From positions 1 through 64,000 of the forward strand of contig CALUNW010000001.1 in NCBI GenBank assembly GCA_944322145.1: DNA of 64,000 bases, in the 5' to 3' direction. The notes under the pieces were generated by a model, which had not been told where the DNA came from, ran no database searches, and was given only the letters and a program-made list of their open reading frames with translations. Below are positions 1 through 64,000 of the stretch, in pieces. The position numbers were made by a program, and so were the translations under genes. The DNA is from an uncultured Atopobiaceae bacterium. GTDB taxonomy: Bacteria; Actinomycetota; Coriobacteriia; Coriobacteriales; Atopobiaceae. Each line of letters starts with the position of its first letter. Positions within the stretch are counted from its first letter, which is position 1.

Positions 1-77
1 AACGCGCCGCATCGCCCCAGGTGCCCAACGCGCCGCATCGCCCCAGGTGCCCAACGCGCCGCATCGCCCCAGGTGCC
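1..77. repeat. Tandem repeat, 26-nt unit, about three copies
   Basis: Three head-to-tail copies of a 26-nt unit start at 1, 27 and 53. Each contains CGCCGCATCGCCCC followed by AGGTGCCC. The last copy runs into the first GGTGCC unit of the palindromic array that follows, so both share the GGTGCC motif. No credible gene covers it. Similar tandem GGTGCC-containing units precede another array copy at 54279, which suggests that slippage repeats grow beside these arrays. Confidence 0.85.
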
Positions 78-260
78 TGATTTCCGAGAAATGCGTGTTT
101 TGGTGCCAAATTACCGAGAAATGCGTGTCTCAGTGCCGGATTTCCGTCAAATGCGTGCGGCAGACACGCATATGGCCGGATTCCGGCACCAGGGGCAATC
201 CGGCACCAGGGGCAATGGGCCGGATTCCGGCACCAGGGGCAATCGGCACCAGGGGTAATC
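72..260. repeat. 26-nt-unit palindromic array (copy 1) with trailing GGCACCAGGGG repeats
   Basis: Three direct 26-nt units (72-97, 102-127, 132-157), each beginning (G)GTGCC and ending AAATGCGTG, are separated by 4-nt spacers. A 7-nt centre (158-164) leads into an inverted unit (165-190) starting CACGCATATGG and ending CCGGCACC. From 191 to 260 the sequence repeats GGCACCAGGGGCAAT several times. The array lies just beyond the 3' end of the PHP gene. The same architecture recurs at 38987, 39068, 54338 and 63753. A role as a bidirectional terminator is inferred from the glnN copy. Confidence 0.85.
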
Positions 261-281
261 GTCACCAGGCAAAGCGCTGCG

Positions 282-1118
282 TCAGAACCGCACGAGGCGC
301 GGCTCGCCCTTCTCGTACGCGCACACGCCCTCAAAGCCCAGCTCCGCGAGCTCGCGGTACGCAAGGCGCAGGTAGGAGCCAAGGTGTCCGGGCGTGTGCG
401 AGTCCGAGCCCACGGTCACCGCGGTGCCGCCGAGGTCGCGGTAGAGCTCGAGGATCTCTCGGCGCGGCTGGAAGTCGCCCAGACCGTAGCGGATGCCGGA
501 CGTGTTGACCTCGATGCCCTTGCCGCCCGCGATCACGCGGCGCAGGATCTCGGCCACGATGTCGCGCACGCGCCCGAAGGGGTAGTCGCCGAAGGGGTCG
601 TAGCGGCGGATGAGGTCGAGGTGCCCCAGCACGGAGTAGCCGTCGAAGGCTTCCACTACGGCGAGCATCTCCTCGTAGTAGGCGGAGTGAATCTCCTCCT
701 GCGCCCGGCCGCGCTGGTAGTCGCCGTTCCAGAACTCGAGGTCGCCCACCTGGTGGATGGAGCAGATCACGAAGTCGAGCCTCCCTCCAAGCCGCTCGAG
801 CAGCGCGCGGTTCTGTTCCAGCGTGTGGCGCTGCACGCCCAGCTCCAGGCCCGCCCGCAGACCGATGCGGTCCCCGAGCTCGGCGCGCACGCGGTCGAGC
901 TCGGCCAAGTAGGCGTCGTAGGCGCAGTTGGTGACCGGGTGCCCGTCCTCGAAGCGCGCTCCGGCCGGCTGGTCCCACTCCGGCTTGACGCCGTAGTCGA
1001 CGTGCTCGGTGAAGCAGACCTCGTCGAGGTTCAGGCGCAGCGCGTCGCGCGCGACCTGCTCGAGCGGGTAGGTGGAGTCATCGGAGAAGCCGGTGTGAAC
1101 GTGGTAGTCGGCGAGCAT
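282..1118 (-). CDS. PHP-domain histidinol-phosphatase-like phosphoesterase
   Basis: A 278-residue protein of the PHP (polymerase and histidinol phosphatase) superfamily. It shows the metal-binding signatures in order: DYHVHTGFSDD at residues 4-14, TEHVDY at about 37, CSIHQVG in the middle and GSDSHTPGHLG near the C-terminus. Length and motif order fit the HisJ-type histidinol phosphatases, which hydrolyse L-histidinol phosphate in histidine synthesis. No other his gene is nearby, so the substrate is not proven. ATG at 1118 was chosen because the next residues begin the PHP fold; the open frame continues upstream without recognisable protein. The SD (AGAAAGGG) is modest. It follows araC on the same strand, 142 nt downstream, with a hairpin between them, so it may have its own promoter. 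Confidence 0.85.
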   Translation of the reverse strand: MLADYHVHTGFSDDSTYPLEQVARDALRLNLDEVCFTEHVDYGVKPEWDQPAGARFEDGHPVTNCAYDAYLAELDRVRAELGDRIGLRAGLELGVQRHTLEQNRALLERLGGRLDFVICSIHQVGDLEFWNGDYQRGRAQEEIHSAYYEEMLAVVEAFDGYSVLGHLDLIRRYDPFGDYPFGRVRDIVAEILRRVIAGGKGIEVNTSGIRYGLGDFQPRREILELYRDLGGTAVTVGSDSHTPGHLGSYLRLAYRELAELGFEGVCAYEKGEPRLVRF

Positions 1119-1241
1119 GGGCACCCTTTCTCTCGCCGCCAGTATATCGGGCGCCCGGCCGGGACGGCCGCAATCGGACGTTTTTCTCGGCTCCAAACGC
1201 GCTTCCGCTCGTGTGCTGGGACGTTGGGCCCAGGCCTGCAC

Positions 1242-1260
1242 GTTGGGGACTGTCCCCAAC
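1242..1260. repeat. Perfect hairpin abutting the araC stop codon
   Basis: GTTGGGGAC and GTCCCCAAC are perfectly paired around one T. In the direction of the AraC-type gene the hairpin begins at the base after its TGA stop (1261-1263). It contains the GGGACAGTCCC core also found at the stop codons of glgP and uvrB. It probably ends or protects the 3' end of the regulator mRNA, although no T-run follows. Confidence 0.75.
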
Positions 1261-2118
1261 TCACAGGGTCAGGGCGTTGCGACGGCGCCACTCGCGCGGA
1301 GAGATCTCGTAGGCCCCCTTGAACGCGCGCGAGAAGTGCAGATGGTTGGGGTAGCCCACGGCCCGTCCCACCTCGGCGACCGGCAGCGACGTGAGCTTGA
1401 GCAGCTCGGACGCCTTGGCCATGCGGTAGCCGATGAGGTACTGCTGCGGCGACTTGCCCGTTGCCGCCTTGAAGACCTTGCCGAAGTAGCTGCGGTTGAG
1501 GCCGGTGCGCTTGGCGATGTCCTCCACGGTGATGTCGTCCTGGTAGTGCTCCTTGATGAAGTCCACCGCCTCGCGGATGTAGAAGCCCTGCAGCTTGCCC
1601 GGCGCCTGCTCGGCCGGGTGGTCGACGGAGCGCAGCAGGTAGTCGAGGAAGAGGTAGGTGTGCCCGATCAGGTGCAGCGGAGAGGCGTCCCGATTGCTCA
1701 CGAGGTAGCGCATCTCCTCGACCATGCCGGCGCGCAGCTCGCTGGAGCGCGACCGGTAGACGGGGGAGGAGGGCGTGAGCCCGGCCGCCTCGAGATCGTC
1801 TTTCACGTGGATGCCGTCGAACTCCACCCAGACGTACTCCCAGGGGTCGTCGAGGTCCGCCACGTAGGTGTTGACCTGGTCGGGAAAGATGAGGAACCCC
1901 TCGCCCTCGCCGAGGCGGTGGTCTGACTTGGCGCCGCTGTCGCTCGTAGACATGAGCAGGCCGCGGCCGGAGATGATGTAGTGGAAGAGGAAGTGGCTGC
2001 GCCGCGCGGGACCGAAGGCATGGCCGGGCGTGCAGGCCTCGCGGCCGTACTGATACGGCATCAGGTCGACGTAGTGGCCGCTGGGAAACGTGGAGAACTC
2101 GAGCTCGTGTGCGGGCAT
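1261..2118 (-). CDS. AraC-family transcriptional regulator of the alpha-galactoside locus
   Basis: A 285-residue AraC/XylS regulator. The N-terminal half (about 1-150) looks like the cupin-type sugar-sensing and dimerisation domain, with blocks such as YQYGREAC and HFLFHYIISGRGLL. The C-terminal 100 residues carry two helix-turn-helix motifs: ITVEDIAKRTGLNRSYFGKVF, then VAEVGRAVGYPNHLHFSRAF with SPREWRRR at the end. ATG at 2118 was preferred over an upstream ATG because AAAGGGG lies just before it. It is divergent from the msmK-like gene across an AT-rich region. This is the classic layout for a regulator of an alpha-galactoside ABC transporter and alpha-galactosidase. The inducer (raffinose, melibiose or another galactoside) is inferred from the neighbours. 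Confidence 0.88.
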   Translation of the reverse strand: MPAHELEFSTFPSGHYVDLMPYQYGREACTPGHAFGPARRSHFLFHYIISGRGLLMSTSDSGAKSDHRLGEGEGFLIFPDQVNTYVADLDDPWEYVWVEFDGIHVKDDLEAAGLTPSSPVYRSRSSELRAGMVEEMRYLVSNRDASPLHLIGHTYLFLDYLLRSVDHPAEQAPGKLQGFYIREAVDFIKEHYQDDITVEDIAKRTGLNRSYFGKVFKAATGKSPQQYLIGYRMAKASELLKLTSLPVAEVGRAVGYPNHLHFSRAFKGAYEISPREWRRRNALTL

Positions 2119-2541
2119 GTCTCGCCCCTTTCGCACCTCGGCCCCGGCGCGGACCGGAGCCGCCTCTGCAGCATGACGCATTTTGCATAGTATAACGCAT
2201 TTAAGCTATACGTGATTTGACAAGAAGACGTAAAAAGATAAATCGCCCAAAGCAAATATGGAATCGATTCCCGACCACTGCCAACTACAGCCAAGCCAAC
2301 TACCTGAGAAAACGTAAAACGCTAAAACCGCTTGCCCGGAAAACGATTCCGCTGAGCGAAATGATGAACTTCTTGTGTATACCGTGGACAAGCGATTTAG
2401 CAGCAAAAACGCGCAAATACATATCAAACATACCAAAATACATATAAAAACGCGCAAAAGTGTCAGCCTAGAATTAAGCCAACGTAAGGTGGGGCCCGAG
2501 AGTGCCGCGCCGCGGCGTCGGGCAGGGAGAAAGGTTTCGCA
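2119..2541. promoter_or_regulatory. AT-rich divergent control region between araC-type regulator and sugar ABC operon
   Basis: No gene is seen in these 423 nt. From about 2181 to 2480 the base composition is far richer in A/T than anything else in the window. It holds a perfect 12-nt palindrome GGAATCGATTCC (about 2260), a related half-match GGAAAACGATTCC (about 2338), and two direct copies of AAAAACGCGCAAA about 42 nt apart (near 2404 and 2445), a plausible arrangement for AraC-type half-sites. TATACT on the minus strand near 2190 could be the -10 of the regulator. The 3' end (2516-2541) carries the SD GGGAGAAAGG of the ABC ATPase. Confidence 0.6.
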
Positions 2542-3657
2542 ATGGCGAGTCTCTCACTGGAACACGTAGGGAAGAAGTACCCCAACGGCTATGAGGGGGT
2601 GAAGGACTTCAACCTCGAGATCGCCGATAAGGAGTTCATCATCTTCGTCGGCCCGTCCGGTTGCGGCAAGTCCACGACGCTGCGCATGATCGCCGGCCTC
2701 GAGGACATCACCTCCGGCACCCTCAAGATCGACGGTCGCGTGGTCAACGACGTCGAGCCCAAGGACCGCGACATCGCCATGGTCTTCCAGACCTACGCGC
2801 TGTACCCGCACATGACCGTGTACGAGAACATGGCCTTCCCGCTGAAGCTCCGCAAGGTCGACGCCGACACGATCGACAAGGCCGTTCGCGAGGCCGCCCG
2901 CATCCTCGACCTCGAGAAGCTCCTCGACCGCAAGCCCTCCGCCCTCTCCGGCGGCCAGCGCCAGCGCGTCGCCATGGGCCGCGCCATCGTCCGCGCCCCC
3001 AAGGTCTACCTCATGGATGAGCCGCTCTCCAACCTTGACGCCAAGCTCCGCGTCCAGATGCGCGCCGAGATCTCCAAGCTCCACGACCGTCTCGGCGCCA
3101 CGATCATCTACGTCACGCACGACCAGACCGAGGCCATGACGCTTGGCACCCGCATCGTCGTCATGAAGGACGGCGTCATGCAGCAGGTCGACACCCCGAC
3201 CAAGCTCTACAACGAGCCCTGCAACCTCTTCGTCGCCGGCTTCATCGGCTCCCCGCAGATGAACTTCATCGACGTCAAGGTGAGCGAGAAGGGCGCGGGC
3301 GTGGCGCTCACCTTCGGCTCCAACACCATCACCCTCACCGGCCCCAAGGCCAAGGCCCTCAAGGACGGCGGCTACGTGGGCAAGGTCGTCATCATGGGCA
3401 TCCGCCCCGAGGACGTTGTCGAGGAGCACGAGTACGCCGAGGGCCGCACCCTCTCCGAGACCTTCCCGGCAAACGTCACGGTCTACGAGCTGCTGGGCTC
3501 CGAGGCCATGATCTACGCCGACGTCGACGGCGGCCAGATCTCCGCGCACCTCTCCGCCTCAAGCTCCGTCCGCACCGGCTCCAAGATCAACTGCTCCGTC
3601 GACCTCGCCAAGATTCACCTGTTCGACAAGCAGACCGAGCTCGCCATCGCCCACTAG
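2542..3657 (+). CDS. msmK: MsmK/UgpC-type carbohydrate ABC transporter ATPase
   Basis: A 371-residue ATPase that energises sugar import. Walker A GPSGCGKST is at residues 37-45, signature LSGGQRQR at 135-142 and Walker B VYLMDEP at 155-161, with a switch histidine in VTHDQTEAMTL. The last 130 residues form the TOBE/MalK-like regulatory domain (IRPEDV). The length matches MalK/MsmK/UgpC (about 370). Start ATG 2542 follows the SD GGGAGAAAGG. It heads an operon with the lipoprotein (19 nt later) and two permeases. ATPases of this type often serve several sugar transporters, and this is the only such gene in the window, so it may be shared. Confidence 0.93.
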   Translation: MASLSLEHVGKKYPNGYEGVKDFNLEIADKEFIIFVGPSGCGKSTTLRMIAGLEDITSGTLKIDGRVVNDVEPKDRDIAMVFQTYALYPHMTVYENMAFPLKLRKVDADTIDKAVREAARILDLEKLLDRKPSALSGGQRQRVAMGRAIVRAPKVYLMDEPLSNLDAKLRVQMRAEISKLHDRLGATIIYVTHDQTEAMTLGTRIVVMKDGVMQQVDTPTKLYNEPCNLFVAGFIGSPQMNFIDVKVSEKGAGVALTFGSNTITLTGPKAKALKDGGYVGKVVIMGIRPEDVVEEHEYAEGRTLSETFPANVTVYELLGSEAMIYADVDGGQISAHLSASSSVRTGSKINCSVDLAKIHLFDKQTELAIAH

Positions 3658-3675
3658 GGAAGGAGGGCACACCTT

Positions 3676-4965
3676 ATGCAGAAAAGAGCACTGACACGCC
3701 GCTCCTTCCTCGGGCTCTCCGCCGCCGCGGCGGCCGGTCTCGCACTCACGGGCTGCGAGGGCGAGCGCGCCGACGGCAAGGCCGAGGTGGAGATCGTCAA
3801 CTACAAGATGGAGGCGGCCTCCTACTTCGAGGGCCTCGAGGCCCAGTTCAACGAGCAGAGCGACGACGTCTTCCTCAACTTTGACAGCCCCAACGACGCC
3901 GTCACGATCATGAAGACGCGCTTCGTCCGTGACGACTATCCTGAGGTCGTTGCCATCGGCGGCGACGCCACCTACGCGGACTTCGTTGACTCCGAGATGC
4001 TCGCCGACGTCTCCGACTACCCCGGGATGGCCAACGTGTCTCCTGCCTACCAGGAGATCATGAAGAGCCTCACCTACGTTCCCATGGACGGCATCTACGG
4101 CGTTCCCTATGTGGCAAACGCCGCCGGCATGCTCTACAACAGGGACATGTTTGCCGAGAAGGGCTGGCAGATTCCCACCACGTGGGACGAGTTCATCGAG
4201 CTCTGCGAGACCATCAAGGCCGAGGGCGAGGTCCTTCCGCTCTATCTGGGCTATCGCGACACCTGGACCATCCTCTCCCCGTGGAACTCCATGCTTGTTC
4301 AGCTCGTTCCCGAGGACCTCACGCGTCAGGTCAACGCCGGAAACGCCAAATTCTCCGACTACTACCGCGCGCCCGCCGAGAAGCTCCTGAAGCTCCTCGA
4401 CTATGCCGAGCCCGGCCCGCTCGCCTACAGCTACAACGACGCCTGCACCGCCTTCGCGCGCGGTCAGAGCGCGATGTATCCCTGCGGCTCGTTTGCCGTC
4501 CCGCAGATCCTGCAGGTGAACCCCGAGATGAACGTCGGTCTGTTCGCGATGCCCGCGGCGGACAACCCCGATGACCGCATCGTGGTCTCCGGCGTGGACC
4601 TCTGCTGGAACATCTGCCAGGCGAAGTCGGACAAGAAGGACTCCATCTACAAAGTCATCGACTTCCTCGCCGACCAGGAGAACCTCCAGGCCTACATCGA
4701 CGACCAGAAGGCCATCCCCTGCACCGAGGGCGACTTCACGCTCGACCCGCTCTTCGACGACATCCTCGACTTCATCGACGAGGGCAGGCTCATCGACTAC
4801 CCCGACCACTCCTACCCGTCGGCTATGGCCTGCGACACCGTCCTCCAGGGTCTCATCAACGACCAGGACGTCGACGCGTTTCTCGCCAAGTGGGACTCGG
4901 ATTGGCAGCGCTACAACAAGACCGTCATGCGCACGGTCCAGGAATACGAAGCGAATCAGGGATAA
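3676..4965 (+). CDS. Sugar ABC transporter substrate-binding lipoprotein
   Basis: A 429-residue solute-binding protein of the bacterial extracellular family 1 (MalE/RafE type). The N-terminus has a twin-arginine-like motif RRSFLGL (residues 8-14), a hydrophobic stretch and a lipobox LTGC with the lipidated cysteine at 27, so it should be anchored to the outer face of the membrane. Typical family 1 features follow: NNR-like GGDATYADF, and GMLYNRDMFAEKGWQIPTTW in the hinge region. It lies between the ATPase gene and two permease genes with a strong SD (GGAAGGAGGG). Position with AraC and an alpha-galactosidase suggests raffinose-family or melibiose-type substrates, but ligand specificity cannot be read from sequence. 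Confidence 0.9.
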   Translation: MQKRALTRRSFLGLSAAAAAGLALTGCEGERADGKAEVEIVNYKMEAASYFEGLEAQFNEQSDDVFLNFDSPNDAVTIMKTRFVRDDYPEVVAIGGDATYADFVDSEMLADVSDYPGMANVSPAYQEIMKSLTYVPMDGIYGVPYVANAAGMLYNRDMFAEKGWQIPTTWDEFIELCETIKAEGEVLPLYLGYRDTWTILSPWNSMLVQLVPEDLTRQVNAGNAKFSDYYRAPAEKLLKLLDYAEPGPLAYSYNDACTAFARGQSAMYPCGSFAVPQILQVNPEMNVGLFAMPAADNPDDRIVVSGVDLCWNICQAKSDKKDSIYKVIDFLADQENLQAYIDDQKAIPCTEGDFTLDPLFDDILDFIDEGRLIDYPDHSYPSAMACDTVLQGLINDQDVDAFLAKWDSDWQRYNKTVMRTVQEYEANQG

Positions 4966-4977
4966 GGAGGGAAACTG

Positions 4978-5847
4978 ATGGCAAATCTCGCAACGTCCAA
5001 GGCGGGGTCTGACAGGAACCGCACCTTCCTCATGATTCTGATTCCGGTGCTCGTCCTGTTTGTGGCCTTCAACACGATTCCGCTGCTCACGGGCTTCTTC
5101 TACAGCTTCACCAACTCCAAGGGCTACGGTCCCTTCGAGATCATCGGGCTCCAGAACTACATCGACCTGTTCCAGGACGCCCGCGTTGGCAACTCGTACC
5201 TGTTCACCTTCAAGCTTGCCGTGGTCTCCACGATTCTCGTGAACGTGCTCTCGCTCATCCTGGCCATCGGCCTCTCGAGCAAGATCAAGTTCAAGAGCGC
5301 CCTGCGCGGCCTGTACTTTGTTCCGCGCATCCTCGGCGCCCTCGTCGTGGGCTACGTCTTCACGTACTTCTTCACCTACATCGTCCCCGCGGTGACGGGT
5401 ACCGACTCGATCCTCGCAAGTGCCGACTGGGCGTGGATCGGAATCGTGGTCGTGCTCGTGTGGCAGGCGTGCGCCCAGACCACGATCATTTACATCACCG
5501 GTCTCTCCTCGGTCCCCGAGGACGTCTACGAGGCGGGCGCGCTCGACGGCGCAACCGGCTGGGACAAGTTCCGCTACCTCACGTTCCCGCTCATCATGCC
5601 CTCCATCACCACGAACATGGTCCTCGTCATGAAGGACATGCTCATGGTCTTCGACCAGATCGTGGCAATGACGGGCGGCGGCCCCGCCAACTCCACCGAG
5701 TCCATCTCGTACCTCATCTACGAGAACGGCCTCAACAACAGTCAGTTTGGCTTCCAGTGCGCAAACGCGGTGCTCTTCTTCATCCTCATCGCCGTGGTCT
5801 CCATCGCGCAGACGAAGTTCCTGAACAGTAAGGAGGAGCAGCTCTAA
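4978..5847 (+). CDS. Sugar ABC transporter permease (MalF/RafF type)
   Basis: A 289-residue integral membrane protein with about six membrane-spanning segments. The first is MILIPVLVLFVAFNTIPLL near residue 18. The binding-protein-dependent transport (EAA) loop is EDVYEAGALDGATGWDKF, about two thirds along, which docks on the ATPase. SD AAGGAGGG precedes ATG 4978. The stop codon overlaps the start of the next permease by one base (TAATG), so the two subunits are probably translationally coupled and form a heterodimeric channel. Confidence 0.9.
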   Translation: MANLATSKAGSDRNRTFLMILIPVLVLFVAFNTIPLLTGFFYSFTNSKGYGPFEIIGLQNYIDLFQDARVGNSYLFTFKLAVVSTILVNVLSLILAIGLSSKIKFKSALRGLYFVPRILGALVVGYVFTYFFTYIVPAVTGTDSILASADWAWIGIVVVLVWQACAQTTIIYITGLSSVPEDVYEAGALDGATGWDKFRYLTFPLIMPSITTNMVLVMKDMLMVFDQIVAMTGGGPANSTESISYLIYENGLNNSQFGFQCANAVLFFILIAVVSIAQTKFLNSKEEQL

Positions 5848-6704
5848 TGGCTAACAACACTGTTCCTACCAAGGTCAAGGAGCGGGTGAACTGGCCCATC
5901 ACGATCCTGCTCATGATCGGTACCCTCACGGTCCTCTTCCCGCTCTACATGGCCGTGGTCATCGCCTTCAAGGATCCCTCCGAGATGACCAACGACATCG
6001 CGGGCATTCTCTCCCTGCCCGCCACGTGGTCCCTCGACAACTTCATCGAGGCCATCCAGGTTACCGACTTCTTCCACTCGTTCCTGAACTCGCTCATCAT
6101 CACCGTCGTTGCTGTGGTCGTCTCCATCCTCATCCACAGCCTCGCGGCGTATGCCATCGGGCGCAACATGGACAAGAAGAAGCTCTTCAAGGGCTCCTAC
6201 TACTTCATCGTCGCCGGCATGTACGTGCCCTTCGCGATTCTGATGATGCCGCTCGTCAAGCAGACGGCCATGATGCACCTCGACAACATGTTCGGCGTCA
6301 TGATCCTCTACGTCGTGTTCTACATGCCCATGAACATGATGCTCTACACCGGCTACCTGAGGAACATCCCCACCGCCCTCGAGGAGGCGGCTCGCGTAGA
6401 CGGCGCGTCCACCTGGACCACCTACTGGAAGGTCATCTTCCCGCTCATGAAGCCCATGCACGCCACCGTAGCCGTCATCACCGGCCTAGCCGTGTGGAAC
6501 GACGTCATGACCCCGCTCGTCATCATGGGCGGCTCCGGCGTCAACACTCTGCCGCTCGCGCAGATGAGCTTCCAGACGCAGTTCGGCACGAACTACAACC
6601 TGGCGTTTGCCTCCTACCTGCTTGCCATGCTCCCGATGATCATCTTCTACATCGTGGCGCAGAAGCAGATCATCGGCGGCGTCACCAACGGTGCCGTGAA
6701 GTAG
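5847..6704 (+). CDS. Sugar ABC transporter permease (MalG/RafG type)
   Basis: A 285-residue partner permease with six predicted membrane helices. The EAA motif EEAARVDGASTWTTYWKVIFP shows the consensus arrangement, and the C-terminal QKQIIGGVTNGAVK is typical of MalG-like subunits. Its start overlaps the preceding stop by one base, with AAGGAGGAG as SD. It completes an ATPase-binding protein-permease-permease operon. The alpha-galactosidase gene starts 144 nt downstream, after a hairpin. Confidence 0.9.
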   Translation: MANNTVPTKVKERVNWPITILLMIGTLTVLFPLYMAVVIAFKDPSEMTNDIAGILSLPATWSLDNFIEAIQVTDFFHSFLNSLIITVVAVVVSILIHSLAAYAIGRNMDKKKLFKGSYYFIVAGMYVPFAILMMPLVKQTAMMHLDNMFGVMILYVVFYMPMNMMLYTGYLRNIPTALEEAARVDGASTWTTYWKVIFPLMKPMHATVAVITGLAVWNDVMTPLVIMGGSGVNTLPLAQMSFQTQFGTNYNLAFASYLLAMLPMIIFYIVAQKQIIGGVTNGAVK

Positions 6705-6744
6705 TTCCGAGCGCACCGCACCGCCGCTCACTGTTCCCCCTGGC

Positions 6745-6780
6745 GCCCGGAATCCATCCTTTTTGTGGTGGGTTCCGGGC
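6745..6780. terminator. Intergenic hairpin between permease and alpha-galactosidase genes
   Basis: GCCCGGAATCC (6745-6755) pairs with GGGTTCCGGGC (6770-6780) with one mismatch around a 14-nt loop. No T-run follows, so it is more likely an mRNA-stabilising or partial-termination hairpin than a full terminator. TACACT at 6806 could be the -10 of a separate promoter for the alpha-galactosidase. Confidence 0.5.
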
Positions 6781-6848
6781 GTCCCCCCGAAAGGCCCGCA
6801 TGCGTTACACTCCTGCCGGCCGCAAGCGACAAGAGAGATCGAGGAGCC

Positions 6849-9041
6849 ATGTCAGTTCAGTACGACGCCTCCGCGCGCACCTTCACCATCCACACCGCAG
6901 CCTCCACCTACCAGATGAAGGTGGACCAGTACGGCTACCTCCTTCACCTCTACTACGGCGCCCGCGCCGAGGGCGACCTGTCCTACCTCATCACCTACGC
7001 CGACCGCAGCGGCATGTGCGGCTGCCCGCATGACGTGGCCGACCGCACCTACTCGCTCGACGTCCTTCCGCAGGAGTACGCCTTCCAGGGCACGGGCGAT
7101 ATGCGGAGCCCATTGCTCATGGTCCGCGGCGCCGACGGCACCTTCGGCTGCGACCTGCGCTACGTCGGCCACGAGATCCGTCCCGGCAAGTACGGCCTGC
7201 CGGGCCTTCCCGCCGCCTACTCCGAGGACGAGGCCGACGGCGCCGAGACCCTCTCGATCACCCTTGCCGACCCGCGCCTGGGCCTCGAGGTCGAGCTGCT
7301 CTACGGCGTGCTGCCCAAGGTCGACGTCATCACGCGCGCGGCGGTGATCCGCAACAACGGCACGGGCCGCGTCACCGTGGAGAAGGCCCAGACCGCCTGC
7401 CTCGATTTCGTCTCCGGCGACTTCGACGTCATCACCTTCGACGGGCGCCACGCCATGGAGCGCCGTCCTTCTCGCCGCCCCGTTACCAACGGCTCCTTTA
7501 GCGTGGGCAGCCGCCGCGGCATGTCCTCCAACCAGTACAACCCCGTCATGATCCTCTGCGACCACAACGCCACCGAGACCGCGGGCCGCTGCTGGTCCAT
7601 GAGCTTCGTCTACAGCGGCAGCTTCCTGGCCGAGGTGGAGCGCGACCAGTACGAGCAGACCCGCATGCAGATGGGCCTGGCCTCCGACCTCTTCTCCTAC
7701 CCGCTCGAGCCGGGCGAGAAGATCGTGGCGCCCGAGGTCCTCATGACCTACTCCGGAGCGGGCCTCGAGAAGGTCTCCCACAACCTGCATCGCTGCATCC
7801 GCCGCAACATCTGCCGCGGGCCCTGGCGCGACAGCCCGCGTCCCGTGCTCATCAACTCCTGGGAGGCCTGCTACTTCGACTTCACGGGCGACAAGCTCGT
7901 GGAGCTCGCCAAGAGGGCGGCCGACCTGGGCCTCGACATGCTCGTCATGGACGACGGCTGGTTCGGCGCCCGCAACGACGACCACCGCGGCCTGGGCGAC
8001 TGGAAGCCCAACATGGCCAAGCTCGGCGGCACCGTGGCCGACCTCGCGCACCGCGTGAACGAGGTGGGCCTGGGCTTTGGCATCTGGGTCGAGCCCGAGA
8101 TGGTCAACGAGGACTCCGACCTGTTCCGCGCGCACCCCGACTGGGCGCTCACCATCCCCGGCAAGGAGCCGGTGCTGGGCCGCGACCAGCTGGTGCTGGA
8201 CCTCTCGCGACCCGAGGTGCGCGACAACCTCTTCGAGCAGCTCTGCGCCGTGCTCGACCAGGGCGGGATCGACTACGTCAAGTGGGACTACAACCGCTCG
8301 ATCGTGGACGTGCACTCCCGCGCGGCGAGCGACCAGGGCAAGGTCCTCTACGACTACATGCTCGGCCTCTACGACCTGCTCGAGCGCATCGTGAGCCGCT
8401 ACCCGGACCTGCTGATCGAGGGCTGCTCCGCCGGCGGCGGGCGCTTTGACGCCGGCATGCTCTACTACACGCCGCAGATCTGGACCTCCGACAACACCGA
8501 TGCGCGCAACCGCATGGAGATCCAGTACGGCACCTCCTTCGGCTACCCCTGCTCCGCGGTGGGCGCGCACGTCTCCGCCTGCCCCAACGAGATCACGGGC
8601 CGCACCATCCCGCTGGGCGCGCGCGGCACCGTCGCCATGGCGGGCGGCGCCTTTGGCTACGAGCTCGACCTCATGGAGCTGAACGACCGCGCCTGCGAGA
8701 TCATCCGCACGCAGGTCAAGACCTACCGCCAGGTCGAGCACCTCGTGCGCGAGGGCCTGCTCTACCGCCTGTCCGACCCCAAGGACGCCGACGTCTCCGC
8801 TTGGGAGTTCGTCTCCGAGGACGGCCGCGAGGCGCTCGTGTGCGCCGTGGTCACGCGCGTGGACGGCTACGGCAAGGCCAACTACGTGGTCCCGCGCGGC
8901 CTCACGCCCGGCGCGCGCTACCGCATGGTGAGCAACGGCACGGTCTTCTCGGCTGACGCCCTGATGGACATGGGCCTGCCGCTGACCGTGCCTGCCGGCC
9001 CGTACGAGAACTTCATGTACCGTCTGGAGCGCGTGGACTAG
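6849..9041 (+). CDS. GH36 alpha-galactosidase
   Basis: A 730-residue glycoside hydrolase family 36 enzyme, the usual length for tetrameric bacterial alpha-galactosidases. It removes terminal alpha-1,6-galactose from melibiose, raffinose and stachyose. The signature DMLVMDDGWFGARNDD lies near residue 365. The catalytic nucleophile is Asp480 in YVKWDYNR and the acid/base is Asp548 in WTSDNTDARNR. CSAGGGRFD, a sugar-binding block, lies between them. ATG 6849 follows GAGGAG; an earlier in-frame ATG would add residues unlike the family. There is no signal peptide, so it acts in the cytoplasm on sugars imported by the upstream ABC transporter. The stop codon is fused to the recurrent GTTCTTCTCGCC motif. 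Confidence 0.94.
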   Translation: MSVQYDASARTFTIHTAASTYQMKVDQYGYLLHLYYGARAEGDLSYLITYADRSGMCGCPHDVADRTYSLDVLPQEYAFQGTGDMRSPLLMVRGADGTFGCDLRYVGHEIRPGKYGLPGLPAAYSEDEADGAETLSITLADPRLGLEVELLYGVLPKVDVITRAAVIRNNGTGRVTVEKAQTACLDFVSGDFDVITFDGRHAMERRPSRRPVTNGSFSVGSRRGMSSNQYNPVMILCDHNATETAGRCWSMSFVYSGSFLAEVERDQYEQTRMQMGLASDLFSYPLEPGEKIVAPEVLMTYSGAGLEKVSHNLHRCIRRNICRGPWRDSPRPVLINSWEACYFDFTGDKLVELAKRAADLGLDMLVMDDGWFGARNDDHRGLGDWKPNMAKLGGTVADLAHRVNEVGLGFGIWVEPEMVNEDSDLFRAHPDWALTIPGKEPVLGRDQLVLDLSRPEVRDNLFEQLCAVLDQGGIDYVKWDYNRSIVDVHSRAASDQGKVLYDYMLGLYDLLERIVSRYPDLLIEGCSAGGGRFDAGMLYYTPQIWTSDNTDARNRMEIQYGTSFGYPCSAVGAHVSACPNEITGRTIPLGARGTVAMAGGAFGYELDLMELNDRACEIIRTQVKTYRQVEHLVREGLLYRLSDPKDADVSAWEFVSEDGREALVCAVVTRVDGYGKANYVVPRGLTPGARYRMVSNGTVFSADALMDMGLPLTVPAGPYENFMYRLERVD

Positions 9042-9071
9042 TTCTTCTCGCCTGGCCTTTGTTTCCCCCGT

Positions 9072-9111
9072 GGGGCGACGGCGCTTGCATGGCGCGCCGT
9101 CGCCCCTTTTT
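9072..9111 (+). terminator. Rho-independent terminator of the alpha-galactosidase operon
   Basis: GGGGCGACGGCGC pairs with GCGCCGTCGCCCC around a short loop and is followed by TTTTT. It starts 30 nt after the alpha-galactosidase stop. This is the clearest classical terminator in the left half of the window. Confidence 0.85.
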
Positions 9112-9118
9112 CGTGCCG

Positions 9119-9193
9119 GCTGTGGTCACTTTTGGTCGTGAAGGTGACCACAGCTGGCCTGATATTCTCGCCCGGTCGATACCGGGCCAGCTG
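9119..9193. repeat. Nested inverted repeats in a convergent junction
   Basis: GCTGTGGTCAC (9119-9129) pairs perfectly with GTGACCACAGC (9144-9154). Overlapping its end, CAGCTGGCC (9151-9159) pairs with GGCCAGCTG (9185-9193) around a second palindrome built on CCCGGT and ACCGGG. The alpha-galactosidase and alpha-glucosidase genes converge here. The 240-nt gap holds no gene. Confidence 0.75.
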
Positions 9194-9220
9194 CGGACGG
9201 TTGTGCGGGGCGAGAAGAAC

Positions 9221-9256
9221 GGGCCCCGGACGAGCAGGGGGTGTCGTCCGAGGCCC
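9221..9256 (-). terminator. Hairpin downstream of the alpha-glucosidase gene
   Basis: GGGCCCCGGACGA (9221-9233) pairs with TCGTCCGAGGCCC (9244-9256), with one mismatch. Read on the minus strand it lies 26 nt after the GH13 stop and is followed directly by GTTCTTCTCGCC, a pyrimidine-rich tail that may stand in for a T-run. Termination is inferred. Confidence 0.55.
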
Positions 9257-9281
9257 GGCAGGGGGCGATGTCGCCGGCGTG

Positions 9282-10973
9282 CTAGCGCGCGACCCAGGCG
9301 GTGGCGTCGCAGGGGAGCTTTCCGTCGACGAGCGCCGCGCTGGCGAGAAGGACCTCGCCCGCGGGCAGCTCCACGGCCGCAGCCCCGAAGTTGGTCACGC
9401 TCGTGAGCGACCGCCCGTCGGCCGTGGGACGGCTGTAGGCGATGACCTGGTCGTCGTAGCCGTCGGCCCACGAAAGCGACGTGTCGCCGGTGGCCGTGAG
9501 CAGCTCCGCGCGCGCGGCGAGCGCGCGGCGGTAGAACTTGAGCATGGAGTCCTTCTCGGTCTCCTCGATGTCCACGGCGTGCTGGGCGAACCACTCGGGC
9601 TGCGGCAGGTGCGCCGGCCTGTGGTTAGCCGGCGCGGAGAAGCCGAAGTCGCCGGACTCGTCGACGGCCCTCCAGGGCAGCGGCACGCGGCAGCCGTCGC
9701 GGCCCTTGATGGCGTCGCCGTGGCTCGTCATGGCCGCCTCGGGGTCCTCGAGGGCGCCCCAGGGGATGTCCGCCACCTCGAAGAGGCCCAGCTCCTCGCC
9801 CTGGTAGAGGTAGACCGACCCGGGCAGGCCCAGCTCCATGAGCAGCGCCGCGCGGGCGCGGCGGGTACCCAGCTCCCGGTCCTCGTAGTAGGTCGCTCCG
9901 TCGCGGAGCAGCCAGTCGTTCACGAGCTGGTGGTGCGTCGCGGAGCGGACCTGCGGCAGGCCGTAGCGCGTGGGGTGGCGCGCCATGTCGTGGTTGGAGA
10001 GGACCCAGGTTGTGGTGGAGCCGGAGCGCTCGGCGGCGGCGAGGCCCTCCTCGATGGCGCGGCGCAGCTCGTCGGCGAACCATCCCGCCTTGGAGAGCTC
10101 GAAGTTGAAGACCTGGCCCAGCTCGTCAGTTGAGGCGTACATCCACTGGTGCTCGGGCACGACCCACGCCTCCGCCACGGCAAAGCGCGCGGGCTCGTAC
10201 TCGTTGAAGACCTGGCGCCACTCGCGGTAGATCTCGTGGACCTCGGGGCGGTCCCACAGGGGGTTCTCGTCGCCGGGCTCGCCCTCGTCGAGGTCGTCGG
10301 GCCACTCGTCGAGCGGCCGGCTGTCGAGGTCCTTGGCCAGGGCGTGCGCCACGTCGATGCGGAAGCCGTCCGCGCCGCGGTCGCTCCAGAAGCGCAGCGT
10401 CCTCTTGAAGTCCTCGCGCACCTCGGGGTTCTTCCAGTTGAGGTCGGCCTGCTCCACGGCAAACAGGTGCAGGTACCACTCGCCGTCGCCCACCGGCTCC
10501 CAGCCGGGGCCGCCGAAGGTCGACTTCCAGCCGTTGGGGGGCAGCTCGCCGTTCTCGCCGCGCCCGGGGCGGAAGATGTAGCGGTCGCGCTCCGGGGAGC
10601 CGGGGCCGGCGGCGAGCGCGGCCTTGAACCACTCGTGCTCGGTGGAGGTGTGGTTGGGGACGATGTCCACGATCACCTTGATGCCCGCGGCGTGCGCGGC
10701 GGCGGCCATCTCGTCGAAGTCCTCGAGCGTGCCCAGACGCGGGTCGACGTTGCGGTAGTCCGCCACGTCGTAGCCGCCGTCGACGAGCGGGGAGGGGTAG
10801 AACGGCGAGAGCCAGATCGCGTCGATGCCCAGGGCTCGCAGGTAGTCCATGTGGGCGGTGATGCCTCGGATGTCGCCGAGGCCGTCGCCGTTCGCGTCAT
10901 AGAAGCTGCGCGGGTACACCTGGTACACCACCGCCTGCTTCCACCACTCCTCGTTCCCGTTAATGAGCGTCAT
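9282..10973 (-). CDS. GH13 alpha-glucosidase (oligo-1,6-glucosidase-like)
   Basis: A 563-residue glycoside hydrolase family 13 enzyme that cleaves alpha-linked glucose from short oligosaccharides. The conserved GH13 regions are present: DIVPNHTS (residues 103-110), nucleophile Asp207 in GFRIDVAHA, acid/base Glu268 in FAVAEAWV and Asp329 in LSNHD. The combination GFRIDVAH plus AEAWV is typical of actinobacterial alpha-glucosidases rather than trehalose-6-phosphate hydrolases. ATG 10973 follows AAAGGAGAT. It is the last gene of the lacI-malQ-glgP operon, where it would release glucose from dextrins left by phosphorylase and amylomaltase. Trehalose or isomaltose activity cannot be excluded. Confidence 0.88.
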   Translation of the reverse strand: MTLINGNEEWWKQAVVYQVYPRSFYDANGDGLGDIRGITAHMDYLRALGIDAIWLSPFYPSPLVDGGYDVADYRNVDPRLGTLEDFDEMAAAAHAAGIKVIVDIVPNHTSTEHEWFKAALAAGPGSPERDRYIFRPGRGENGELPPNGWKSTFGGPGWEPVGDGEWYLHLFAVEQADLNWKNPEVREDFKRTLRFWSDRGADGFRIDVAHALAKDLDSRPLDEWPDDLDEGEPGDENPLWDRPEVHEIYREWRQVFNEYEPARFAVAEAWVVPEHQWMYASTDELGQVFNFELSKAGWFADELRRAIEEGLAAAERSGSTTTWVLSNHDMARHPTRYGLPQVRSATHHQLVNDWLLRDGATYYEDRELGTRRARAALLMELGLPGSVYLYQGEELGLFEVADIPWGALEDPEAAMTSHGDAIKGRDGCRVPLPWRAVDESGDFGFSAPANHRPAHLPQPEWFAQHAVDIEETEKDSMLKFYRRALAARAELLTATGDTSLSWADGYDDQVIAYSRPTADGRSLTSVTNFGAAAVELPAGEVLLASAALVDGKLPCDATAWVAR

Positions 10974-10996
10974 GTCATATCTCCTTTCTACTGAGA

Positions 10997-11029
10997 CGTG
11001 ATGAAAAGGGACTGTCCCTTTTCATCACG
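10997..11029. repeat. Stop-codon-anchored GGGACAGTCCC palindrome (glgP)
   Basis: Sixteen-base perfect arms (10997-11012 and 11014-11029) surround a single base. Read in the glgP direction, the TGA stop codon is itself part of the element, which continues TGAAAAGGGACAG and back out through GTCCCTTTTCATCA. The same palindrome, in the same relation to a TGA stop, ends uvrB at 52697. The A-tract/GC-stem/T-tract layout could make it a compact bidirectional terminator, or an attenuator here because the downstream GH13 gene follows within 51 nt. Confidence 0.85.
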
Positions 11030-13289
11030 AGAGGTGCCAGATGTCGCGGTCGTACTCGCGGATGGTGCGGTCGGACGAGAAGAACCCGGACTTGGCCACG
11101 TTCACGAGGGCCTTCTCGCCCCAAGCGGCACGGTCCTCGTAGTCGGCGAGGCAGCGCTCCTTCACCGCAACGTAGTCGCGCACGTCGAGCAGCGCCATGA
11201 AGTAGTCCTTGGCAATAAAGTCTCGGTAGACGCGGGTGATGCACCCCGCGTCGCCGCGCGCGAGCAGCTCGGGCGAGCAGATGAAGTCGAGCACCTCCGC
11301 AAGCTCGCCGTCAGAGCCCCAGAGGTCCCAGGGCCGGTAGTCGCCGCGGTCGTAGAAGCCGATGACCTCGTCGGACGAGCGCCCGAAGAGATAGATGTTC
11401 TCCCTGCCCACGAGCTCCGCGATCTCCACGTTGGCGCCGTCGAGGGTCCCCAGCGTCACCGCGCCGTTTGCCATGAACTTCATGTTGGAGGTGCCGCTCG
11501 CCTCCTTGGACGCCAGCGAGATCTGCTCGGAGACGTCCGCGGCGGGGATGAGGTGCTCGGCGGCAGTGACGTTATAGTTCTCCACGAAGACGAGGCGCAG
11601 CCACGGCGCGACCTCCGGGTCCTCATCGATGAGGCGCCCAAGGGCGAGGAGCAGGGCGATCGTGTCCTTGGCAAGGGCGTATGCCGGTGCCGCCTTGGCG
11701 CCGAAGACCATCGTCAGCGGCCTGTTGGGAACGTTTCCTCGCTTGACCTGAAGATACTTCCAGATGGCGTAGAGGGCGTTCATCTGCTGACGCTTGTACT
11801 GGTGCATGCGCTTGACCTGGATGTCGAAGACCGAGTGCGGGTCCACCTCAATGTTCTTCTCGGCGCGCAGCCACGCCGCCAGGCGCTCCTTGTTGCCCTC
11901 CTTGACCTCCAGGAGCCGCTGGACAAAGCCGGCGTCACCGCTCAGGGCGAGAAGGTCCTCCAGCTTGGAGGCGTCGCGGACCCACCCGTCTCCGATGGCG
12001 TCGGTCACCAGGGCGGTCAGCGCCGGGTTGCAGTCCATGAGCCAGCGGCGGAAGGTGATGCCGTTGGTCTTGTTGGAGAACTTATCGGGGTAGAGCTCGG
12101 CGAAGGGCCGCATCTCGGACTCCACGAGGATCTGCGTGTGCAGGGCGGCCACCCCGTTCACGGCGTGGCTGAAGTGCACGTCCATCGCGGCCATGTGCAC
12201 GACGTCGTCGCCGTCGATCACCGCGACGGCCGGGTCCTCGGAGCGCGTGCGGGCGAGAGCGTCGAGCTCGCGGATGACGGGCACGATGCCGGGCGCCACC
12301 TGCTCGATGTAGCCCATCGGCCAGGTCTCGAGCGCCTCGGCGAGGATGGTGTGGTTGGTGTAGCCGCAGGTACGCTCCACGATGGCGGCGGCGTCCTCGA
12401 ACGCGATGCCGCGCTCCACGAGCAGGCGCACCAGCTCGGGGATGACCATCGAGGGATGGGTGTCGTTGATGTGCACGGCCACGTGGCGGTCGAGCTCCTC
12501 GGGCGCGTATCCGCGCTGCTCGAGCTCGGCGAGGATGAGCTGCGCCCCTGCGGAGACCATGAAGTACTGCTGGTAGACGCGTAGGAGGCGGCCGGCTTCG
12601 TCGGAGTCGTCAGGATAGAGGAAGCTCGTGAGGCCGCGCCGGACGTCGCCCTTGTCAAAGGCGATGCCGCTCTCGGGTGCCGGCGAGGGCTCCTCCACGT
12701 CAAAGAGGTGCAGGCGGTTGACCACCCCGTTCTCAAAGCCGGGCACCTCGATGTCGTACATGCGCGCCGTGAGCGAGCCAAAGCCAAAGGGGACCGAGAA
12801 GGACGTGCCCGTGTCGATCAGCCAGGACTCGGGCTCGATCCAGGGGTTGGGCTCCTCGCGCTGGACGCCCTCGGAGAGGTCCTGCCGAAAGAGGCCGTAG
12901 TGGTAGTTGAGGCCCACGCCGTCGCCGGGCAGCCCGAGCGAGGCGATGGAGTCGAGGAAGCACGCGGCGAGCCGGCCCAGGCCTCCGTTGCCGAGCGAGG
13001 GCTCGGGCTCGCAGTCCTCCACGGCGGCGAGCGAGGTGCCGTGGGCGGAGAGGGCGCGCTCGACCTCGTCTGCCAGGCCGAGGTTCACAAGGTTGGCGCG
13101 CAGCAGGCGACCCACCAGGAACTCGGCGGAGAAGTAGTAGAGCTTGCGGTCGCCCGCGGCGGGGGGCATCCCCGTCTGGAGGTCGCGCACCGTGCGAAGC
13201 AGGGCGCAGAAGATCTGCGCGTTCGTGGCGTCGTCGAGCGTGGTGCCCATCTCGGCGAGCGCCTGACCCAGGTTCTTCTCGATGTCCAT
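11025..13289 (-). CDS. glgP: Glycogen/maltodextrin phosphorylase
   Basis: A 754-residue pyridoxal-phosphate phosphorylase that converts terminal alpha-1,4-glucose of glycogen or maltodextrin plus phosphate into glucose 1-phosphate. The N-terminus shows YFSAEFLVGRLL and GNGGLGRLAACFLDS. The cofactor lysine is Lys604 in EASGTSNMKFMANG, followed by LGTLDGANVEI. Start ATG 13289 is supported by GGGAAGGAGAA; an earlier ATG lacks an SD. It lies 31 nt after malQ on the same strand, which fits joint breakdown of dextrins. The stop codon is embedded in a palindromic element. Confidence 0.95.
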   Translation of the reverse strand: MDIEKNLGQALAEMGTTLDDATNAQIFCALLRTVRDLQTGMPPAAGDRKLYYFSAEFLVGRLLRANLVNLGLADEVERALSAHGTSLAAVEDCEPEPSLGNGGLGRLAACFLDSIASLGLPGDGVGLNYHYGLFRQDLSEGVQREEPNPWIEPESWLIDTGTSFSVPFGFGSLTARMYDIEVPGFENGVVNRLHLFDVEEPSPAPESGIAFDKGDVRRGLTSFLYPDDSDEAGRLLRVYQQYFMVSAGAQLILAELEQRGYAPEELDRHVAVHINDTHPSMVIPELVRLLVERGIAFEDAAAIVERTCGYTNHTILAEALETWPMGYIEQVAPGIVPVIRELDALARTRSEDPAVAVIDGDDVVHMAAMDVHFSHAVNGVAALHTQILVESEMRPFAELYPDKFSNKTNGITFRRWLMDCNPALTALVTDAIGDGWVRDASKLEDLLALSGDAGFVQRLLEVKEGNKERLAAWLRAEKNIEVDPHSVFDIQVKRMHQYKRQQMNALYAIWKYLQVKRGNVPNRPLTMVFGAKAAPAYALAKDTIALLLALGRLIDEDPEVAPWLRLVFVENYNVTAAEHLIPAADVSEQISLASKEASGTSNMKFMANGAVTLGTLDGANVEIAELVGRENIYLFGRSSDEVIGFYDRGDYRPWDLWGSDGELAEVLDFICSPELLARGDAGCITRVYRDFIAKDYFMALLDVRDYVAVKERCLADYEDRAAWGEKALVNVAKSGFFSSDRTIREYDRDIWHLS

Positions 13290-13320
13290 CGGTATTCTCC
13301 TTCCCATTATCACGTCGTCC

Positions 13321-14901
13321 CTATATGCGGAAGCGGAACTGTCCCGTTCTCATGATCCCGGCACCGCTGACGGGGGTGGCGCCCCTGCGCGCGTAGTCGT
13401 CGGGGACGACCTTGATGGGCGGCAGGCGGTGGTAGAGCTCCATCTGGTGGCGCAAGCGCTCGGCGAGCTCGCGGCTCGCGAAGCCCGGGCGCGCCCGCCA
13501 GACCCAGTTGCCTCCGAGCGTCGACGGCGTGTTCATGCGCGCCTCGCTGCCCAGCCCCAGCAGGTCCTGCATCTGCACCACGGCGGTGTCCGCCGGGCTC
13601 GCCCAGATGGCGCGCATCATGCCCCAGCCCTCGCCCTCGGAAGGGTCGAGGTGCAGGTACTCGCGGGCGAGGGCGACGTCTTTGGCAGGCGCCGTCTCGA
13701 GCCACCCGAGCGCAGTGTCGTTGTCGTGCGTGCCCACGTAGGCGATGCAGTTGGTGGGGTAGGAGAAGGGCAGGTACGCGACGCCCGTGCCGTCCCGCGT
13801 GTCGAAGGCGAACTCGAGGACCCTCATGCCGGGAAATCCCGAATCCTCGAGCAGGCGGTGCACCGAGGGGGTGAGGTAGCCGAGGTCCTCGGCCACGATG
13901 TCGCAGCGCCCGAGCCGCTGCTCCAGCACGCGGAAGAGGTCGATGCCGGGACCGTTGCGCCAGCGCCCGCCCGCCGCCGTCGTGGCGCCCGCGGGGATGG
14001 CGAAGTAGGTGTCGAAGCCGCGGAAGTGGTCGATGCGCAGGATGTCATAGAGCTGCAGCTGGAAGGCGACGCGCTGGCACCACCACTCGTAGCCGTCCGC
14101 CTTCATGCGGTCCCAGGCAAAAAGCGGATTGCCCCAGAGCTGCCCGATGTCGGAGAAGCCGTCGGGAGGCACCCCGGCGATCTCGCGGGGCCTGAGGTCC
14201 GCGTCGAGCTGGAACTGCTCGGGGTGGCTCCACACGTCCGCGCTGTCCTGGGCCACGTAGAAGGGCAGGTCGCCCATGATGCGCACCCCCGCGGCGCGCG
14301 CGTAGTCGTGCAGGCGGTCCCACTGCGAGAAGAACAGGCACTGGACGCCCTGCCAGAAGGCGACGTCCTCGGTGAGCTCCTCGCGCGCCCGGGCGAGCGC
14401 GTCCGCGCGGCGCAGGCGCACCCCGTCCGGCCAGGTGTGCCAGGGGGTGCCGTGGTGGAGGTCCTTGAGGGCCATGAACAGGGCGTAGTCGTCGAGCCAG
14501 GCAGCCTCGCGCTCGCAGAAGCTGGCCAGCTCGTCCGGCCTCATCCTTTGGAGGCGCTCCACTGCGCACCTGAGCACGTCAAAGCGCCCGCGGTAGAGGG
14601 CGCCGTAGTCGACGCGCTCGGGGTCGGAGCCCCAGTCCACGCCCGCGTACTCGCCGCGCTCGAGCAGCCCCTCCGCTGCGAGGTCGTCGAGGTCGATGAG
14701 GTAGGGGTTGCCGGCATAGGTGGAGAAGGACTGGTACGGCGAGTCGCCATAGCTGGTGGGCACGATGGGGAGCACCTGCCAGATCGACACCCCGGCGCGC
14801 GCCAGGAAGTCGACGAAGCCGCGCGCCTCGCCGCCGAGCGTGCCCACCCCCCAGGGGGAGGGGAGCGACGTTATGGGCATGAGGATGCCCGAGGTTCTCA
14901 T
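13321..14901 (-). CDS. malQ: 4-alpha-glucanotransferase (amylomaltase)
   Basis: A 526-residue GH77 amylomaltase that transfers alpha-1,4-glucan segments between maltodextrins and releases glucose. The N-terminus GILMPITSLPSPWGVGTLG is diagnostic. LRIDHFRGFDTYFAIP carries the catalytic Asp, DIVAEDLGYLTP the Glu, and YVGTHDNDTALG the third carboxylate. ATG 14901 follows AAGGAGGA; the frame stays open far upstream but only as the antisense shadow of lacI. The last 14 residues (from about GIMRTGQFRFRI) lie beyond the usual MalQ end. They are encoded by a degenerate GGGACAG-type repeat, so the native stop appears to have been displaced by the repeat. Confidence 0.94.
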   Translation of the reverse strand: MRTSGILMPITSLPSPWGVGTLGGEARGFVDFLARAGVSIWQVLPIVPTSYGDSPYQSFSTYAGNPYLIDLDDLAAEGLLERGEYAGVDWGSDPERVDYGALYRGRFDVLRCAVERLQRMRPDELASFCEREAAWLDDYALFMALKDLHHGTPWHTWPDGVRLRRADALARAREELTEDVAFWQGVQCLFFSQWDRLHDYARAAGVRIMGDLPFYVAQDSADVWSHPEQFQLDADLRPREIAGVPPDGFSDIGQLWGNPLFAWDRMKADGYEWWCQRVAFQLQLYDILRIDHFRGFDTYFAIPAGATTAAGGRWRNGPGIDLFRVLEQRLGRCDIVAEDLGYLTPSVHRLLEDSGFPGMRVLEFAFDTRDGTGVAYLPFSYPTNCIAYVGTHDNDTALGWLETAPAKDVALAREYLHLDPSEGEGWGMMRAIWASPADTAVVQMQDLLGLGSEARMNTPSTLGGNWVWRARPGFASRELAERLRHQMELYHRLPPIKVVPDDYARRGATPVSGAGIMRTGQFRFRI

Positions 14902-15025
14902 GTGTCCTCCTTTTCTCGATGCCGGGCACTTCTTGCCCGGCCGAACAAGCCCGTTAGTGCGCAAATTCAAAGTTTCTCGAAAAGCTGACCTGCGGATATA
15001 TGAAATCAAATCGGATTTTTGCACG

Positions 15026-16045
15026 CTATTTGGCGAGAAGAACCCGGGAGCGGACGCTCTCTCGCTCGACGAGCTCGAAGTCCACGAGCTCGTGGGTTGC
15101 CGAGGAGCCGTCGCGGAGGGCGCCCAGCAGGAGCTGCGCGGCACGCTCGGCGAGACGCGCGGCGTCCTGTCGAATCGTCGTGATGCGGGGGACGGAGTAC
15201 TGGGAGAAGGCGGTGTCGTCAAAGCCGACGAGCGAGACATCGCCGGGCACGCTGAGCCCTCGGTCGACGATGGCACGCAGCGCGCCGAAGGCGACGACGT
15301 CGCCGAGGGCGAAGACGGCCGTGAGGTCGCCCGCGCGCTCGAGGAGGCGGCTCGTGGCCTCGTAGCCGCCGACCTCGATGAAGTCGCAGGGCTCGAAGTC
15401 GCGCTCGTAGTCGAGCTCGATGCCGTGCTCGCGCAGGGCCTGTTCGGCGCCGCGCAGGCGCAGCTCGCCGATCTGCCCACTTGCGCGGTTGCCGCCGACG
15501 ATGCCGATCCGCCGGTGCCCGCGCTCCAGCAGATGCCCCACGGCGCTTCTCGCCGCCGCGACGTTGTCGATGGTGACGCTCGAGAGGTTGGCAAAGCCGA
15601 GCTGGCTCGCGTCCGCGGTCACCAGGACGCTCGGCGTCTCGATCTCATGGAAGGACGCGCGGAAGCTCTCGAGCTCGCCGCCGAGGAAGACCATTCCCTT
15701 GGGGTGGCGCGCCTGCTGGTAGTCGATGGCGGCGCGAACCTCGTCGATGTCGCCGTTGAGGTAGGTCACGACGATCTGCTCGTCCTCGCGCGCGAGCGCG
15801 GCCTGCAGGGGCCCGAGGATGTCGTCGAACATGCGGTTGCCGACGCCCATCACAAAGACGGCCACCGGCGTCTGGGAGCGCATCTTGAGGTAGCGCGCGT
15901 TGGAGTTGGGCTCGTAGCCGAGCTCAGCCATGACGGCGAGGATGCGCTCGCGGGCGCGGTCGCTCACGTTGGGCTGGTCGTTGATGACGCGCGAGACCGT
16001 GCCCACGCCGTAGCCCGACTTCGCTGCGATGTCTCGGATGTCCAT
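15026..16045 (-). CDS. LacI-family regulator of the maltodextrin operon
   Basis: A 339-residue LacI/GalR repressor. The helix-turn-helix is at the very N-terminus (IRDIAAKSGYGVGTVSRVIN) with the hinge PNSNARYLK after it, then a periplasmic-binding-protein-like sugar-sensing domain with GHLLERGHRRIGIVGG and SLVGFDDTAFSQYS. ATG 16045 starts exactly at the DNA-binding domain, with a weak GAGG SD. It leads the malQ-glgP-GH13 operon, 124 nt before malQ. A perfect operator lies 38 nt before the start, so autoregulation is likely. The effector is presumably maltose or a related oligosaccharide (inference from neighbours). Confidence 0.92.
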   Translation of the reverse strand: MDIRDIAAKSGYGVGTVSRVINDQPNVSDRARERILAVMAELGYEPNSNARYLKMRSQTPVAVFVMGVGNRMFDDILGPLQAALAREDEQIVVTYLNGDIDEVRAAIDYQQARHPKGMVFLGGELESFRASFHEIETPSVLVTADASQLGFANLSSVTIDNVAAARSAVGHLLERGHRRIGIVGGNRASGQIGELRLRGAEQALREHGIELDYERDFEPCDFIEVGGYEATSRLLERAGDLTAVFALGDVVAFGALRAIVDRGLSVPGDVSLVGFDDTAFSQYSVPRITTIRQDAARLAERAAQLLLGALRDGSSATHELVDFELVERESVRSRVLLAK

Positions 16046-16082
16046 GGCGCCTCGTTCTTCTCGTCGTTCATGAGCCCGTTGG

Positions 16083-16098
16083 TTGGAAACGTTTCCAA
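16083..16098. promoter_or_regulatory. LacI-type operator
   Basis: TTGGAAACGTTTCCAA is a perfect 16-nt palindrome with the central CG typical of LacI/GalR and cre-type sites. It lies 38 nt upstream of the lacI start, where it could repress the whole lacI-malQ-glgP-GH13 operon. No second copy was found upstream of malQ. Confidence 0.85.
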
Positions 16099-16229
16099 TT
16101 CCTGTTGGCAGACTTATACCACGCCATGGGGCGCGCGGGAGCGAGAAGTACGAATTGCCGTCCGCCGCCGCAATCCGACCGCTCGCCGCCAACCAGCGTC
16201 CTTCTCGCCCGGCCTTCTCGCCCGGCCTC

Positions 16230-16393
16230 GAGGGTATGTACACCCACCCCTGAGGGTATGTACACCCACCCCTGAGGGTATGTACACCCGCCGGTTTTAG
16301 TTTGGTTGCAAACGCGCAGGTAGATGAGCTGCCGAGAAGAACGAGCGTCTCGGGGAGGTGTACATACCCTCAGGGGCGGGTGTACACACCCTA
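16230..16393. repeat. GAGGGTATGTACACCC inverted-repeat element, left of amtB
   Basis: Three tandem 22-nt units, each GAGGGTATGTACACCC plus a short linker, start at 16230, 16252 and 16274. The complementary arm with two units (GGTGTACATACCCTC, then GGGTGTACACACCCT) runs from 16357 to 16393. The central 60-70 nt contain TTGCAAAC and CGAGAAGAACG. A related element with the same centre lies at 18271-18413, so the pair brackets amtB-glnK. It is preceded by two TTCTCGCCCGGCC repeats. No gene is seen here. Confidence 0.85.
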
Positions 16394-16567
16394 GCGGCAA
16401 GCTCGTCTGTTGCCCGCGGGTTTCCACCCCGTGGCGGCGCGTTGCGGACCCGCGTCAAACGTTACGTTCCGCGCGCGGGCGCGTTAACTCACGTCCGACG
16501 CGCGCGCCCAGCAACCTGAAACCTGCCACCATCGCCCCGTCACGTCCGCGAAACGGGGGAGGGAACC
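16394..16567 (+). promoter_or_regulatory. amtB upstream region
   Basis: These 174 nt lie between the repeat element and amtB and contain no gene. GTTACGTTCC and GTTAAC, near 16460-16490, are the only AT-containing candidates for promoter or nitrogen-regulator contacts in an otherwise GC-rich stretch. I cannot assign a known box. The SD GGGGGAGGGA precedes the ATG. Confidence 0.35.
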
Positions 16568-17842
16568 ATGTACGACAGCGGATCAACTGCCTTCATGCTC
16601 GTCTGCACCATGCTCGTCCTGTTCATGACGCCGGGGCTGGCCTTCTTCTACGGCGGCCTGGCCCGGCGCAGGAACGTCGTCAACACGATGCTCATGTGCT
16701 TCGGCGTCATCGGCGTCGTGGGGCTCCTATGGGTCCTGGCAGGCTGGTCGTTCGCCTACGGCGGCGACGGCTCGCTCTCGTGGTTTGGCGGCTTCGACCA
16801 GCTGGGGCTTGTCGGCCTGGTCTCTGCGATGCTGTCCGAGGCGGCGAGCGTCCCGGCAGACGCCGTCTACCCGAGCCTCGTCGACGTCTGCTTCCAGATG
16901 GCCTTCGCCATGATTACGTCGGCGATCGTCACCGGCTCGGTGGCGGGCCGCATGCGCTTCGGCGCGGTGCTCGCCTTCATCGGCGCGTGGTCGCTCGTTG
17001 TGTACGCGCCGCTCGCGCACATGGTCTGGGGCGGCGAGGGGTCGCTGATCGGCGACGCCATCGGCGCGCTGGACTTTGCCGGCGGCGACGTGGTCCACAT
17101 CAGCTCCGGCGTCACGGGCCTGATCCTGTGCGTGGCCCTCGGCGGTCGCAAGGGCTTTGGCCTCAAGAGCTATCGCCCGCACAACGTGCCGTTCGTCGCG
17201 CTGGGCGCGGGGCTTCTCTGGCTCGGCTGGTTTGGCTTCAACGGCGGTTCCGAGTTCGCCGCCGACGAGGTCGCGGCCCTGGCGATCCTCAACACCGTGG
17301 TCTCCAGCGCAGCCGGCCTGGCGTCCTGGCTCGTTGTGGAGCGCGTAGCCTCCGGCACGCCCTCGCTCGTGGGCGCCTGCACGGGCCTGGTGGCAGGCCT
17401 CGTCGTGGTGACGCCGGCCGCCGGCTTCGTGGAGCCGTGGGCCGCGGTGGTCATGGGACTTCTCGTCTCGCCTGTGTGCTACCTGGCAATCTCCAAGCTC
17501 AAGGCTCACTTTGGCTATGACGACGCGCTCGACGCCTTTGGCTGCCATGGCGTGGGAGGCCTGCTCGGCGGCGTTCTGACTGGACTCTTCTGCGTGCCGG
17601 AGCTCTCCTGGACCGACAAGGGCGGACTGCTCTACACCGGCGACCCGTCCCTGATGGCGAGCCAGGTGCTCGGCATCCTGGTGACGCTCGCAATCGTCGT
17701 AGTGTTTGACCTGGTACTCGTTGCCGCGATGCGCGCCGTGTTCGGCGACCTGCGCGTGAGCGAGCGCGACGAGGCGCTGGGCCTGGACGTCTCGGTCCAC
17801 GGCGAGAGCGCCTACCCGGCCTTCACCGGCCTCGACTCCTGA
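16568..17842 (+). CDS. amtB: Ammonium transporter
   Basis: A 424-residue Amt/Rh-family channel for ammonium, with about eleven membrane segments. The N-terminus carries FMTPGLAFFYGGLARRRN, the family hallmark, and HMVWGGEG and HISSGVTGL follow. DDALDAFGCHGVGGLLGG, with the second pore histidine region, lies near residue 320. There is no long signal peptide. glnK follows after 30 nt, the standard pairing in which the PII trimer plugs the transporter when nitrogen is plentiful. Both genes are enclosed by related inverted-repeat elements. Confidence 0.95.
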   Translation: MYDSGSTAFMLVCTMLVLFMTPGLAFFYGGLARRRNVVNTMLMCFGVIGVVGLLWVLAGWSFAYGGDGSLSWFGGFDQLGLVGLVSAMLSEAASVPADAVYPSLVDVCFQMAFAMITSAIVTGSVAGRMRFGAVLAFIGAWSLVVYAPLAHMVWGGEGSLIGDAIGALDFAGGDVVHISSGVTGLILCVALGGRKGFGLKSYRPHNVPFVALGAGLLWLGWFGFNGGSEFAADEVAALAILNTVVSSAAGLASWLVVERVASGTPSLVGACTGLVAGLVVVTPAAGFVEPWAAVVMGLLVSPVCYLAISKLKAHFGYDDALDAFGCHGVGGLLGGVLTGLFCVPELSWTDKGGLLYTGDPSLMASQVLGILVTLAIVVVFDLVLVAAMRAVFGDLRVSERDEALGLDVSVHGESAYPAFTGLDS

Positions 17843-17872
17843 TCAGCCAAACCCGATGCCCGAGGAGGCACC

Positions 17873-18211
17873 ATGAAGAAGATCACCGCAATCATCCGGC
17901 CCGAGAAGCTCGAGGAGCTCAAGGACGCGCTCAACGAGAAGGGCGTCCACGGCATGACCGTCTACGAGTGCATGGGCTGCGGCAGCCAGCGCGGCTGGAC
18001 CGAGTACTACCGCGGAAAGCCCGTCATGCTTAACATGATTCCCAAGGTCAAGGTTGAGCTCGTGGTCAATAACGCGCAGGTCGACGGCTTGATTGACCTC
18101 ATCTGCGAGGTCGCGCGCACCGGCGAGGTGGGCGACGGCAAGATCTTCGTCTACCCCGTCGAGGAGTGCGTGCGCGTTCGCACCGGCGAGCGCGGCGTCC
18201 GCGCCGTGTGA
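17873..18211 (+). CDS. glnK: PII nitrogen regulatory protein
   Basis: A 112-residue PII signal protein that binds ATP/ADP and 2-oxoglutarate and gates AmtB. MKKITAIIRPEKLEELKDAL is the conserved N-terminus. The T-loop runs from about 37 to 58 and ends in PKVKVELVV. The B-loop is TGEVGDGKIFVYPV (about 82-95) and the C-loop RVRTGERG is near the end. The tyrosine normally uridylylated or adenylylated (Tyr51) is replaced: counting from EYYRGKPV, position 51 is Val. Covalent T-loop control of the usual kind is therefore unlikely. The SD GAGGAGG is strong. Tight linkage to amtB supports the GlnK name. Confidence 0.93.
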   Translation: MKKITAIIRPEKLEELKDALNEKGVHGMTVYECMGCGSQRGWTEYYRGKPVMLNMIPKVKVELVVNNAQVDGLIDLICEVARTGEVGDGKIFVYPVEECVRVRTGERGVRAV

Positions 18212-18270
18212 CAGGGCTGGGCTCCGGGTGCCGGACGACCGAGGAGGGGTCATCCTTCTCGCCCGGCCTC

Positions 18271-18413
18271 GAGGGTATGTACACTCGCCCCTGAGGGTAT
18301 GTGCACCCGTCTGGTTAGGGTGAGTTGCAAACTCCCTGGTAGACGGGCTACCGAGAAGAACGGGCGGGTCGCGGCGGTGTACACACCCTCCCGGGCGGGT
18401 GTACATACCCTCA
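18271..18413. repeat. GAGGGTATGTACACCC inverted-repeat element, right of glnK
   Basis: The left arm has GAGGGTATGTACACTCGCCC and GAGGGTATGTGCACCC. The right arm has GGTGTACACACCCTCC and GGGTGTACATACCCTC. The centre aligns with that of the element at 16230-16393, sharing TTGCAAAC, GGTAGA and CCGAGAAGAACG. It occupies the convergent junction between glnK and the metallophosphoesterase and may end transcription from both sides. Confidence 0.85.
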
Positions 18414-18444
18414 CGGAGCGCTCATGGAGCGCTCGCCGCCCGGG

Positions 18445-19086
18445 CTACACGCTCTCGACCGGGAAGAGGCCGCCGCGGCCCCCGATGGCGTCGTCGGGGA
18501 TGTCGAGCACGTACGAGCCGCAGCAGTTGACGATCGTGGTGCCGCAGGGGTGCTCGCGGACGCGCTCGATGCGGCCGTACTCCATGTGCACGTGCCCGTG
18601 CAGCAGGTAGCGCGGGCGCGTCCGCTCGAGCAGCGTCCCAAACGCCTCGAAGCCGCGGTGCGGAAGGTCGTCGAGGTCGCCGTAGCCGCGCGCCGGGGCG
18701 TGGGTCACCAGCAGGTCCACGCCCCCCGTCGCGCTGGCGAGAAGCGCCATCCGCGCGGCGCGTCGCCCCATCTCGGCCTCGGTGAAGCCGTGCACCTCGG
18801 GGTTGTAGCGGATCGACCCGCCGAGCCCCATGACGCGCAGCCCTCCGGCGTCGACCACGCGCCCGTCCACGGACACGCAGCCCTCGGGCGCGTGCCGGTC
18901 GTAGGCGCCGTCGTGGTTGCCCTGCACGTAGAGCAGCGGCACGTTGGCCAGGGTCACGATGTGCTCGAGGTAGGTGGCCGGCAGGTCGCCGCACGACACG
19001 ATCAGGTCGACGCCCGCCACGCGCTCGGCGTCCCAGTGGTCGTAGAGCCAGCCCTCCTCCACGTCCGCGATGGCAAGGATCCTCAT
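18445..19086 (-). CDS. Calcineurin-like metallophosphoesterase
   Basis: A 213-residue metal-dependent phosphoesterase. Motifs in order are IADVEEGW (residues 6-13), SCGDLP, VQGNHDG, VTHAPARG and LLHGHVHMEYG. These match the calcineurin-like fold, but the first motif has Glu where most members have His (D-x-H), so metal binding at site one may differ. ATG 19086 follows GGGGG. It starts 10 nt after the stop of the ParB-like/BMP gene, so the two are one operon. The substrate is unknown; phosphodiesters or nucleotides are possible. Confidence 0.82.
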   Translation of the reverse strand: MRILAIADVEEGWLYDHWDAERVAGVDLIVSCGDLPATYLEHIVTLANVPLLYVQGNHDGAYDRHAPEGCVSVDGRVVDAGGLRVMGLGGSIRYNPEVHGFTEAEMGRRAARMALLASATGGVDLLVTHAPARGYGDLDDLPHRGFEAFGTLLERTRPRYLLHGHVHMEYGRIERVREHPCGTTIVNCCGSYVLDIPDDAIGGRGGLFPVESV

Positions 19087-19096
19087 GCGAAGCCCC

Positions 19097-21058
19097 CTAG
19101 CGCGCCGTGTCCTTGAGCAGCACCGTCGAGGGGTCCACGGGGATCACGCCCGCGACCTCCACCTCCACGAGGCCGTCGCGGTCGAGCTCGCGCTGCTCGG
19201 GCAGGCGCCCCACCACGTTCTCGTTGAGCCAGCGCATGCGCACGATCTGCTCGCTCGTGAGCCGACCCGCCTCCGGGCCCTGCACCACGTCGCCGCCCTG
19301 GGCGACGAGCTCGCCGGTGAACGGGTGCACGCGCCCGGAGAGCACCGACTGGCGCAGCACGTCGACGAGCATGCGCTGTCCGCGCGGCAGGGCGTCGGAG
19401 AGCCGCACGTCGAGCACGCCGGCGGACATGCCCCACCAGTAGTTGAGCGACTGCCCCTGGATCTTCTCGCCCTCCTTCTTCCACGTGTCGTTTCTGATGG
19501 AGCGGACGAGCATCTCGTAATAGCGCCCCCACTTCCAGACGGGCTCGGCGAGGTGCGTCTCGGCGCCGCTGTCCTCGACGCGGTAGAGGCCCCAGGACTC
19601 CTTGGGCGCGAGCGGGTTGGCGTAGTCGCGCCCGGAGATGATGTGGACGCCCTCCTCGCGCAGCTCGCGGCGCCAGTCGTAGTCCTTGGCGGAGAACCAC
19701 TTGAGGTAGACGGTCGCGTAGGGGTCCACCATCTGGGCGCCGATGGCGAAGGCGTTGATCTCCGCCACGGTCGAGAAGACCGGGCTCTCGGCGACGTATC
19801 CCACCTTGTGGTGGCCCGCCAGGCTCGCCGCGAGTGCGCCGAGCAGGAACTTTGCCTCGTACATGCGCCCGTAGAAGCCGCGCACCGCGCTGTGCGAGAG
19901 GCTCACGGAGCAGTTGAGGTAGGCCGGGCCCGGGTGCTCCGCCGCGGCGCGCAGGGTCTGGCGCATCTGCGTGGGCGCGCAGGAGACGATGAGGTCGGCC
20001 TTGTGCTCGATCGCCTCGTCGACTGCCTGGTCGAAGGCGGCGTCGGAGCTGCGGTCGGTGAAGGCGTGGGTGACGACGGTGCCGGCGAGGCGCTCCTCGA
20101 GCTTTGCGCGCCCGCGCTCGTGCAGGCTGATCCAGCCCGAGGAGAGCGGGTTGCGGTCGTAGATGAAGGCCACGCGGAAGGGCTTGGCGAGCACGGCCTT
20201 CTTGGCGAGGTTCTTGAGCTTGGGAAGCGGCGCGGTGTGGTCCGCGCTCGGGTCCTCGAGATAGGCGCGGGCGCCCTCGCCCTGCTTGACCACGAACTCG
20301 CCCCAGACCTTGGCCACGTGCTCGTCCACCTCGCGCGGGGCGAGTGCGCGCACGTGCTCGAAGCCAAAGATCGAGACAAAGTATGCGAGCGCGTCGCCCA
20401 CCTGCAGGTCCAGATCGCCTCCGCCGCGGGCGCGGAACGAGGCGGAGAACGCGTCGAAGAGGGCGCGCAGGTCGCGCACCACGTCGTCGGGCCAGGGGGT
20501 CTCGAGGTCCTGGCCGAGAAGTGCCGCCAGCCGGGCGTAGAAGCCCTCCTCGGCGGAGGTGATGCCGTAGATGGGGCACACGCGGTAGAAGCGCGTGAAC
20601 TCGTGGTAGACGCGCAGGCCCTTCTCGTCGGAGGGCATGGGCGTCACGCGGGTGATGTTGGCCAGGATCGTGGGCATGCCCAGGTAGCGCGAGACCGAGA
20701 CGCGCTTGTTGCCCTCCTGCACGTAGAAGCGCTGGAGGTACTCGTAGACCACGATCGGGTCGCGCAGGCCCTCTGTGCGCTGGGAGTCGATGAGGTCGCT
20801 CCACTTGGCGGCAAACTCCGAGCCCGCCTCCGCGATGGGGAGAAAGCCGCTCGAGAACATGTTCTGGCGGCCGCGCGTCTTGGTGCCGGCGATGAGGGAG
20901 AGGTCGATCTCCGTGAGCCCGACGGGCACCTCGCCCTGGTAACCCTGGTTCTTGAGGATGTCGTCGAGCGCGGGCGGGTAGGGGTAGCGGCCTGCGGCGA
21001 CGTCGCGCTCCACCTGCTTGAGGCCGAGCTTGCGGGCCTTGGCGTAGTCCTCGAGCAT
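19097..21058 (-). CDS. ParB-like domain fused to BMP/Med (PnrA-like) ligand-binding domain
   Basis: A 653-residue protein without signal peptide or lipobox, so probably cytosolic. Residues about 48-140 resemble a ParB/sulfiredoxin-like fold, with GLTEIDLSLIAGTK, GLRDPIVVYEYLQRFYV and EGNKRVSVSRYLG. A helical linker follows. From about residue 293 (KPFRVAFIYDRNP) to about 545 it matches the basic membrane protein family (Bmp/PnrA/Med), with VSCAPTQMRQTL, VGYVAESPVFSTVAEINAFAIGAQ and VISGRDYANP-like blocks. The C-terminal 100 residues are unassigned. BMP proteins bind nucleosides or act as cytosolic regulators such as Med. ATG 21058 follows AAAGGGAG. It is co-transcribed with the metallophosphoesterase. 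Function is unknown; a nucleoside-responsive DNA- or nucleotide-acting protein is one inference. Confidence 0.72.
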   Translation of the reverse strand: MLEDYAKARKLGLKQVERDVAAGRYPYPPALDDILKNQGYQGEVPVGLTEIDLSLIAGTKTRGRQNMFSSGFLPIAEAGSEFAAKWSDLIDSQRTEGLRDPIVVYEYLQRFYVQEGNKRVSVSRYLGMPTILANITRVTPMPSDEKGLRVYHEFTRFYRVCPIYGITSAEEGFYARLAALLGQDLETPWPDDVVRDLRALFDAFSASFRARGGGDLDLQVGDALAYFVSIFGFEHVRALAPREVDEHVAKVWGEFVVKQGEGARAYLEDPSADHTAPLPKLKNLAKKAVLAKPFRVAFIYDRNPLSSGWISLHERGRAKLEERLAGTVVTHAFTDRSSDAAFDQAVDEAIEHKADLIVSCAPTQMRQTLRAAAEHPGPAYLNCSVSLSHSAVRGFYGRMYEAKFLLGALAASLAGHHKVGYVAESPVFSTVAEINAFAIGAQMVDPYATVYLKWFSAKDYDWRRELREEGVHIISGRDYANPLAPKESWGLYRVEDSGAETHLAEPVWKWGRYYEMLVRSIRNDTWKKEGEKIQGQSLNYWWGMSAGVLDVRLSDALPRGQRMLVDVLRQSVLSGRVHPFTGELVAQGGDVVQGPEAGRLTSEQIVRMRWLNENVVGRLPEQRELDRDGLVEVEVAGVIPVDPSTVLLKDTAR

Positions 21059-21114
21059 GGGGCTCCCTTTCTGTGAGGGACCGTTCCCATACATGGTAGC
21101 GAATTGCGCGGCGG

Positions 21115-21196
21115 CGCTTGTCCCAAAAGGGGACAGGACACAATTGGGACATTGCGCAATGTCCCAATTGTGTCCTGTCCCCTTTTGGGACAAGCG
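21115..21196. repeat. 82-bp perfect palindrome
   Basis: The sequence reads identically on both strands from 21115 to 21196, centred on ATTGCGCAAT with no unpaired loop. Each half contains CTTGTCCCAAAAGGGGACAG and CACAATTGGGACA, so the stem itself is built from smaller GGGAC/GTCCC palindromes. It sits in the divergent promoter region between the ParB-like/BMP gene and gltB (312 nt, no gene). TAGACT at about 21338 is a possible -10 for gltB. Confidence 0.95.
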
Positions 21197-21371
21197 GGGC
21201 CCCTAAGCTCCGCCACCTGCTCAGATTTCCCGGTCGTTTCCGGCGGGCGTCCCGCGGATGGCGAACAAACGACGTACAGGTAGCGAGCGCGTAGCAACTT
21301 CGTCTCCGTTTTTCTCGCCCTCGCGCGGGCGGCCCTAGACTCGCCATGGAAACCAGAAAGAGGGGAGTCCC

Positions 21372-26042
<4,671 letters not shown>

Positions 26043-26043
26043 C

Positions 26044-27507
26044 ATGGGAAGGCCCGGAGCGTATCTGACCGAGGGGCGCCGCGCGCACGAGCTGCGCCCG
26101 GTCGCCGAGCGCACGCGCGACTACGCGGAGCTCTACGAGCAGCTCCCGCCCGAGCAGCAGCGGGTCCAGGCGAGCCGCTGCATGATGTGCGGCGTTGCCT
26201 TCTGCCAGGCCGGGATCGGCTTTGGCGGGGCGCGCCCGAGCGGCTGCCCGCTGCACAACCTCATCCCCGAGTGGAACGACCTCATGTGGCGCGGCCTCTG
26301 GCGCGAGGCGGCCGACCGCCTGGCGCTCACCTCTCCGCTGCCGGAGTTCACGAGCCGCGTGTGCCCGGCCCTCTGCGAGGCGGCGTGCAACCTGGGCTGT
26401 CACGACGAGCCCGAGACCATCCACGACAACGAGCGCGCGATATCCGACTGGGAGTGGGAGCACGGCGGGCCGCGGCGGTTCGCGCCGCCGGCGCCGGACG
26501 CCCCGCGCGTGACGGTGGTGGGCTCCGGCCCGGCTGGCCTGGCGGCGGCGTGGGAGCTCGCCCGCCGCGGCGCGCGCGTGCGCGTGGTGGAGCGCGACGA
26601 CCGCGCGGGCGGCCTGCTCATGTACGGCATCCCCAACATGAAGCTGGAGAAGCAGGTGGTCGAGCGCCGCGTGCGCCTCATGGAGGAGCTGGGCGTGGAG
26701 TTTTGCCTGGGGACGGATGCTGCCGAGAAGGACGTGGCGTCGGAGCTTCTCGCCTCGTCGGACGCCGTGGTCGTGGCCGTGGGGGCGCGGGTCCCGCGCG
26801 GGCTCTCGGCGGCGGGCTTCGACGCGGGGCTCGCGGCGGGCGGCGTGGCCTTTGCCGTGGACTACCTCGCGGCGTCCACGCGGGCGCTGCTCGACGGCGG
26901 CGCGCCGGCGGTGAGCGCCGGGGGCCTCGACGTGGTGGTGATCGGCGGGGGAGACACGGGCAACGACTGCCTGGGCACCGCCGTGCGCCAGGGGGCGCGC
27001 TCGGTGCGCCAGCTCGAGTTCCTCCCGCGGCCGGCCGATCCGGGACCGGGCGCCGTGCGCTGGCCGGAGTGGCCGTCCACGCTCAAGACGGACTACGGCC
27101 AGGCCGAGGCCATCGAGCTCATGGGGGGCGAGATGCGCTCGTGGGCAGTGGACACGCGCGAGGTCCTTCTCGGCGAAGACGGCGCAGTGCGCGGGCTCTC
27201 CGTGGTCGACCTCGACTGGTCCGGCGGGAGGCCGGAGCCGGTCGAGGGCAGCGAGCGCGAGATTCCCGCGCAGCTGGTGCTCGTGGCGTGCGGCTTCACG
27301 GGGCCGGAGCGCGGCGTGTTCGAGGCGCTCGGCGTGGGCGCGGGGGAGCGCGGGCTTCCGGCCTGCGAGCCCGGGCTTCACCGGGCCGCCGGCGCGGGCA
27401 CGGTCTACGTGGCGGGCGACGCGCGGACGGGGTCGTCGCTCGTGGTGAGCGCGATCGCCGACGCGATGGCGTGTGCGGGCGAGGTCGCGGCCGACCTGGG
27501 GCTCTAG
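26044..27507 (+). CDS. gltD: Glutamate synthase small subunit
   Basis: A 487-residue FAD/iron-sulfur protein that passes NADPH electrons to GltB. The N-terminal cysteines for two 4Fe-4S clusters are all present (46, 49, 54, 68, 107, 111, 115, 119). The FAD site is VVGSGPAGLAAAWELARRG near residue 158, and the NADPH site is VVIGGGDTGNDCLGTAVRQG near 298. It ends with TVYVAGDARTGSSLVVSAIADA. AGGGAGG precedes ATG 26044, and only one base separates it from the gltB stop, so the two subunits are coupled. Length and motifs are normal. Confidence 0.95.
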   Translation: MGRPGAYLTEGRRAHELRPVAERTRDYAELYEQLPPEQQRVQASRCMMCGVAFCQAGIGFGGARPSGCPLHNLIPEWNDLMWRGLWREAADRLALTSPLPEFTSRVCPALCEAACNLGCHDEPETIHDNERAISDWEWEHGGPRRFAPPAPDAPRVTVVGSGPAGLAAAWELARRGARVRVVERDDRAGGLLMYGIPNMKLEKQVVERRVRLMEELGVEFCLGTDAAEKDVASELLASSDAVVVAVGARVPRGLSAAGFDAGLAAGGVAFAVDYLAASTRALLDGGAPAVSAGGLDVVVIGGGDTGNDCLGTAVRQGARSVRQLEFLPRPADPGPGAVRWPEWPSTLKTDYGQAEAIELMGGEMRSWAVDTREVLLGEDGAVRGLSVVDLDWSGGRPEPVEGSEREIPAQLVLVACGFTGPERGVFEALGVGAGERGLPACEPGLHRAAGAGTVYVAGDARTGSSLVVSAIADAMACAGEVAADLGL

Positions 27508-27509
27508 CC

Positions 27510-27692
27510 ATGTGCGGCGAGAAGGACATCGTGTGGCTGGTCGACGGGGAGGAGCGCCCGTTCGAGCCCCTGGAGGAGGCGCGGCGCCCCTGGCTCGAGG
27601 AGTCGTCGAACTGGGGCCAGCCGGACGCGCCCAACCGCGACGAGGACGCGGGGGACGAGGGTGACGACGCCCCGACCCTCGTGTGGCTGTGA
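27510..27692 (+). CDS. Small acidic protein of unknown function
   Basis: An open frame of 60 codons starts two bases after the gltD stop. The product is rich in Glu/Asp, with DEDAGDEGDDAP near the end, and has three VWL or similar tryptophan-containing blocks (DIVWLVDGEERPFEPLEE; PTLVWL). No strong SD is present, so expression would depend on coupling to gltD. I do not recognise a family. It could be a non-coding spacer with a chance frame, but codon usage is compatible with a gene. Confidence 0.4.
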   Translation: MCGEKDIVWLVDGEERPFEPLEEARRPWLEESSNWGQPDAPNRDEDAGDEGDDAPTLVWL

Positions 27693-27763
27693 CGCGGCCG
27701 CGCGTTCTTCTCGCCGCTTGCGGCACCCCGGCCCCGGACGAATCGCAATTCTAAAGCGCGGGC

Positions 27764-28696
27764 CTAGTCGTCCGCCCCGGGACGTCCCGCGTAGTCGCGC
27801 CCGCCCACCAGGCGGCGCAGCTCGGACTCGTTGCCGCGCACGAAGGCCTCGGCGAGTGCGGGATAGGCGAGGCGCGCCTCGTCGAAGAGGTCCGCGAAGC
27901 TCTCGTGGCGCACGCGGCCGTCGTAGGGGTCGCGCCAGGGCAGGCAGTCGAGGTTGGCCGCGGGGCACTCGTTGCCGCGCCGCACGTAGTGGGCCATGGC
28001 CTCGGCCTGCGAGATGCCGCGCGCGAGGCGCTCCACGATGCCCGCCGCCCTCGAGAGCGGGGAGCGCGCCGGGTCGATCAGGCGGTAGAGCCTCTCGTAG
28101 TCGCGCACGCAGCCCGCGTACTCGCGCGGCCCGACCGTCGTCCCAAAGACGGCGAGGGCGACCTGCGAGAGCAGCGCGCCGCCCACGCGCTCGATGCGCG
28201 CGGTGCGCATGAGGTTTGCCGCGGCGGGCCGCTCCTCGACGGTGGCGCCGCGCTTCTCCCAGAGGATCCAGCTGTCGACGTCGGACTCGATGACGGAATG
28301 GACCTCGATCTCGGCGTCTGCGAGGGTGGGGTCGGCGGCACAGAGCGCGCGCTGCTGCGAGATGACGAAGGGGTGCGCGGCGCGGTCGAGCGCGTAGTGG
28401 CCGAGCAGCCCCAGCGCGAAGGCGCGCCCGGCGCGCATGTCTGTCCGCGGCAGGTGCTCGACGCCGTCGCGCAGCGCCATGAAGGCATGGGTGATGCTGC
28501 CGCCCTGGATCTGGGAGGCGAGGCGATGACAGGTCGCGGCCTGCGCGGGGAGCGTGGAGAAGCGAACGAAGAGCGGGTCGGGGCCCTGATTGCCCAGCAG
28601 GAAGGCGAGCAGCTCCTCCTCCCCGGCGAGCAGCCCCGCGGGAAGGCCCGGCGCGATGTCCTCGCCGAAGATGTGATGCGTGATGATCGCGGGCAT
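27764..28696 (-). CDS. Zinc-dependent phospholipase C-like protein
   Basis: A 310-residue protein of the zinc-dependent phospholipase C superfamily found in many Gram-positive genomes. Histidine-rich motifs include ITHHIFGEDI (residues 4-13), GNQGPDPLFVRF (about 53) and LGLLGHYALDRAAHPFVI (about 95), which should bind zinc. No signal peptide is visible, unlike secreted toxins of this fold, so the cellular role is probably housekeeping or unknown. ATG 28696 follows AAAGGAG. It converges on the gltBD operon and stands alone on its strand. Confidence 0.78.
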   Translation of the reverse strand: MPAIITHHIFGEDIAPGLPAGLLAGEEELLAFLLGNQGPDPLFVRFSTLPAQAATCHRLASQIQGGSITHAFMALRDGVEHLPRTDMRAGRAFALGLLGHYALDRAAHPFVISQQRALCAADPTLADAEIEVHSVIESDVDSWILWEKRGATVEERPAAANLMRTARIERVGGALLSQVALAVFGTTVGPREYAGCVRDYERLYRLIDPARSPLSRAAGIVERLARGISQAEAMAHYVRRGNECPAANLDCLPWRDPYDGRVRHESFADLFDEARLAYPALAEAFVRGNESELRRLVGGRDYAGRPGADD

Positions 28697-28812
28697 GCTC
28701 GCTCCTTTCTGTGCATCTTATCTAGGTTAGCGCATCGGGTGGCCGAGAAGAACCACGGCCTTCTGGGCAAAACGCTGCCGTACGCTAAGGCACCGCTCAG
28801 CGGAAAGGGAAG

Positions 28813-28858
28813 TGTAAGGAGAATGTAAGGTGGCTATAAAAGGTAACGGGTGTTACCT
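28813..28858 (+). promoter_or_regulatory. Putative promoter/operator of the iron-type ABC operon
   Basis: Two direct TGTAAGG copies, 11 nt apart (about 28813-28830), precede TATAAA (28835-28840), a good -10. A perfect inverted repeat AGGTAAC-GGGT-GTTACCT (28841-28858) directly follows, a position where a bound repressor would block transcription. The regulator is unknown; a metal- or phosphate-responsive protein is a guess from the transporter type. Confidence 0.55.
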
Positions 28859-28899
28859 CTTCAGGCACATAAGGTACGCATAAAGGGAAAGGACCAGCC

Positions 28900-30045
28900 A
28901 TGACCAACATCTCGCGCAGGAACTTCCTTGCCGGCGCCGCCAGCGCCACCGTCCTCGGCCTCGCCGCCTGCAACGGCAGCGACGGCGGCAACCAGACCTC
29001 CGGCGGCGGCACCGAGGTCGCCGAGAACAGCGTCGGCGCCTCCGAGGACCTCATCAAGGCCGCCCAGGAGGAGGGCACGCTCGTCGTCTACGGCTCCTGC
29101 GAGGAGGACTACCTCGCCGCCGCCTGCAACCACTTCCAGGAGGTCTTTGGCATCGAGGTCCAGTACCAGCGCCTCTCCACCGGCGAGGTCCAGGCCAAGA
29201 TCGAGGAGGAGAACGGCAACCCCTCTGGCGACGTCTGGTTTGGCGGCACCACCGACCCCTACAACGTCGTGACCGCCGAGGGCCTGCTCGAGCCCTACGA
29301 GGCCGCCAACGCCTCCCACATCACCGACCCCAAGTACCAGGACGCCGACGGTAACTGGTACGGCATCTACACCGGCCTGCTGGGCATCATGTACAACAAG
29401 GACGAGGTCGAGCGCCTCGGCGTCACCCCGCCCGAGGACTTCGCCGACCTCACCGACCCACAGTACAAGGGCCTCATCTGGTCGTCCAACTACAACACGG
29501 CCGGCACCGCCAAGCTCATCGTCAACACGATGATCCAGAAGTACGGCCACGACGAGGGCATCCAGTTCCTCGTCGACCTCGACAAGAACGTCCAGGTCTA
29601 CACCAAGTCCGGCTCCGGCCCGTCCAAGAACATCGGCACCGGCGAGTGCACGATCGGCCTGGGCTTCCTGCACGACGGCATCTTCCAGATCGTGGACCAG
29701 GGCTACGAGAACATCGAGCTCGTCGTCCCGTCCTCCGGCACCTCCTGCGAGGTCGGCGCCACGGCCATCTTCAAGGGCTGCGAGCACCCCAACGCCGCCA
29801 AGCTCTGGATCGAGTACGCCCTCTCGCCCGAGTGCGTCGAGCTGGCCGCCCAGAACGGCTCCTACCAGTTCCTGGTCATCGACAACGCCGAGCAGCCGGC
29901 CATCGCCACCGAGTTCGGCCTCGACCCGAACAACACGATGGACTACGACTTCGAGGACGCCAAGGAGAACACCGACCAGTACGTGGCCGACGTCATGGAG
30001 GCCCTCGGCGGCGGCGACGACCGCTTCGAGACTGAGGACGCGTAA
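28900..30045 (+). CDS. Ferric-iron/phosphonate-type ABC transporter substrate-binding lipoprotein
   Basis: A 381-residue periplasmic-type binding protein of the Fbp/AfuA/PhnS group. The N-terminus has a Tat-like SRRNFLAG motif and lipobox LAAC with Cys24, so it is membrane-tethered. The conserved LVVYGSCEEDYLAAACNHFQ is followed by FGGTTDPYNVV and GLLGIMYNKDEVERLG. Members bind Fe3+ or 2-aminoethylphosphonate, and the two cannot be separated here. It is the first gene of an operon with a fused permease and an ATPase. A strong hairpin after it (30103) probably favours its mRNA. Confidence 0.85.
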   Translation: MTNISRRNFLAGAASATVLGLAACNGSDGGNQTSGGGTEVAENSVGASEDLIKAAQEEGTLVVYGSCEEDYLAAACNHFQEVFGIEVQYQRLSTGEVQAKIEEENGNPSGDVWFGGTTDPYNVVTAEGLLEPYEAANASHITDPKYQDADGNWYGIYTGLLGIMYNKDEVERLGVTPPEDFADLTDPQYKGLIWSSNYNTAGTAKLIVNTMIQKYGHDEGIQFLVDLDKNVQVYTKSGSGPSKNIGTGECTIGLGFLHDGIFQIVDQGYENIELVVPSSGTSCEVGATAIFKGCEHPNAAKLWIEYALSPECVELAAQNGSYQFLVIDNAEQPAIATEFGLDPNNTMDYDFEDAKENTDQYVADVMEALGGGDDRFETEDA

Positions 30046-30102
30046 GCCCCGGACCTGCTCGTTCTTATCGCCCGCCAAGGCGGGACACGTGTGATCTGAG
30101 CC

Positions 30103-30132
30103 GCGCCGGGCGGATGCTCATCCGCCCGGCGC
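30103..30132 (+). terminator. Strong hairpin between binding protein and permease genes
   Basis: GCGCCGGGCGGATG and CATCCGCCCGGCGC pair perfectly over 14 bp. The following bases are GCCCCTCC, not a T-run, so it is likelier an mRNA-stabilising or partial-termination hairpin that raises binding-protein output relative to permease and ATPase. Confidence 0.7.
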
Positions 30133-30168
30133 CCCTCCATGTAAGACGACCTATGAGAAGGGGTGGCT

Positions 30169-31878
30169 ATGGCTAGAACCCAGAGCGCTGAGCTTGACCG
30201 CAAGAAGCTCCTGGCCGATCCCATCATGATCACCACGATCGTGGTGCTCATCGCGTTTCTGACGCTGTTCATCCTGTACCCGCTCGCGATCTTGCTGGTG
30301 GACAGCTTCATCACCGAACGCGGGCCGAGCCTGGAGGTCTTCCAGCGCATCTTCGAGATGCACACCTTCACGACGGCCATCACCAACACGCTCGCCGTCG
30401 GACTGCTCGTGAGCGTGGCGTCGGCGCTCGTGGGACTGCTCTTCGCCTACGTCGAGGTCTACGTGAAGCTGCGGACGCGCTTCCTGTCGGGCCTGTTCAA
30501 GGTGGTCTCGATGCTGCCCGTGGTCTCGCCGCCGTTTGTGCTCTCCCTCTCGGTGATCATGCTCTTCGGCAAGGCGGGCATCATCACGCGCTACCTGCTC
30601 GGCATCTACGACAACTCCGTCTACGGCTTCTGGGGCATCTTCGTGGTCCAGACGCTTACGTTCTTCCCCGTGTGCTACATGATGCTGCGCGGCCTGCTCA
30701 AGAACATCGACCCGTCGCTCGAGGAGGCGGCCCGCGACATGGGCGCCTCCCGCTGGAAGGTCTTCACGTCCGTGACGCTGCCGCTCGTGCTGCCGGGCCT
30801 GGGCAACGCGTTTCTCGTCACCTTCATCGAGTCGATCGCCGACTTTGCCAACCCCATGATCATCGGCGGCTCCTACGACACGCTGGCCACCACGATCTAC
30901 CTGCAGATCACCGGCGCCTACGACAAGGAGGGCGCCGCGGCGATGGCCGTGGTGCTGCTGTGCATCACGCTGCTCATGTTCATCGTCCAGAAGTACGTGC
31001 TCGAGGCCAAGAGCACGGCCACGCTCACCGGCAAGGCCTCGCGCGCCCGCATGCTCATCACCGACAAGTCCGTGACGCTGCCGCTTACCATCCTGTGCGG
31101 CGTCATCGCCCTCTTCGTCGTGATCATGTACATCTGCGTGCCCTTCGGCGCCCTGTTCAAGACGTGGGGCTACGACTTTACGCTCACGCCCAAGTGGTTC
31201 ATCCAGGTCTTCGAGCGCTACCACGGCCTCGAGGCGTTCCGCGACTCCTTCGTGCTGTCGCTCATAGCCTCGCCGATCACGGCCCTGCTCTCGATGATCA
31301 TCTCCTACCTCGTGGTCAAGCGGAACTTCCGCACCAAGGCCTTCATCGAGTTCGTCAGCATGCTCGCGATGGCGGTGCCCGGCACGGTCCTGGGCGTCGG
31401 CTTCATCCGCGGCTTCTCCGCGGGCGTCTTCCGCACCGGATTTCTCCAGGGCCTCTACGGCTCGGCCGCCATCCTGATCATCGTCTTCATCGTGCGCTCG
31501 CTGCCCACCGGCACGCGCTCGGGCATCTCCGCCCTGCGCCAGATCGACAAGTCCATCGAGGAGAGCGCCTACGACATGGGCGCCGACAGCTTCACGGTCT
31601 TCCGCACGGTGACGCTGCCGCTGATCAAGGACTCGTTCCTCTCGGGCCTCGTGACGGCCTTCGTGCGCTCCATCACGGCCATCTCTGCGATCATCCTGCT
31701 CGTGACGCCGCAGTTCTTCCTCATCACGGTGCAGATCAACGAGTTCGCCGAGAAGGGCTCCTACGGCATCGCCTGCGCGTTCGCCACGATTCTGATCGCG
31801 ATCACCTACGGCTCGGTTCTGCTCATGAACCTCGCCATCAAGCACTTTGGGACCAGCAAGTACACCGAGGAGGCATAA
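30169..31878 (+). CDS. Two-domain ABC permease, ferric-iron/phosphonate type (FbpB/ThiP-like)
   Basis: A 569-residue membrane protein made of two fused permease domains with about twelve membrane spans. Each half has an EAA-type loop: EEAARDMGASRWKVFTSVTLP near residue 190 and EESAYDMGADSFTVFRTVTLP near 465. Both are well preserved. This fused form is usual for iron, thiamine and 2-aminoethylphosphonate importers. ATG 30169 has a spaced SD (AGAAGGGG); a GTG two codons earlier is too close to it. The ATPase gene starts three bases after the stop. Confidence 0.9.
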   Translation: MARTQSAELDRKKLLADPIMITTIVVLIAFLTLFILYPLAILLVDSFITERGPSLEVFQRIFEMHTFTTAITNTLAVGLLVSVASALVGLLFAYVEVYVKLRTRFLSGLFKVVSMLPVVSPPFVLSLSVIMLFGKAGIITRYLLGIYDNSVYGFWGIFVVQTLTFFPVCYMMLRGLLKNIDPSLEEAARDMGASRWKVFTSVTLPLVLPGLGNAFLVTFIESIADFANPMIIGGSYDTLATTIYLQITGAYDKEGAAAMAVVLLCITLLMFIVQKYVLEAKSTATLTGKASRARMLITDKSVTLPLTILCGVIALFVVIMYICVPFGALFKTWGYDFTLTPKWFIQVFERYHGLEAFRDSFVLSLIASPITALLSMIISYLVVKRNFRTKAFIEFVSMLAMAVPGTVLGVGFIRGFSAGVFRTGFLQGLYGSAAILIIVFIVRSLPTGTRSGISALRQIDKSIEESAYDMGADSFTVFRTVTLPLIKDSFLSGLVTAFVRSITAISAIILLVTPQFFLITVQINEFAEKGSYGIACAFATILIAITYGSVLLMNLAIKHFGTSKYTEEA

Positions 31879-31881
31879 GGC

Positions 31882-32958
31882 ATGGCCAAGGAGAAGAAGG
31901 GCGTGCGCCTTGAGCACGTCTCCAAGATCTACCAGGACCCCAAGACCAAGAAGGACTTCTACGCGGTCCACGACGCCAACATCGACATCGCCCCGGGCGA
32001 GTTCGTGACGCTGCTGGGCCCCTCGGGCTGCGGCAAGACCACCATCCTGCGCATGATCGCGGGCTTTGAGAGCCCCGACGAGGGCGAGATCTACCTCGGC
32101 GGCGAGCCCATCAACGAGCTTACGCCCAACAAGCGCGACACGGCGATGGTCTTCCAGAGCTACGCGCTGCTCCCGCACTACAACATCTTCGACAACGTGG
32201 CCTACGGGCTCAAGCTGCGCAAGCTGCCCAAGGAGCAGATCGCCGAGAAGGTCCACGCCATCCTGGGCCTCGTTGGCCTGGAGGGCATGGAGGACCGCAT
32301 GACCAACCAGCTCTCCGGCGGCCAGCAGCAGCGCGTCGCGCTCGCCCGCGCGCTGGTCATCGAGCCGGGCGTGCTCCTGTTCGACGAGCCGCTCTCAAAC
32401 CTCGACGCCAAGCTGCGCGTGGACATGCGCAACGAGATCCGCCGCATCCAGCAGGCGGCCGGCATCACGGCCATCTACGTCACGCACGACCAGTCCGAGG
32501 CCATGGCGCTCTCCGACAACATCATCATCATGAAGAAGGGCGTCATCGACCAGGTGGGCGACCCGCACACGGTCTACTACCACCCCGTGGACGAGTTCGT
32601 GGCCGACTTCATCGGCGAGTCCAACTTCCTGCGCGGCAAGCTGGCCGAGAAGGACGGCGAGTCCGGGTTGGCCACGATCGAGGGGCACAAGGTCGAGGTC
32701 GCTCACGTGGGGCACCTGGCGGTCGGCGACGACGCCGTGCTCGTGCTGCGCCCCGAGGCAGCCAAGCTCGCCGACGAGGGCGTGCTCCCGTGCAAGGTGA
32801 CGCTCTCGCGCTTCATGGGCAACTACCAGAACTACCAGGTCATGGTCGGCGACACGTTGGTCAAGATCACCGACTTCAACCCCAAGAACCACAAGATCTA
32901 CGAGGTCGGCGACGAGGCGTACGTGGCGTTCACGCCCGAGGACGTTCACGTGCTCTAG
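31882..32958 (+). CDS. ABC transporter ATPase of the PotA/FbpC type
   Basis: A 358-residue ATPase. Walker A GPSGCGKTT is at residues 46-54, signature LSGGQQQR at 144-151, Walker B VLLFDEP at 164-170, and VTHDQSEAMAL carries the switch His. The C-terminal TOBE domain contains ESNFLRG and LRPEAAKL. It pairs with the fused permease and the binding protein directly upstream. The SD (GGAGG before the previous stop) is shared with the end of the permease gene. The substrate follows the binding protein: ferric iron or a phosphonate. Confidence 0.9.
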   Translation: MAKEKKGVRLEHVSKIYQDPKTKKDFYAVHDANIDIAPGEFVTLLGPSGCGKTTILRMIAGFESPDEGEIYLGGEPINELTPNKRDTAMVFQSYALLPHYNIFDNVAYGLKLRKLPKEQIAEKVHAILGLVGLEGMEDRMTNQLSGGQQQRVALARALVIEPGVLLFDEPLSNLDAKLRVDMRNEIRRIQQAAGITAIYVTHDQSEAMALSDNIIIMKKGVIDQVGDPHTVYYHPVDEFVADFIGESNFLRGKLAEKDGESGLATIEGHKVEVAHVGHLAVGDDAVLVLRPEAAKLADEGVLPCKVTLSRFMGNYQNYQVMVGDTLVKITDFNPKNHKIYEVGDEAYVAFTPEDVHVL

Positions 32959-32975
32959 CGCTCGTCCTTCTCGCT

Positions 32976-33030
32976 CGCCGAACCCGGACCCGTCTCCGCC
33001 GAACCCGGGCCCGTCTCCGCCGAACCCGGA
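32976..33030. repeat. Tandem repeat, 21-nt unit
   Basis: CGCCGAACCCGGACCCGTCTC repeats almost exactly at 32976-32996 and 32997-33017. A third unit is cut after CGCCGAACCCGG, where the inverted-repeat element starting ACTTTTGTACGA takes over. The repeat lies just past the ATPase stop. Confidence 0.85.
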
Positions 33031-33144
33031 CTTTTGTACGACCATCCCGCCCTTCTCGCCCGCCGAGAGGAGCGGGATGGTTCATCTAGCTGCTCATATA
33101 TGATACGAAACAAGACCGTGCGCCAGAGTGTTCGTACAAAAGTC
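33029..33144. repeat. Nested inverted-repeat element in a convergent junction
   Basis: The outer arms GACTTTTGTACGA (33029-33041) and TCGTACAAAAGTC (33132-33144) match perfectly. Within them CCATCCCGC (33042-33050) pairs with GCGGGATGG (33072-33080). The remaining 51 nt are AT-richer and unpaired. It lies between the convergent ATPase and rnhA genes and was not seen elsewhere in the window. Confidence 0.8.
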
Positions 33145-33176
33145 GGCGCTTGGCCGAGAAGGACGCGGGCTCGCGG

Positions 33177-33704
33177 CTAGCCCTCGAAGCCGGCGTCCTC
33201 CAGAAGGCCCGTCCCGTCGGCGGCTGCCGTGGCCAGTGCGTCGCAGCGCTCGTTCTCGGGGTGCCCCGCGTGGCCCTTGACCCAGACCCACGTGACGTCG
33301 TGCGGCGCGGCGGCGGCGATCAGGCGCCGCCAGAGGTCCACGTTCTTCACGGGCTGCTTGCTCGCGGTCTTCCAGCCGCGCTTCTGCCAGCCGGCGATCC
33401 AGTGCTGGTTGAACGCGTTGCAGACGTACTGCGAGTCCGTCGTCATCGTGACCGCGCAGGGTCGGCGCAGCGCCTCGAGCGCGGCGATGGCCCCCATGAG
33501 CTCCATGCGGTTGTTGGTCGTGCGCCGATACCCGGCGGAGAGCTCGCGCTCGTGCGCGACGCCGTCCGGCCCCACGTAGCGCAGGACCGCGCCATAGCCG
33601 CCCGGCCCCGGGTTGCCGCGCGACGACCCGTCCGACCAGGCCTCCACGTGCATTCGCACGGCGCCTCCGTCGTGCTCCCGCGCAAACTCGCTCCAGCTGG
33701 CCAC
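33177..33704 (-). CDS. rnhA: Ribonuclease HI
   Basis: A type 1 RNase H that cuts the RNA strand of RNA-DNA hybrids. The four active-site carboxylates are visible: Asp in [18 protein letters not shown], Glu in [10 protein letters not shown], Asp in MTTDSQYV and Asp in ENERCDALA, with the loop His in KGHAGHPEN. The GTG start at 33704 overlaps the polA stop (TAGTG) and has GGAGG at good spacing, giving 175 residues. An ATG at 33653 with its own GGAGG would give 158, closer to the E. coli length. Either is plausible. Coupling to polA fits joint processing of primers. Confidence 0.9.
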
Positions 33705-36397
33705 TACTTGGCCTCCGCCCAGTTGCGACCGTAGGAGACCTCGGCGAGCAGCGGCACGCGCAGCCTCACCACGCCCTCCATGGTCTCGCGAACGAGCGCG
33801 CTCACGGTCTCGACCTCTGTCTCGGGGACCTCGAGGTCCAGCTCGTCGTGGATCTGCAGCACGAGCTTGGCGGCGAGGCCCTCCTCGTGCAGGCGCGCGG
33901 CCACGCGCACCATCGCGATCTTGATGATGTCGGCGGCGGTGCCCTGCATCGGGTGGTTCATCGCCGTGCGCTCGCCAAAGGCCACGAGCTGGCGGTTCTT
34001 CTGCTTGAACTCCTTGATGTAGCGGCGCCGCCCGTAGAGCGTCTCGGCATAGCCCAGCTCGTGGGCGCGGCGGACGGCGTCGTCGAGGAAGGCGCGCACG
34101 CCCGGGTAGGCCTCGAAGTAGCGGTCGATCATCTCCTGCGCCTCGGCGCGCGGAATCTTGAGGGAGCTCGCGAGGCCAAAGGCCTGCTGCCCGTAGACGA
34201 TGCCAAAGTTGACGGCCTTGGCGCGGCTGCGCAGCTGCGGCGTGACCTCCTCCACGGGCACGCCGAAGACGCGCGCAGCGGTGGCGGCGTGGAAGTCCGC
34301 GCCCTCGCAGAAGGCGGCGACCAGGTGCTCGTCACCGGAGAGGTGGGCGAGCAGGCGCAGCTCGATCTGGGAGTAGTCGCAGGCCAGGAACACGGAGCCC
34401 TCGGGCACGGTGAAGGCCTGGCGCACGCGATGGCCCAGCTCCGAGCGCGTGGGGATGTTCTGCAGGTTGGGGTCGGAGCTCGAGAGGCGCCCCGTCGCGG
34501 TCACCGTCTGGTTGAGGGTGGTGTGGATGCGCCCGTCGCCGGCCACGAGCGCCGGCAGCGCGTCGAGGTAGGTGGACTTGATCTTGGCGCGCTCGCGGTA
34601 CTCGAGCACCTCGGCCACGATCGCGTGGTGGGCCGCGAGGTCGCCGAGCACCTTGGCGTTGGTGGAGTAGAAGCCGCGCTTGGTGCGCTTGAGCCCGTAG
34701 GTGGGCAGCCCCAGCACGTCGAAGAGCACGTGGCTCAGCTGCTGGGGGGAGTCGATGTTGAAGTCCTCGCCGGCCTCGGCGTGGATCTTCTCGACCATCG
34801 CGTCGATCTCGGCGCCGAGCTCGGCGGACTGCGCCGCGAGTACGCCGGTGTCGACCCCCAGGCCCAGGCGCTCCATCTCGGCGAGCACCGGCAGCAGCGG
34901 CATCTCCATCTCGTCGAACAGGCGCGCCGCGCCGTCCTTCTCGAGCCTCTCGCGCAGGACCGCGACCAGGCGCTGGGAGGCCACGGCGTCGAGCGCCGCG
35001 GCGGGAAGGTCCTCGGTGGGCTCGGGCAGCACGTCGGCGAGGTAGGCCTCGGCGAGCTCCGGCACCGCGAAGCTGCCGCGCTCGGAGTCGAGCAGATAGG
35101 CGGCAACGCCCACGTCGAAGATGCGCACCGGGTCCGCCTCGCGCGGGGCGAGCGCCTCCGGCTTCGACGAGTCGGCGGGGGAGAGCACGTGCAGCAGCGC
35201 CTTGACGTCGCCCGCTGCGAGGCGTCCCGCGCGGAAGATGCGCGCGAGCGCGGCGTCGGCGGCGTCTCCCTCGAGCCGGCAGATCTTCTCGCCCGTGGCC
35301 GCCCACAGCACGTGGGCGAGGCCGAAGAGCGCCCCGTCCGCGCGGTCGTCGTCGACCGCGGCGCCGATCCAGCCGCCGGCGGCGATGGCCTCGTCGAGCG
35401 CCGCGGCGGCCTCGTCGCCGGCGAGCGGGGCGGGCAGCTCCAGCGCAGGCGCCGCGGACTCGTCGCTCTTCTCGCCCAGCGCGGCGCGCGCCGCCGCGAC
35501 GGCGCCGTCACCGGCCAGGCGCACGAGGCGCGAGGTCATGCCCGTGAAGCCGAGCGCGGAGAACGCGCGCGCGACCTCGGCCGGGTCGAAGGTGGGGAAG
35601 CGCGCGTCGGAGAGGTCCAGCTCGATGGGGGCGTCCGTGCGGATCGTGGCCACCTTGCGGGAGACGAGCGCGTCGTCGACGTGGGCGCGCAGGTTCTCGC
35701 CCATCTTGCCCTTGACCTCGTCGGCGTGGGCGATGACCTCGTCGAGGCTTCCGTACTGCACGATGAGCGCAGCGGCCTTCTTGGGGCCGATGCCCGGCAC
35801 GCCGGGGATGTTGTCCGAGGTGTCGCCCTTGAGGCCGTAGAAGTCCGGCACCAGCTCGGGCGTGATGCCGTGGTAGAGGTCCTCGACCGTCGCGGGGTCC
35901 ATGATCGTCACGTCAGTGACGCCCTTCTTGGTGGAGACGACCTTCACGTGGTCGGTGGTGAGCTGGTACATGTCGCGGTCGCCGGTGAACAGCAGCATCG
36001 TGTAGCCGGCCGCCTCGCCGCGCCGGGCCAGCGTGCCCAGGATGTCGTCGCCCTCCCAGCCCTCGAGCTCTGCCACCGGCACGTCGAGCGCGCGCAGCAG
36101 GTCCTTGACCATCGGGAACTGCTCGTGCAGCGCCGGGTCCATCGGCGGGCGCTGCGCCTTGTACTGGGGCAGCATCTCCATGCGCACGCGCGGCTTGCCC
36201 TTGTCGAAGGCGCAGATCACGCCGTCGGGGTGAAACGCGTCCACGAGCTTGATGAACATGTTGAAGAAGCCGAAGAGCGCATTGGTGGAGCGCCCGTCCG
36301 GCGCGTTCATGGGCTGACGGATCGCGTGGAACGCGCGGTGCATGAGGGAGTTTCCGTCGATGACGGCGATCGTGCGGGTCTCGGGCGTCTCGGACAT
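33704..36397 (-). CDS. polA: DNA polymerase I
   Basis: An 897-residue family A polymerase used in Okazaki-fragment maturation and repair. The N-terminal 5'-3' exonuclease starts [16 protein letters not shown] and includes [10 protein letters not shown] and GDRDMYQLT. The polymerase domain holds motif A with Asp674 in DYSQIELR, motif [19 protein letters not shown] and motif C with Asp851 in [10 protein letters not shown]. The middle domain (about 300-490) is Ala-rich. At the place of the proofreading DTET motif it reads AAVDDDRAD, so 3'-5' exonuclease activity is probably lost, as in Bacillus-type PolA. ATG 36397 follows GAGAGGAA. rnhA overlaps its stop. Confidence 0.95.
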
Positions 36398-36530
36398 GGG
36401 GTTCCTCTCGTCTTGAGTCTCCGCCCCATTGTAGGCGAGAAGCACCCGCGGGGTGCGGTGCCGCCCACGGCGCGAGGTCCTTCTCGGCAGTTTCCGGCCC
36501 TGCGGCTTGCGTGGCGCCGTGCCTGCCCCA

Positions 36531-36617
36531 AAACCTCACAGGTGGTGGTTCTTTTCACGCCTTTCCTTTATGAGGGCAAACCTTAACTTTATACAAGAAC
36601 CACTACCTGTGAGGTTT
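36531..36617. repeat. Inverted repeat with 23-nt arms upstream of polA
   Basis: AAACCTCACAGG and following bases (36531-36553) match the reverse complement of 36595-36617 at 22 of 23 positions. The 41-nt interior is AT-rich (TTTATGAGGGCAAACC) and unlike surrounding DNA. The layout of a unique interior held by long matched arms resembles the other palindromic elements here. No second copy of this interior was found in the window. Confidence 0.85.
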
Positions 36618-36645
36618 GCACGTTGGAAACAATCCCGTGACTTGA

Positions 36646-36672
36646 AGTCTTCTTCGAAATACGAAGAAGACT
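36646..36672. repeat. Short perfect hairpin
   Basis: AGTCTTCTTCG and CGAAGAAGACT pair perfectly around AAATA. It lies in the polA/glnN divergent region, about 190 nt before glnN, and has no T-run on either strand. Confidence 0.75.
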
Positions 36673-36865
36673 GGAGCCATCACGTGTGTCTTGGAGAGGC
36701 GAGGGGCGAGAAGGACGGGCGGTGCGCGCCCTTCTCGCCACGAAACCGCCGCATGCCCGCAACGCAGATGCACCGTGAGCTTCACGTTGGGGCAACGGTC
36801 GTGAAATAATAGCCACGTAGAGTATTCCGCCGTAAGCCACACGCCAACGACGAAAAGGGGCGCAC

Positions 36866-38956
36866 ATGGGCAAGGACAAGGTCTCGCAGGAGTACGGCAG
36901 CCTGCTGTTCACCGACGCGGTGATGCAGGAGCGGCTCCCCAAGCCTACGTACAAGGAGCTTCGCCAGGTCATCGACGACGGCGCGCCGCTTGACCTCGAC
37001 ATCGCAAACGAGGTCGCGCACGCGATGAAGGAGTGGGCGCTCGAGAAGGGCGCCACGCACTTTGCGCATTGGTTCCAGCCGCTCACGGGCATCACGTCCG
37101 AGAAGCACGACAGCTTCCTCACGCCGATCGACGACGGCACGGTGCTCATGTCCTTCTCGGGCAAGGAGCTCGTCCAGGGCGAGCCGGACGCCTCGAGCTT
37201 CCCGAGCGGCGGCCTGCGCGCCACCTTCGAGGCACGCGGCTACACCGCCTGGGACCCCACGAGCCCGGCCTTCATCAAGGACGAGGTGCTCTGCATCCCC
37301 ACCGCCTTCGTCTCCTACACCGGCGAGGCGCTCGACAAGAAGACGCCGCTGCTGCGCTCGCAGGTGGCGCTGGAGACGCAGGCCAAGCGCGTCCTGGCGC
37401 TCTTTGGCCGCGAGCCCAAGCGCGTCTTCACCACCATCGGCCCCGAGCAGGAGTACTTCCTCGTGCGCGAGGAGGACTACGAGAAGCGCCCCGACCTCAT
37501 CTACTGCGGACGCACGCTCTTTGGCTGCGAGCCGGTCAAGGGCCAGGAGCTCGAGGAGCACTACTTCGGCGCCATCCGCCCGACGGTCAACGACTTCATG
37601 AAGGAGGTCGACGACGAGCTCTGGAAGCTCGGCATCCCCGTCAAGACCAAGCACAACGAGGTCGCGCCCGCCCAGCACGAGCTCGCGCCGATCTTCGAGC
37701 AGGGCTCGCTGGCCATCGACGACAACCTCCTCACGATGGAGAAGCTCAAGCTCATGGCCACCCACCACGGCCTGGCCTGCCTCGAGCACGAGAAGCCCTT
37801 CGAGTACGTGAACGGCTCCGGCAAGCACAACAACTGGTCCATCTGCGCCGATGGCAAGAACCTGCTCGAGCCCGGTGACGTGCCGAGCGAGAACCTGCAG
37901 TTCCTAGTGTTCCTCGCCGCTCTCGTCGCCGCCGTTGACGAGCACGCCGACCTGCTGCGCGCCTCCGTGGCCTCCGCGGGCAACGACCACCGCCTCGGCG
38001 CCAACGAGGCTCCTCCCGCGATCATCTCGGTCTTCCTGGGCGACCAGCTCCACGAGATCGTCGAGGCCCTCATCAACAAGGAGGAGCCCGAGGTCCACGA
38101 GGCCGAGCGCATGGACCTGGGCGTGCCCGCCCTGCCCGACCTCCTGCGCGACTCCACGGACCGCAACCGCACCTCGCCCTTCGCCTTCACGGGCAACAAG
38201 TTCGAGTTTCGCATGTGCGGCAGCCAGCAGAACCTGGCCGACCCCAACGTGGTCCTCAACACCGCGGTTGCCGAGCAGTGCGATCGCTTTGCCACCAAGC
38301 TCGAGGGCAAGACCGGCGACGAGTTCACCAACCTCGCCCTGCGCTGGGTGCGCCACACCCTGCGCGACCACCAGCGCGTGCTCTTCGAGGGCAACGGCTA
38401 CTCGGAGGAGTGGGAGCAGGAGGCCGAGCGCCGCGGCCTGCCCAACCTCAAGACCACGCCGGACGCGCTGCCGTGCATGGTCAAGCCCGAGAACGTGGCG
38501 TTCTACGGCAAGTACCACGTCCTCAACGAGGCCGAGATCCACGCGCGCTACGTCTCCAAGGCCGAGCAGTACGCCAAGCTCCTCAACATCGAGGCCAACA
38601 CCATGGTCTACATGGCCACCAACCTCTACCTGCCGGCGCTCTCCGAGTTCTCCGGCGACCTGGCCTCTACCGTGGCCACCAAGGCCGAGATCGGCATCGA
38701 GAGCCCGGTGGAGAAGGAGCTCGTGCGCACGCTGACCGACGGCATCGCCGCCATCCACGAGGCGGCCATCGACCTCGAGGCCAACAACGCCGCGGCGCAC
38801 GCTGTCGAGGACCCGCAGGAGCAGTGCAACGCGTATCGCGATACGGTCCTGCCCTCGATGGAGCACCTGCGCGCCTGCGTCGACGCGATGGAGAAGGTCT
38901 GCGGCGCCGAGTACTGGCCCGTGCCCACCTACAACGAGATGCTGTTCTGGGTGTAG
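36866..38956 (+). CDS. glnN: Type III glutamine synthetase
   Basis: A 696-residue GSIII enzyme that makes glutamine from glutamate, ammonia and ATP. Length (about 700) and motifs set it apart from Gln[22 protein letters not shown] near residue 62, [14 protein letters not shown] near 192, [16 protein letters not shown] near 265, [11 protein letters not shown] near 314 and a type III-specific C-terminus. ATG 36866 follows AAAAGGGG. It is monocistronic with a strong terminator. With gltBD, amtB and glnK nearby it completes ammonia assimilation. GSIII enzymes are not adenylylated like GlnA, which agrees with a PII protein that lacks the modifiable tyrosine. Confidence 0.95.
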
Positions 38957-38986
38957 CCGCTCGGCGGCGTCCTCTCGGTTCGCCCT

Positions 38987-39045
38987 GGTGCCCAAATCGC
39001 CGCATCTGCGTACGTACGATACGCAGATGCGGCTTTTTTGGCACC
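38987..39045. terminator. glnN terminator built as one 26-7-26 palindromic unit pair
   Basis: Stem GCCGCATCTGCGTA (38999-39012) and its complement (39020-39033) is followed by TTTTTT (39034-39039), a textbook terminator. The whole 38987-39045 stretch is one 26-nt unit beginning GGTGCC, a 7-nt centre and one inverted unit ending GGCACC, the same geometry as the arrays at 72, 39068, 54338 and 63753. It links that repeat family to termination. Confidence 0.9.
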
Positions 39046-39067
39046 AGGCACCCGGCGCACGTCCCGC

Positions 39068-39186
39068 GGTGCCTGATTCCCGAGAAATGCGTGAATCGGT
39101 GCCTGATTTCCGCTGAATGCGTGCGGCGGACACGCATATGGCCGGATTCCGGCACCAATTCACGCATATGGCAGGATTCAGGCACC
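39068..39186. repeat. 26-nt-unit palindromic array (copy 2)
   Basis: Units at 39068-39093 and 39098-39123 begin GGTGCCTGATT and end AATGCGTG. After a 7-nt centre (39124-39130) come inverted units at 39131-39156 and 39161-39186, beginning CACGCATATGG. All spacers within each half are 4 nt. It fills the convergent gap between glnN and the HAD hydrolase. Confidence 0.92.
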
Positions 39187-39257
39187 AGGGGCGGGCCAGG
39201 CCAGGACGGGCCAGGCCAGACCGGGCACAGAGGCGCCGCGCCCGCGTTCTTCTCGCC

Positions 39258-39995
39258 CTACGCGTCGGCCTCGTCGAGGCGCGCCGCGATCTGGGGCAGC
39301 TCGCGCGCGAGGTCGGACATCGGCCCGCGCCAGACGGCGCCCCGCGGCCGGCCGTGCCCCACGTAGGCGGTGCGCAGCCCGCAGTCCGGGCGCACGATGT
39401 CGCGGCGCGCGTCGTTGCCCACCATGAGGCACTCCTCGAGCCGCACGCCCAGCTGGTTGGCGAACTCCTGGTAGTAGCGGACGCTCGGCTTGCAGCGCGT
39501 GGAGTTGGAGTAGGTGGAGACGAGCGCGAAGTCGTCCGTGCCCACGCCGGCCCACGCCATGCGGGCGCGGTCGCAGGCGAGCGAGAAGGTCGGGTTGGTG
39601 GCGAGGGCGCAGGTGAGGCCGGCGGCGTGCACGGCCTCGATCGCCTCGCGGGCGCCCTCGACGGGCCGCGCGTCGACGATGCCCCCGGAGAGGCCGGGGA
39701 CGACCTCGCGCTCGTAGCAGTCCACGAGGTCGTGGATGACGGGGTCGTCGAGGGGGATGCCGCAGGCCGAGAAGAACGTCTGGTTGAAGAGCTGCTCGTT
39801 GGTGAGGGAGTCCGAGCGGTCCTGGGCGTCGATGGCGAGGAAGCTGCGCATGAAGGGGACCGCGAGCGCCGCCGGGCTCATGCGGGCTGCCTCGCCGAGC
39901 AGGCGCGCCGCGCCCGCGACGTAGCGGGCGATGAACGCCGTGAGGTTGAGGCGCAGCAGCGTGTCGTCCAGATCGAAGAGGACCGCCTTGATCAC
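39258..39995 (-). CDS. HAD-superfamily hydrolase
   Basis: A 245-residue haloacid-dehalogenase-type phosphatase. Motif I VLFDLDDTLL (residues 5-14) carries the nucleophile Asp and acid/base Asp. Motif II is LATNP, motif III is the KPS block in STRCKPSVRYYQEF, and motif IV is MVGNDARRDIV. The helical cap (about 18-95) is of C1 type. The start is GTG 39995, preceded by GGGAG; no ATG lies near the motif. Substrate unknown, probably a small phosphometabolite. It is transcribed alone, divergent from rpsA. Confidence 0.85.
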   Translation of the reverse strand: MIKAVLFDLDDTLLRLNLTAFIARYVAGAARLLGEAARMSPAALAVPFMRSFLAIDAQDRSDSLTNEQLFNQTFFSACGIPLDDPVIHDLVDCYEREVVPGLSGGIVDARPVEGAREAIEAVHAAGLTCALATNPTFSLACDRARMAWAGVGTDDFALVSTYSNSTRCKPSVRYYQEFANQLGVRLEECLMVGNDARRDIVRPDCGLRTAYVGHGRPRGAVWRGPMSDLARELPQIAARLDEADA

Positions 39996-40070
39996 AACCG
40001 CTCCCTTCGCGGGGGAGCGCCCCCGCATGAGTCTGCTTACGAGAAAATAATAAATACCCATCTGCGGCGC

Positions 40071-40100
40071 TTGAAATACACACGTGAAAAACGCTACTCT
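40071..40100 (+). promoter_or_regulatory. rpsA promoter
   Basis: TTGAAA (40071-40076) and TACTCT (40095-40100) are separated by 18 nt in a locally AT-rich stretch. This is the best sigma-70-type match in the window and lies 145 nt before the likely start of the S1 gene. The leader contains a GC-rich hairpin (GGGCACAGGGCCC, about 40114) that may take part in autoregulation. Confidence 0.65.
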
Positions 40101-40244
40101 ATCCTCCGTGTGGGCACAGGGCCCGCACAACCGTATCTGTCGGCCCCCGAGAGCATGTAAGTTTCCACGTAGACGCCACGATTCTAGGCACTGCAGGCAG
40201 CGACCATGACGACCGGGGCCCCGTTGTTCGAAAGGGGTCCACCT

Positions 40245-41447
40245 TTGAGTGAGATTCAGAACTCGTCCATCTTTGCGCTGGATGACATCTCCGACGAGGA
40301 GATGAACAACCTCATCGACGGCACCGTGACCGACTTCGACGAGGGCGATCTCGTCACCGGCACCGTCGTGAAGCTCGAGCGCGACGAGGTCCTGCTTGAC
40401 ATCGGCTACAAGTCCGAGGGCGTCATCCCGTCCCGCGAGCTCTCCATCCGCAAGGACGTCAACCCGGCCGACGTCGTCGCCCTGGGCGACGAGATCGAGG
40501 CCCTCGTTCTCCAGAAGGAGGACAAGGAGGGTCGTCTGGTCCTCTCCAAGAAGCGTGCCGAGTACGAGCGCGCCTGGAACGCCGTCGAGGAGAAGTTCAA
40601 CTCCGGCGAGACCGTCGAGGGCGAGGTCATCGAGGTCGTCAAGGGCGGCCTGATCCTCGACATCGGCCTGCGCGGCTTCCTGCCCGCCTCCCTCGTCGAC
40701 CTCCGTCGCGTCAAGGACCTCAACGCCTACCTCGGCACCCGCATCGAGGCCCGCGTCATCGAGATGGACCGCAACCGCAACAACGTCGTCCTCTCCCGCC
40801 GCGTCGTCCTCGAGGAGGCCCGCAAGGCCGAGCGCCAGGAGATCCTCTCCAAGCTCCAGGTCGGCATGCGCCTCAAGGGCACCGTCTCCTCGATCGTCGA
40901 CTTCGGCGCCTTCGTCGACCTCGGCGGCATCGACGGCCTCGTGCACATCTCCGAGCTCTCCTGGAACCACGTCAACCACCCCTCCGAGGTCGTCAAGGTC
41001 GGCCAGGAGGTCGAGGTCCAGGTGCTCGACGTCGACCTCAACCGCGAGCGCATCTCCCTCGGCCTCAAGCAGACCACCGAGGATCCCTGGCGCTCCCTCG
41101 TCAAGAAGTACCCCGTCGACGCCATCGTCGAGGGCACCGTCACCAAGCTCGTCACCTTCGGCGCGTTCGTCGACCTCGGCGAGGGCGTGGAGGGCCTCGT
41201 GCACATCTCCGAGATGGCCAAGCAGCACGTCGACCAGCCGTCCCAGGTCTGCGCCGTGGGCGACACCGTCCAGGTGAAGGTCATGGAGATCGACCTCGAC
41301 CGTCGTCGCATCTCCCTGTCCATGAAGGCCGCCGCCGAGACGCTCGGCACCGAGGTCGAGGTCAAGCCGCTCCCCGAGGGCGACAAGCCGGCCGAGGAGC
41401 CCGTCGAGGCTGAGGCCGAGACCGTGGCCGAGGTCACCGAGGAGTAA
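40245..41447 (+). CDS. rpsA: 30S ribosomal protein S1
   Basis: A 400-residue S1 homologue with four S1/OB RNA-binding domains, at roughly residues 30-100, 115-185, 200-270 and 285-355. The two best are GTVSSIVDFGAFVDLGGIDG and GTVTKLVTFGAFVDLGEGVEG with VHISE after each. The Glu-rich tail (EEPVEAEAETVAEVTEE) is disordered. The start is taken as TTG 40245 (Leu-Ser-Glu-Ile-Gln) because GAAAGGGG lies seven bases before it. An ATG at 40206 would add 13 residues unlike S1 proteins and has no SD. S1 helps load mRNA on the ribosome. A terminator follows. Confidence 0.93.
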   Translation: MSEIQNSSIFALDDISDEEMNNLIDGTVTDFDEGDLVTGTVVKLERDEVLLDIGYKSEGVIPSRELSIRKDVNPADVVALGDEIEALVLQKEDKEGRLVLSKKRAEYERAWNAVEEKFNSGETVEGEVIEVVKGGLILDIGLRGFLPASLVDLRRVKDLNAYLGTRIEARVIEMDRNRNNVVLSRRVVLEEARKAERQEILSKLQVGMRLKGTVSSIVDFGAFVDLGGIDGLVHISELSWNHVNHPSEVVKVGQEVEVQVLDVDLNRERISLGLKQTTEDPWRSLVKKYPVDAIVEGTVTKLVTFGAFVDLGEGVEGLVHISEMAKQHVDQPSQVCAVGDTVQVKVMEIDLDRRRISLSMKAAAETLGTEVEVKPLPEGDKPAEEPVEAEAETVAEVTEE

Positions 41448-41472
41448 GTCCTCCGCTTCATCTGATTTGCTG

Positions 41473-41502
41473 AGGGGTCGTCCGTGCGGGCGACCCCTTC
41501 TT
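41473..41502 (+). terminator. rpsA terminator
   Basis: GGGGTCG pairs with CGACCCC around a 10-nt loop, with TTCTT following. It begins 26 nt after the rpsA stop. Confidence 0.75.
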
Positions 41503-41514
41503 GTACCCAGCGGG

Positions 41515-41598
41515 GGAGGGCGAGAAGGTCCGGCGCTCAGACAGTCCTCGCCGCAAAGGGCGCGGCTGCGGAACTCGCGGCGGACCTTCTCGCCCTCC
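41515..41598. repeat. Palindromic repeat with CTCAGACAG core, upstream of the M42 peptidase
   Basis: Perfect 18-nt arms (GGAGGGCGAGAAGGTCCG at 41515-41532 and its complement at 41581-41598) enclose a 48-nt core that aligns with the gltB core (GCGCTCAGACAG at the left, GAACTCGCGG at the right). Only the inner AAGGTCCG of the arm is shared with the gltB copy; the outer arm is different yet still perfectly matched. Confidence 0.9.
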
Positions 41599-41621
41599 GT
41601 CGAGCTTGAGAGGAGAGTCCC

Positions 41622-42677
41622 ATGACTCACGACATCGACAAGGACTACCTGCTTCGCTTGCTACGCGAGTGCGTGGAGGTGGAGAGTCCCGTCGGGTATT
41701 ACCCAGAGGCTCACGAGTGGCTGCGAGAGACGCTCGCCGAGATGGGCTACGAGATGACCGTGGACAACAACGCCACGGCCTACGTGCGCGTCTGTGGCAA
41801 GAGTTCCGAGAAGGTCGTGTGCCTGGGGGCCCACCTCGACACGATCGGCCTCGTCGTACGCGGCATCAACGATGACGGCACCCTGCGCGTCCGCCAGCTC
41901 GGCGGCATCAACTACCACAGCATCGAGGGCGAGACCTGCCTCGTGCACTGTCGCGACGGCCGCGCGGTGGCCGGCCAGGTCATATGCGACCACCACTCCA
42001 CCCACGTCTTCGATGACGCGCGCTCGCGCGAGCGCACCGAGGACACCATGGCCGTGAGCCTCGTGGCGGACGTCGCCAGCGCCGAGGACGCCCGCGCGCT
42101 CGGCGTCACCGAGGGTGCCATCGTGGGCATCGACCCCCACTTCGAGCGCTTCGACAACGGCTACGTCATCAGCCGCCACATCGACGACAAGGCGGCCGTC
42201 GCCGTCCTTCTCGACGTGCTGCGCTGGCTGGCGCAGACGGGGGAGCGCCCCGCCTATGACACGCTCTTCGCCTTCCCGATCTACGAGGAGATAGGCCGCG
42301 GAGGCTCGTGGGTGCCCGACGAGGTGGACGAGTACGTGGCCGTGGACATCACGCTCATCGGCCCGGACTACGCGGGCTCCGACGAGCACTCCGTGGGCGT
42401 CATCTGCTCCGATGCCAAGGGCCCCTACGACTGGGGGCTCACCAACACGCTGATCGCGTGCGCCCAGGAGGCCTGCACGCCGGGGCGCTGGAACACCCAG
42501 GTCTGCTTCCACTACTCCACCGACGCCAACGCCGCCGCCCTGCACGGCAACGACATCGCTGCCGGCGCCTTCGGCATGGCCTGCATGAACTCGCACGGCC
42601 GGGAGCGCTGCCACGTGGACGCGCTCGTCGAGACCGAGCTCCTTGCCCGCGCCTACGTGATGGGCTGCGGACGCTAG
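41622..42677 (+). CDS. M42-family metallopeptidase
   Basis: A 351-residue M42 aminopeptidase (glutamyl aminopeptidase/endoglucanase-like), a cytosolic dinuclear metal enzyme that usually forms dodecamers and trims peptides. Metal ligands are recognisable as His71/Asp73 in LGAHLDTIGLV, Asp in SRHIDDKAAVAVLLD, Glu pair in FPIYEEIGRGG, Asp in IGPDYAGSDEH and His near HYSTDANAAALHG. ATG 41622 follows GAGAGGAGAG. It lies between rpsA and a small zinc-ribbon membrane protein with no obvious partner. Exact peptide specificity cannot be told. Confidence 0.88.
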   Translation: MTHDIDKDYLLRLLRECVEVESPVGYYPEAHEWLRETLAEMGYEMTVDNNATAYVRVCGKSSEKVVCLGAHLDTIGLVVRGINDDGTLRVRQLGGINYHSIEGETCLVHCRDGRAVAGQVICDHHSTHVFDDARSRERTEDTMAVSLVADVASAEDARALGVTEGAIVGIDPHFERFDNGYVISRHIDDKAAVAVLLDVLRWLAQTGERPAYDTLFAFPIYEEIGRGGSWVPDEVDEYVAVDITLIGPDYAGSDEHSVGVICSDAKGPYDWGLTNTLIACAQEACTPGRWNTQVCFHYSTDANAAALHGNDIAAGAFGMACMNSHGRERCHVDALVETELLARAYVMGCGR

Positions 42678-42764
42678 AGAGGGCGCGTCCTTCTCGTCCG
42701 CATGCATACGCTGCGCGGCAAACGGGTAAGAGTTCAGAGTTGATAGAGACGAGAAGGGGAGAGC

Positions 42765-43175
42765 ATGGCATCGGGCAACTGGCAGCGCAAGATGATGGAG
42801 TGGCTTCAGGGCAGGCAGGGCCCCGACGACCTCGCGGTCTTCTCGATGAACCTCGCGATCGTCGTCGTGGTCGTGAACCTCTTTGCGCGGGTGAGCTGGC
42901 TCGGGTGGGTCGCGCTCGTGCTCATCGCCTACTCGATGTTCCGCATCCAGTCCAAGAACCTCGGCAGCCGCGCCCGGGAGAACGAGGCCTTTCTCAAGGC
43001 GCTCGGCCCGGCGCGCCCCTGGGTCCAGAACCCCCGCGCCGCCTGGGCGGAGCTGCGCGCCTACAAGCACGTGAAGTGCGCCTCCTGCAAGCAGCGGGTC
43101 CGCGTGCCGCGCGGCAAGGGCAAGCTCCGCGTCACCTGCCCGCGCTGCAAGACCAAGTTCGAGGTCAGGTCGTAG
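42765..43175 (+). CDS. Small membrane protein with C-terminal zinc ribbon
   Basis: A 136-residue protein. Residues about 26-56 are hydrophobic (VFSMNLAIVVVVVNLFARV, then WVALVLIAYSMF) and should form two membrane helices. The C-terminal third is a CxxC...CxxC zinc ribbon: CASCKQRVRVPRGKGKLRV with CPRCKTKFEV. Similar short proteins are common in Coriobacteriia and their role is unknown. ATG 42765 follows AGAAGGGGAGAG. It is separated from its neighbours by 80-90 nt. Confidence 0.75.
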   Translation: MASGNWQRKMMEWLQGRQGPDDLAVFSMNLAIVVVVVNLFARVSWLGWVALVLIAYSMFRIQSKNLGSRARENEAFLKALGPARPWVQNPRAAWAELRAYKHVKCASCKQRVRVPRGKGKLRVTCPRCKTKFEVRS

Positions 43176-43208
43176 GGACCGCTCGCAGAGAGCCGCCGTC
43201 GGGACAAG

Positions 43209-43255
43209 CCTCCCCGTGCTATCGTTGTTCCATCTGAACAGCGCTCACGGGGAGG
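43209..43255 (+). promoter_or_regulatory. Inverted repeat enclosing the Shine-Dalgarno site of the NMT1-type binding protein
   Basis: CCTCCCCGTG (43209-43218) pairs perfectly with CACGGGGAGG (43246-43255). The right arm contains the SD GGGGAGG of the gene starting at 43263. If the transcript begins upstream of 43209, the folded leader would hide the ribosome site. Whether it does depends on the start point, which I cannot place. Confidence 0.5.
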
Positions 43256-43262
43256 TTTTCTC

Positions 43263-44312
43263 ATGCTCGACAGAAGGAAGTTTCTGACGGTCGCCGGCGC
43301 CGGCGCGGCTTCGCTCGCCCTCGCTGCCTGCAACGGCTCGACCGAGCCCACTGACGACGAGGAGCCGGCCGACGAGCAGCCCGCCGCCGACGAGCAGCCC
43401 GCCGAGCCCGTCGCGGTGCGCGCCGTCGCCCTCAAGGGCCCCACCGCCATGGGCCTGGTGCGCTTCATGAGCGAGGTCGACAACGGCAACCTCGCTGACA
43501 ACGACTACTCCTTCGACATCGTGGCCTCCCCGGACGAGGTCACCCCGCTCGTGGCCAAGGGCGAGGTCGACATCGCGGCGGTGCCCGCCAACCTCGCCTC
43601 GGTCCTCTACAACAAGACCGAGAAGGGCGTGCGCGCCATCGCGATCAACACCCTCGGCGTGCTCTACATCTGCGAGCTCGGAGACACGGTGCACAGCGTC
43701 GCCGACCTCAAGGGCAAGACGATCTACGCCTCCGGCAAGGGCTCCACGCCCGAGTACGGCCTGCAGTACGTGCTCGAGAAGAACGGGCTCGTCGTGGGCA
43801 CGGACGTGCAGATCGAGTGGAAGAGCGAGCACGCGGAGTGCGTGCAGGCGCTCGCGATGTCCTCCGGGCCGGCCGTGGCCATGCTGCCCCAGCCCTTCGT
43901 GACCACCGCCCAGGCGCAGAACGACCAGATCCGCGTGGCGCTCGACCTCACCGAGGAGTGGGACGCCGTCCAGACCGGCGACGAGCAGAGCACCATGATC
44001 ACGGGCGCCGCCATCGTGCGCGCCGCCTTCGCCGACGAGAACCCGGCCGCCGTCGACGCGTTCCTCGAGCACTACGCCGAGTCCGTCGACTTCGTGAACG
44101 AGAGCGTCGAGGAGGCCGCCGAGCTCGTGGGCAGCTACGACATCGTTGCCGCCCAGGTGGCGCAGAAGGCCATCCCGGAGTGCAACATCGTCTGCATCAC
44201 CGGCGATGAGATGGCCGAGAAGCTCTCGGGCTACCTCGACGTCCTGGCCGAGCAGAACCCGCAGGCCGTGGGCGGCGCCGTCCCGGGCGACGACTTCTAC
44301 TACGGTGCCTAG
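43263..44312 (+). CDS. NMT1/SsuA-type ABC transporter substrate-binding lipoprotein
   Basis: A 349-residue binding protein of the NMT1/THI5/SsuA group, which binds sulfonates, nitrate, taurine or thiamine precursors. The N-terminus has Tat-like RRKFL (residues 4-8) and lipobox LAAC with Cys23, then an acidic Glu/Ala/Pro-rich linker (residues 27-48) before the folded domain. Typical blocks are LVAKGEVDIAAVPANLASVL and DLKGKTIYASGKGSTPEYGL. It begins a three-gene transporter operon; the stop overlaps the permease start (TAGTG). Ligand is undetermined. Confidence 0.87.
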   Translation: MLDRRKFLTVAGAGAASLALAACNGSTEPTDDEEPADEQPAADEQPAEPVAVRAVALKGPTAMGLVRFMSEVDNGNLADNDYSFDIVASPDEVTPLVAKGEVDIAAVPANLASVLYNKTEKGVRAIAINTLGVLYICELGDTVHSVADLKGKTIYASGKGSTPEYGLQYVLEKNGLVVGTDVQIEWKSEHAECVQALAMSSGPAVAMLPQPFVTTAQAQNDQIRVALDLTEEWDAVQTGDEQSTMITGAAIVRAAFADENPAAVDAFLEHYAESVDFVNESVEEAAELVGSYDIVAAQVAQKAIPECNIVCITGDEMAEKLSGYLDVLAEQNPQAVGGAVPGDDFYYGA

Positions 44313-45103
44313 TGCCGAGGGCGGGCGAGAAAAACCCTGAGACCGGCGGGCGCCTCAGAACCTGGGGCGTCCGCCTTCTTGCCGTGGCGTTCTGGCTCGC
44401 GGCGTGGCAGCTCGCGGCCTGGGCCATCGACGCCCGCATCATCCTCGTGGGCCCCCTCGAGGTGCTCGCGCGCCTCGGCGAGCTCGCGGCCACGGAGGAG
44501 TTCTGGCTCTCCGTGGCCACCTCGCTCGGGCGGATAGGTCTCGGGTTTCTTGCCGGCGTGGTCGGCGGCGTGCTCCTCGCTGCGCTCGCCAGCCGCGTGC
44601 GCGCGGTCCGCGAGCTGCTCGCCCCGGTGATGGGCGCCCTCAAGGCCGTCCCGGTGGCCTCGTTTGTGATCCTCGTGCTGCTGTGGGTCTCCTCGAGCGA
44701 GCTCTCCGTCGTCATCTCCTGGATCATGGCGCTGCCGATCGTCTACACCAACGTCTGCGAGGGCATCGCCCAGACCGACGCGGGCCTGCTCGAGATGGCC
44801 GACGTCTTCGGGCTCACCGGCCTCGACCGCGTGCGCCTCGTCTACCTCTCGCGCGTGCTGCCGTACTTCCGCGCCGCAGCGTCGCTCGCGCTCGGCCTCT
44901 CGTGGAAGGCGGGCATCGCGGCCGAGGTAATCGGCCTGCCCGACCTCACGATCGGCGAGCACCTCTACGACGCCAAGGTCTACCTCGACACCCCGAGCCT
45001 CTTCGCATGGACCGTCGCCATCGTCGTGGTGTCGGTCGTCCTCACCGCGGCGGTCGACCGCGCGCTCGACGCCGGCCTGCGTCGCTGGGAGGCGCGGCCA
45101 TGA
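44312..45103 (+). CDS. ABC transporter permease (SsuC/TauC type)
   Basis: A 263-residue inner-membrane permease with about six helices, starting RLLAVAFWLAAWQLAAWAI. The EAA-like loop is GLDRVRLVYLSRVLPYFRAA about two thirds along. GTG 44312 overlaps the preceding stop by one base and no separate SD is seen, so translation should be coupled. It ends in ATGA with the ATPase start. Together the three genes form one importer. Confidence 0.85.
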   Translation: MPRAGEKNPETGGRLRTWGVRLLAVAFWLAAWQLAAWAIDARIILVGPLEVLARLGELAATEEFWLSVATSLGRIGLGFLAGVVGGVLLAALASRVRAVRELLAPVMGALKAVPVASFVILVLLWVSSSELSVVISWIMALPIVYTNVCEGIAQTDAGLLEMADVFGLTGLDRVRLVYLSRVLPYFRAAASLALGLSWKAGIAAEVIGLPDLTIGEHLYDAKVYLDTPSLFAWTVAIVVVSVVLTAAVDRALDAGLRRWEARP

Positions 45104-45723
45104 GCGGGGAAGCCTTCGAGCTGCGCGGGGTCGAGAAGAGCTATGGGGATCTCTCGGTCCTCTCGGGCGCCACGGCGCGCTTCGAGGCCGGCTGCGCCCA
45201 CGTGCTCATGGGTCCCTCGGGCGCCGGCAAGACCACGGTGCTGCGCCTCCTGGCCGGGCTCGAGGCGCCGGACGCCGGCTCGGTCGCCTGTCCCGCGGGC
45301 GCGCGCCTGGCGATGACCTTCCAGGAGGACCGCCTGCTCGACAACCTCACCGCCACGGCCAACGTCCGCCTGCCCCACGCCCGCCTGCGCGGCGCCGCCC
45401 TCGAGGCGTTTCTCGTCCGCGAGCGCGCCGCCCTCGCCGCGGTGGGGCTGCCCGTCGACTGCCGCCCCGTCCGCGAGCTCTCCGGCGGCCAGCGCCGCCG
45501 CGTGGCCATCCTGCGCTGCGTCCTCGCCGACGCCGACGCGCTTCTCTTCGACGAGCCCCTCAAGGGCATGGACGACGCAACGATCGCCCAGGTCATGGAC
45601 TACGTCACGCCGCTTCTCGCAGGCAAGACCGTCCTCTGGGTCACCCACGACCCGCGCGAGAAGGACCTCCTTCCCAACCCCGTCCTCTGGACGGTCCGCG
45701 ACGGCAACGTGTTTAAACTGTGA
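45100..45723 (+). CDS. ABC transporter ATPase (SsuB/TauB type, short)
   Basis: A 207-residue ATPase. Walker A GPSGAGKTT is at residues 38-46, Q-loop TFQEDRLLDNLT at 73-84, signature LSGGQRRR at 127-134, Walker B ALLFDEP at 147-153 and VTHDPREKD near the end. It is shorter than the family's usual 240-260 residues and stops soon after the switch His region, but every catalytic motif is present. ATG 45100 overlaps the permease stop by four bases. Confidence 0.88.
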   Translation: MSGEAFELRGVEKSYGDLSVLSGATARFEAGCAHVLMGPSGAGKTTVLRLLAGLEAPDAGSVACPAGARLAMTFQEDRLLDNLTATANVRLPHARLRGAALEAFLVRERAALAAVGLPVDCRPVRELSGGQRRRVAILRCVLADADALLFDEPLKGMDDATIAQVMDYVTPLLAGKTVLWVTHDPREKDLLPNPVLWTVRDGNVFKL

Positions 45724-45746
45724 GGGTTCGGACTGACCTGCGGCAG

Positions 45747-45822
45747 GGGTGGGACGACATACCCCATCTGCTCAGACAGCTTGCTGCGCAAGAACTCGCA
45801 TCTGAGGTATGTCGTCCCACCC
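45747..45822. repeat. Palindromic repeat with CTCAGACAG core (first of an inverted pair)
   Basis: Perfect 17-nt arms starting GGGTGGGACGACATACC (45747-45763; complement 45806-45822) hold a 42-nt core with GCTCAGACAGCTTGC and AAGAACTCGC. The palindrome CCCTTCGGAAGGG joins it to the next element. Confidence 0.9.
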
Positions 45823-45829
45823 TTCGGAA

Positions 45830-45906
45830 GGGCGCCCCGACATACCTTCATCCGCGAGTTCTTGCGAAGCAAGCTGTCTGAGCGGGGAAGGTATGTCGGG
45901 GCGCCC
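45830..45906. repeat. Palindromic repeat with CTCAGACAG core (second, inverted)
   Basis: Perfect 19-nt arms GGGCGCCCCGACATACCTT (45830-45848; complement 45888-45906) hold the same core in reverse orientation (GCGAGTTCTTGCGAAGC then AAGCTGTCTGAGC). Arms of the two neighbours share only GACATACC. It ends 49 nt before coaE. Confidence 0.9.
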
Positions 45907-45955
45907 CGCCCCAGCATGTGCGATGATAGACAGTGCTGAAACGAAGGGAGTCTAC

Positions 45956-46630
45956 ATGCACGTTATCTATCTGGCGGGCGGGATCGCGTCCGGCAAGTCG
46001 ACCGTCGCGCGCATCTTCGAGGAGCTCGGCGCCGTCAGGATCGATCTCGACGATCTCTCGCGCGAGGCGCTGGCCCCCGGCTCGCCGATCCTGCCGCAGA
46101 TCAAGGCGGCCTTTGGCGATGACGTCATCAACCCCGTGGGCGGCGTGAAGCGCGAGCTGCTCGCCGAGCGCGCCTTCGCCACCACCGAGCGCACGGTCAC
46201 GCTCGAGGAGATCGAGCTGCCGCTGATCGACGAGCTGCTGCGCGCCCGCGTGGCCGCCCTCGCCGATCAGGAGCGTGCCGAGCGCGAGAAGGACCCGGAG
46301 GCGGCCGAGAAGGTCGTGGTCGTCGAGGTCCCGCTGCTCGATCGCATGCGCGGCTCCTTCGACATGGCCGACGAGATCATCGGCGTCGTGTGCCCCGCGC
46401 CCGCCCGCCGCGCCCGCGCGGCGCAGCGCGGCATGGACCCCCGCGACTTCGACCGCAGGCTTCACCAGCAGCCCACCGAGGCCTACATCAAGGCGCACAG
46501 CAGCTTCGTCTTCAACAACATCCACACCGCCGACGTCTTCGACCAGGAGATTCGCGACTGGTGGCACGAGCGCGAGCAGCAGGGCTGGCACAACGTGCCC
46601 AAGAGGGGGCGTGCGGGTGCCCAGGCATAG
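45956..46630 (+). CDS. coaE: Dephospho-CoA kinase
   Basis: A 224-residue kinase for the last step of coenzyme A synthesis, phosphorylating the ribose 3'-OH of dephospho-CoA. P-loop GGIASGKST lies at residues 8-16, IDLDDLSREAL follows, and the CoA-binding VVVEVPLLDRM region is in the middle. ATG 45956 follows GAAGGGAG; the frame extends back through the palindromic pair but that part is not protein-like. The end overlaps the lytic transglycosylase start. Confidence 0.92.
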   Translation: MHVIYLAGGIASGKSTVARIFEELGAVRIDLDDLSREALAPGSPILPQIKAAFGDDVINPVGGVKRELLAERAFATTERTVTLEEIELPLIDELLRARVAALADQERAEREKDPEAAEKVVVVEVPLLDRMRGSFDMADEIIGVVCPAPARRARAAQRGMDPRDFDRRLHQQPTEAYIKAHSSFVFNNIHTADVFDQEIRDWWHEREQQGWHNVPKRGRAGAQA

Positions 46631-47219
46631 CCGACCCGAGCGGCTCTGGCGCTGGTACCGCGTCATACCGCTCGTTCTTCTCGCCCTGACGCTGGCGTTT
46701 TCCGCCGGGCTGGCGGCGGCCCCGCTCGAGTGGGTGCGCTCAGTCGCCTACCCGGTGGAGCACGTGCAGACGATCGAGGACGCCGCCGCGCGCCACGGCG
46801 TCGACCCCGACCTCGTGTGCGCCGTGATCAAGTGCGAGTCGGGCTGGGACGAGGGCGCGGTCTCGCACGCCGGCGCCGTGGGCCTCATGCAGGTCATGCC
46901 CGCGACGGCGGAGAGCCTGAACGGCCTGGGACTGGTGAGTGCCGCGGACTATGACCCCGCCGCGCTCACAGACCCCGTGGTGAACATCGAGTACGGCTGC
47001 GCCTACCTGGGCTATCTTCAGACGCACCTCTCGAGCCTCGACGAGGTCATAGCCGCCTACAACGCCGGCATCGGCACCGTCCAGGGCTGGATCGCGGACG
47101 GCGCGACCCTTCCCGGGGGCATCGAGTACGCCGAGACGCGCGCCTACCTCGAGCGGGTCCGCGCGGCATACGAGGGGTATCAGCGGAGCTATCCGGAGGG
47201 CTTGACGCCCGCGGAGTAG
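46617..47219 (+). CDS. Membrane-anchored lytic transglycosylase
   Basis: A 200-residue SLT-domain protein that cleaves peptidoglycan glycan strands. A membrane anchor or signal segment (VIPLVLLALTLAFSAGLAAA, residues 17-36) leads into the goose-lysozyme-like domain: catalytic Glu74 in IKCESGWDEG, then GAVGLMQVMPATAES, YGCAYLGYL and VIAAYNAGIGTVQGW. GTG 46617 has GAGGGGG six bases upstream and overlaps coaE by 14 nt. Overlap with coaE is common for SLT genes in this class. Confidence 0.88.
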   Translation: MPRHSRPERLWRWYRVIPLVLLALTLAFSAGLAAAPLEWVRSVAYPVEHVQTIEDAAARHGVDPDLVCAVIKCESGWDEGAVSHAGAVGLMQVMPATAESLNGLGLVSAADYDPAALTDPVVNIEYGCAYLGYLQTHLSSLDEVIAAYNAGIGTVQGWIADGATLPGGIEYAETRAYLERVRAAYEGYQRSYPEGLTPAE

Positions 47220-47228
47220 GCGGCGTCG

Positions 47229-47495
47229 CTACTTGTAGACTTCGCGCCGATGGCCGACCTTGATCGCCTCGATGACGAGACGGCCGTCGTCGAGACGGCA
47301 CAAGAGCCGGTAGTCACCGATTCGATAACGCCAGAGTCCGGGCTTGTCGCCGACGAGGGACTTGCCATGCGCCCTTGCGTCGGCGCAGCCCTCCAGGTTC
47401 TTCTCGACCCAGGCGATCAGCGTTCTGCGCACGAATGGGTCCAGCTTCTTGAGCTGTCGGAGCGCGCCGGAGGTGAACTCGACCCTCCAGCTCAT
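47229..47495 (-). CDS. RelE/ParE-family toxin
   Basis: An 88-residue protein of the RelE mRNA-interferase superfamily. The N-terminus WRVEFTSGALRQLKKLD and the core GLWRYRIGDYRLLCRLDDGRLVIEAIKVGHRREVYK are characteristic. The basic residues Arg/Lys and the C-terminal Tyr match the RelE/StbE catalytic arrangement. It starts in a four-base ATGA overlap with the antitoxin gene. Its 3' end lies nine bases from the convergent lytic transglycosylase stop. Lower GC than neighbours at several codons hints at acquisition. Confidence 0.88.
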   Translation of the reverse strand: MSWRVEFTSGALRQLKKLDPFVRRTLIAWVEKNLEGCADARAHGKSLVGDKPGLWRYRIGDYRLLCRLDDGRLVIEAIKVGHRREVYK

Positions 47496-47707
47496 AGGCC
47501 GAGCTCGCTTTTCACCTCATCAAGCGTGTATCGCACGCCATCGTCCTCGGCAATCGCCTTCTCGAGCTCCTGGACGTCAAGGAAGTCCTCGATGCGCTCC
47601 ATGATTGACTCTCGCGCAAACTCCGAGAACGTCTTGCCCTCGAAGGCGGCAAACCTCTTCGCGACCTCGGCCTCGCCGTCGCTCATGCGTATCGTCAGTG
47701 TGGCCAC
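47492..47707 (-). CDS. RelB-type ribbon-helix-helix antitoxin
   Basis: A 71-residue protein. The N-terminal strand and helices (LTIRMSDGEAEVAKRFAAFEG, KTFSEFARESIMERIED) form a ribbon-helix-helix DNA-binding domain, and the C-terminal VRYTLDEVKSELGL segment should wrap the toxin. GTG 47707 follows AAGGAGG at the right spacing; the frame extends upstream without protein character. It precedes and overlaps the toxin, the standard order. A perfect palindrome 19 nt upstream is a likely autoregulatory site. Confidence 0.85.
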   Translation of the reverse strand: MATLTIRMSDGEAEVAKRFAAFEGKTFSEFARESIMERIEDFLDVQELEKAIAEDDGVRYTLDEVKSELGL

Positions 47708-47725
47708 GGATCCTCCTTCTCTGGT

Positions 47726-47740
47726 GAATACAATGTATTC
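47726..47740. promoter_or_regulatory. Probable antitoxin operator
   Basis: GAATACAATGTATTC is a perfect palindrome with a central A, overlapping TATAGAATACATTG on the minus strand where a -10 box would lie. Ribbon-helix-helix antitoxins usually bind such sites to repress their own operon. Confidence 0.65.
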
Positions 47741-47818
47741 TATACCCGGGAACGGCACGTGGCAACGCGACTCGGTCAAGAGGAGATAAGAGCGCAGTCA
47801 GTCGGAAGTGCGGCGTCG

Positions 47819-50173
47819 CTACGGCCTCATGAGGGAGCGGTAGACGTCGAGCAGGGCGTCGTCGCGGCCGAGCTCGAGGTAGGCGCCCATGAGCGGTCGA
47901 GCCACCGAGAAGAGCCCGGCGTCGACGCAGGCGCCCGCGGCGTCCCCCGCACGGGCGCGCAGCGCGCCGAGGTCGCCCGCCGGGATCTCGCCCCGCTCGA
48001 GCGCCGGGACGACCTCGTCGTCGTCCAGGGCCCGCAGGCCCTCCCCGCCGGCCTCCAGGAGGTCGGAGAGCTCGCTTTTCGCCTGCCCGGCGATGTCCTC
48101 GTGCAGCGCGATGGCGCGCTGGTAGCAGGCGACGGCGAGGTCGCTCCTGCCGAGCTTCCACTCCATGAAGGCGAGCCGATAGAAGCAGATGGCCAGCTCC
48201 CGCGCGGACGGGCAGACCCCGATCGCGCGCTTGAGCAGGTCGGCCGCCTCGAAGATCCTCGAGGCCTCCTCGAGGCAGCGCACCTTGGCGAGCGCCGCGT
48301 CGGGCGTCGCCGGCGCCACGCGCATGAGCTCGTCGGCGTGCGCGATGGCCTCGGGGATGCGCCCGAGCATCGTGAGCGCGCGCGACGCGTAGGAGTGCGC
48401 GGCGTAGTACTCGTCGGGGACGAGCCGCACGCGCCGCCCGCCGTCGTCGGCAGCGAGGTTGTAGGACACGCGCTCGGCGACCGAGTTGAAGTAGCGATAG
48501 ACGCTGTCCTCGTCGTCAAGGTAGAGGCCCGTCTCGGCGATGGGGGAGAGCGCCTCCTCGAGGGCGCCCACGACCTGCTCGAGCTGCTCGGGCGTGGCGT
48601 CGCCCTCGAGCGCCGCGCGAGCGGAGCGGACCACGGCGCCGAGGGTGCCCCCGTCCACGAAGAGCGCGGCGAGCGCGGGCAGGTCCGAGACGTCGGCCGC
48701 CCCGTCCACGAGCGCCTTGCTCGCGCGCTCGCAGGCCTCGGCGACCGTGAGGTCGTCCGTGGCGTCCCGCAGCGCCATGAGGCGGGCGACGGCTCCCTGC
48801 GTGGTGGACCCGAGCTCGTCGACCACGGCGTTCCAAGCCTCCGCGCGGCCGGCCTTCTCCATGATGCCGAGGTCGCTGACGCGTCGTGCCCCGCAGGCGC
48901 GCGCGAGGGCCTCGTCGCAGGGGGCGTCGTCGAGCTCCGGGAGGCGCCAGCGCGCGGCGGGGCCCAGCTCCTCGTCCGCGAGGGGGAGGAAGGGCTCGAC
49001 CGCCCTGAGCCATCCCGCGGCGTCGAGCGAGAAGCGCAGCGCCGGGTCCTCGGGAAGCCCCTCGTCGACGACCTTGGGCGAGCGCGCGGCGGCGCGCAGG
49101 CGCTCGAGGGCCTCCCTCGTGAGGTCGAGCGACATGAGCACGTCGTCCGAGCCGTGCTCGCGGCAGTTGACGACGACGCGCCCGACGCGCTCTGACGAGG
49201 CGAACCCTCGCCGACCGAGCAGCAGGGCGACCCTCAGCGCGTAGGCCCGCGCCCAGGCAGCCTGGCTGCGGACCCCGGCGAAGGAGAGGCACCCCGGCCG
49301 GGGGACCACGACGTCGACGCCGAGGAGGCCCCGCGCGAGGTTGACCTGGAACGCCATCTCGATGCGAAACGGCGCGGGGAGGTTCTCGACGGAGTCGGCG
49401 AAGCGCAGGCGACAGGACCACTCGCCGTCCTTCTCGGCACGGTCGAGAAGGTCGGTGACCAGCGGCCGGTCGCATGAGGCGGGCGTCAGGTCCGCGACGT
49501 CCGAGAGGGTCCGCATCAGCCTCCAGACGGGGGTCGCCTTCTCCGGCCACTCCTTCCGCGTGAGGTCGTCGTTGACGTTGAGGACCGCCTCCAGGGTGGT
49601 CAGCCGGTCGTAGACGTCCTCGGAGAGGGGCTCGTCCGTGCGCAGCGCTAGCCACCAGCGGCCGTTTCTCCTGAGCTTGGTGGCGCTCACGGGCGCGGGG
49701 CCCTCCCACTCGAGCAGCCCTGCGCGGCGCAGCAGCGAGGGGAGCATGCCGCTGCTCGCGGGGTCGCCGTGCAGCACGAGGTCGTGCAGGGCGAGAAGGG
49801 CGTCGTCTGCGTGCGCGAGCATGCCGTCGAGGTCGGCCCCGCCGCCCCGGCGGGTCTGCGCGGGGGTCGGCGCCTGGGGCGTCGAGTCCCGGGTGGGCTC
49901 GGCGTCCCGGGCGGGCTCGGCGTCGCGCATCCACGGCTCGCCCGCAAAGTCCTTCTCGGTGCGCCGTCTGCGGCGCTCCATGCCCTGGTAGACGAGGAGC
50001 GCGAGCACGGCAGCCGCAGCCGCGCCCAGACGGCCGGCGATCTTGGTGTCGTTGGGGCCCTCGTCGGCCAGCAGCAGGCACGCGATCACGACGAGGATGG
50101 CGACCAGCGCGATGGCGAGCGCCCGAGTGAGGGCCTTGCCCGCCGCTCCGTCCCTGGTGTCGTCTGATCGCAT
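47819..50173 (-). CDS. Large membrane-anchored TPR-like protein of unknown function
   Basis: A 784-residue protein. Two hydrophobic segments near the N-terminus ([20 protein letters not shown] and [17 protein letters not shown], about residues 15-62) anchor it. A Pro/Ala/Thr-rich linker and a long, acidic, Ala/Leu-rich region without recognisable motifs follow. The C-terminal 250 residues contain helical pairs such as [23 protein letters not shown] and [21 protein letters not shown], like tetratricopeptide repeats. ATG 50173 has a perfect GGAGGAGG; upstream frame is only the motif array. No family name can be given. It is transcribed alone, divergent from uvrB. Confidence 0.75.
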
Positions 50174-50220
50174 GAGCCTCCTCCCGTCGATGTCCATTCT
50201 ACCCGGCGCCGGCGCGGGCG

Positions 50221-50302
50221 TCCTTCTCGCCCCGTCCTTCTCGCCCCGCAGGTCCTTCTCGCCCCGCCGGTCCTTCTCGCCCCGCCGGTCCTTCTCGCCC
50301 CG
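50221..50302. repeat. Five-copy TCCTTCTCGCCCCG array
   Basis: TCCTTCTCGCCCCG recurs exactly at 50221, 50235, 50253, 50271 and 50289; spacing is 14 then 18, 18 and 18 nt. It lies in the divergent region between the TPR-like gene and uvrB. The unit contains the CTTCTCGCC motif found singly in many intergenic regions here. Confidence 0.93.
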
Positions 50303-50408
50303 CCCCGCGGTTCTCCGCGAAAAAACAGCAGTTGGGTACGTACGCATGTCCCCGGAACTGCGAAATCGGTACCGAGAACGGCTGGAGCTGGCCCCAAAAT
50401 TGATACCA

Positions 50409-50444
50409 GAACAAGTGTACTATGTCCGGCGGTTGGGGTACACT
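50409..50444 (+). promoter_or_regulatory. uvrB promoter region with a degenerate LexA-like site
   Basis: GAACAAGTGTAC (50409-50420) differs by one base from the Gram-positive LexA pattern GAAC-N4-GTTC. AGTGTAC (50414-50420) and GTACACT (50438-50444) form an inverted repeat, with TACACT as a likely -10. A related near-site precedes uvrA. SOS control is inferred. Confidence 0.4.
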
Positions 50445-50470
50445 ATCACCACGCGAGAGAGGGGGCTTGG

Positions 50471-52699
50471 ATGGCGGACGATAAGAACGAGCGCTTCGGC
50501 GGCGAGCTGGTGCGCTTTGGGCGCGAGTCGGGCGGGGAGCCGCTCAAGGTGGTCTCTCCCTACGAGCCCGCGGGCGACCAGCCCCAGGCCATCGAGAAGC
50601 TCGCCGACGGCGTGGAGCGGGGACTCCGCTACCAGACGCTTCTGGGCGTCACGGGCTCGGGCAAGACCTTCACCATGGCCAAGACCATCGAGAAGCTCGG
50701 GCGGCCCACGCTCATCATGGAGCCCAACAAGACGCTCGCCGCCCAGGTGGCGAGCGAGATGCGCGAGCTCTTCCCCAACAACGCCGTGGTCTACTTCGTC
50801 AGCTACTACGACTACTACCAGCCCGAGGCCTACGTCCCCCAGACGGACACCTACATAGAGAAGGACGCCTCCATCAACGAGGAGGTCGAGAAGCTCCGCC
50901 ACCAGGCTACGTCGAGCCTGCTCTCGCGGCGCGACGTCATCGTGGTGGCGTCGGTCTCCTGCATCTACGGCATCGGCAGCCCGGAGGACTACGCCGGCCT
51001 CGCGCCCAACGTGAGCAAGGACGAGCCGCTCGAGCGAGACGAGCTCATCCACAGCCTCATCGACATCCAGTACGACCGCAACGACTATGACCTCGCGCGC
51101 GGCACCTTCCGCGTGCGCGGGGACACCGTCGACGTCTTTCCGCCCTACGCGGAGAATCCCCTGCGGATCTCGTTCTTCGGCGACGAGGTGGAGCTCATCG
51201 CCGAGGTGGACAACCTGACGGGCGAGATCGTGCGCGAGTTCGATGCCATCCCCATCTGGCCGGCGTCGCACTACGTGACCGAGCACCCCAAGGTCACGCA
51301 TGCCCTCGAGACCATCAACGAGGAGCTCGAGTCCCGCGTGGCCGAGCTCAAGGCCGCCGACCTGCTCCTCGAGGCCCAGCGCCTCGCGCAGCGCACGAGC
51401 TACGACCTCGAGATGCTGGAGACCATGGGCTACTGCAACGGGATCGAGAACTACTCGCGCCACCTGGACGGACGCAAGCCCGGCGAGCCGCCCTACACGC
51501 TCATCGACTACTTCCCCAAGGACATGCTCTGCATCATCGACGAGTCCCACGTCACCGTTCCGCAGATCCGCGGCATGTACGAGGGGGACCGCTCGCGCAA
51601 GGTCACGCTCGTGGACCACGGCTTCCGCCTGCCGTCCGCGCTGGACAACCGTCCGCTGCGCTTCGACGAGTTCGAGGAGCGCGTGCCGCAGTTCATCTAC
51701 GTCTCGGCCACGCCCGGCGACTACGAGGAGTCGGTCACCCAGCAGGAGGTCGAGCAGATCATCCGCCCCACGGGCCTGCTCGACCCCAAGGTGGAGGTGC
51801 GCCCCGTCCACGGCCAGATCGACGACCTCATCTCCGAGATCAAGGAGCGCGTCGCCAAGAAGGAGCGCGTGCTCGTGACCACGCTCACCAAGCGCATGGC
51901 AGAGGACCTCACCGACCATCTGCTCGACGAGGGCGTGCGGGTGAACTACATGCACTCGGACACCGCCACGCTCGACCGCGTCGACATCATCCGCGACCTG
52001 CGCGTTGGCAAGATTGACGTGCTCGTGGGCATCAACCTTCTGCGCGAGGGCCTCGACATCCCGGAGGTCTCGCTCGTCGCCATCCTGGACGCGGACAAGG
52101 AGGGGTTCCTGCGCAACAGGCGCTCCCTCATCCAGACGATGGGCCGCGCGGCGAGAAACGCTCAGGGCGAGGTCATCATGTACGCGGACGCCATCACGGA
52201 CTCCATGCGCGAGGCCATCGGGGAGACGGCGCGGCGCCGCCAGATCCAGGAGGCGTTCAACCAGGAGCACGGGATCGTGCCGCGCACCGTCAAGAAGTCG
52301 ATCACGGACGTCTCGTCGTTCATCTCGGAGGCCGAGCGCACGCTCGAGGGCAAGACGCGCGACCGGCACGGAACGGGCAGCCACGGCGCCTTCGAGACGC
52401 TCGCGGGCGAGGCGTCGCCGTCGGAGGATGCCGAGGCCACGTCCGACGCGCTCGCGGAGGAGCTCGCGGGCCTCTCGGAGTCCGAGCTCGCCGACGTCCT
52501 GGACGCCCTGGAGGAGGAGATGGCCGTGGCGTCCGAGGCCATGGACTTCGAGACGGCCGCCCGCATCCGCGACCAGATCGTCGCCATCCGCACGCGCGCG
52601 GAGGGCAGCTCCGCCGACGCCGTCATCGCCCGGCTCAAGTCCGGCGCGCGCAAGGGCTCTGCCCACGCCACCCGCCGCCGCTACCGCCCGCACAAGTGA
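50471..52699 (+). CDS. uvrB: Excinuclease ABC subunit B
   Basis: A 742-residue UvrB that verifies DNA damage after UvrA loading. Walker [10 protein letters not shown] is at residues 59-67. The damage-gripping hairpin contains [12 protein letters not shown]. Helicase motifs [13 protein letters not shown] and [13 protein letters not shown] follow, and the C-terminal UVR domain for UvrC contact is [32 protein letters not shown] precedes ATG 50471. The stop codon is the first triplet of a palindromic element. uvrA lies 10 kb away. Confidence 0.96.
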
Positions 52700-52725
52700 T
52701 GAAAAGGGACAGTCCCTTTTCATCA
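52697..52725. repeat. Stop-codon-anchored GGGACAGTCCC palindrome (uvrB)
   Basis: TGATGAAAAGGGAC (52697-52710) and its exact complement (52712-52725) flank one A. The first three bases are the uvrB stop codon. The element is the same as the one at the glgP stop, in the same orientation relative to its gene. Confidence 0.9.
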
Positions 52726-52750
52726 TCCGCACGAGAAGCAGGGGTCCGCC

Positions 52751-53947
52751 ATGCCGCAGCTCTTTGACCCAGCCGAGAAGAACCTCTTCGGGTACCTCTC
52801 CCGCGCCCTCGACACCTTTGACGAGAGGGGGCTCTCCGACGTGGACAGCCTCGTGCTGGCGTGCCTGTCGTACTTTCGCTATCAGGGCGACGCGGTCCGC
52901 ACGAGCGATGGCGTCCCGCTGAGGGACCTCTTCCGAGCTGAGTGGCTCGAGGCGATGACCCACGGTCTCTGGGACCCGGAGGGCCTCGTGCGGCTGCTCG
53001 CGCTCGTCGCGGCGAGCCCGCGCTTTCGCGACCTGCGCGTGAGCGACTACGTCGACGACTTCGACGAGTCCGTCGAGAAGCAGTTCTCGGCATGCGTGCT
53101 GCGCCTGCCCTCCGGCGGCGCGTACCTCTCGTTCCGCGGGACAGACAACACCCTCGTGGGCTGGAAGGAAGACTTCAACATGGCCTTCGAGACCGGCGTG
53201 CCGTCCCAGTACGCGGCGATCGCCTACCTCGGGCGGGTGGCGCCCACGATCGAGGGACCCCTGTATCTGGGCGGGCACTCCAAGGGCGGCAACCTCGCCG
53301 TCTGCGCAGCGGCGCGCTGTCCGGCGGGGGTCGCGGCGCGCGTGGCGCGGGTCTTCTCGCACGACGGACCCGGCTTCACCGAGGAGGCGCTCGCCGACGA
53401 GGTCTGGAAGCAGCGCTCGGGCCTCGTGTCCAAGACCGTTCCGCGCTCCTCGGTCATCGGCATGCTCTTCGAGCGGCAGGAGGACTACGCGGTCGTGGAG
53501 TCCTCCACGGCGGGCCTCACCCAGCACAACCCCTTCTCCTGGGTCGTCGAGGGGACGGGCTTCGTGAGACAGGAGGGTCTCGGCCGCGGGGCGAGCTTCG
53601 TCGACAAGGGCCTCAACGAGTGGATCGCGAGCATGACGCGCGCCGAGCGCGAGGGGTTCGTGGAGACGCTCTTCTCGGTGCTCAATGCGGCGGGGGAGGA
53701 CACCTTTGCCGACCTCAGCGGCAACTGGCAGGCGTCGGTGCCCGCGATGCTGCGGCGCCTCGGCGAGCTCGAGCCCGAGCAGCGCGGCCACATCACGCGG
53801 GCGCTCGCGCTGCTTGCCCAGGCGTTCATGCCGGACATCGAGCTCCCGCAGCTTCCCGGCTTCGAGCTGCCGCAGTTCCCCGACCTGGCCGAGCTCCTGC
53901 CGGGTAAAATGGGCGTTGACGGAGCGGTCGAGACAGGGGAGGGCTGA
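52751..53947 (+). CDS. DUF2974 (Mbeg1-like) alpha/beta-hydrolase
   Basis: A 398-residue protein of the DUF2974 family. YLSFRGTDNTLVGWKEDFNMAF (residues 125-146) and YLGGHSKGGNLAVCAA (172-187) are its core, with the nucleophile elbow serine at 177 as in lipases. Later come VFSHDGPGF and the family's second conserved region SSVIGMLFERQEDYAVVESS. No signal peptide. Lipase or esterase activity is a fold-based inference. It follows uvrB by 51 nt and precedes a PTS IIB gene by one base. Confidence 0.83.
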   Translation: MPQLFDPAEKNLFGYLSRALDTFDERGLSDVDSLVLACLSYFRYQGDAVRTSDGVPLRDLFRAEWLEAMTHGLWDPEGLVRLLALVAASPRFRDLRVSDYVDDFDESVEKQFSACVLRLPSGGAYLSFRGTDNTLVGWKEDFNMAFETGVPSQYAAIAYLGRVAPTIEGPLYLGGHSKGGNLAVCAAARCPAGVAARVARVFSHDGPGFTEEALADEVWKQRSGLVSKTVPRSSVIGMLFERQEDYAVVESSTAGLTQHNPFSWVVEGTGFVRQEGLGRGASFVDKGLNEWIASMTRAEREGFVETLFSVLNAAGEDTFADLSGNWQASVPAMLRRLGELEPEQRGHITRALALLAQAFMPDIELPQLPGFELPQFPDLAELLPGKMGVDGAVETGEG

Positions 53948-53948
53948 G

Positions 53949-54233
53949 ATGGCGGCAAAGATCGTGGTGGCATGCGGCTCGGGCGTGGCGACGTCAGAGA
54001 TGGTCGCCGCCAGGCTGCGGCACCTGCTGGTCGAGAAGGGCGTCAAGGCTGAGATCGTGGCCGTGGACGTGGCGCACGTCGACGAGGCGCTCGCGGACGC
54101 CGACGTCTTCGTCCCCGTGGTCAAGCCCGAGCACGACTACGACGTCCCCACCGTGAGCGGCGTCGCCTTCCTCACCGGCATGAACCAGGACAAGGAGCTC
54201 GACCGCCTGCTCGCGCTTCTCGACGAGCGCTAG
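53949..54233 (+). CDS. Orphan PTS IIB subunit, galactitol type
   Basis: A 94-residue EIIB-like protein. The phosphorylated cysteine is in VVACGSGVATSEMVAARL at residue 9, the P-loop form of galactitol/SgcB-type IIB. The rest has alternating strands and helices. GGGGAGGG precedes ATG 53949, one base after the previous stop. No IIA or IIC gene is near, so it either serves a distant transporter or has a regulatory role. Confidence 0.8.
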   Translation: MAAKIVVACGSGVATSEMVAARLRHLLVEKGVKAEIVAVDVAHVDEALADADVFVPVVKPEHDYDVPTVSGVAFLTGMNQDKELDRLLALLDER

Positions 54234-54278
54234 CCCGACTCCGCGCCCGCGAGCCCGCCCTCGGTGCCGCGCTACGCC

Positions 54279-54336
54279 CGGTGCCCGCGCCGCGCCAGCG
54301 CCACCCCCGGTGCCCGCGCTGCGCCAGCGCCACCCC
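54279..54336. repeat. Tandem repeat, 29-nt unit
   Basis: Two nearly identical 29-nt units, beginning CGGTGCCCGCGC and ending GCGCCACCCC, start at 54279 and 54308. They run into the first GGTGCC unit of the palindromic array, as at the left edge of the window. Confidence 0.85.
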
Positions 54337-54337
54337 C

Positions 54338-54493
54338 GGTGCCAGAGTCATGCCAAATGCGTGTTTTGGTGCCAGAAAACCGTTATATGAGCGTATCGGT
54401 GCCTAATTCGCGCCATATGCGTGCCTCGGACACGCATATGGCGCGATTCTGGCACCGGCGCCGAGAACACGCATATGGCCCGATTCCGGCACC
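54338..54493. repeat. 26-nt-unit palindromic array (copy 3)
   Basis: Direct units at 54338-54363, 54368-54393 and 54398-54423 (each starting GGTGCC, 4-nt spacers) meet a 7-nt centre. The inverted unit 54431-54456 (CACGCATATGGCGCG) follows, then a further inverted unit at 54468-54493 after an 11-nt gap. It lies between the convergent IIB and flavoprotein genes; the 267-nt gap has no gene. Confidence 0.9.
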
Positions 54494-54500
54494 AGCGAAA

Positions 54501-56174
54501 TCAGCGAGAAGCGCGCGCCGAGTACGCTGCCACGATCTTCTCGGCGGCGAGGATGCCGTCGGTGGCGGCGCTCATGATGCCGCCCGCGTAGCCCGCGCCC
54601 TCGCCCACGGGCCAGAGGCCGCGCACGCCCACGCTCTGCCCGTCGTCGCCGCGGGTCACGCGCACCGGCGAGCTCGAGCGCGTCTCCACGCCCGTGAGCA
54701 CGGCATCCGCAGCGTCAAAGCCGCGGAGCTTGCGCCCGAGCGCGGGAATCGCCGCGCGCAGCGTCTCCGTCACGTAGCCCGGCAGGCACGGGGTCACGTC
54801 GCCCCACGCCACGCCGCGCGGGTAGGTGGGCGCCACGCGTCCGCCGGCGCTCGACGGCGCCCCTGCCAGGAAGTCTCCCACGAGCTGGGCCGGCGCCACG
54901 TACGCGCCGCCGCCCGCCGCAAAGGCCGCCCGCTCGCAGGCCCACTGCAGCTCCACGCCCGCCAGCACGTCGTCGCCGGGCAGGTCCTCGGGGAAGACGT
55001 TGGCGAGCAGCCCCGAGTTGGCGTTTGCGCCGGCGCGGTCGGAGAGGCTCATGCCGTTGGTGCAGACGCCGCCGGGCTCGCTCGCTGCGGAGACTACGTA
55101 GCCGCCGGGACACATGCAAAACGAGAAGGCGCTCCGCCCGGAGGGCAGGTGGCAGGAGAGGCTGTAGGGCGCCGCGCCGAGCGCGGGGTGGCCCGCCGCC
55201 TCCCCGTAGAGCGCGCGATCGACGTCAGCCTGCAGGTGCTCGATGCGCACGCCCATCGCGAAGGTCTTGCGCTCCATGGGCACGCCGCGCTCGCGCAGCA
55301 GCCCGAAGACGTCGCGCGCGGAGTGCCCGCAGCACAGCACCACGCAGTCCGAGGCCACGCGCTCCTCACAGACGCTTCCATCGTAACGCGTGGTCGAAAG
55401 CGTGACGCCGCGCACCTCTCCGCCAGAGACGTCGAGGTCGGTCATGCGGCAGCGGCAGCGGACCTCGCCGCCCGCCTCCTCGATCTGGCGCACGATGTCG
55501 GTCACCACGCGCGGCAGCACGTCGCTGCCCACATGGGGCTTGGCGTCCCAGAGGATCTCGCGCTGCGCCCCCGCGGCGACGAAGGTCTCGAGGATGAGGC
55601 GGTGCGCCGGGCTCTTGGTGCCCGTCTGGAGCTTGCCGTCGGAGAAGGTCCCCGCGCCGCCGACGCCAAACTGGATGTTGCTCTCGGGGTCGAGCGCGCC
55701 GGTCTCGTCGTGGAGGCGCACGATCTCGCCGCGACGGGCCGCGTCGTCTCCGCGCTCGACGAGCAGCGGCTCGAGGCCGGCCCGCGCGAGCGAGAGCGCG
55801 CAGAACAGGCCCGCGCACCCGGCGCCGATGACGACCGGGCGCGGCGCGTCGCGACGCTCGACGCGCTCCGGAAAGCCGAAGGGGCGCTCGTCCACGATGC
55901 GCACGTTCTTGTCGGCACGCTTCTTGGCAAGGCGGGCGAGAAGTGCCCGCTCCTCCGCCGCTCCTCCCGCGAGCTCGATGCGCAGCGTGAACGTGATCTG
56001 CACGTCACCGCGCTTGCGGGCGTCGATCGAGCGGCGCCTGCGCTCGACGGTCGCGAGGTCCTTCTCGCCAACGCGCAGCTTGCGCGCGACGGCGCGGCGG
56101 CAGGCGGCGAGCTCGCGAGCGTCGGAGCCGTCGAGCGCGGAGAGGGGGATGCGGATCCCGGAGACCTCGAGCAT
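54501..56174 (-). CDS. NAD(FAD)-utilising dehydrogenase (COG2509-like)
   Basis: A 557-residue flavoprotein. The N-terminal about 90 residues form a small basic domain (IRIPLSALDG, RRRSIDARKRGDVQITFTLRI). The FAD-binding motif VIGAGCAGLFCALSLARAG lies near residue 118, and later GVGGAGTFSDGKLQTG, CMCPGGYVVSAASEPGGVCTNG and GAGYAGGIMSAATDG. Members of this family are annotated as dehydrogenases without known substrate. ATG 56174 follows AAAGGA. It has the same strand as the next flavoprotein, but 203 nt separate them and a short AT-rich stretch (TAGTACTACC) may be its promoter. Confidence 0.85.
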   Translation of the reverse strand: MLEVSGIRIPLSALDGSDARELAACRRAVARKLRVGEKDLATVERRRRSIDARKRGDVQITFTLRIELAGGAAEERALLARLAKKRADKNVRIVDERPFGFPERVERRDAPRPVVIGAGCAGLFCALSLARAGLEPLLVERGDDAARRGEIVRLHDETGALDPESNIQFGVGGAGTFSDGKLQTGTKSPAHRLILETFVAAGAQREILWDAKPHVGSDVLPRVVTDIVRQIEEAGGEVRCRCRMTDLDVSGGEVRGVTLSTTRYDGSVCEERVASDCVVLCCGHSARDVFGLLRERGVPMERKTFAMGVRIEHLQADVDRALYGEAAGHPALGAAPYSLSCHLPSGRSAFSFCMCPGGYVVSAASEPGGVCTNGMSLSDRAGANANSGLLANVFPEDLPGDDVLAGVELQWACERAAFAAGGGAYVAPAQLVGDFLAGAPSSAGGRVAPTYPRGVAWGDVTPCLPGYVTETLRAAIPALGRKLRGFDAADAVLTGVETRSSSPVRVTRGDDGQSVGVRGLWPVGEGAGYAGGIMSAATDGILAAEKIVAAYSARASR

Positions 56175-56377
56175 GGGAGTCCTTTCGAGTGCGGTGTCCG
56201 CTGGCAGCGGGCCTTCTGTCGATTGTAGGTGTTTTTCCGAGGGAGCCTCAAGTACTACCTATGATGTAGCATTTAACTACCTGCAGATATGTCGCAGAGA
56301 GGACTCCCAATACCAAAGGGACCCGTGAAAAAGTGCTTACAACCGCCGCATGGGGGCAGCTCGCGACCTTCGGGCCG

Positions 56378-57532
56378 TTAGGCGCGATTCCCGGCGGACT
56401 TCGCGGCAGCGCGCCCGGCAACGAGGCCGCTCCTCCAGGCCCAGGCAAGGTTGAAGCCCCCGCATGCGCCGTCGACGTTCAGTGCCTCGCCGCAGGCAAA
56501 GAGCCCGGGCAGCTCGCGCGCCTCGAGCGACGCGGGGTCGAACTGCTCGGTCAGAAGCCCGCCGCGCGTGACCTGCGCGCGCTCTGGCTCGGTGTGGCCC
56601 GTCACAACAAAGCGCAGGTCAAAGGCTTGTTCGAGCGCGTCCGGCCCGAGCGCTCCCGCAATCACGGGGTCGAGCACGCCCGCGCAGCCGCCCGCCGCGG
56701 CGACGAGCGCCCGCGCCCGGTCGCGGTCGAGCCCGCATGTGAGGTCGAGTGCGACCACGTCCCCGGGGCGCGCGCGCCGCGAGAGGTCAAAGACCACGAT
56801 GCCGGAGAGCCCGTACGGCCGGAAGAGCACCTCGCCGACCTCGCGCGCCACCTCGCGCCCATCGCGCACGAGCCGCGCGACCACGTGCGCGCGCCGGCCG
56901 TCGAGCCCGGCGAGCGAGACGTCCTGCGGCGCCGCGCACGCGAGCGAGCAGAGCACGGGCTCATACGGCGCGCACGCAAGTCCCAGCGAGCGCGCGGTCT
57001 CCTCGCCGCCGCCCGCCGCATAGACGAGCGAAGTGTACATAAGTCCCTTTTTTGACGAGAAATCTGCCTCAAAAAGGGGACGTATGCGCACTTCGTGGCG
57101 AGACATCGAGATGCCCGCGACCTCGCGCGCCGGCGCCAGCACCACGCCGGCCCGCGCCGCCCGCGCGAGCAGCACCTCGCGCACCGAGGCCGCCTGTCGG
57201 GAGAGCGGGTAGAGACGCCCGCCCTCCTCCTCGGCCCAGGCCAGCCCGCACTCCTCAAAGAACGCGAGCACGTCGTCGCCAAAGCGCGGCCCGCAGACGG
57301 CCGCGACGAACGCTGGGTCGTTGTAGCGCTCCCACGCGGGTGCGGGCCCGCACAGCGTTGCGTTCATGAAGTTGCAGCGGCCGTTGCCCGTGGCCAGAAT
57401 CGTCCGCCCGCACGCGAGCCCGCGCTCCAGGACCACGACGGACGCGCCGGACTCCGCCGCGGCGATCGCCGCCGCGAGCCCGGCCGCGCCGCCGCCGACC
57501 ACGGCCACGTCGCAGCGCGCGGGGACGCGCAC
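56378..57532 (-). CDS. HI0933/BaiN-type NAD(P)/FAD-dependent oxidoreductase with an internal hairpin
   Basis: About 384 residues of the HI0933 flavoprotein family. The FAD motif VAVVGGGAAGLAAAIAAAESG is near the start. GRTILATGNGRCNFMN follows, and CGGFNLAWAWRSGLVAG near the end closes the fold. The start is uncertain: GTG 57532 is used because the frame before it has no protein character and no SD is clear; TTG 57602 is another choice. Residues about 147-168 are encoded by an inverted repeat and separate two conserved blocks (GVVLAPAREVAG and SLVYAAGGGEE). Neighbours mrp and COG2509 flavoprotein share strand. Substrate unknown. Confidence 0.8.
   Translation of the reverse strand: MRVPARCDVAVVGGGAAGLAAAIAAAESGASVVVLERGLACGRTILATGNGRCNFMNATLCGPAPAWERYNDPAFVAAVCGPRFGDDVLAFFEECGLAWAEEEGGRLYPLSRQAASVREVLLARAARAGVVLAPAREVAGISMSRHEVRIRPLFEADFSSKKGLMYTSLVYAAGGGEETARSLGLACAPYEPVLCSLACAAPQDVSLAGLDGRRAHVVARLVRDGREVAREVGEVLFRPYGLSGIVVFDLSRRARPGDVVALDLTCGLDRDRARALVAAAGGCAGVLDPVIAGALGPDALEQAFDLRFVVTGHTEPERAQVTRGGLLTEQFDPASLEARELPGLFACGEALNVDGACGGFNLAWAWRSGLVAGRAAAKSAGNRA
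57029..57095. repeat. Inverted repeat inside the HI0933-type gene
   Basis: The arm CGAAGTGTACATAAGTCCCT (57029 onward, 27 nt to 57055) matches the reverse complement of 57069-57095 at 23 of 27 positions around a 13-nt loop. It contains the GTCCC-T-run/A-run-GGGGAC layout found in the intergenic GGGAC palindromes. The host frame continues without a stop. Confidence 0.85.
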
Positions 57533-57602
57533 CGCCGCTGCAGCGGCGAGCGCCTCCTCGCGCGCCCGCGACCTCGGGGTTCTTCTCGGCCCGCGCGCCA
57601 AA

Positions 57603-58478
57603 CTACGCGCCCTGGCCCCGCAGCGCGTCCACGAACTCGGCCACGCTGACCACGGTGCCCACGGCCCCGGAGAGCGTCCCGGCGGGAAGGTCGTCCTCGA
57701 AGGTGCCCTTGTCGCACGCCTCGGCGATCTTGGGGTCGATGGGCAGCTGGCCCAGCGCCTCGATCTCGAAGGCGTCCGCGGTCTGCTGGAGGCGGCTCGG
57801 CCCGAAGGGGTAGATCTTCTCGCCACAGTGCGGGCACTCGACGTAGGCCATGTTCTCCACGAGTCCGAGCACGGGCACCTGCATCATGTTCGCCATGTTC
57901 ACGGCCTTGCCGACGACCATCTTGACCAGGTCCTGCGGCGAGCTCACGATCACGATGCCGTCGACCGGCAGCGACTGGAAGACGGTGAGCGGCACGTCGC
58001 CGGTCCCCGGGGGCATGTCGACGAGCAGGTAGTCGAGCTCGCCCCAGGCGCAGTCCTCCCAGAACTGCTTGATGGCGCCGGCGATGACCGGGCCGCGCCA
58101 GATGACGGGGTCGGTCTCGTTCTCGAGCACGAGGTTGGCGCTCATGACCTCGATGCCGCCCTTGGTCTTGACGGGCACGAGCAGGTTGTCCACGCCGCGC
58201 GCCCGCGCGCCGGAGAGGCCCATCATGCGGGGGATCGACGGGCCGGTGACGTCGGCGTCCAGGATGCCCACGCGCGCGCCGCGACGCGCGAGCTCGACGG
58301 CGAGCACGCCGCACACGAGCGACTTGCCCACGCCTCCCTTGCCCGAGACCACGCCGATGACGTGGCGCACGTTCGAGTAGTCGTTCTGGGCGAACATCTC
58401 GGGGCCGGCGGGCTGCTTGCTGCCGTGCAGCACCTCGTCGACCTCCTGGCGGAGCTTCTCCTGGTCGCTGGCTTCCAT
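57603..58478 (-). CDS. Mrp/NBP35-family iron-sulfur carrier ATPase
   Basis: A 291-residue ParA-like ATPase of the Mrp/ApbC family, which carries and delivers Fe-S clusters. The deviant Walker A GKGGVGKS is at residues 46-53, DADVTGPSIPRMMG follows, then DYLLVDMPPGTGDVPLTV. The cluster-binding CxxC is Cys214/Cys217 in VECPHCGEK. ATG 58478 follows GAGAGGA. The flavoprotein gene starts about 70 nt downstream on the same strand. Confidence 0.92.
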   Translation of the reverse strand: MEASDQEKLRQEVDEVLHGSKQPAGPEMFAQNDYSNVRHVIGVVSGKGGVGKSLVCGVLAVELARRGARVGILDADVTGPSIPRMMGLSGARARGVDNLLVPVKTKGGIEVMSANLVLENETDPVIWRGPVIAGAIKQFWEDCAWGELDYLLVDMPPGTGDVPLTVFQSLPVDGIVIVSSPQDLVKMVVGKAVNMANMMQVPVLGLVENMAYVECPHCGEKIYPFGPSRLQQTADAFEIEALGQLPIDPKIAEACDKGTFEDDLPAGTLSGAVGTVVSVAEFVDALRGQGA

Positions 58479-58611
58479 GTGGCTTCCTCTCCTCTGCGCC
58501 GTATGCCGGCGCGCGTATGCAACGTCTCGATTCTACCCAAGCGCGGGCCGCGCGATGACGCATACTGTTGCAAACGGCGCGCAGGGCGCCGCAACGAGAG
58601 GGGAGTCAGCC

Positions 58612-59070
58612 ATGATCTTCACGTCGCTCGCCAACGCCGCCGCCAACGACCTGTCCACGGAGCGCTATCAGAAGGCGCTCGAGTTCTTGGCCCGCTCGGA
58701 CCTCGCCGAGCTCGAGCCCGGTCGCCACGACATCATGGGCGACGAGGTCTTTGCCAACGTCCAGGAGCTCACCACCGTCCCCGCGGGCGAGAAGAACTAC
58801 GAGGCGCACCGTCGCTACGCCGACATCCACTACGTCATCAGCGGCGCCGAGCTGATCGGCGTGGCGCCGGTCGCGGAGTGCGCGCCGGTCGGGGAGTTCT
58901 CCGAGGCCGACGACTTTGGCCTCTACACGCCCGGCGACCGCGAGGCCTGGGCCGTCCTGACGCCGGGCGACCTGGTGGTCACCCCGCCCTGCGACGCCCA
59001 CAAGCCGGGCTGCTGCCCGGGCGAGCCGGCGCCGCTCAAGAAGATCTGCGTGAAGGTGCTCGTTGACTAG
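58612..59070 (+). CDS. YhcH/YjgK/YiaL-family protein
   Basis: A 152-residue cupin-like protein of the DUF386 family, which acts on anomers of sialic acid and other sugars in some bacteria. Conserved His/Glu blocks are GRHDIMGDEVFANVQEL, HRRYADIHYVISGAE and PCDAHKPGC. ATG 58612 follows AGGGGAG. Its end overlaps the MBL-fold gene by eight bases, suggesting a two-gene operon. No sialic-acid genes are near, so substrate is open. Confidence 0.85.
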   Translation: MIFTSLANAAANDLSTERYQKALEFLARSDLAELEPGRHDIMGDEVFANVQELTTVPAGEKNYEAHRRYADIHYVISGAELIGVAPVAECAPVGEFSEADDFGLYTPGDREAWAVLTPGDLVVTPPCDAHKPGCCPGEPAPLKKICVKVLVD

Positions 59071-60154
59071 CGTCCCCGGCGCCGCGGCCGCCTCCGGCGA
59101 GGGCTGGGGCCAGGGCTGCGGCGCCAACTGCTTCACGCTCGACGAGGACGGCTTCACCTGCAGCCGCGTGCTCGACGCGCCCGAGGTCTGGCGCGTCGAG
59201 CTCCTCATGCACGACACCTTCCTGCCCTCGGTGAACGCCTTCGTGGTGCTCGACGGCGGGGAGGCGCTCGTGGTGGACGCCGGCACGCCGGACCCGCTGA
59301 ACGACACGCGCCTGATGCGCGCGCTTCTGGGCCTGGGCGTCGACCCTGCGGAGACGCCCACGACGCTCTTCTGCACGCACGCCCACATCGACCACGTGGG
59401 GCTCGCCCGCGAGCTTGCCGAGGCGGGCGCGCGCGTGCTCGTCCCGGAGGGCGTCCTCGCGGACATGCGCCGCTTCGCCGTGCCCGCATGGCGCGACGAG
59501 ATGGTGGCCCGCCTGCGCGCGGAGGGCGCGCCGGACGCGGAGGCAGCCGAGCTCGCAGACGTCATCTGGGACCACGTGGTCAACTTCGAGACCGAGAAGA
59601 TCGCGTTCTCCACGGTCGCGCCCGGCGACGCGGTGCGGGTCGGGCGCTGGGCCTTCGAGGTCGTGGCCGCCCCGGGCCACACGGTGGGCCAGTGCGTGCT
59701 CTGGGAGCCCGAGACGCGCACGGCGTTTCTCGGCGACGCGGTGCTCTTCCTGTGCTCGACCTGCATCGGCTTCTGGGGCGAGGGCGAGGACCCGATCGGC
59801 GAGCAGCTTCGCACCTTGCGCGCGCTTGCCGACCGCGGCATCGAGCACGCCTTCATGGGCCACGGCCTGCAGGAGGGGAGCGTCTCCGAGCGCTGCCTCG
59901 CAAACGCCGGCCATCACGAGCGCCGCAGCGCCCGCGCGCTGGCGGCGATCGCGGAGCGCCCGGGAAGCACGGGCTACGAGCTCGTGCCGGCCATGGGCTG
60001 GCGCGCGCCCTTCGACCGCTGGGCCGAGACGCCTGCCATGACGCGGTGGTTCCTCGTGTCCGAGAGCATCGCGCACCTCGACCACCTGGTCGCGACGGGC
60101 GCCGTCCGGCGCGAGCGCGGCGCCGACGGCGTGAGCCGGTACCGGGTGGCGTAG
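59063..60154 (+). CDS. Metallo-beta-lactamase-fold hydrolase
   Basis: A 363-residue MBL-fold protein. The metal motif is FCTHAHIDHVGLARELA near residue 111, followed by GHTVGQCVLWEPETRTAFLGDAVLF and the last His in FMGHGLQEG. N-terminal NAFVVLDGGEALVVDAGTP is typical. A C-terminal helical region (about 275-363) may form a substrate cap. TTG 59063 has AAGGTG upstream and overlaps the YhcH-like gene, indicating coupling. The substrate (thioester, lactone or other) is not known. Confidence 0.85.
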   Translation: MTSVPGAAAASGEGWGQGCGANCFTLDEDGFTCSRVLDAPEVWRVELLMHDTFLPSVNAFVVLDGGEALVVDAGTPDPLNDTRLMRALLGLGVDPAETPTTLFCTHAHIDHVGLARELAEAGARVLVPEGVLADMRRFAVPAWRDEMVARLRAEGAPDAEAAELADVIWDHVVNFETEKIAFSTVAPGDAVRVGRWAFEVVAAPGHTVGQCVLWEPETRTAFLGDAVLFLCSTCIGFWGEGEDPIGEQLRTLRALADRGIEHAFMGHGLQEGSVSERCLANAGHHERRSARALAAIAERPGSTGYELVPAMGWRAPFDRWAETPAMTRWFLVSESIAHLDHLVATGAVRRERGADGVSRYRVA

Positions 60155-60207
60155 GGGCCGCGCCGTTCTTCTCGCCTAACGATTGCGCCTCCGCCCCGCC
60201 CCAACCA

Positions 60208-60253
60208 GAACACACGTTGCAAATCGCGTGAAGTGCCCCCGACTCGGCTACAC
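60208..60253 (+). promoter_or_regulatory. uvrA promoter region with a degenerate LexA-like site
   Basis: GAACACACGTTG (60208-60219) is one base away from GAAC-N4-GTTC. TACACT (60248-60253) could be the -10 box, within a small hairpin (CTCGGCT and AGCCGAG). No convincing -35 is seen. Confidence 0.4.
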
Positions 60254-60287
60254 TGGGAAGCCGAGAAAACCACCAGAAGGAGGGCAC

Positions 60288-63161
60288 ATGGCCCAGGACG
60301 CAATCGTCATCCGCGGCGCGCGCGAGCACAACCTCGCGGACGTGGACGTTGACATACCGCGCGACAAGCTCGTCGTGATCACGGGGCTCTCGGGCTCGGG
60401 CAAGTCGAGCCTCGCCTTCGACACCATCTACGCCGAGGGGCAGCGCCGCTACGTCGAGTCCCTCTCCAGCTACGCCCGCCAGTTCCTCGGCCAGATGGAC
60501 AAGCCGGACCTGGACAGCATCGACGGCCTCTCCCCGGCGGTCTCCATCGACCAGAAGACCACGAGCCGCAACCCCCGCTCCACGGTGGGCACCGTGACGG
60601 AGATCTACGACTACCTGCGCCTGCTCTTCGCCCGCGTGGGCACCCCGCACTGCCCGGAGTGCGGCCGCGTCATCGAGCGCCAGACCACCGACCAGGTGGC
60701 CGACAAGGTCCTCGAGCGCGCCCAGGGACGGCGCGCCCTGGTGCTGGCGCCGGTGGTCTTCGACCGCAAGGGCGAGTACACCAAGCTCTTCGAGGACCTG
60801 CGGCGCGAGGGCTTCTCCCGCGTGCGCATCGACGGCGAGGTCCGCGAGCTCGGCGACGATCAGATCCGCCTCGAGAAGAAGAACCGCCACAGCATCGAGG
60901 TCGTGGTCGACCGCATCGTCGTGCGCGAGAACAGCCTCGGCCGCATCGCGGAGGCCGTCGAGCAGGCCACGCGCCTCGCCCAGGGCAAGGTGGGCTTCTA
61001 CCTCATGCCCGACCGCGACGACCCGGAGCGCTTCCCCGGCGAGCTGCTCAGCTACTCCCTCGCGCTGGCCTGCCCCGAGCACGGCCACTCCATGGACGAC
61101 CTCCAGCCGCGCGACTTCTCCTTCAACGCCCCCTACGGCGCCTGCCCGGACTGCGACGGCCTGGGCTTCCGCAAGGTCGTGGACGCCGAGGCCCTGATCG
61201 AGGATCCGTCGCTCTCGGTGGCCGACGGCGTCTTTGGCAGCCTCTTCGGCCACTCCAACTACTACCCGCAGATTCTCTCCGCCGTGTGCCGCCACCTCGG
61301 CGCCTCGGACGAGACCCCCTGGCGCGACCTGCCCAAGAAGGTCCAGTCGGCCCTGCTCGACGGCCTGGGGTCCACCAAGATCCGCGTTGACTACCACACG
61401 CGCGACGGTCGCGACACCCACTGGTTCACCACCTACCCCGGCGTGCGCTCGATCCTCTTCGACAAGTACCAGGAGACCACGTCGGAGACCATGCGCACGC
61501 ACCTCGAGAAGTACATCCGCGAGGTCCCCTGCACCACCTGCAACGGGGCGCGCCTCAAGCCGGAGATCCTCGCCGTCACGGTGGGCGAGAAGAACATCTG
61601 GCAGGTCTGCGAGCTCTCCTGCCGCGAGTGCCTGGCCTTCTTCGAGGCCCTGGAGCTCACTGAGCGCCAGCGCTTCATCGCCGGCGCCGTGGTGAAGGAG
61701 ATCCTCGCGCGCCTGCGGTTCCTCGTGAACGTGGGCCTGGACTACCTCACGCTCTCCCGCGCCGCCGCCACGCTCTCCGGCGGCGAGGCCCAGCGCATCC
61801 GCCTGGCCACGCAGATCGGAGCCGGTCTCATGGGCGTGCTCTACATCCTCGACGAGCCGTCGATCGGCCTGCACCAGCGCGACAACAACCGCCTGATCGA
61901 GACCCTCAAGCGCCTGCGCGACCAGGGCAACACCGTCATCGTGGTCGAGCACGACGAGGACACCATCCGCGCCGCGGACTACGTGATCGACATGGGACCG
62001 GGCGCCGGCGAGCTGGGCGGGCGCGTGGTCGCCGCCGGCACGCCCGATGAGATCGCGGCCTGCCCCGAATCCATCACGGGCGCCTATCTCACCGGAGCGC
62101 GCGAGATCCGCCTGCCCGAGAGGCGCCGCAACCCGCGCAAGGGCGCGATCAAGGTCACCGGCGCCAGCGCCAACAACCTGAGGGGCGTCACCGCCAAGGT
62201 CGAGCTCGGCACGCTCACGGTGGTCACCGGCGTCTCCGGTTCGGGCAAGAGCTCGCTCGTGACGGACACGCTCGCGCCCGCGCTCACCAACGCCGTCCAC
62301 CGCTCCAAGCGCCCGGTCGGGCCGTACAAGAAGCTCGAGGGCGTGGAGCTCGTCGACAAGGTCATCGACATCGACCAGTCGCCGATCGGGCGCACCCCGC
62401 GCTCCAACCCGGCCACCTACATCGGGCTCTGGGACGACCTGCGGGCCCTCTTCGCGTCGCTGCCCGAGAGCCGCGCGCGCGGCTACAGCCCCGGGCGCTT
62501 CTCGTTCAACGTGCCGGGAGGGCGCTGCGAGGCCTGCAAGGGCGACGGCCAGATCAAGATCGAGATGAACTTCCTGCCGGACGTCTACGTGCCCTGCGAG
62601 GTCTGCCACGGCAAGCGCTACAACCGCGAGACCCTCGAGGTGCTCTACCACGGCAAGTCCATCTCGGACGTGCTCGACATGACGGTGCACGAGGCGCTGG
62701 CGTTCTTCTCCAACATCCCGCGCATCAAGAACAAGCTGCAGACGCTCTACGACGTGGGCCTGGGCTATATCCACCTGGGCCAGCCCGCAACCACGCTCTC
62801 CGGCGGCGAGGCCCAGCGCGTCAAGCTCGCCAAGGAGCTGCACCGCCAGCAGACCGGCAGGACCTTCTACATCCTCGACGAGCCCACCACGGGCCTGCAC
62901 TTCGAGGACGTGCGCCAGCTCGTGGAGGTGCTCGAGAAGCTTGTGGACGCCGGCAACACGGTGCTGGTGATCGAGCACAACCTCGACGTCATCAAGATGG
63001 CCGACCGCGTGCTCGACATGGGCCCGGAGGGCGGCGACGGAGGCGGCACGGTGGTGGCATACGGGACGCCCGAGAAGGTGGCGGAGGTGCCCGAGAGCTA
63101 CACGGGCCAGTTCCTGAAGCAGATCCTGGCGCGCGACCGGGCCCGCCAGGCGGGGGAGTAG
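60288..63161 (+). CDS. uvrA: Excinuclease ABC subunit A
   Basis: A 957-residue damage-recognition ATPase of nucleotide excision repair. It has two ABC ATPase modules. The first Walker A GLSGSGKS is at residues 33-40 and the second GVSGSGKSS near 648. ABC signatures [12 protein letters not shown] and [12 protein letters not shown] are each followed by YILDEPS/YILDEPT. Zinc-binding cysteine sets are CPDCDGLGF and CEACKGDGQ...[18 protein letters not shown] precedes ATG 60288. ybaK follows five bases after the stop region. uvrB is 8 kb upstream. Confidence 0.96.
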
Positions 63162-63165
63162 CGCG

Positions 63166-63663
63166 ATGGCGCGGCGTGAGAAGTTCCAGAAGACCAACGC
63201 GATGCGCGAGCTCGAGGCGGCCGGCGTGCCCTTCGAGTACGAGACCTACGAGGTGGATGAGACGGACACCTCGAGCGAGCTCGGGCTGCACATCGCGCAG
63301 CGCCTGGGCGAGGACCCCGCCGCGAGCTTCAAGACGCTCGTCTGCGTGACGCCGGCGGGCGAGCACGTGGTCTGCTGCATCCCCGTGGCCGACGAGCTCG
63401 ACCTCAAGAAGGCCGCCGCGGCGGCGGGTGAGAAGAGCCTCTCGCTGATGCACGTCCGCGATCTCGAGCCGGTCACGGGCTACGTCCGCGGCGGCTGCTC
63501 GCCGGTTGGCATGAAGAAGCGCTTTCCCACGCTGGTCGACGAGACCGCGCAGCTCTTCGAGAAGATCCACGTCTCGGGCGGGCGCCGCGGCCTCTCGCTG
63601 ATCATCGCCCCGGACGACCTCGCGGCATTCTGCGACGCCACCCTCGCCGACATCGTCCGCTGA
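63166..63663 (+). CDS. ybaK: Cys-tRNA(Pro)/Cys-tRNA(Cys) deacylase
   Basis: A 165-residue YbaK/EbsC-family editing enzyme, which hydrolyses mischarged Cys-tRNA(Pro). Conserved blocks are TNAMRELEAAGVPFEYETYEVD, FKTLVCVTPAGEHVVCCIPV, VADELDLKKAAAAAGEK and the GYVRGGCSPVGMKKRFPTLVDE loop. GGGGGAG precedes ATG 63166. It lies a few bases after uvrA and may be expressed with it. Length is normal for the family. Confidence 0.92.
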   Translation: MARREKFQKTNAMRELEAAGVPFEYETYEVDETDTSSELGLHIAQRLGEDPAASFKTLVCVTPAGEHVVCCIPVADELDLKKAAAAAGEKSLSLMHVRDLEPVTGYVRGGCSPVGMKKRFPTLVDETAQLFEKIHVSGGRRGLSLIIAPDDLAAFCDATLADIVR

Positions 63664-63752
63664 CGCGCCCGGAAACCCCTGGCGCCCGGCCGCGCCGCCC
63701 GCGCCCGCAAAACCCTGGTACGCGACCCGCCGTCCGCGCCCGCAAAGCCCCT

Positions 63753-63871
63753 GGTGCCGGATTCCCGCCAAATGCGCGAAATGGTGCCTGATTTCCGCCA
63801 TATGCGTGTCTCAGACACGCATTTCTCGGTAATTTGGCACCATTTCGCGCATTTGGCGGAAATCCGGCACC
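63753..63871. repeat. 26-nt-unit palindromic array (copy 4)
   Basis: Units 63753-63778 and 63783-63808 (spacer AAAT) meet a 7-nt centre TCTCAGA. Inverted units follow at 63816-63841 and 63846-63871 (spacer ATTT). Outer arms match at 40 of 41 bases from 63748 to 63876, so the copy is almost perfectly symmetric. It sits between convergent ybaK and the RHH gene. Confidence 0.93.
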
Positions 63872-63900
63872 AGGGGATTCTTCAGGGCGAGTCGCCTGAG

Positions 63901-64000
63901 TCATGCCTCGGCGATGTCGCGCTCGATGAGCTGGCGTATCCGCTGCGAGCGCGTCTGCCCGTTCTTCTCGGCCTTGCGGTCGAAGGCGACGACGAGCGAC
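63901..64000 (-). CDS. C-terminus of a ribbon-helix-helix protein (partial)
   Basis: The last 32 codons before a TGA stop at 63901-63903 read SLVVAFDRKAEKNGQTRSQR and then IRQLIERDIAEA. This is the second helix pair of a CopG/Arc-type ribbon-helix-helix repressor or antitoxin. The start lies beyond the window edge. The recurrent CTTCTCG motif falls within its coding sequence as KAEKNG. A toxin partner, if any, would be outside the window. Confidence 0.65.
   Translation of the reverse strand, partial: SLVVAFDRKAEKNGQTRSQRIRQLIERDIAEA

Follow-up and report, generated by a model that had tools for sequence, protein, structure and literature searches.

The palindromic array at positions 39068-39186 of the window, by which we mean the whole stretch of 64,000 nucleotides analysed here, raises the question of what kind of repeat it represents, and of what spreads or maintains repeats of this form. 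The window belongs to G000, a 2.4-Mb genome in 25 contigs from an uncultured, Olsenella-like gut bacterium, and was compared with the genomes of congeners, two of which (G006 and G018) are ~95% identical to and syntenic with G000. Array counts are samples taken from genome stretches and models, several of the genomes being incomplete MAGs, and genes were called with a simple codon-usage finder trained on GC content at codon positions, which does not amount to curated annotation.

Architecture of the arrays

A sequence-only reading of the window had pointed to five places (starting at 72, 38987, 39068, 54338 and 63753) carrying 26-nt units around 7-nt centres; all of them are present, with units of the form GGTGCC-N13-ATGCGTG. 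The fixed formula 26-4-26-7-26-4-26 proposed for the arrays describes 39068-39186 and 63753-63871, but not 72-190 (>4>4>7<) or 54338-54493 (>4>4>7<11<). The array at 39068..39186 is a 2|2 block of four units (39068-39093 and 39098-39123 on the forward strand, 39131-39156 and 39161-39186 on the reverse; gaps of 4, 7 and 4 nt), located between the convergent genes for a type III glutamine synthetase (36866-38956, +) and a HAD hydrolase (39258-39995, -), a spacer that holds differing palindromes in the 28 congeners compared. At 38987..39045, 30 nt 3' of the glutamine synthetase gene, two divergent units face each other (>7<), and their sequence has the form of a canonical intrinsic terminator with a T6 tract, GCCGCATCTGCGTA-N7-TACGCAGATGCGGC-TTTTTT. 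The second 2|2 array, at 63753..63871 (units from 63753+, 63783+, 63816- and 63846-; gaps 4, 7 and 4), lies 89 nt 3' of a tRNA_edit-domain gene (63166-63663, +). The four-unit array at 72..190 is of the 3|1 type (72-97+, 102-127+, 132-157+ and 165-190-; gaps 4, 4 and 7), 91 nt beyond the 3' end of a PHP-domain gene (282-1259, -), and so is the one at 54338..54493 (54338+, 54368+, 54398+ and 54431-; gaps 4, 4 and 7), which has an additional outer unit at 54468- separated by 11 nt and is flanked by convergent genes for a PTS IIB-like protein (53949-54233, +) and a FAD-dependent protein (54501-56174, -). At this last locus the four-unit core is also found in G006 and G018, and the outer unit, of those two, in G006 only. 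Next to the arrays at 72 and 54338, positions 1-71 and 54264-54337 are taken up by degenerate tandem repeats that contain GGTGCC (e.g., GGTGCCCAACGCGCCGCATCGCCCCA, with a period of 26). A further short word, CGAGAAGAAC / GTTCTTCTCG (e.g., at 39248-39257), is very frequent genus-wide, with 212 copies in 0.68 Mb of G000 versus 6 of the reversed word. An Rfam search of the window returned no match.

Among arrays sampled from G000, G006 and G018, the compact block consists of exactly four 26-nt units in 76 of 88, and the single arrays of G003, G005 and G010 likewise have four. The centre had been described as always 7 nt long, which was confirmed at every facing (tail-tail) gap (87/87). The 4-nt spacer proved to be the majority form, being found at 139 of the 199 same-direction (head-to-tail) gaps, with 5 nt at 22 and 3 nt at 5; head-tail adjacencies thus number 199 versus 87 tail-tail ones. 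The idea of one palindromic arrangement did not stand: of 62 blocks, 27 were 2|2, 13 were 3|1, 13 were 1|3 and 9 were of other types, 1|3 and 3|1 together being as common as 2|2. The orientation switch may fall 3' of unit 1, 2 or 3, and therefore the symmetric formula is one form among three. Covariation of units as pairs, also raised earlier, was detected for facing pairs when a diverse set was analysed (score 0.177 vs 0.129 shuffled), whereas the common 2|2 arrays showed none. A long hairpin with covarying arms was discarded for the 2|2 arrays, holding in part for the facing pair of the diverse set; within the unit, positions 6-14 and 7-13, the inner pairs, mostly do not form standard pairs, nor do they covary. 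The period of 30-31 nt fits the proposal of a protein lattice on putative binding sites, for which a candidate partner protein is described below.

Abundance, drift and sequence dialects

Units occur far above chance, which is excluded by counts in real versus reversed sequence: at a threshold of 12 bits, 464 kb of G000 contain 128 units, versus 0 when the sequence is reversed, and the whole genome, allowing up to 2 mismatches, contains 134/131 matches against 45/35 for the reversed pattern (about 265 vs 80). Searching with a covariance model built on the facing pair recovered 43 arrays in G000 (86 matches over both strands) and, in G006 and G018, 35 and 27, respectively, so that the genome-wide search suggested by the sequence-only reading yielded dozens of copies beyond those of the window, and from 0 to a few in the other congeners. 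Elsewhere, exact matches to the facing pair were restricted to uncultured Atopobiaceae MAGs and two Olsenella isolates; the array sequence had zero matches in 15 other genera searched, and the facing pair had no exact match among IMG/VR phages.

Spacing that persists while sequence drifts, another feature of the original description, is evident between orthologous arrays of G000, G006 and G018, with identical geometry in 18 of 26 comparisons; the remainder mostly involve whole units gained or lost, or a spacer altered by one base. In the 18 comparisons of same geometry, substitutions amount to 3.7% in GGTGCC, 7.1% in ATGCGTG, 13% in the middle of the unit, rising to 17% in spacers of 4 nt and to 29% in the centre of 7 nt, and gene conversion among units could contribute to this sequence constraint. 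Orthologous sites devoid of an array can hold another palindrome, such as a GTGACAATTAGGACAGG element in G018 or a GGGGACAG element in G006. At a separate locus, two full arrays enclose a Fic-type toxin gene, with a HPFREGNGRTQR motif, together with a small ORF upstream of it (L043:9691-10960; G000:C1:73691-74960); there is one array there in G006, and an IS1595-like element is inside the array in G018.

Weaker matches to the covariance model in G001, G002, G011, G017 and G042 were read directly and displayed the same architecture with another consensus. Dialect D1 has a 4/7 spacing, and AGGGGTTT often follows its arrays; D2 (G001 and G011), with consensus tGCGCCGgAtTnggcgCnaCTGCGTg, has gaps of 5 nt in 26/34 and of 7 nt in 7/11; and D3 (G002, G017 and G042), with consensus tGcGCCgGAtTcgccGGatnTGTGCG, has gaps of 5 nt in 22/31 and tail-tail gaps of 8 nt in 12/12. 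Therefore, spacing is largely uniform within a dialect and differs by up to one base between dialects, and the persistence of geometry despite drift extends to related species, which keep the 26-nt unit, each with its own uniform spacings. A fourth dialect, AAGTGAGCG-N8-CGCTCACTT, was derived in G041 from the flanks of the gene discussed below, with 2 copies at the gene, 1 elsewhere in that genome and 0 in four other genomes.

A gene bracketed by arrays and its protein family

Comparison of array neighbours across dialects led to a gene with an array on each side, first in G000, G006, G002 and G042. In G000 it is located outside the window, at G000:C1:173940-174965 (-), and its product has ~340 aa. 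Close homologues of the protein (>440 bits) are encoded by 8 of 31 congeners (G000, G006, G002, G042, G021, G001, G011 and G041), and in 8/8 the gene has a multi-unit array in the local dialect on either side; these loci constitute one syntenic neighbourhood or share a common neighbour, and therefore are not eight independent events. Across the 31 congeners, gene and arrays co-occur with a Fisher p of about 1e-3 (6/2/2/21), or about 1e-4 when G021, where arrays flank the gene, is counted, both values being without phylogenetic correction. G018, with its 27 arrays, has no close cognate gene (the genome is 91% complete), and G043 has arrays and no cognate gene. At the corresponding locus, G018 retains the flanks and a single array with the gene absent, and the gene has opposite orientations in G000 and G006 within collinear, conserved flanks. 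Neither a clean empty target site nor a target duplication was seen. Silent divergence is raised three- to fourfold in this gene (dS 0.48) over the neighbouring genes (0.11 and 0.16); its dN/dS of 0.19 indicates purifying selection on a gene whose history resembles exchange or replacement.

Searched alone, the cognate protein matched nothing in Pfam, NCBIfam or PDB. It belongs to a family with 4-13 members per congener, which 94 of the 120 genomes sampled across the order encode. Of 39 members, 11 distant ones match PF18741 REase_MTES_1575 (best 2.6e-6) and 4, also distant, match DUF559 (best 2.3e-4), and the family profile matches PDB 3r3p ('mobile intron protein') with E=0.0044. In the alignment of the 39 members, D229 and H256 are invariant and E184 is conserved in at least 90%, and we infer that these residues form a catalytic motif. 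Taken as remote similarity and not as proof, these matches suggest a Vsr-like PD-(D/E)xK domain. The partner protein has no relatives in IMG/VR, and a literature search, which does not show that none exists, found no description of the arrays or of the protein family. The family is apparently undescribed, uncurated, very common and nuclease-like.

Other family members are flanked by repeats of other kinds: a word of at least 12 nt common to both flanks was found for 28/32 family members versus 49/307 control genes, the latter including some family members. For a second member the flanking palindrome is GACCCAAATCCGGATTTGGGTC; the two genomes that carry this member, G000 and G018, have 31 and 49 copies, respectively, compared with 4 in G006 and 1 in G010, near relatives, and 0 in four others. 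This palindrome also recurs at regular distances, of 135 nt in G018 (C5, C16 and C28) and 164 nt in G000 (C5:196330-196679), a further case of fixed geometry. Outside the genus the signal is weaker, with a flanking word of at least 13 nt in 6/20 members versus 2/105 control windows. Several members outside the genus (L269, L272, L277, L278 and L282) have long repeated flanking palindromes, and in some of these a box resembling CCTGGTGTTT/CCACCAGGGGTTT lies inside.

Competing explanations and relation to known systems

We consider it probable that the arrays are dispersed cognate sites of a repeat-plus-protein system whose protein is the product of the array-bracketed gene. In favour of this are the bracketing, the co-occurrence, the inversion, absence and raised dS of the gene, the uniformly spaced dialects, the flanking repeats of other family members, the nuclease signature and the constraint within arrays; against it count the shared neighbourhood of the eight loci, the arrays of G018 and G043 in genomes lacking a close cognate gene, the failure to see a clean empty target site or a target duplication, the remoteness of the nuclease assignment and the weaker flanking signal outside the genus. 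The partner protein, with its remote Vsr-like/PD-(D/E)xK signature, would bind the units cooperatively at four sites spaced about three helical turns apart; binding or cutting would allow the gene to insert at, or be exchanged between, arrays in a homing-like manner, and the protein would drive the spread of arrays or the homogenisation of their sequence. Copies arising 3' of genes would be tolerated, some serving as terminators.

That last point touches on an alternative in which the arrays are bidirectional transcription terminators or protectors of mRNA 3' ends, without a dedicated protein. Arrays are placed just 3' of gene ends and avoid divergent promoters: 0 of 63 array clusters overlap predicted genes; their contexts are convergent in 18, tandem in 39 and divergent in 3 (3/60), whereas all spacers of 150 bp or more divide into 49, 130 and 66, respectively; and in tandem spacers the array is closer to the upstream stop in 43/49. 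Canonical terminators overlap the array at 25 of 101 array-bearing gene ends, the pair at 38987 is itself one, and RNA folds of 2|2 arrays are far stabler than those of shuffled sequences (mean z -11), all of which agrees with termination. However, most arrays have no U tract, no clear depletion of other terminators was found beside arrays, and mid-stem pairing is not kept in 2|2 arrays; moreover, termination leaves the four-unit rule, the dialects and the bracketed gene unexplained. We regard this alternative as unlikely on its own, and terminator or mRNA-end functions may be compatible with the repeat-plus-protein explanation. Less probable still is that the arrays serve a protein that structures the chromosome or acts on supercoiling (gyrase- or nucleoid-like, as in BIME-2) and has no connection with the bracketed gene: a fixed length of ~120 bp, a 30-31 nt period, constraint on specific bases and placement at the ends of genes, where supercoils accumulate, would suit such a protein, yet the restriction of arrays to a minority of congeners and the dialect shifts between species would be odd for a house-keeping factor, which likewise would not account for the bracketed gene.

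The arrays resemble REP/BIME-RAYT systems in being dispersed extragenic inverted repeats, of high copy number and lineage-specific, and in having inverted copies on both sides of a cognate gene (PMC2817692, PMC3116915), and the genus does carry RAYT-like Y1 transposase genes (Y1_Tnp, PF01797), three of them in G000 (C6:173159-173491, C11:34805-35128 and C11:74538-74876). REPs have a GTAG or CGTC tag and form head-head or tail-tail dimers, head-tail ones being rare (PMC3733652), whereas the 26-nt units described here are mainly head-to-tail with one facing pair under a four-unit rule, and their consensus has neither such a tag nor a covarying stem inside the unit. Thus, of the features of REP/BIME-RAYT systems, extragenic position and high copy number were found, but not an imperfectly palindromic unit with a conserved stem, the tag and dimer form, or a RAYT bracketed by the same repeat. 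The 19 RAYT loci retrieved lack units; the 15 that were read have other flanks, mostly palindromes of their own, typically of the GGGGACAG type, as is mostly the case on both sides of the three genes of G000. RAYTs are present in most congeners irrespective of arrays, and their genes occupy the same few chromosomal sites in several of them. On adjacency at the loci examined and on distribution, a RAYT was rejected as the driver of the arrays; of the explanations weighed here, the least probable is that the arrays are classical REP/BIME elements moved by a REP-associated tyrosine transposase. The best reading of the repeat-plus-protein system is by analogy, as a counterpart of REP-RAYT whose partner would be unrelated to it, bearing no similarity to HUH/Y1 enzymes, and nuclease-like.

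Other known systems are similar in part. BOX and other modular intergenic repeats consist of modular units near genes, as the arrays do; unlike them, the arrays have a tightly fixed unit number and spacing, and bracket a partner gene. DNA uptake sequences have genus-wide dialects and are often located at terminators; the arrays differ from them in consisting of four 26-nt units and in numbering tens of copies. EDxHD / Vsr-like homing endonucleases (PDB 3r3p) share remote sequence similarity with the C-terminal half of the partner protein, and also a fast-evolving gene, with high silent divergence, sitting in its presumed target; in contrast, neither intron nor intein was seen here, and the target would be an intergenic array present in many copies.

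These findings suggest a previously unrecognised kind of repeat that is spread or maintained by its own protein. More tentatively, and with somewhat less than even confidence, we propose that mobile or domesticated elements exist throughout this order of gut actinobacteria in which multi-copy Vsr-like nuclease genes would each have a coevolving family of palindromic arrays seeded 3' of genes, a counterpart of REP-RAYT with a different enzyme, and with dialect and spacing set by the protein. Dispersed palindromic repeats are widespread in bacteria, and RAYT transposases are their best described drivers. Here, a protein family of another type, uncurated and very abundant, is tied to repeats of its own by bracketing, co-occurrence and matched dialects. 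If this is correct, many lineage-specific intergenic palindromes in the order would be accounted for, the dialects would constitute a natural protein-DNA series for the study of recognition coevolution, and the arrays would provide a testable case of constant geometry under changing sequence.
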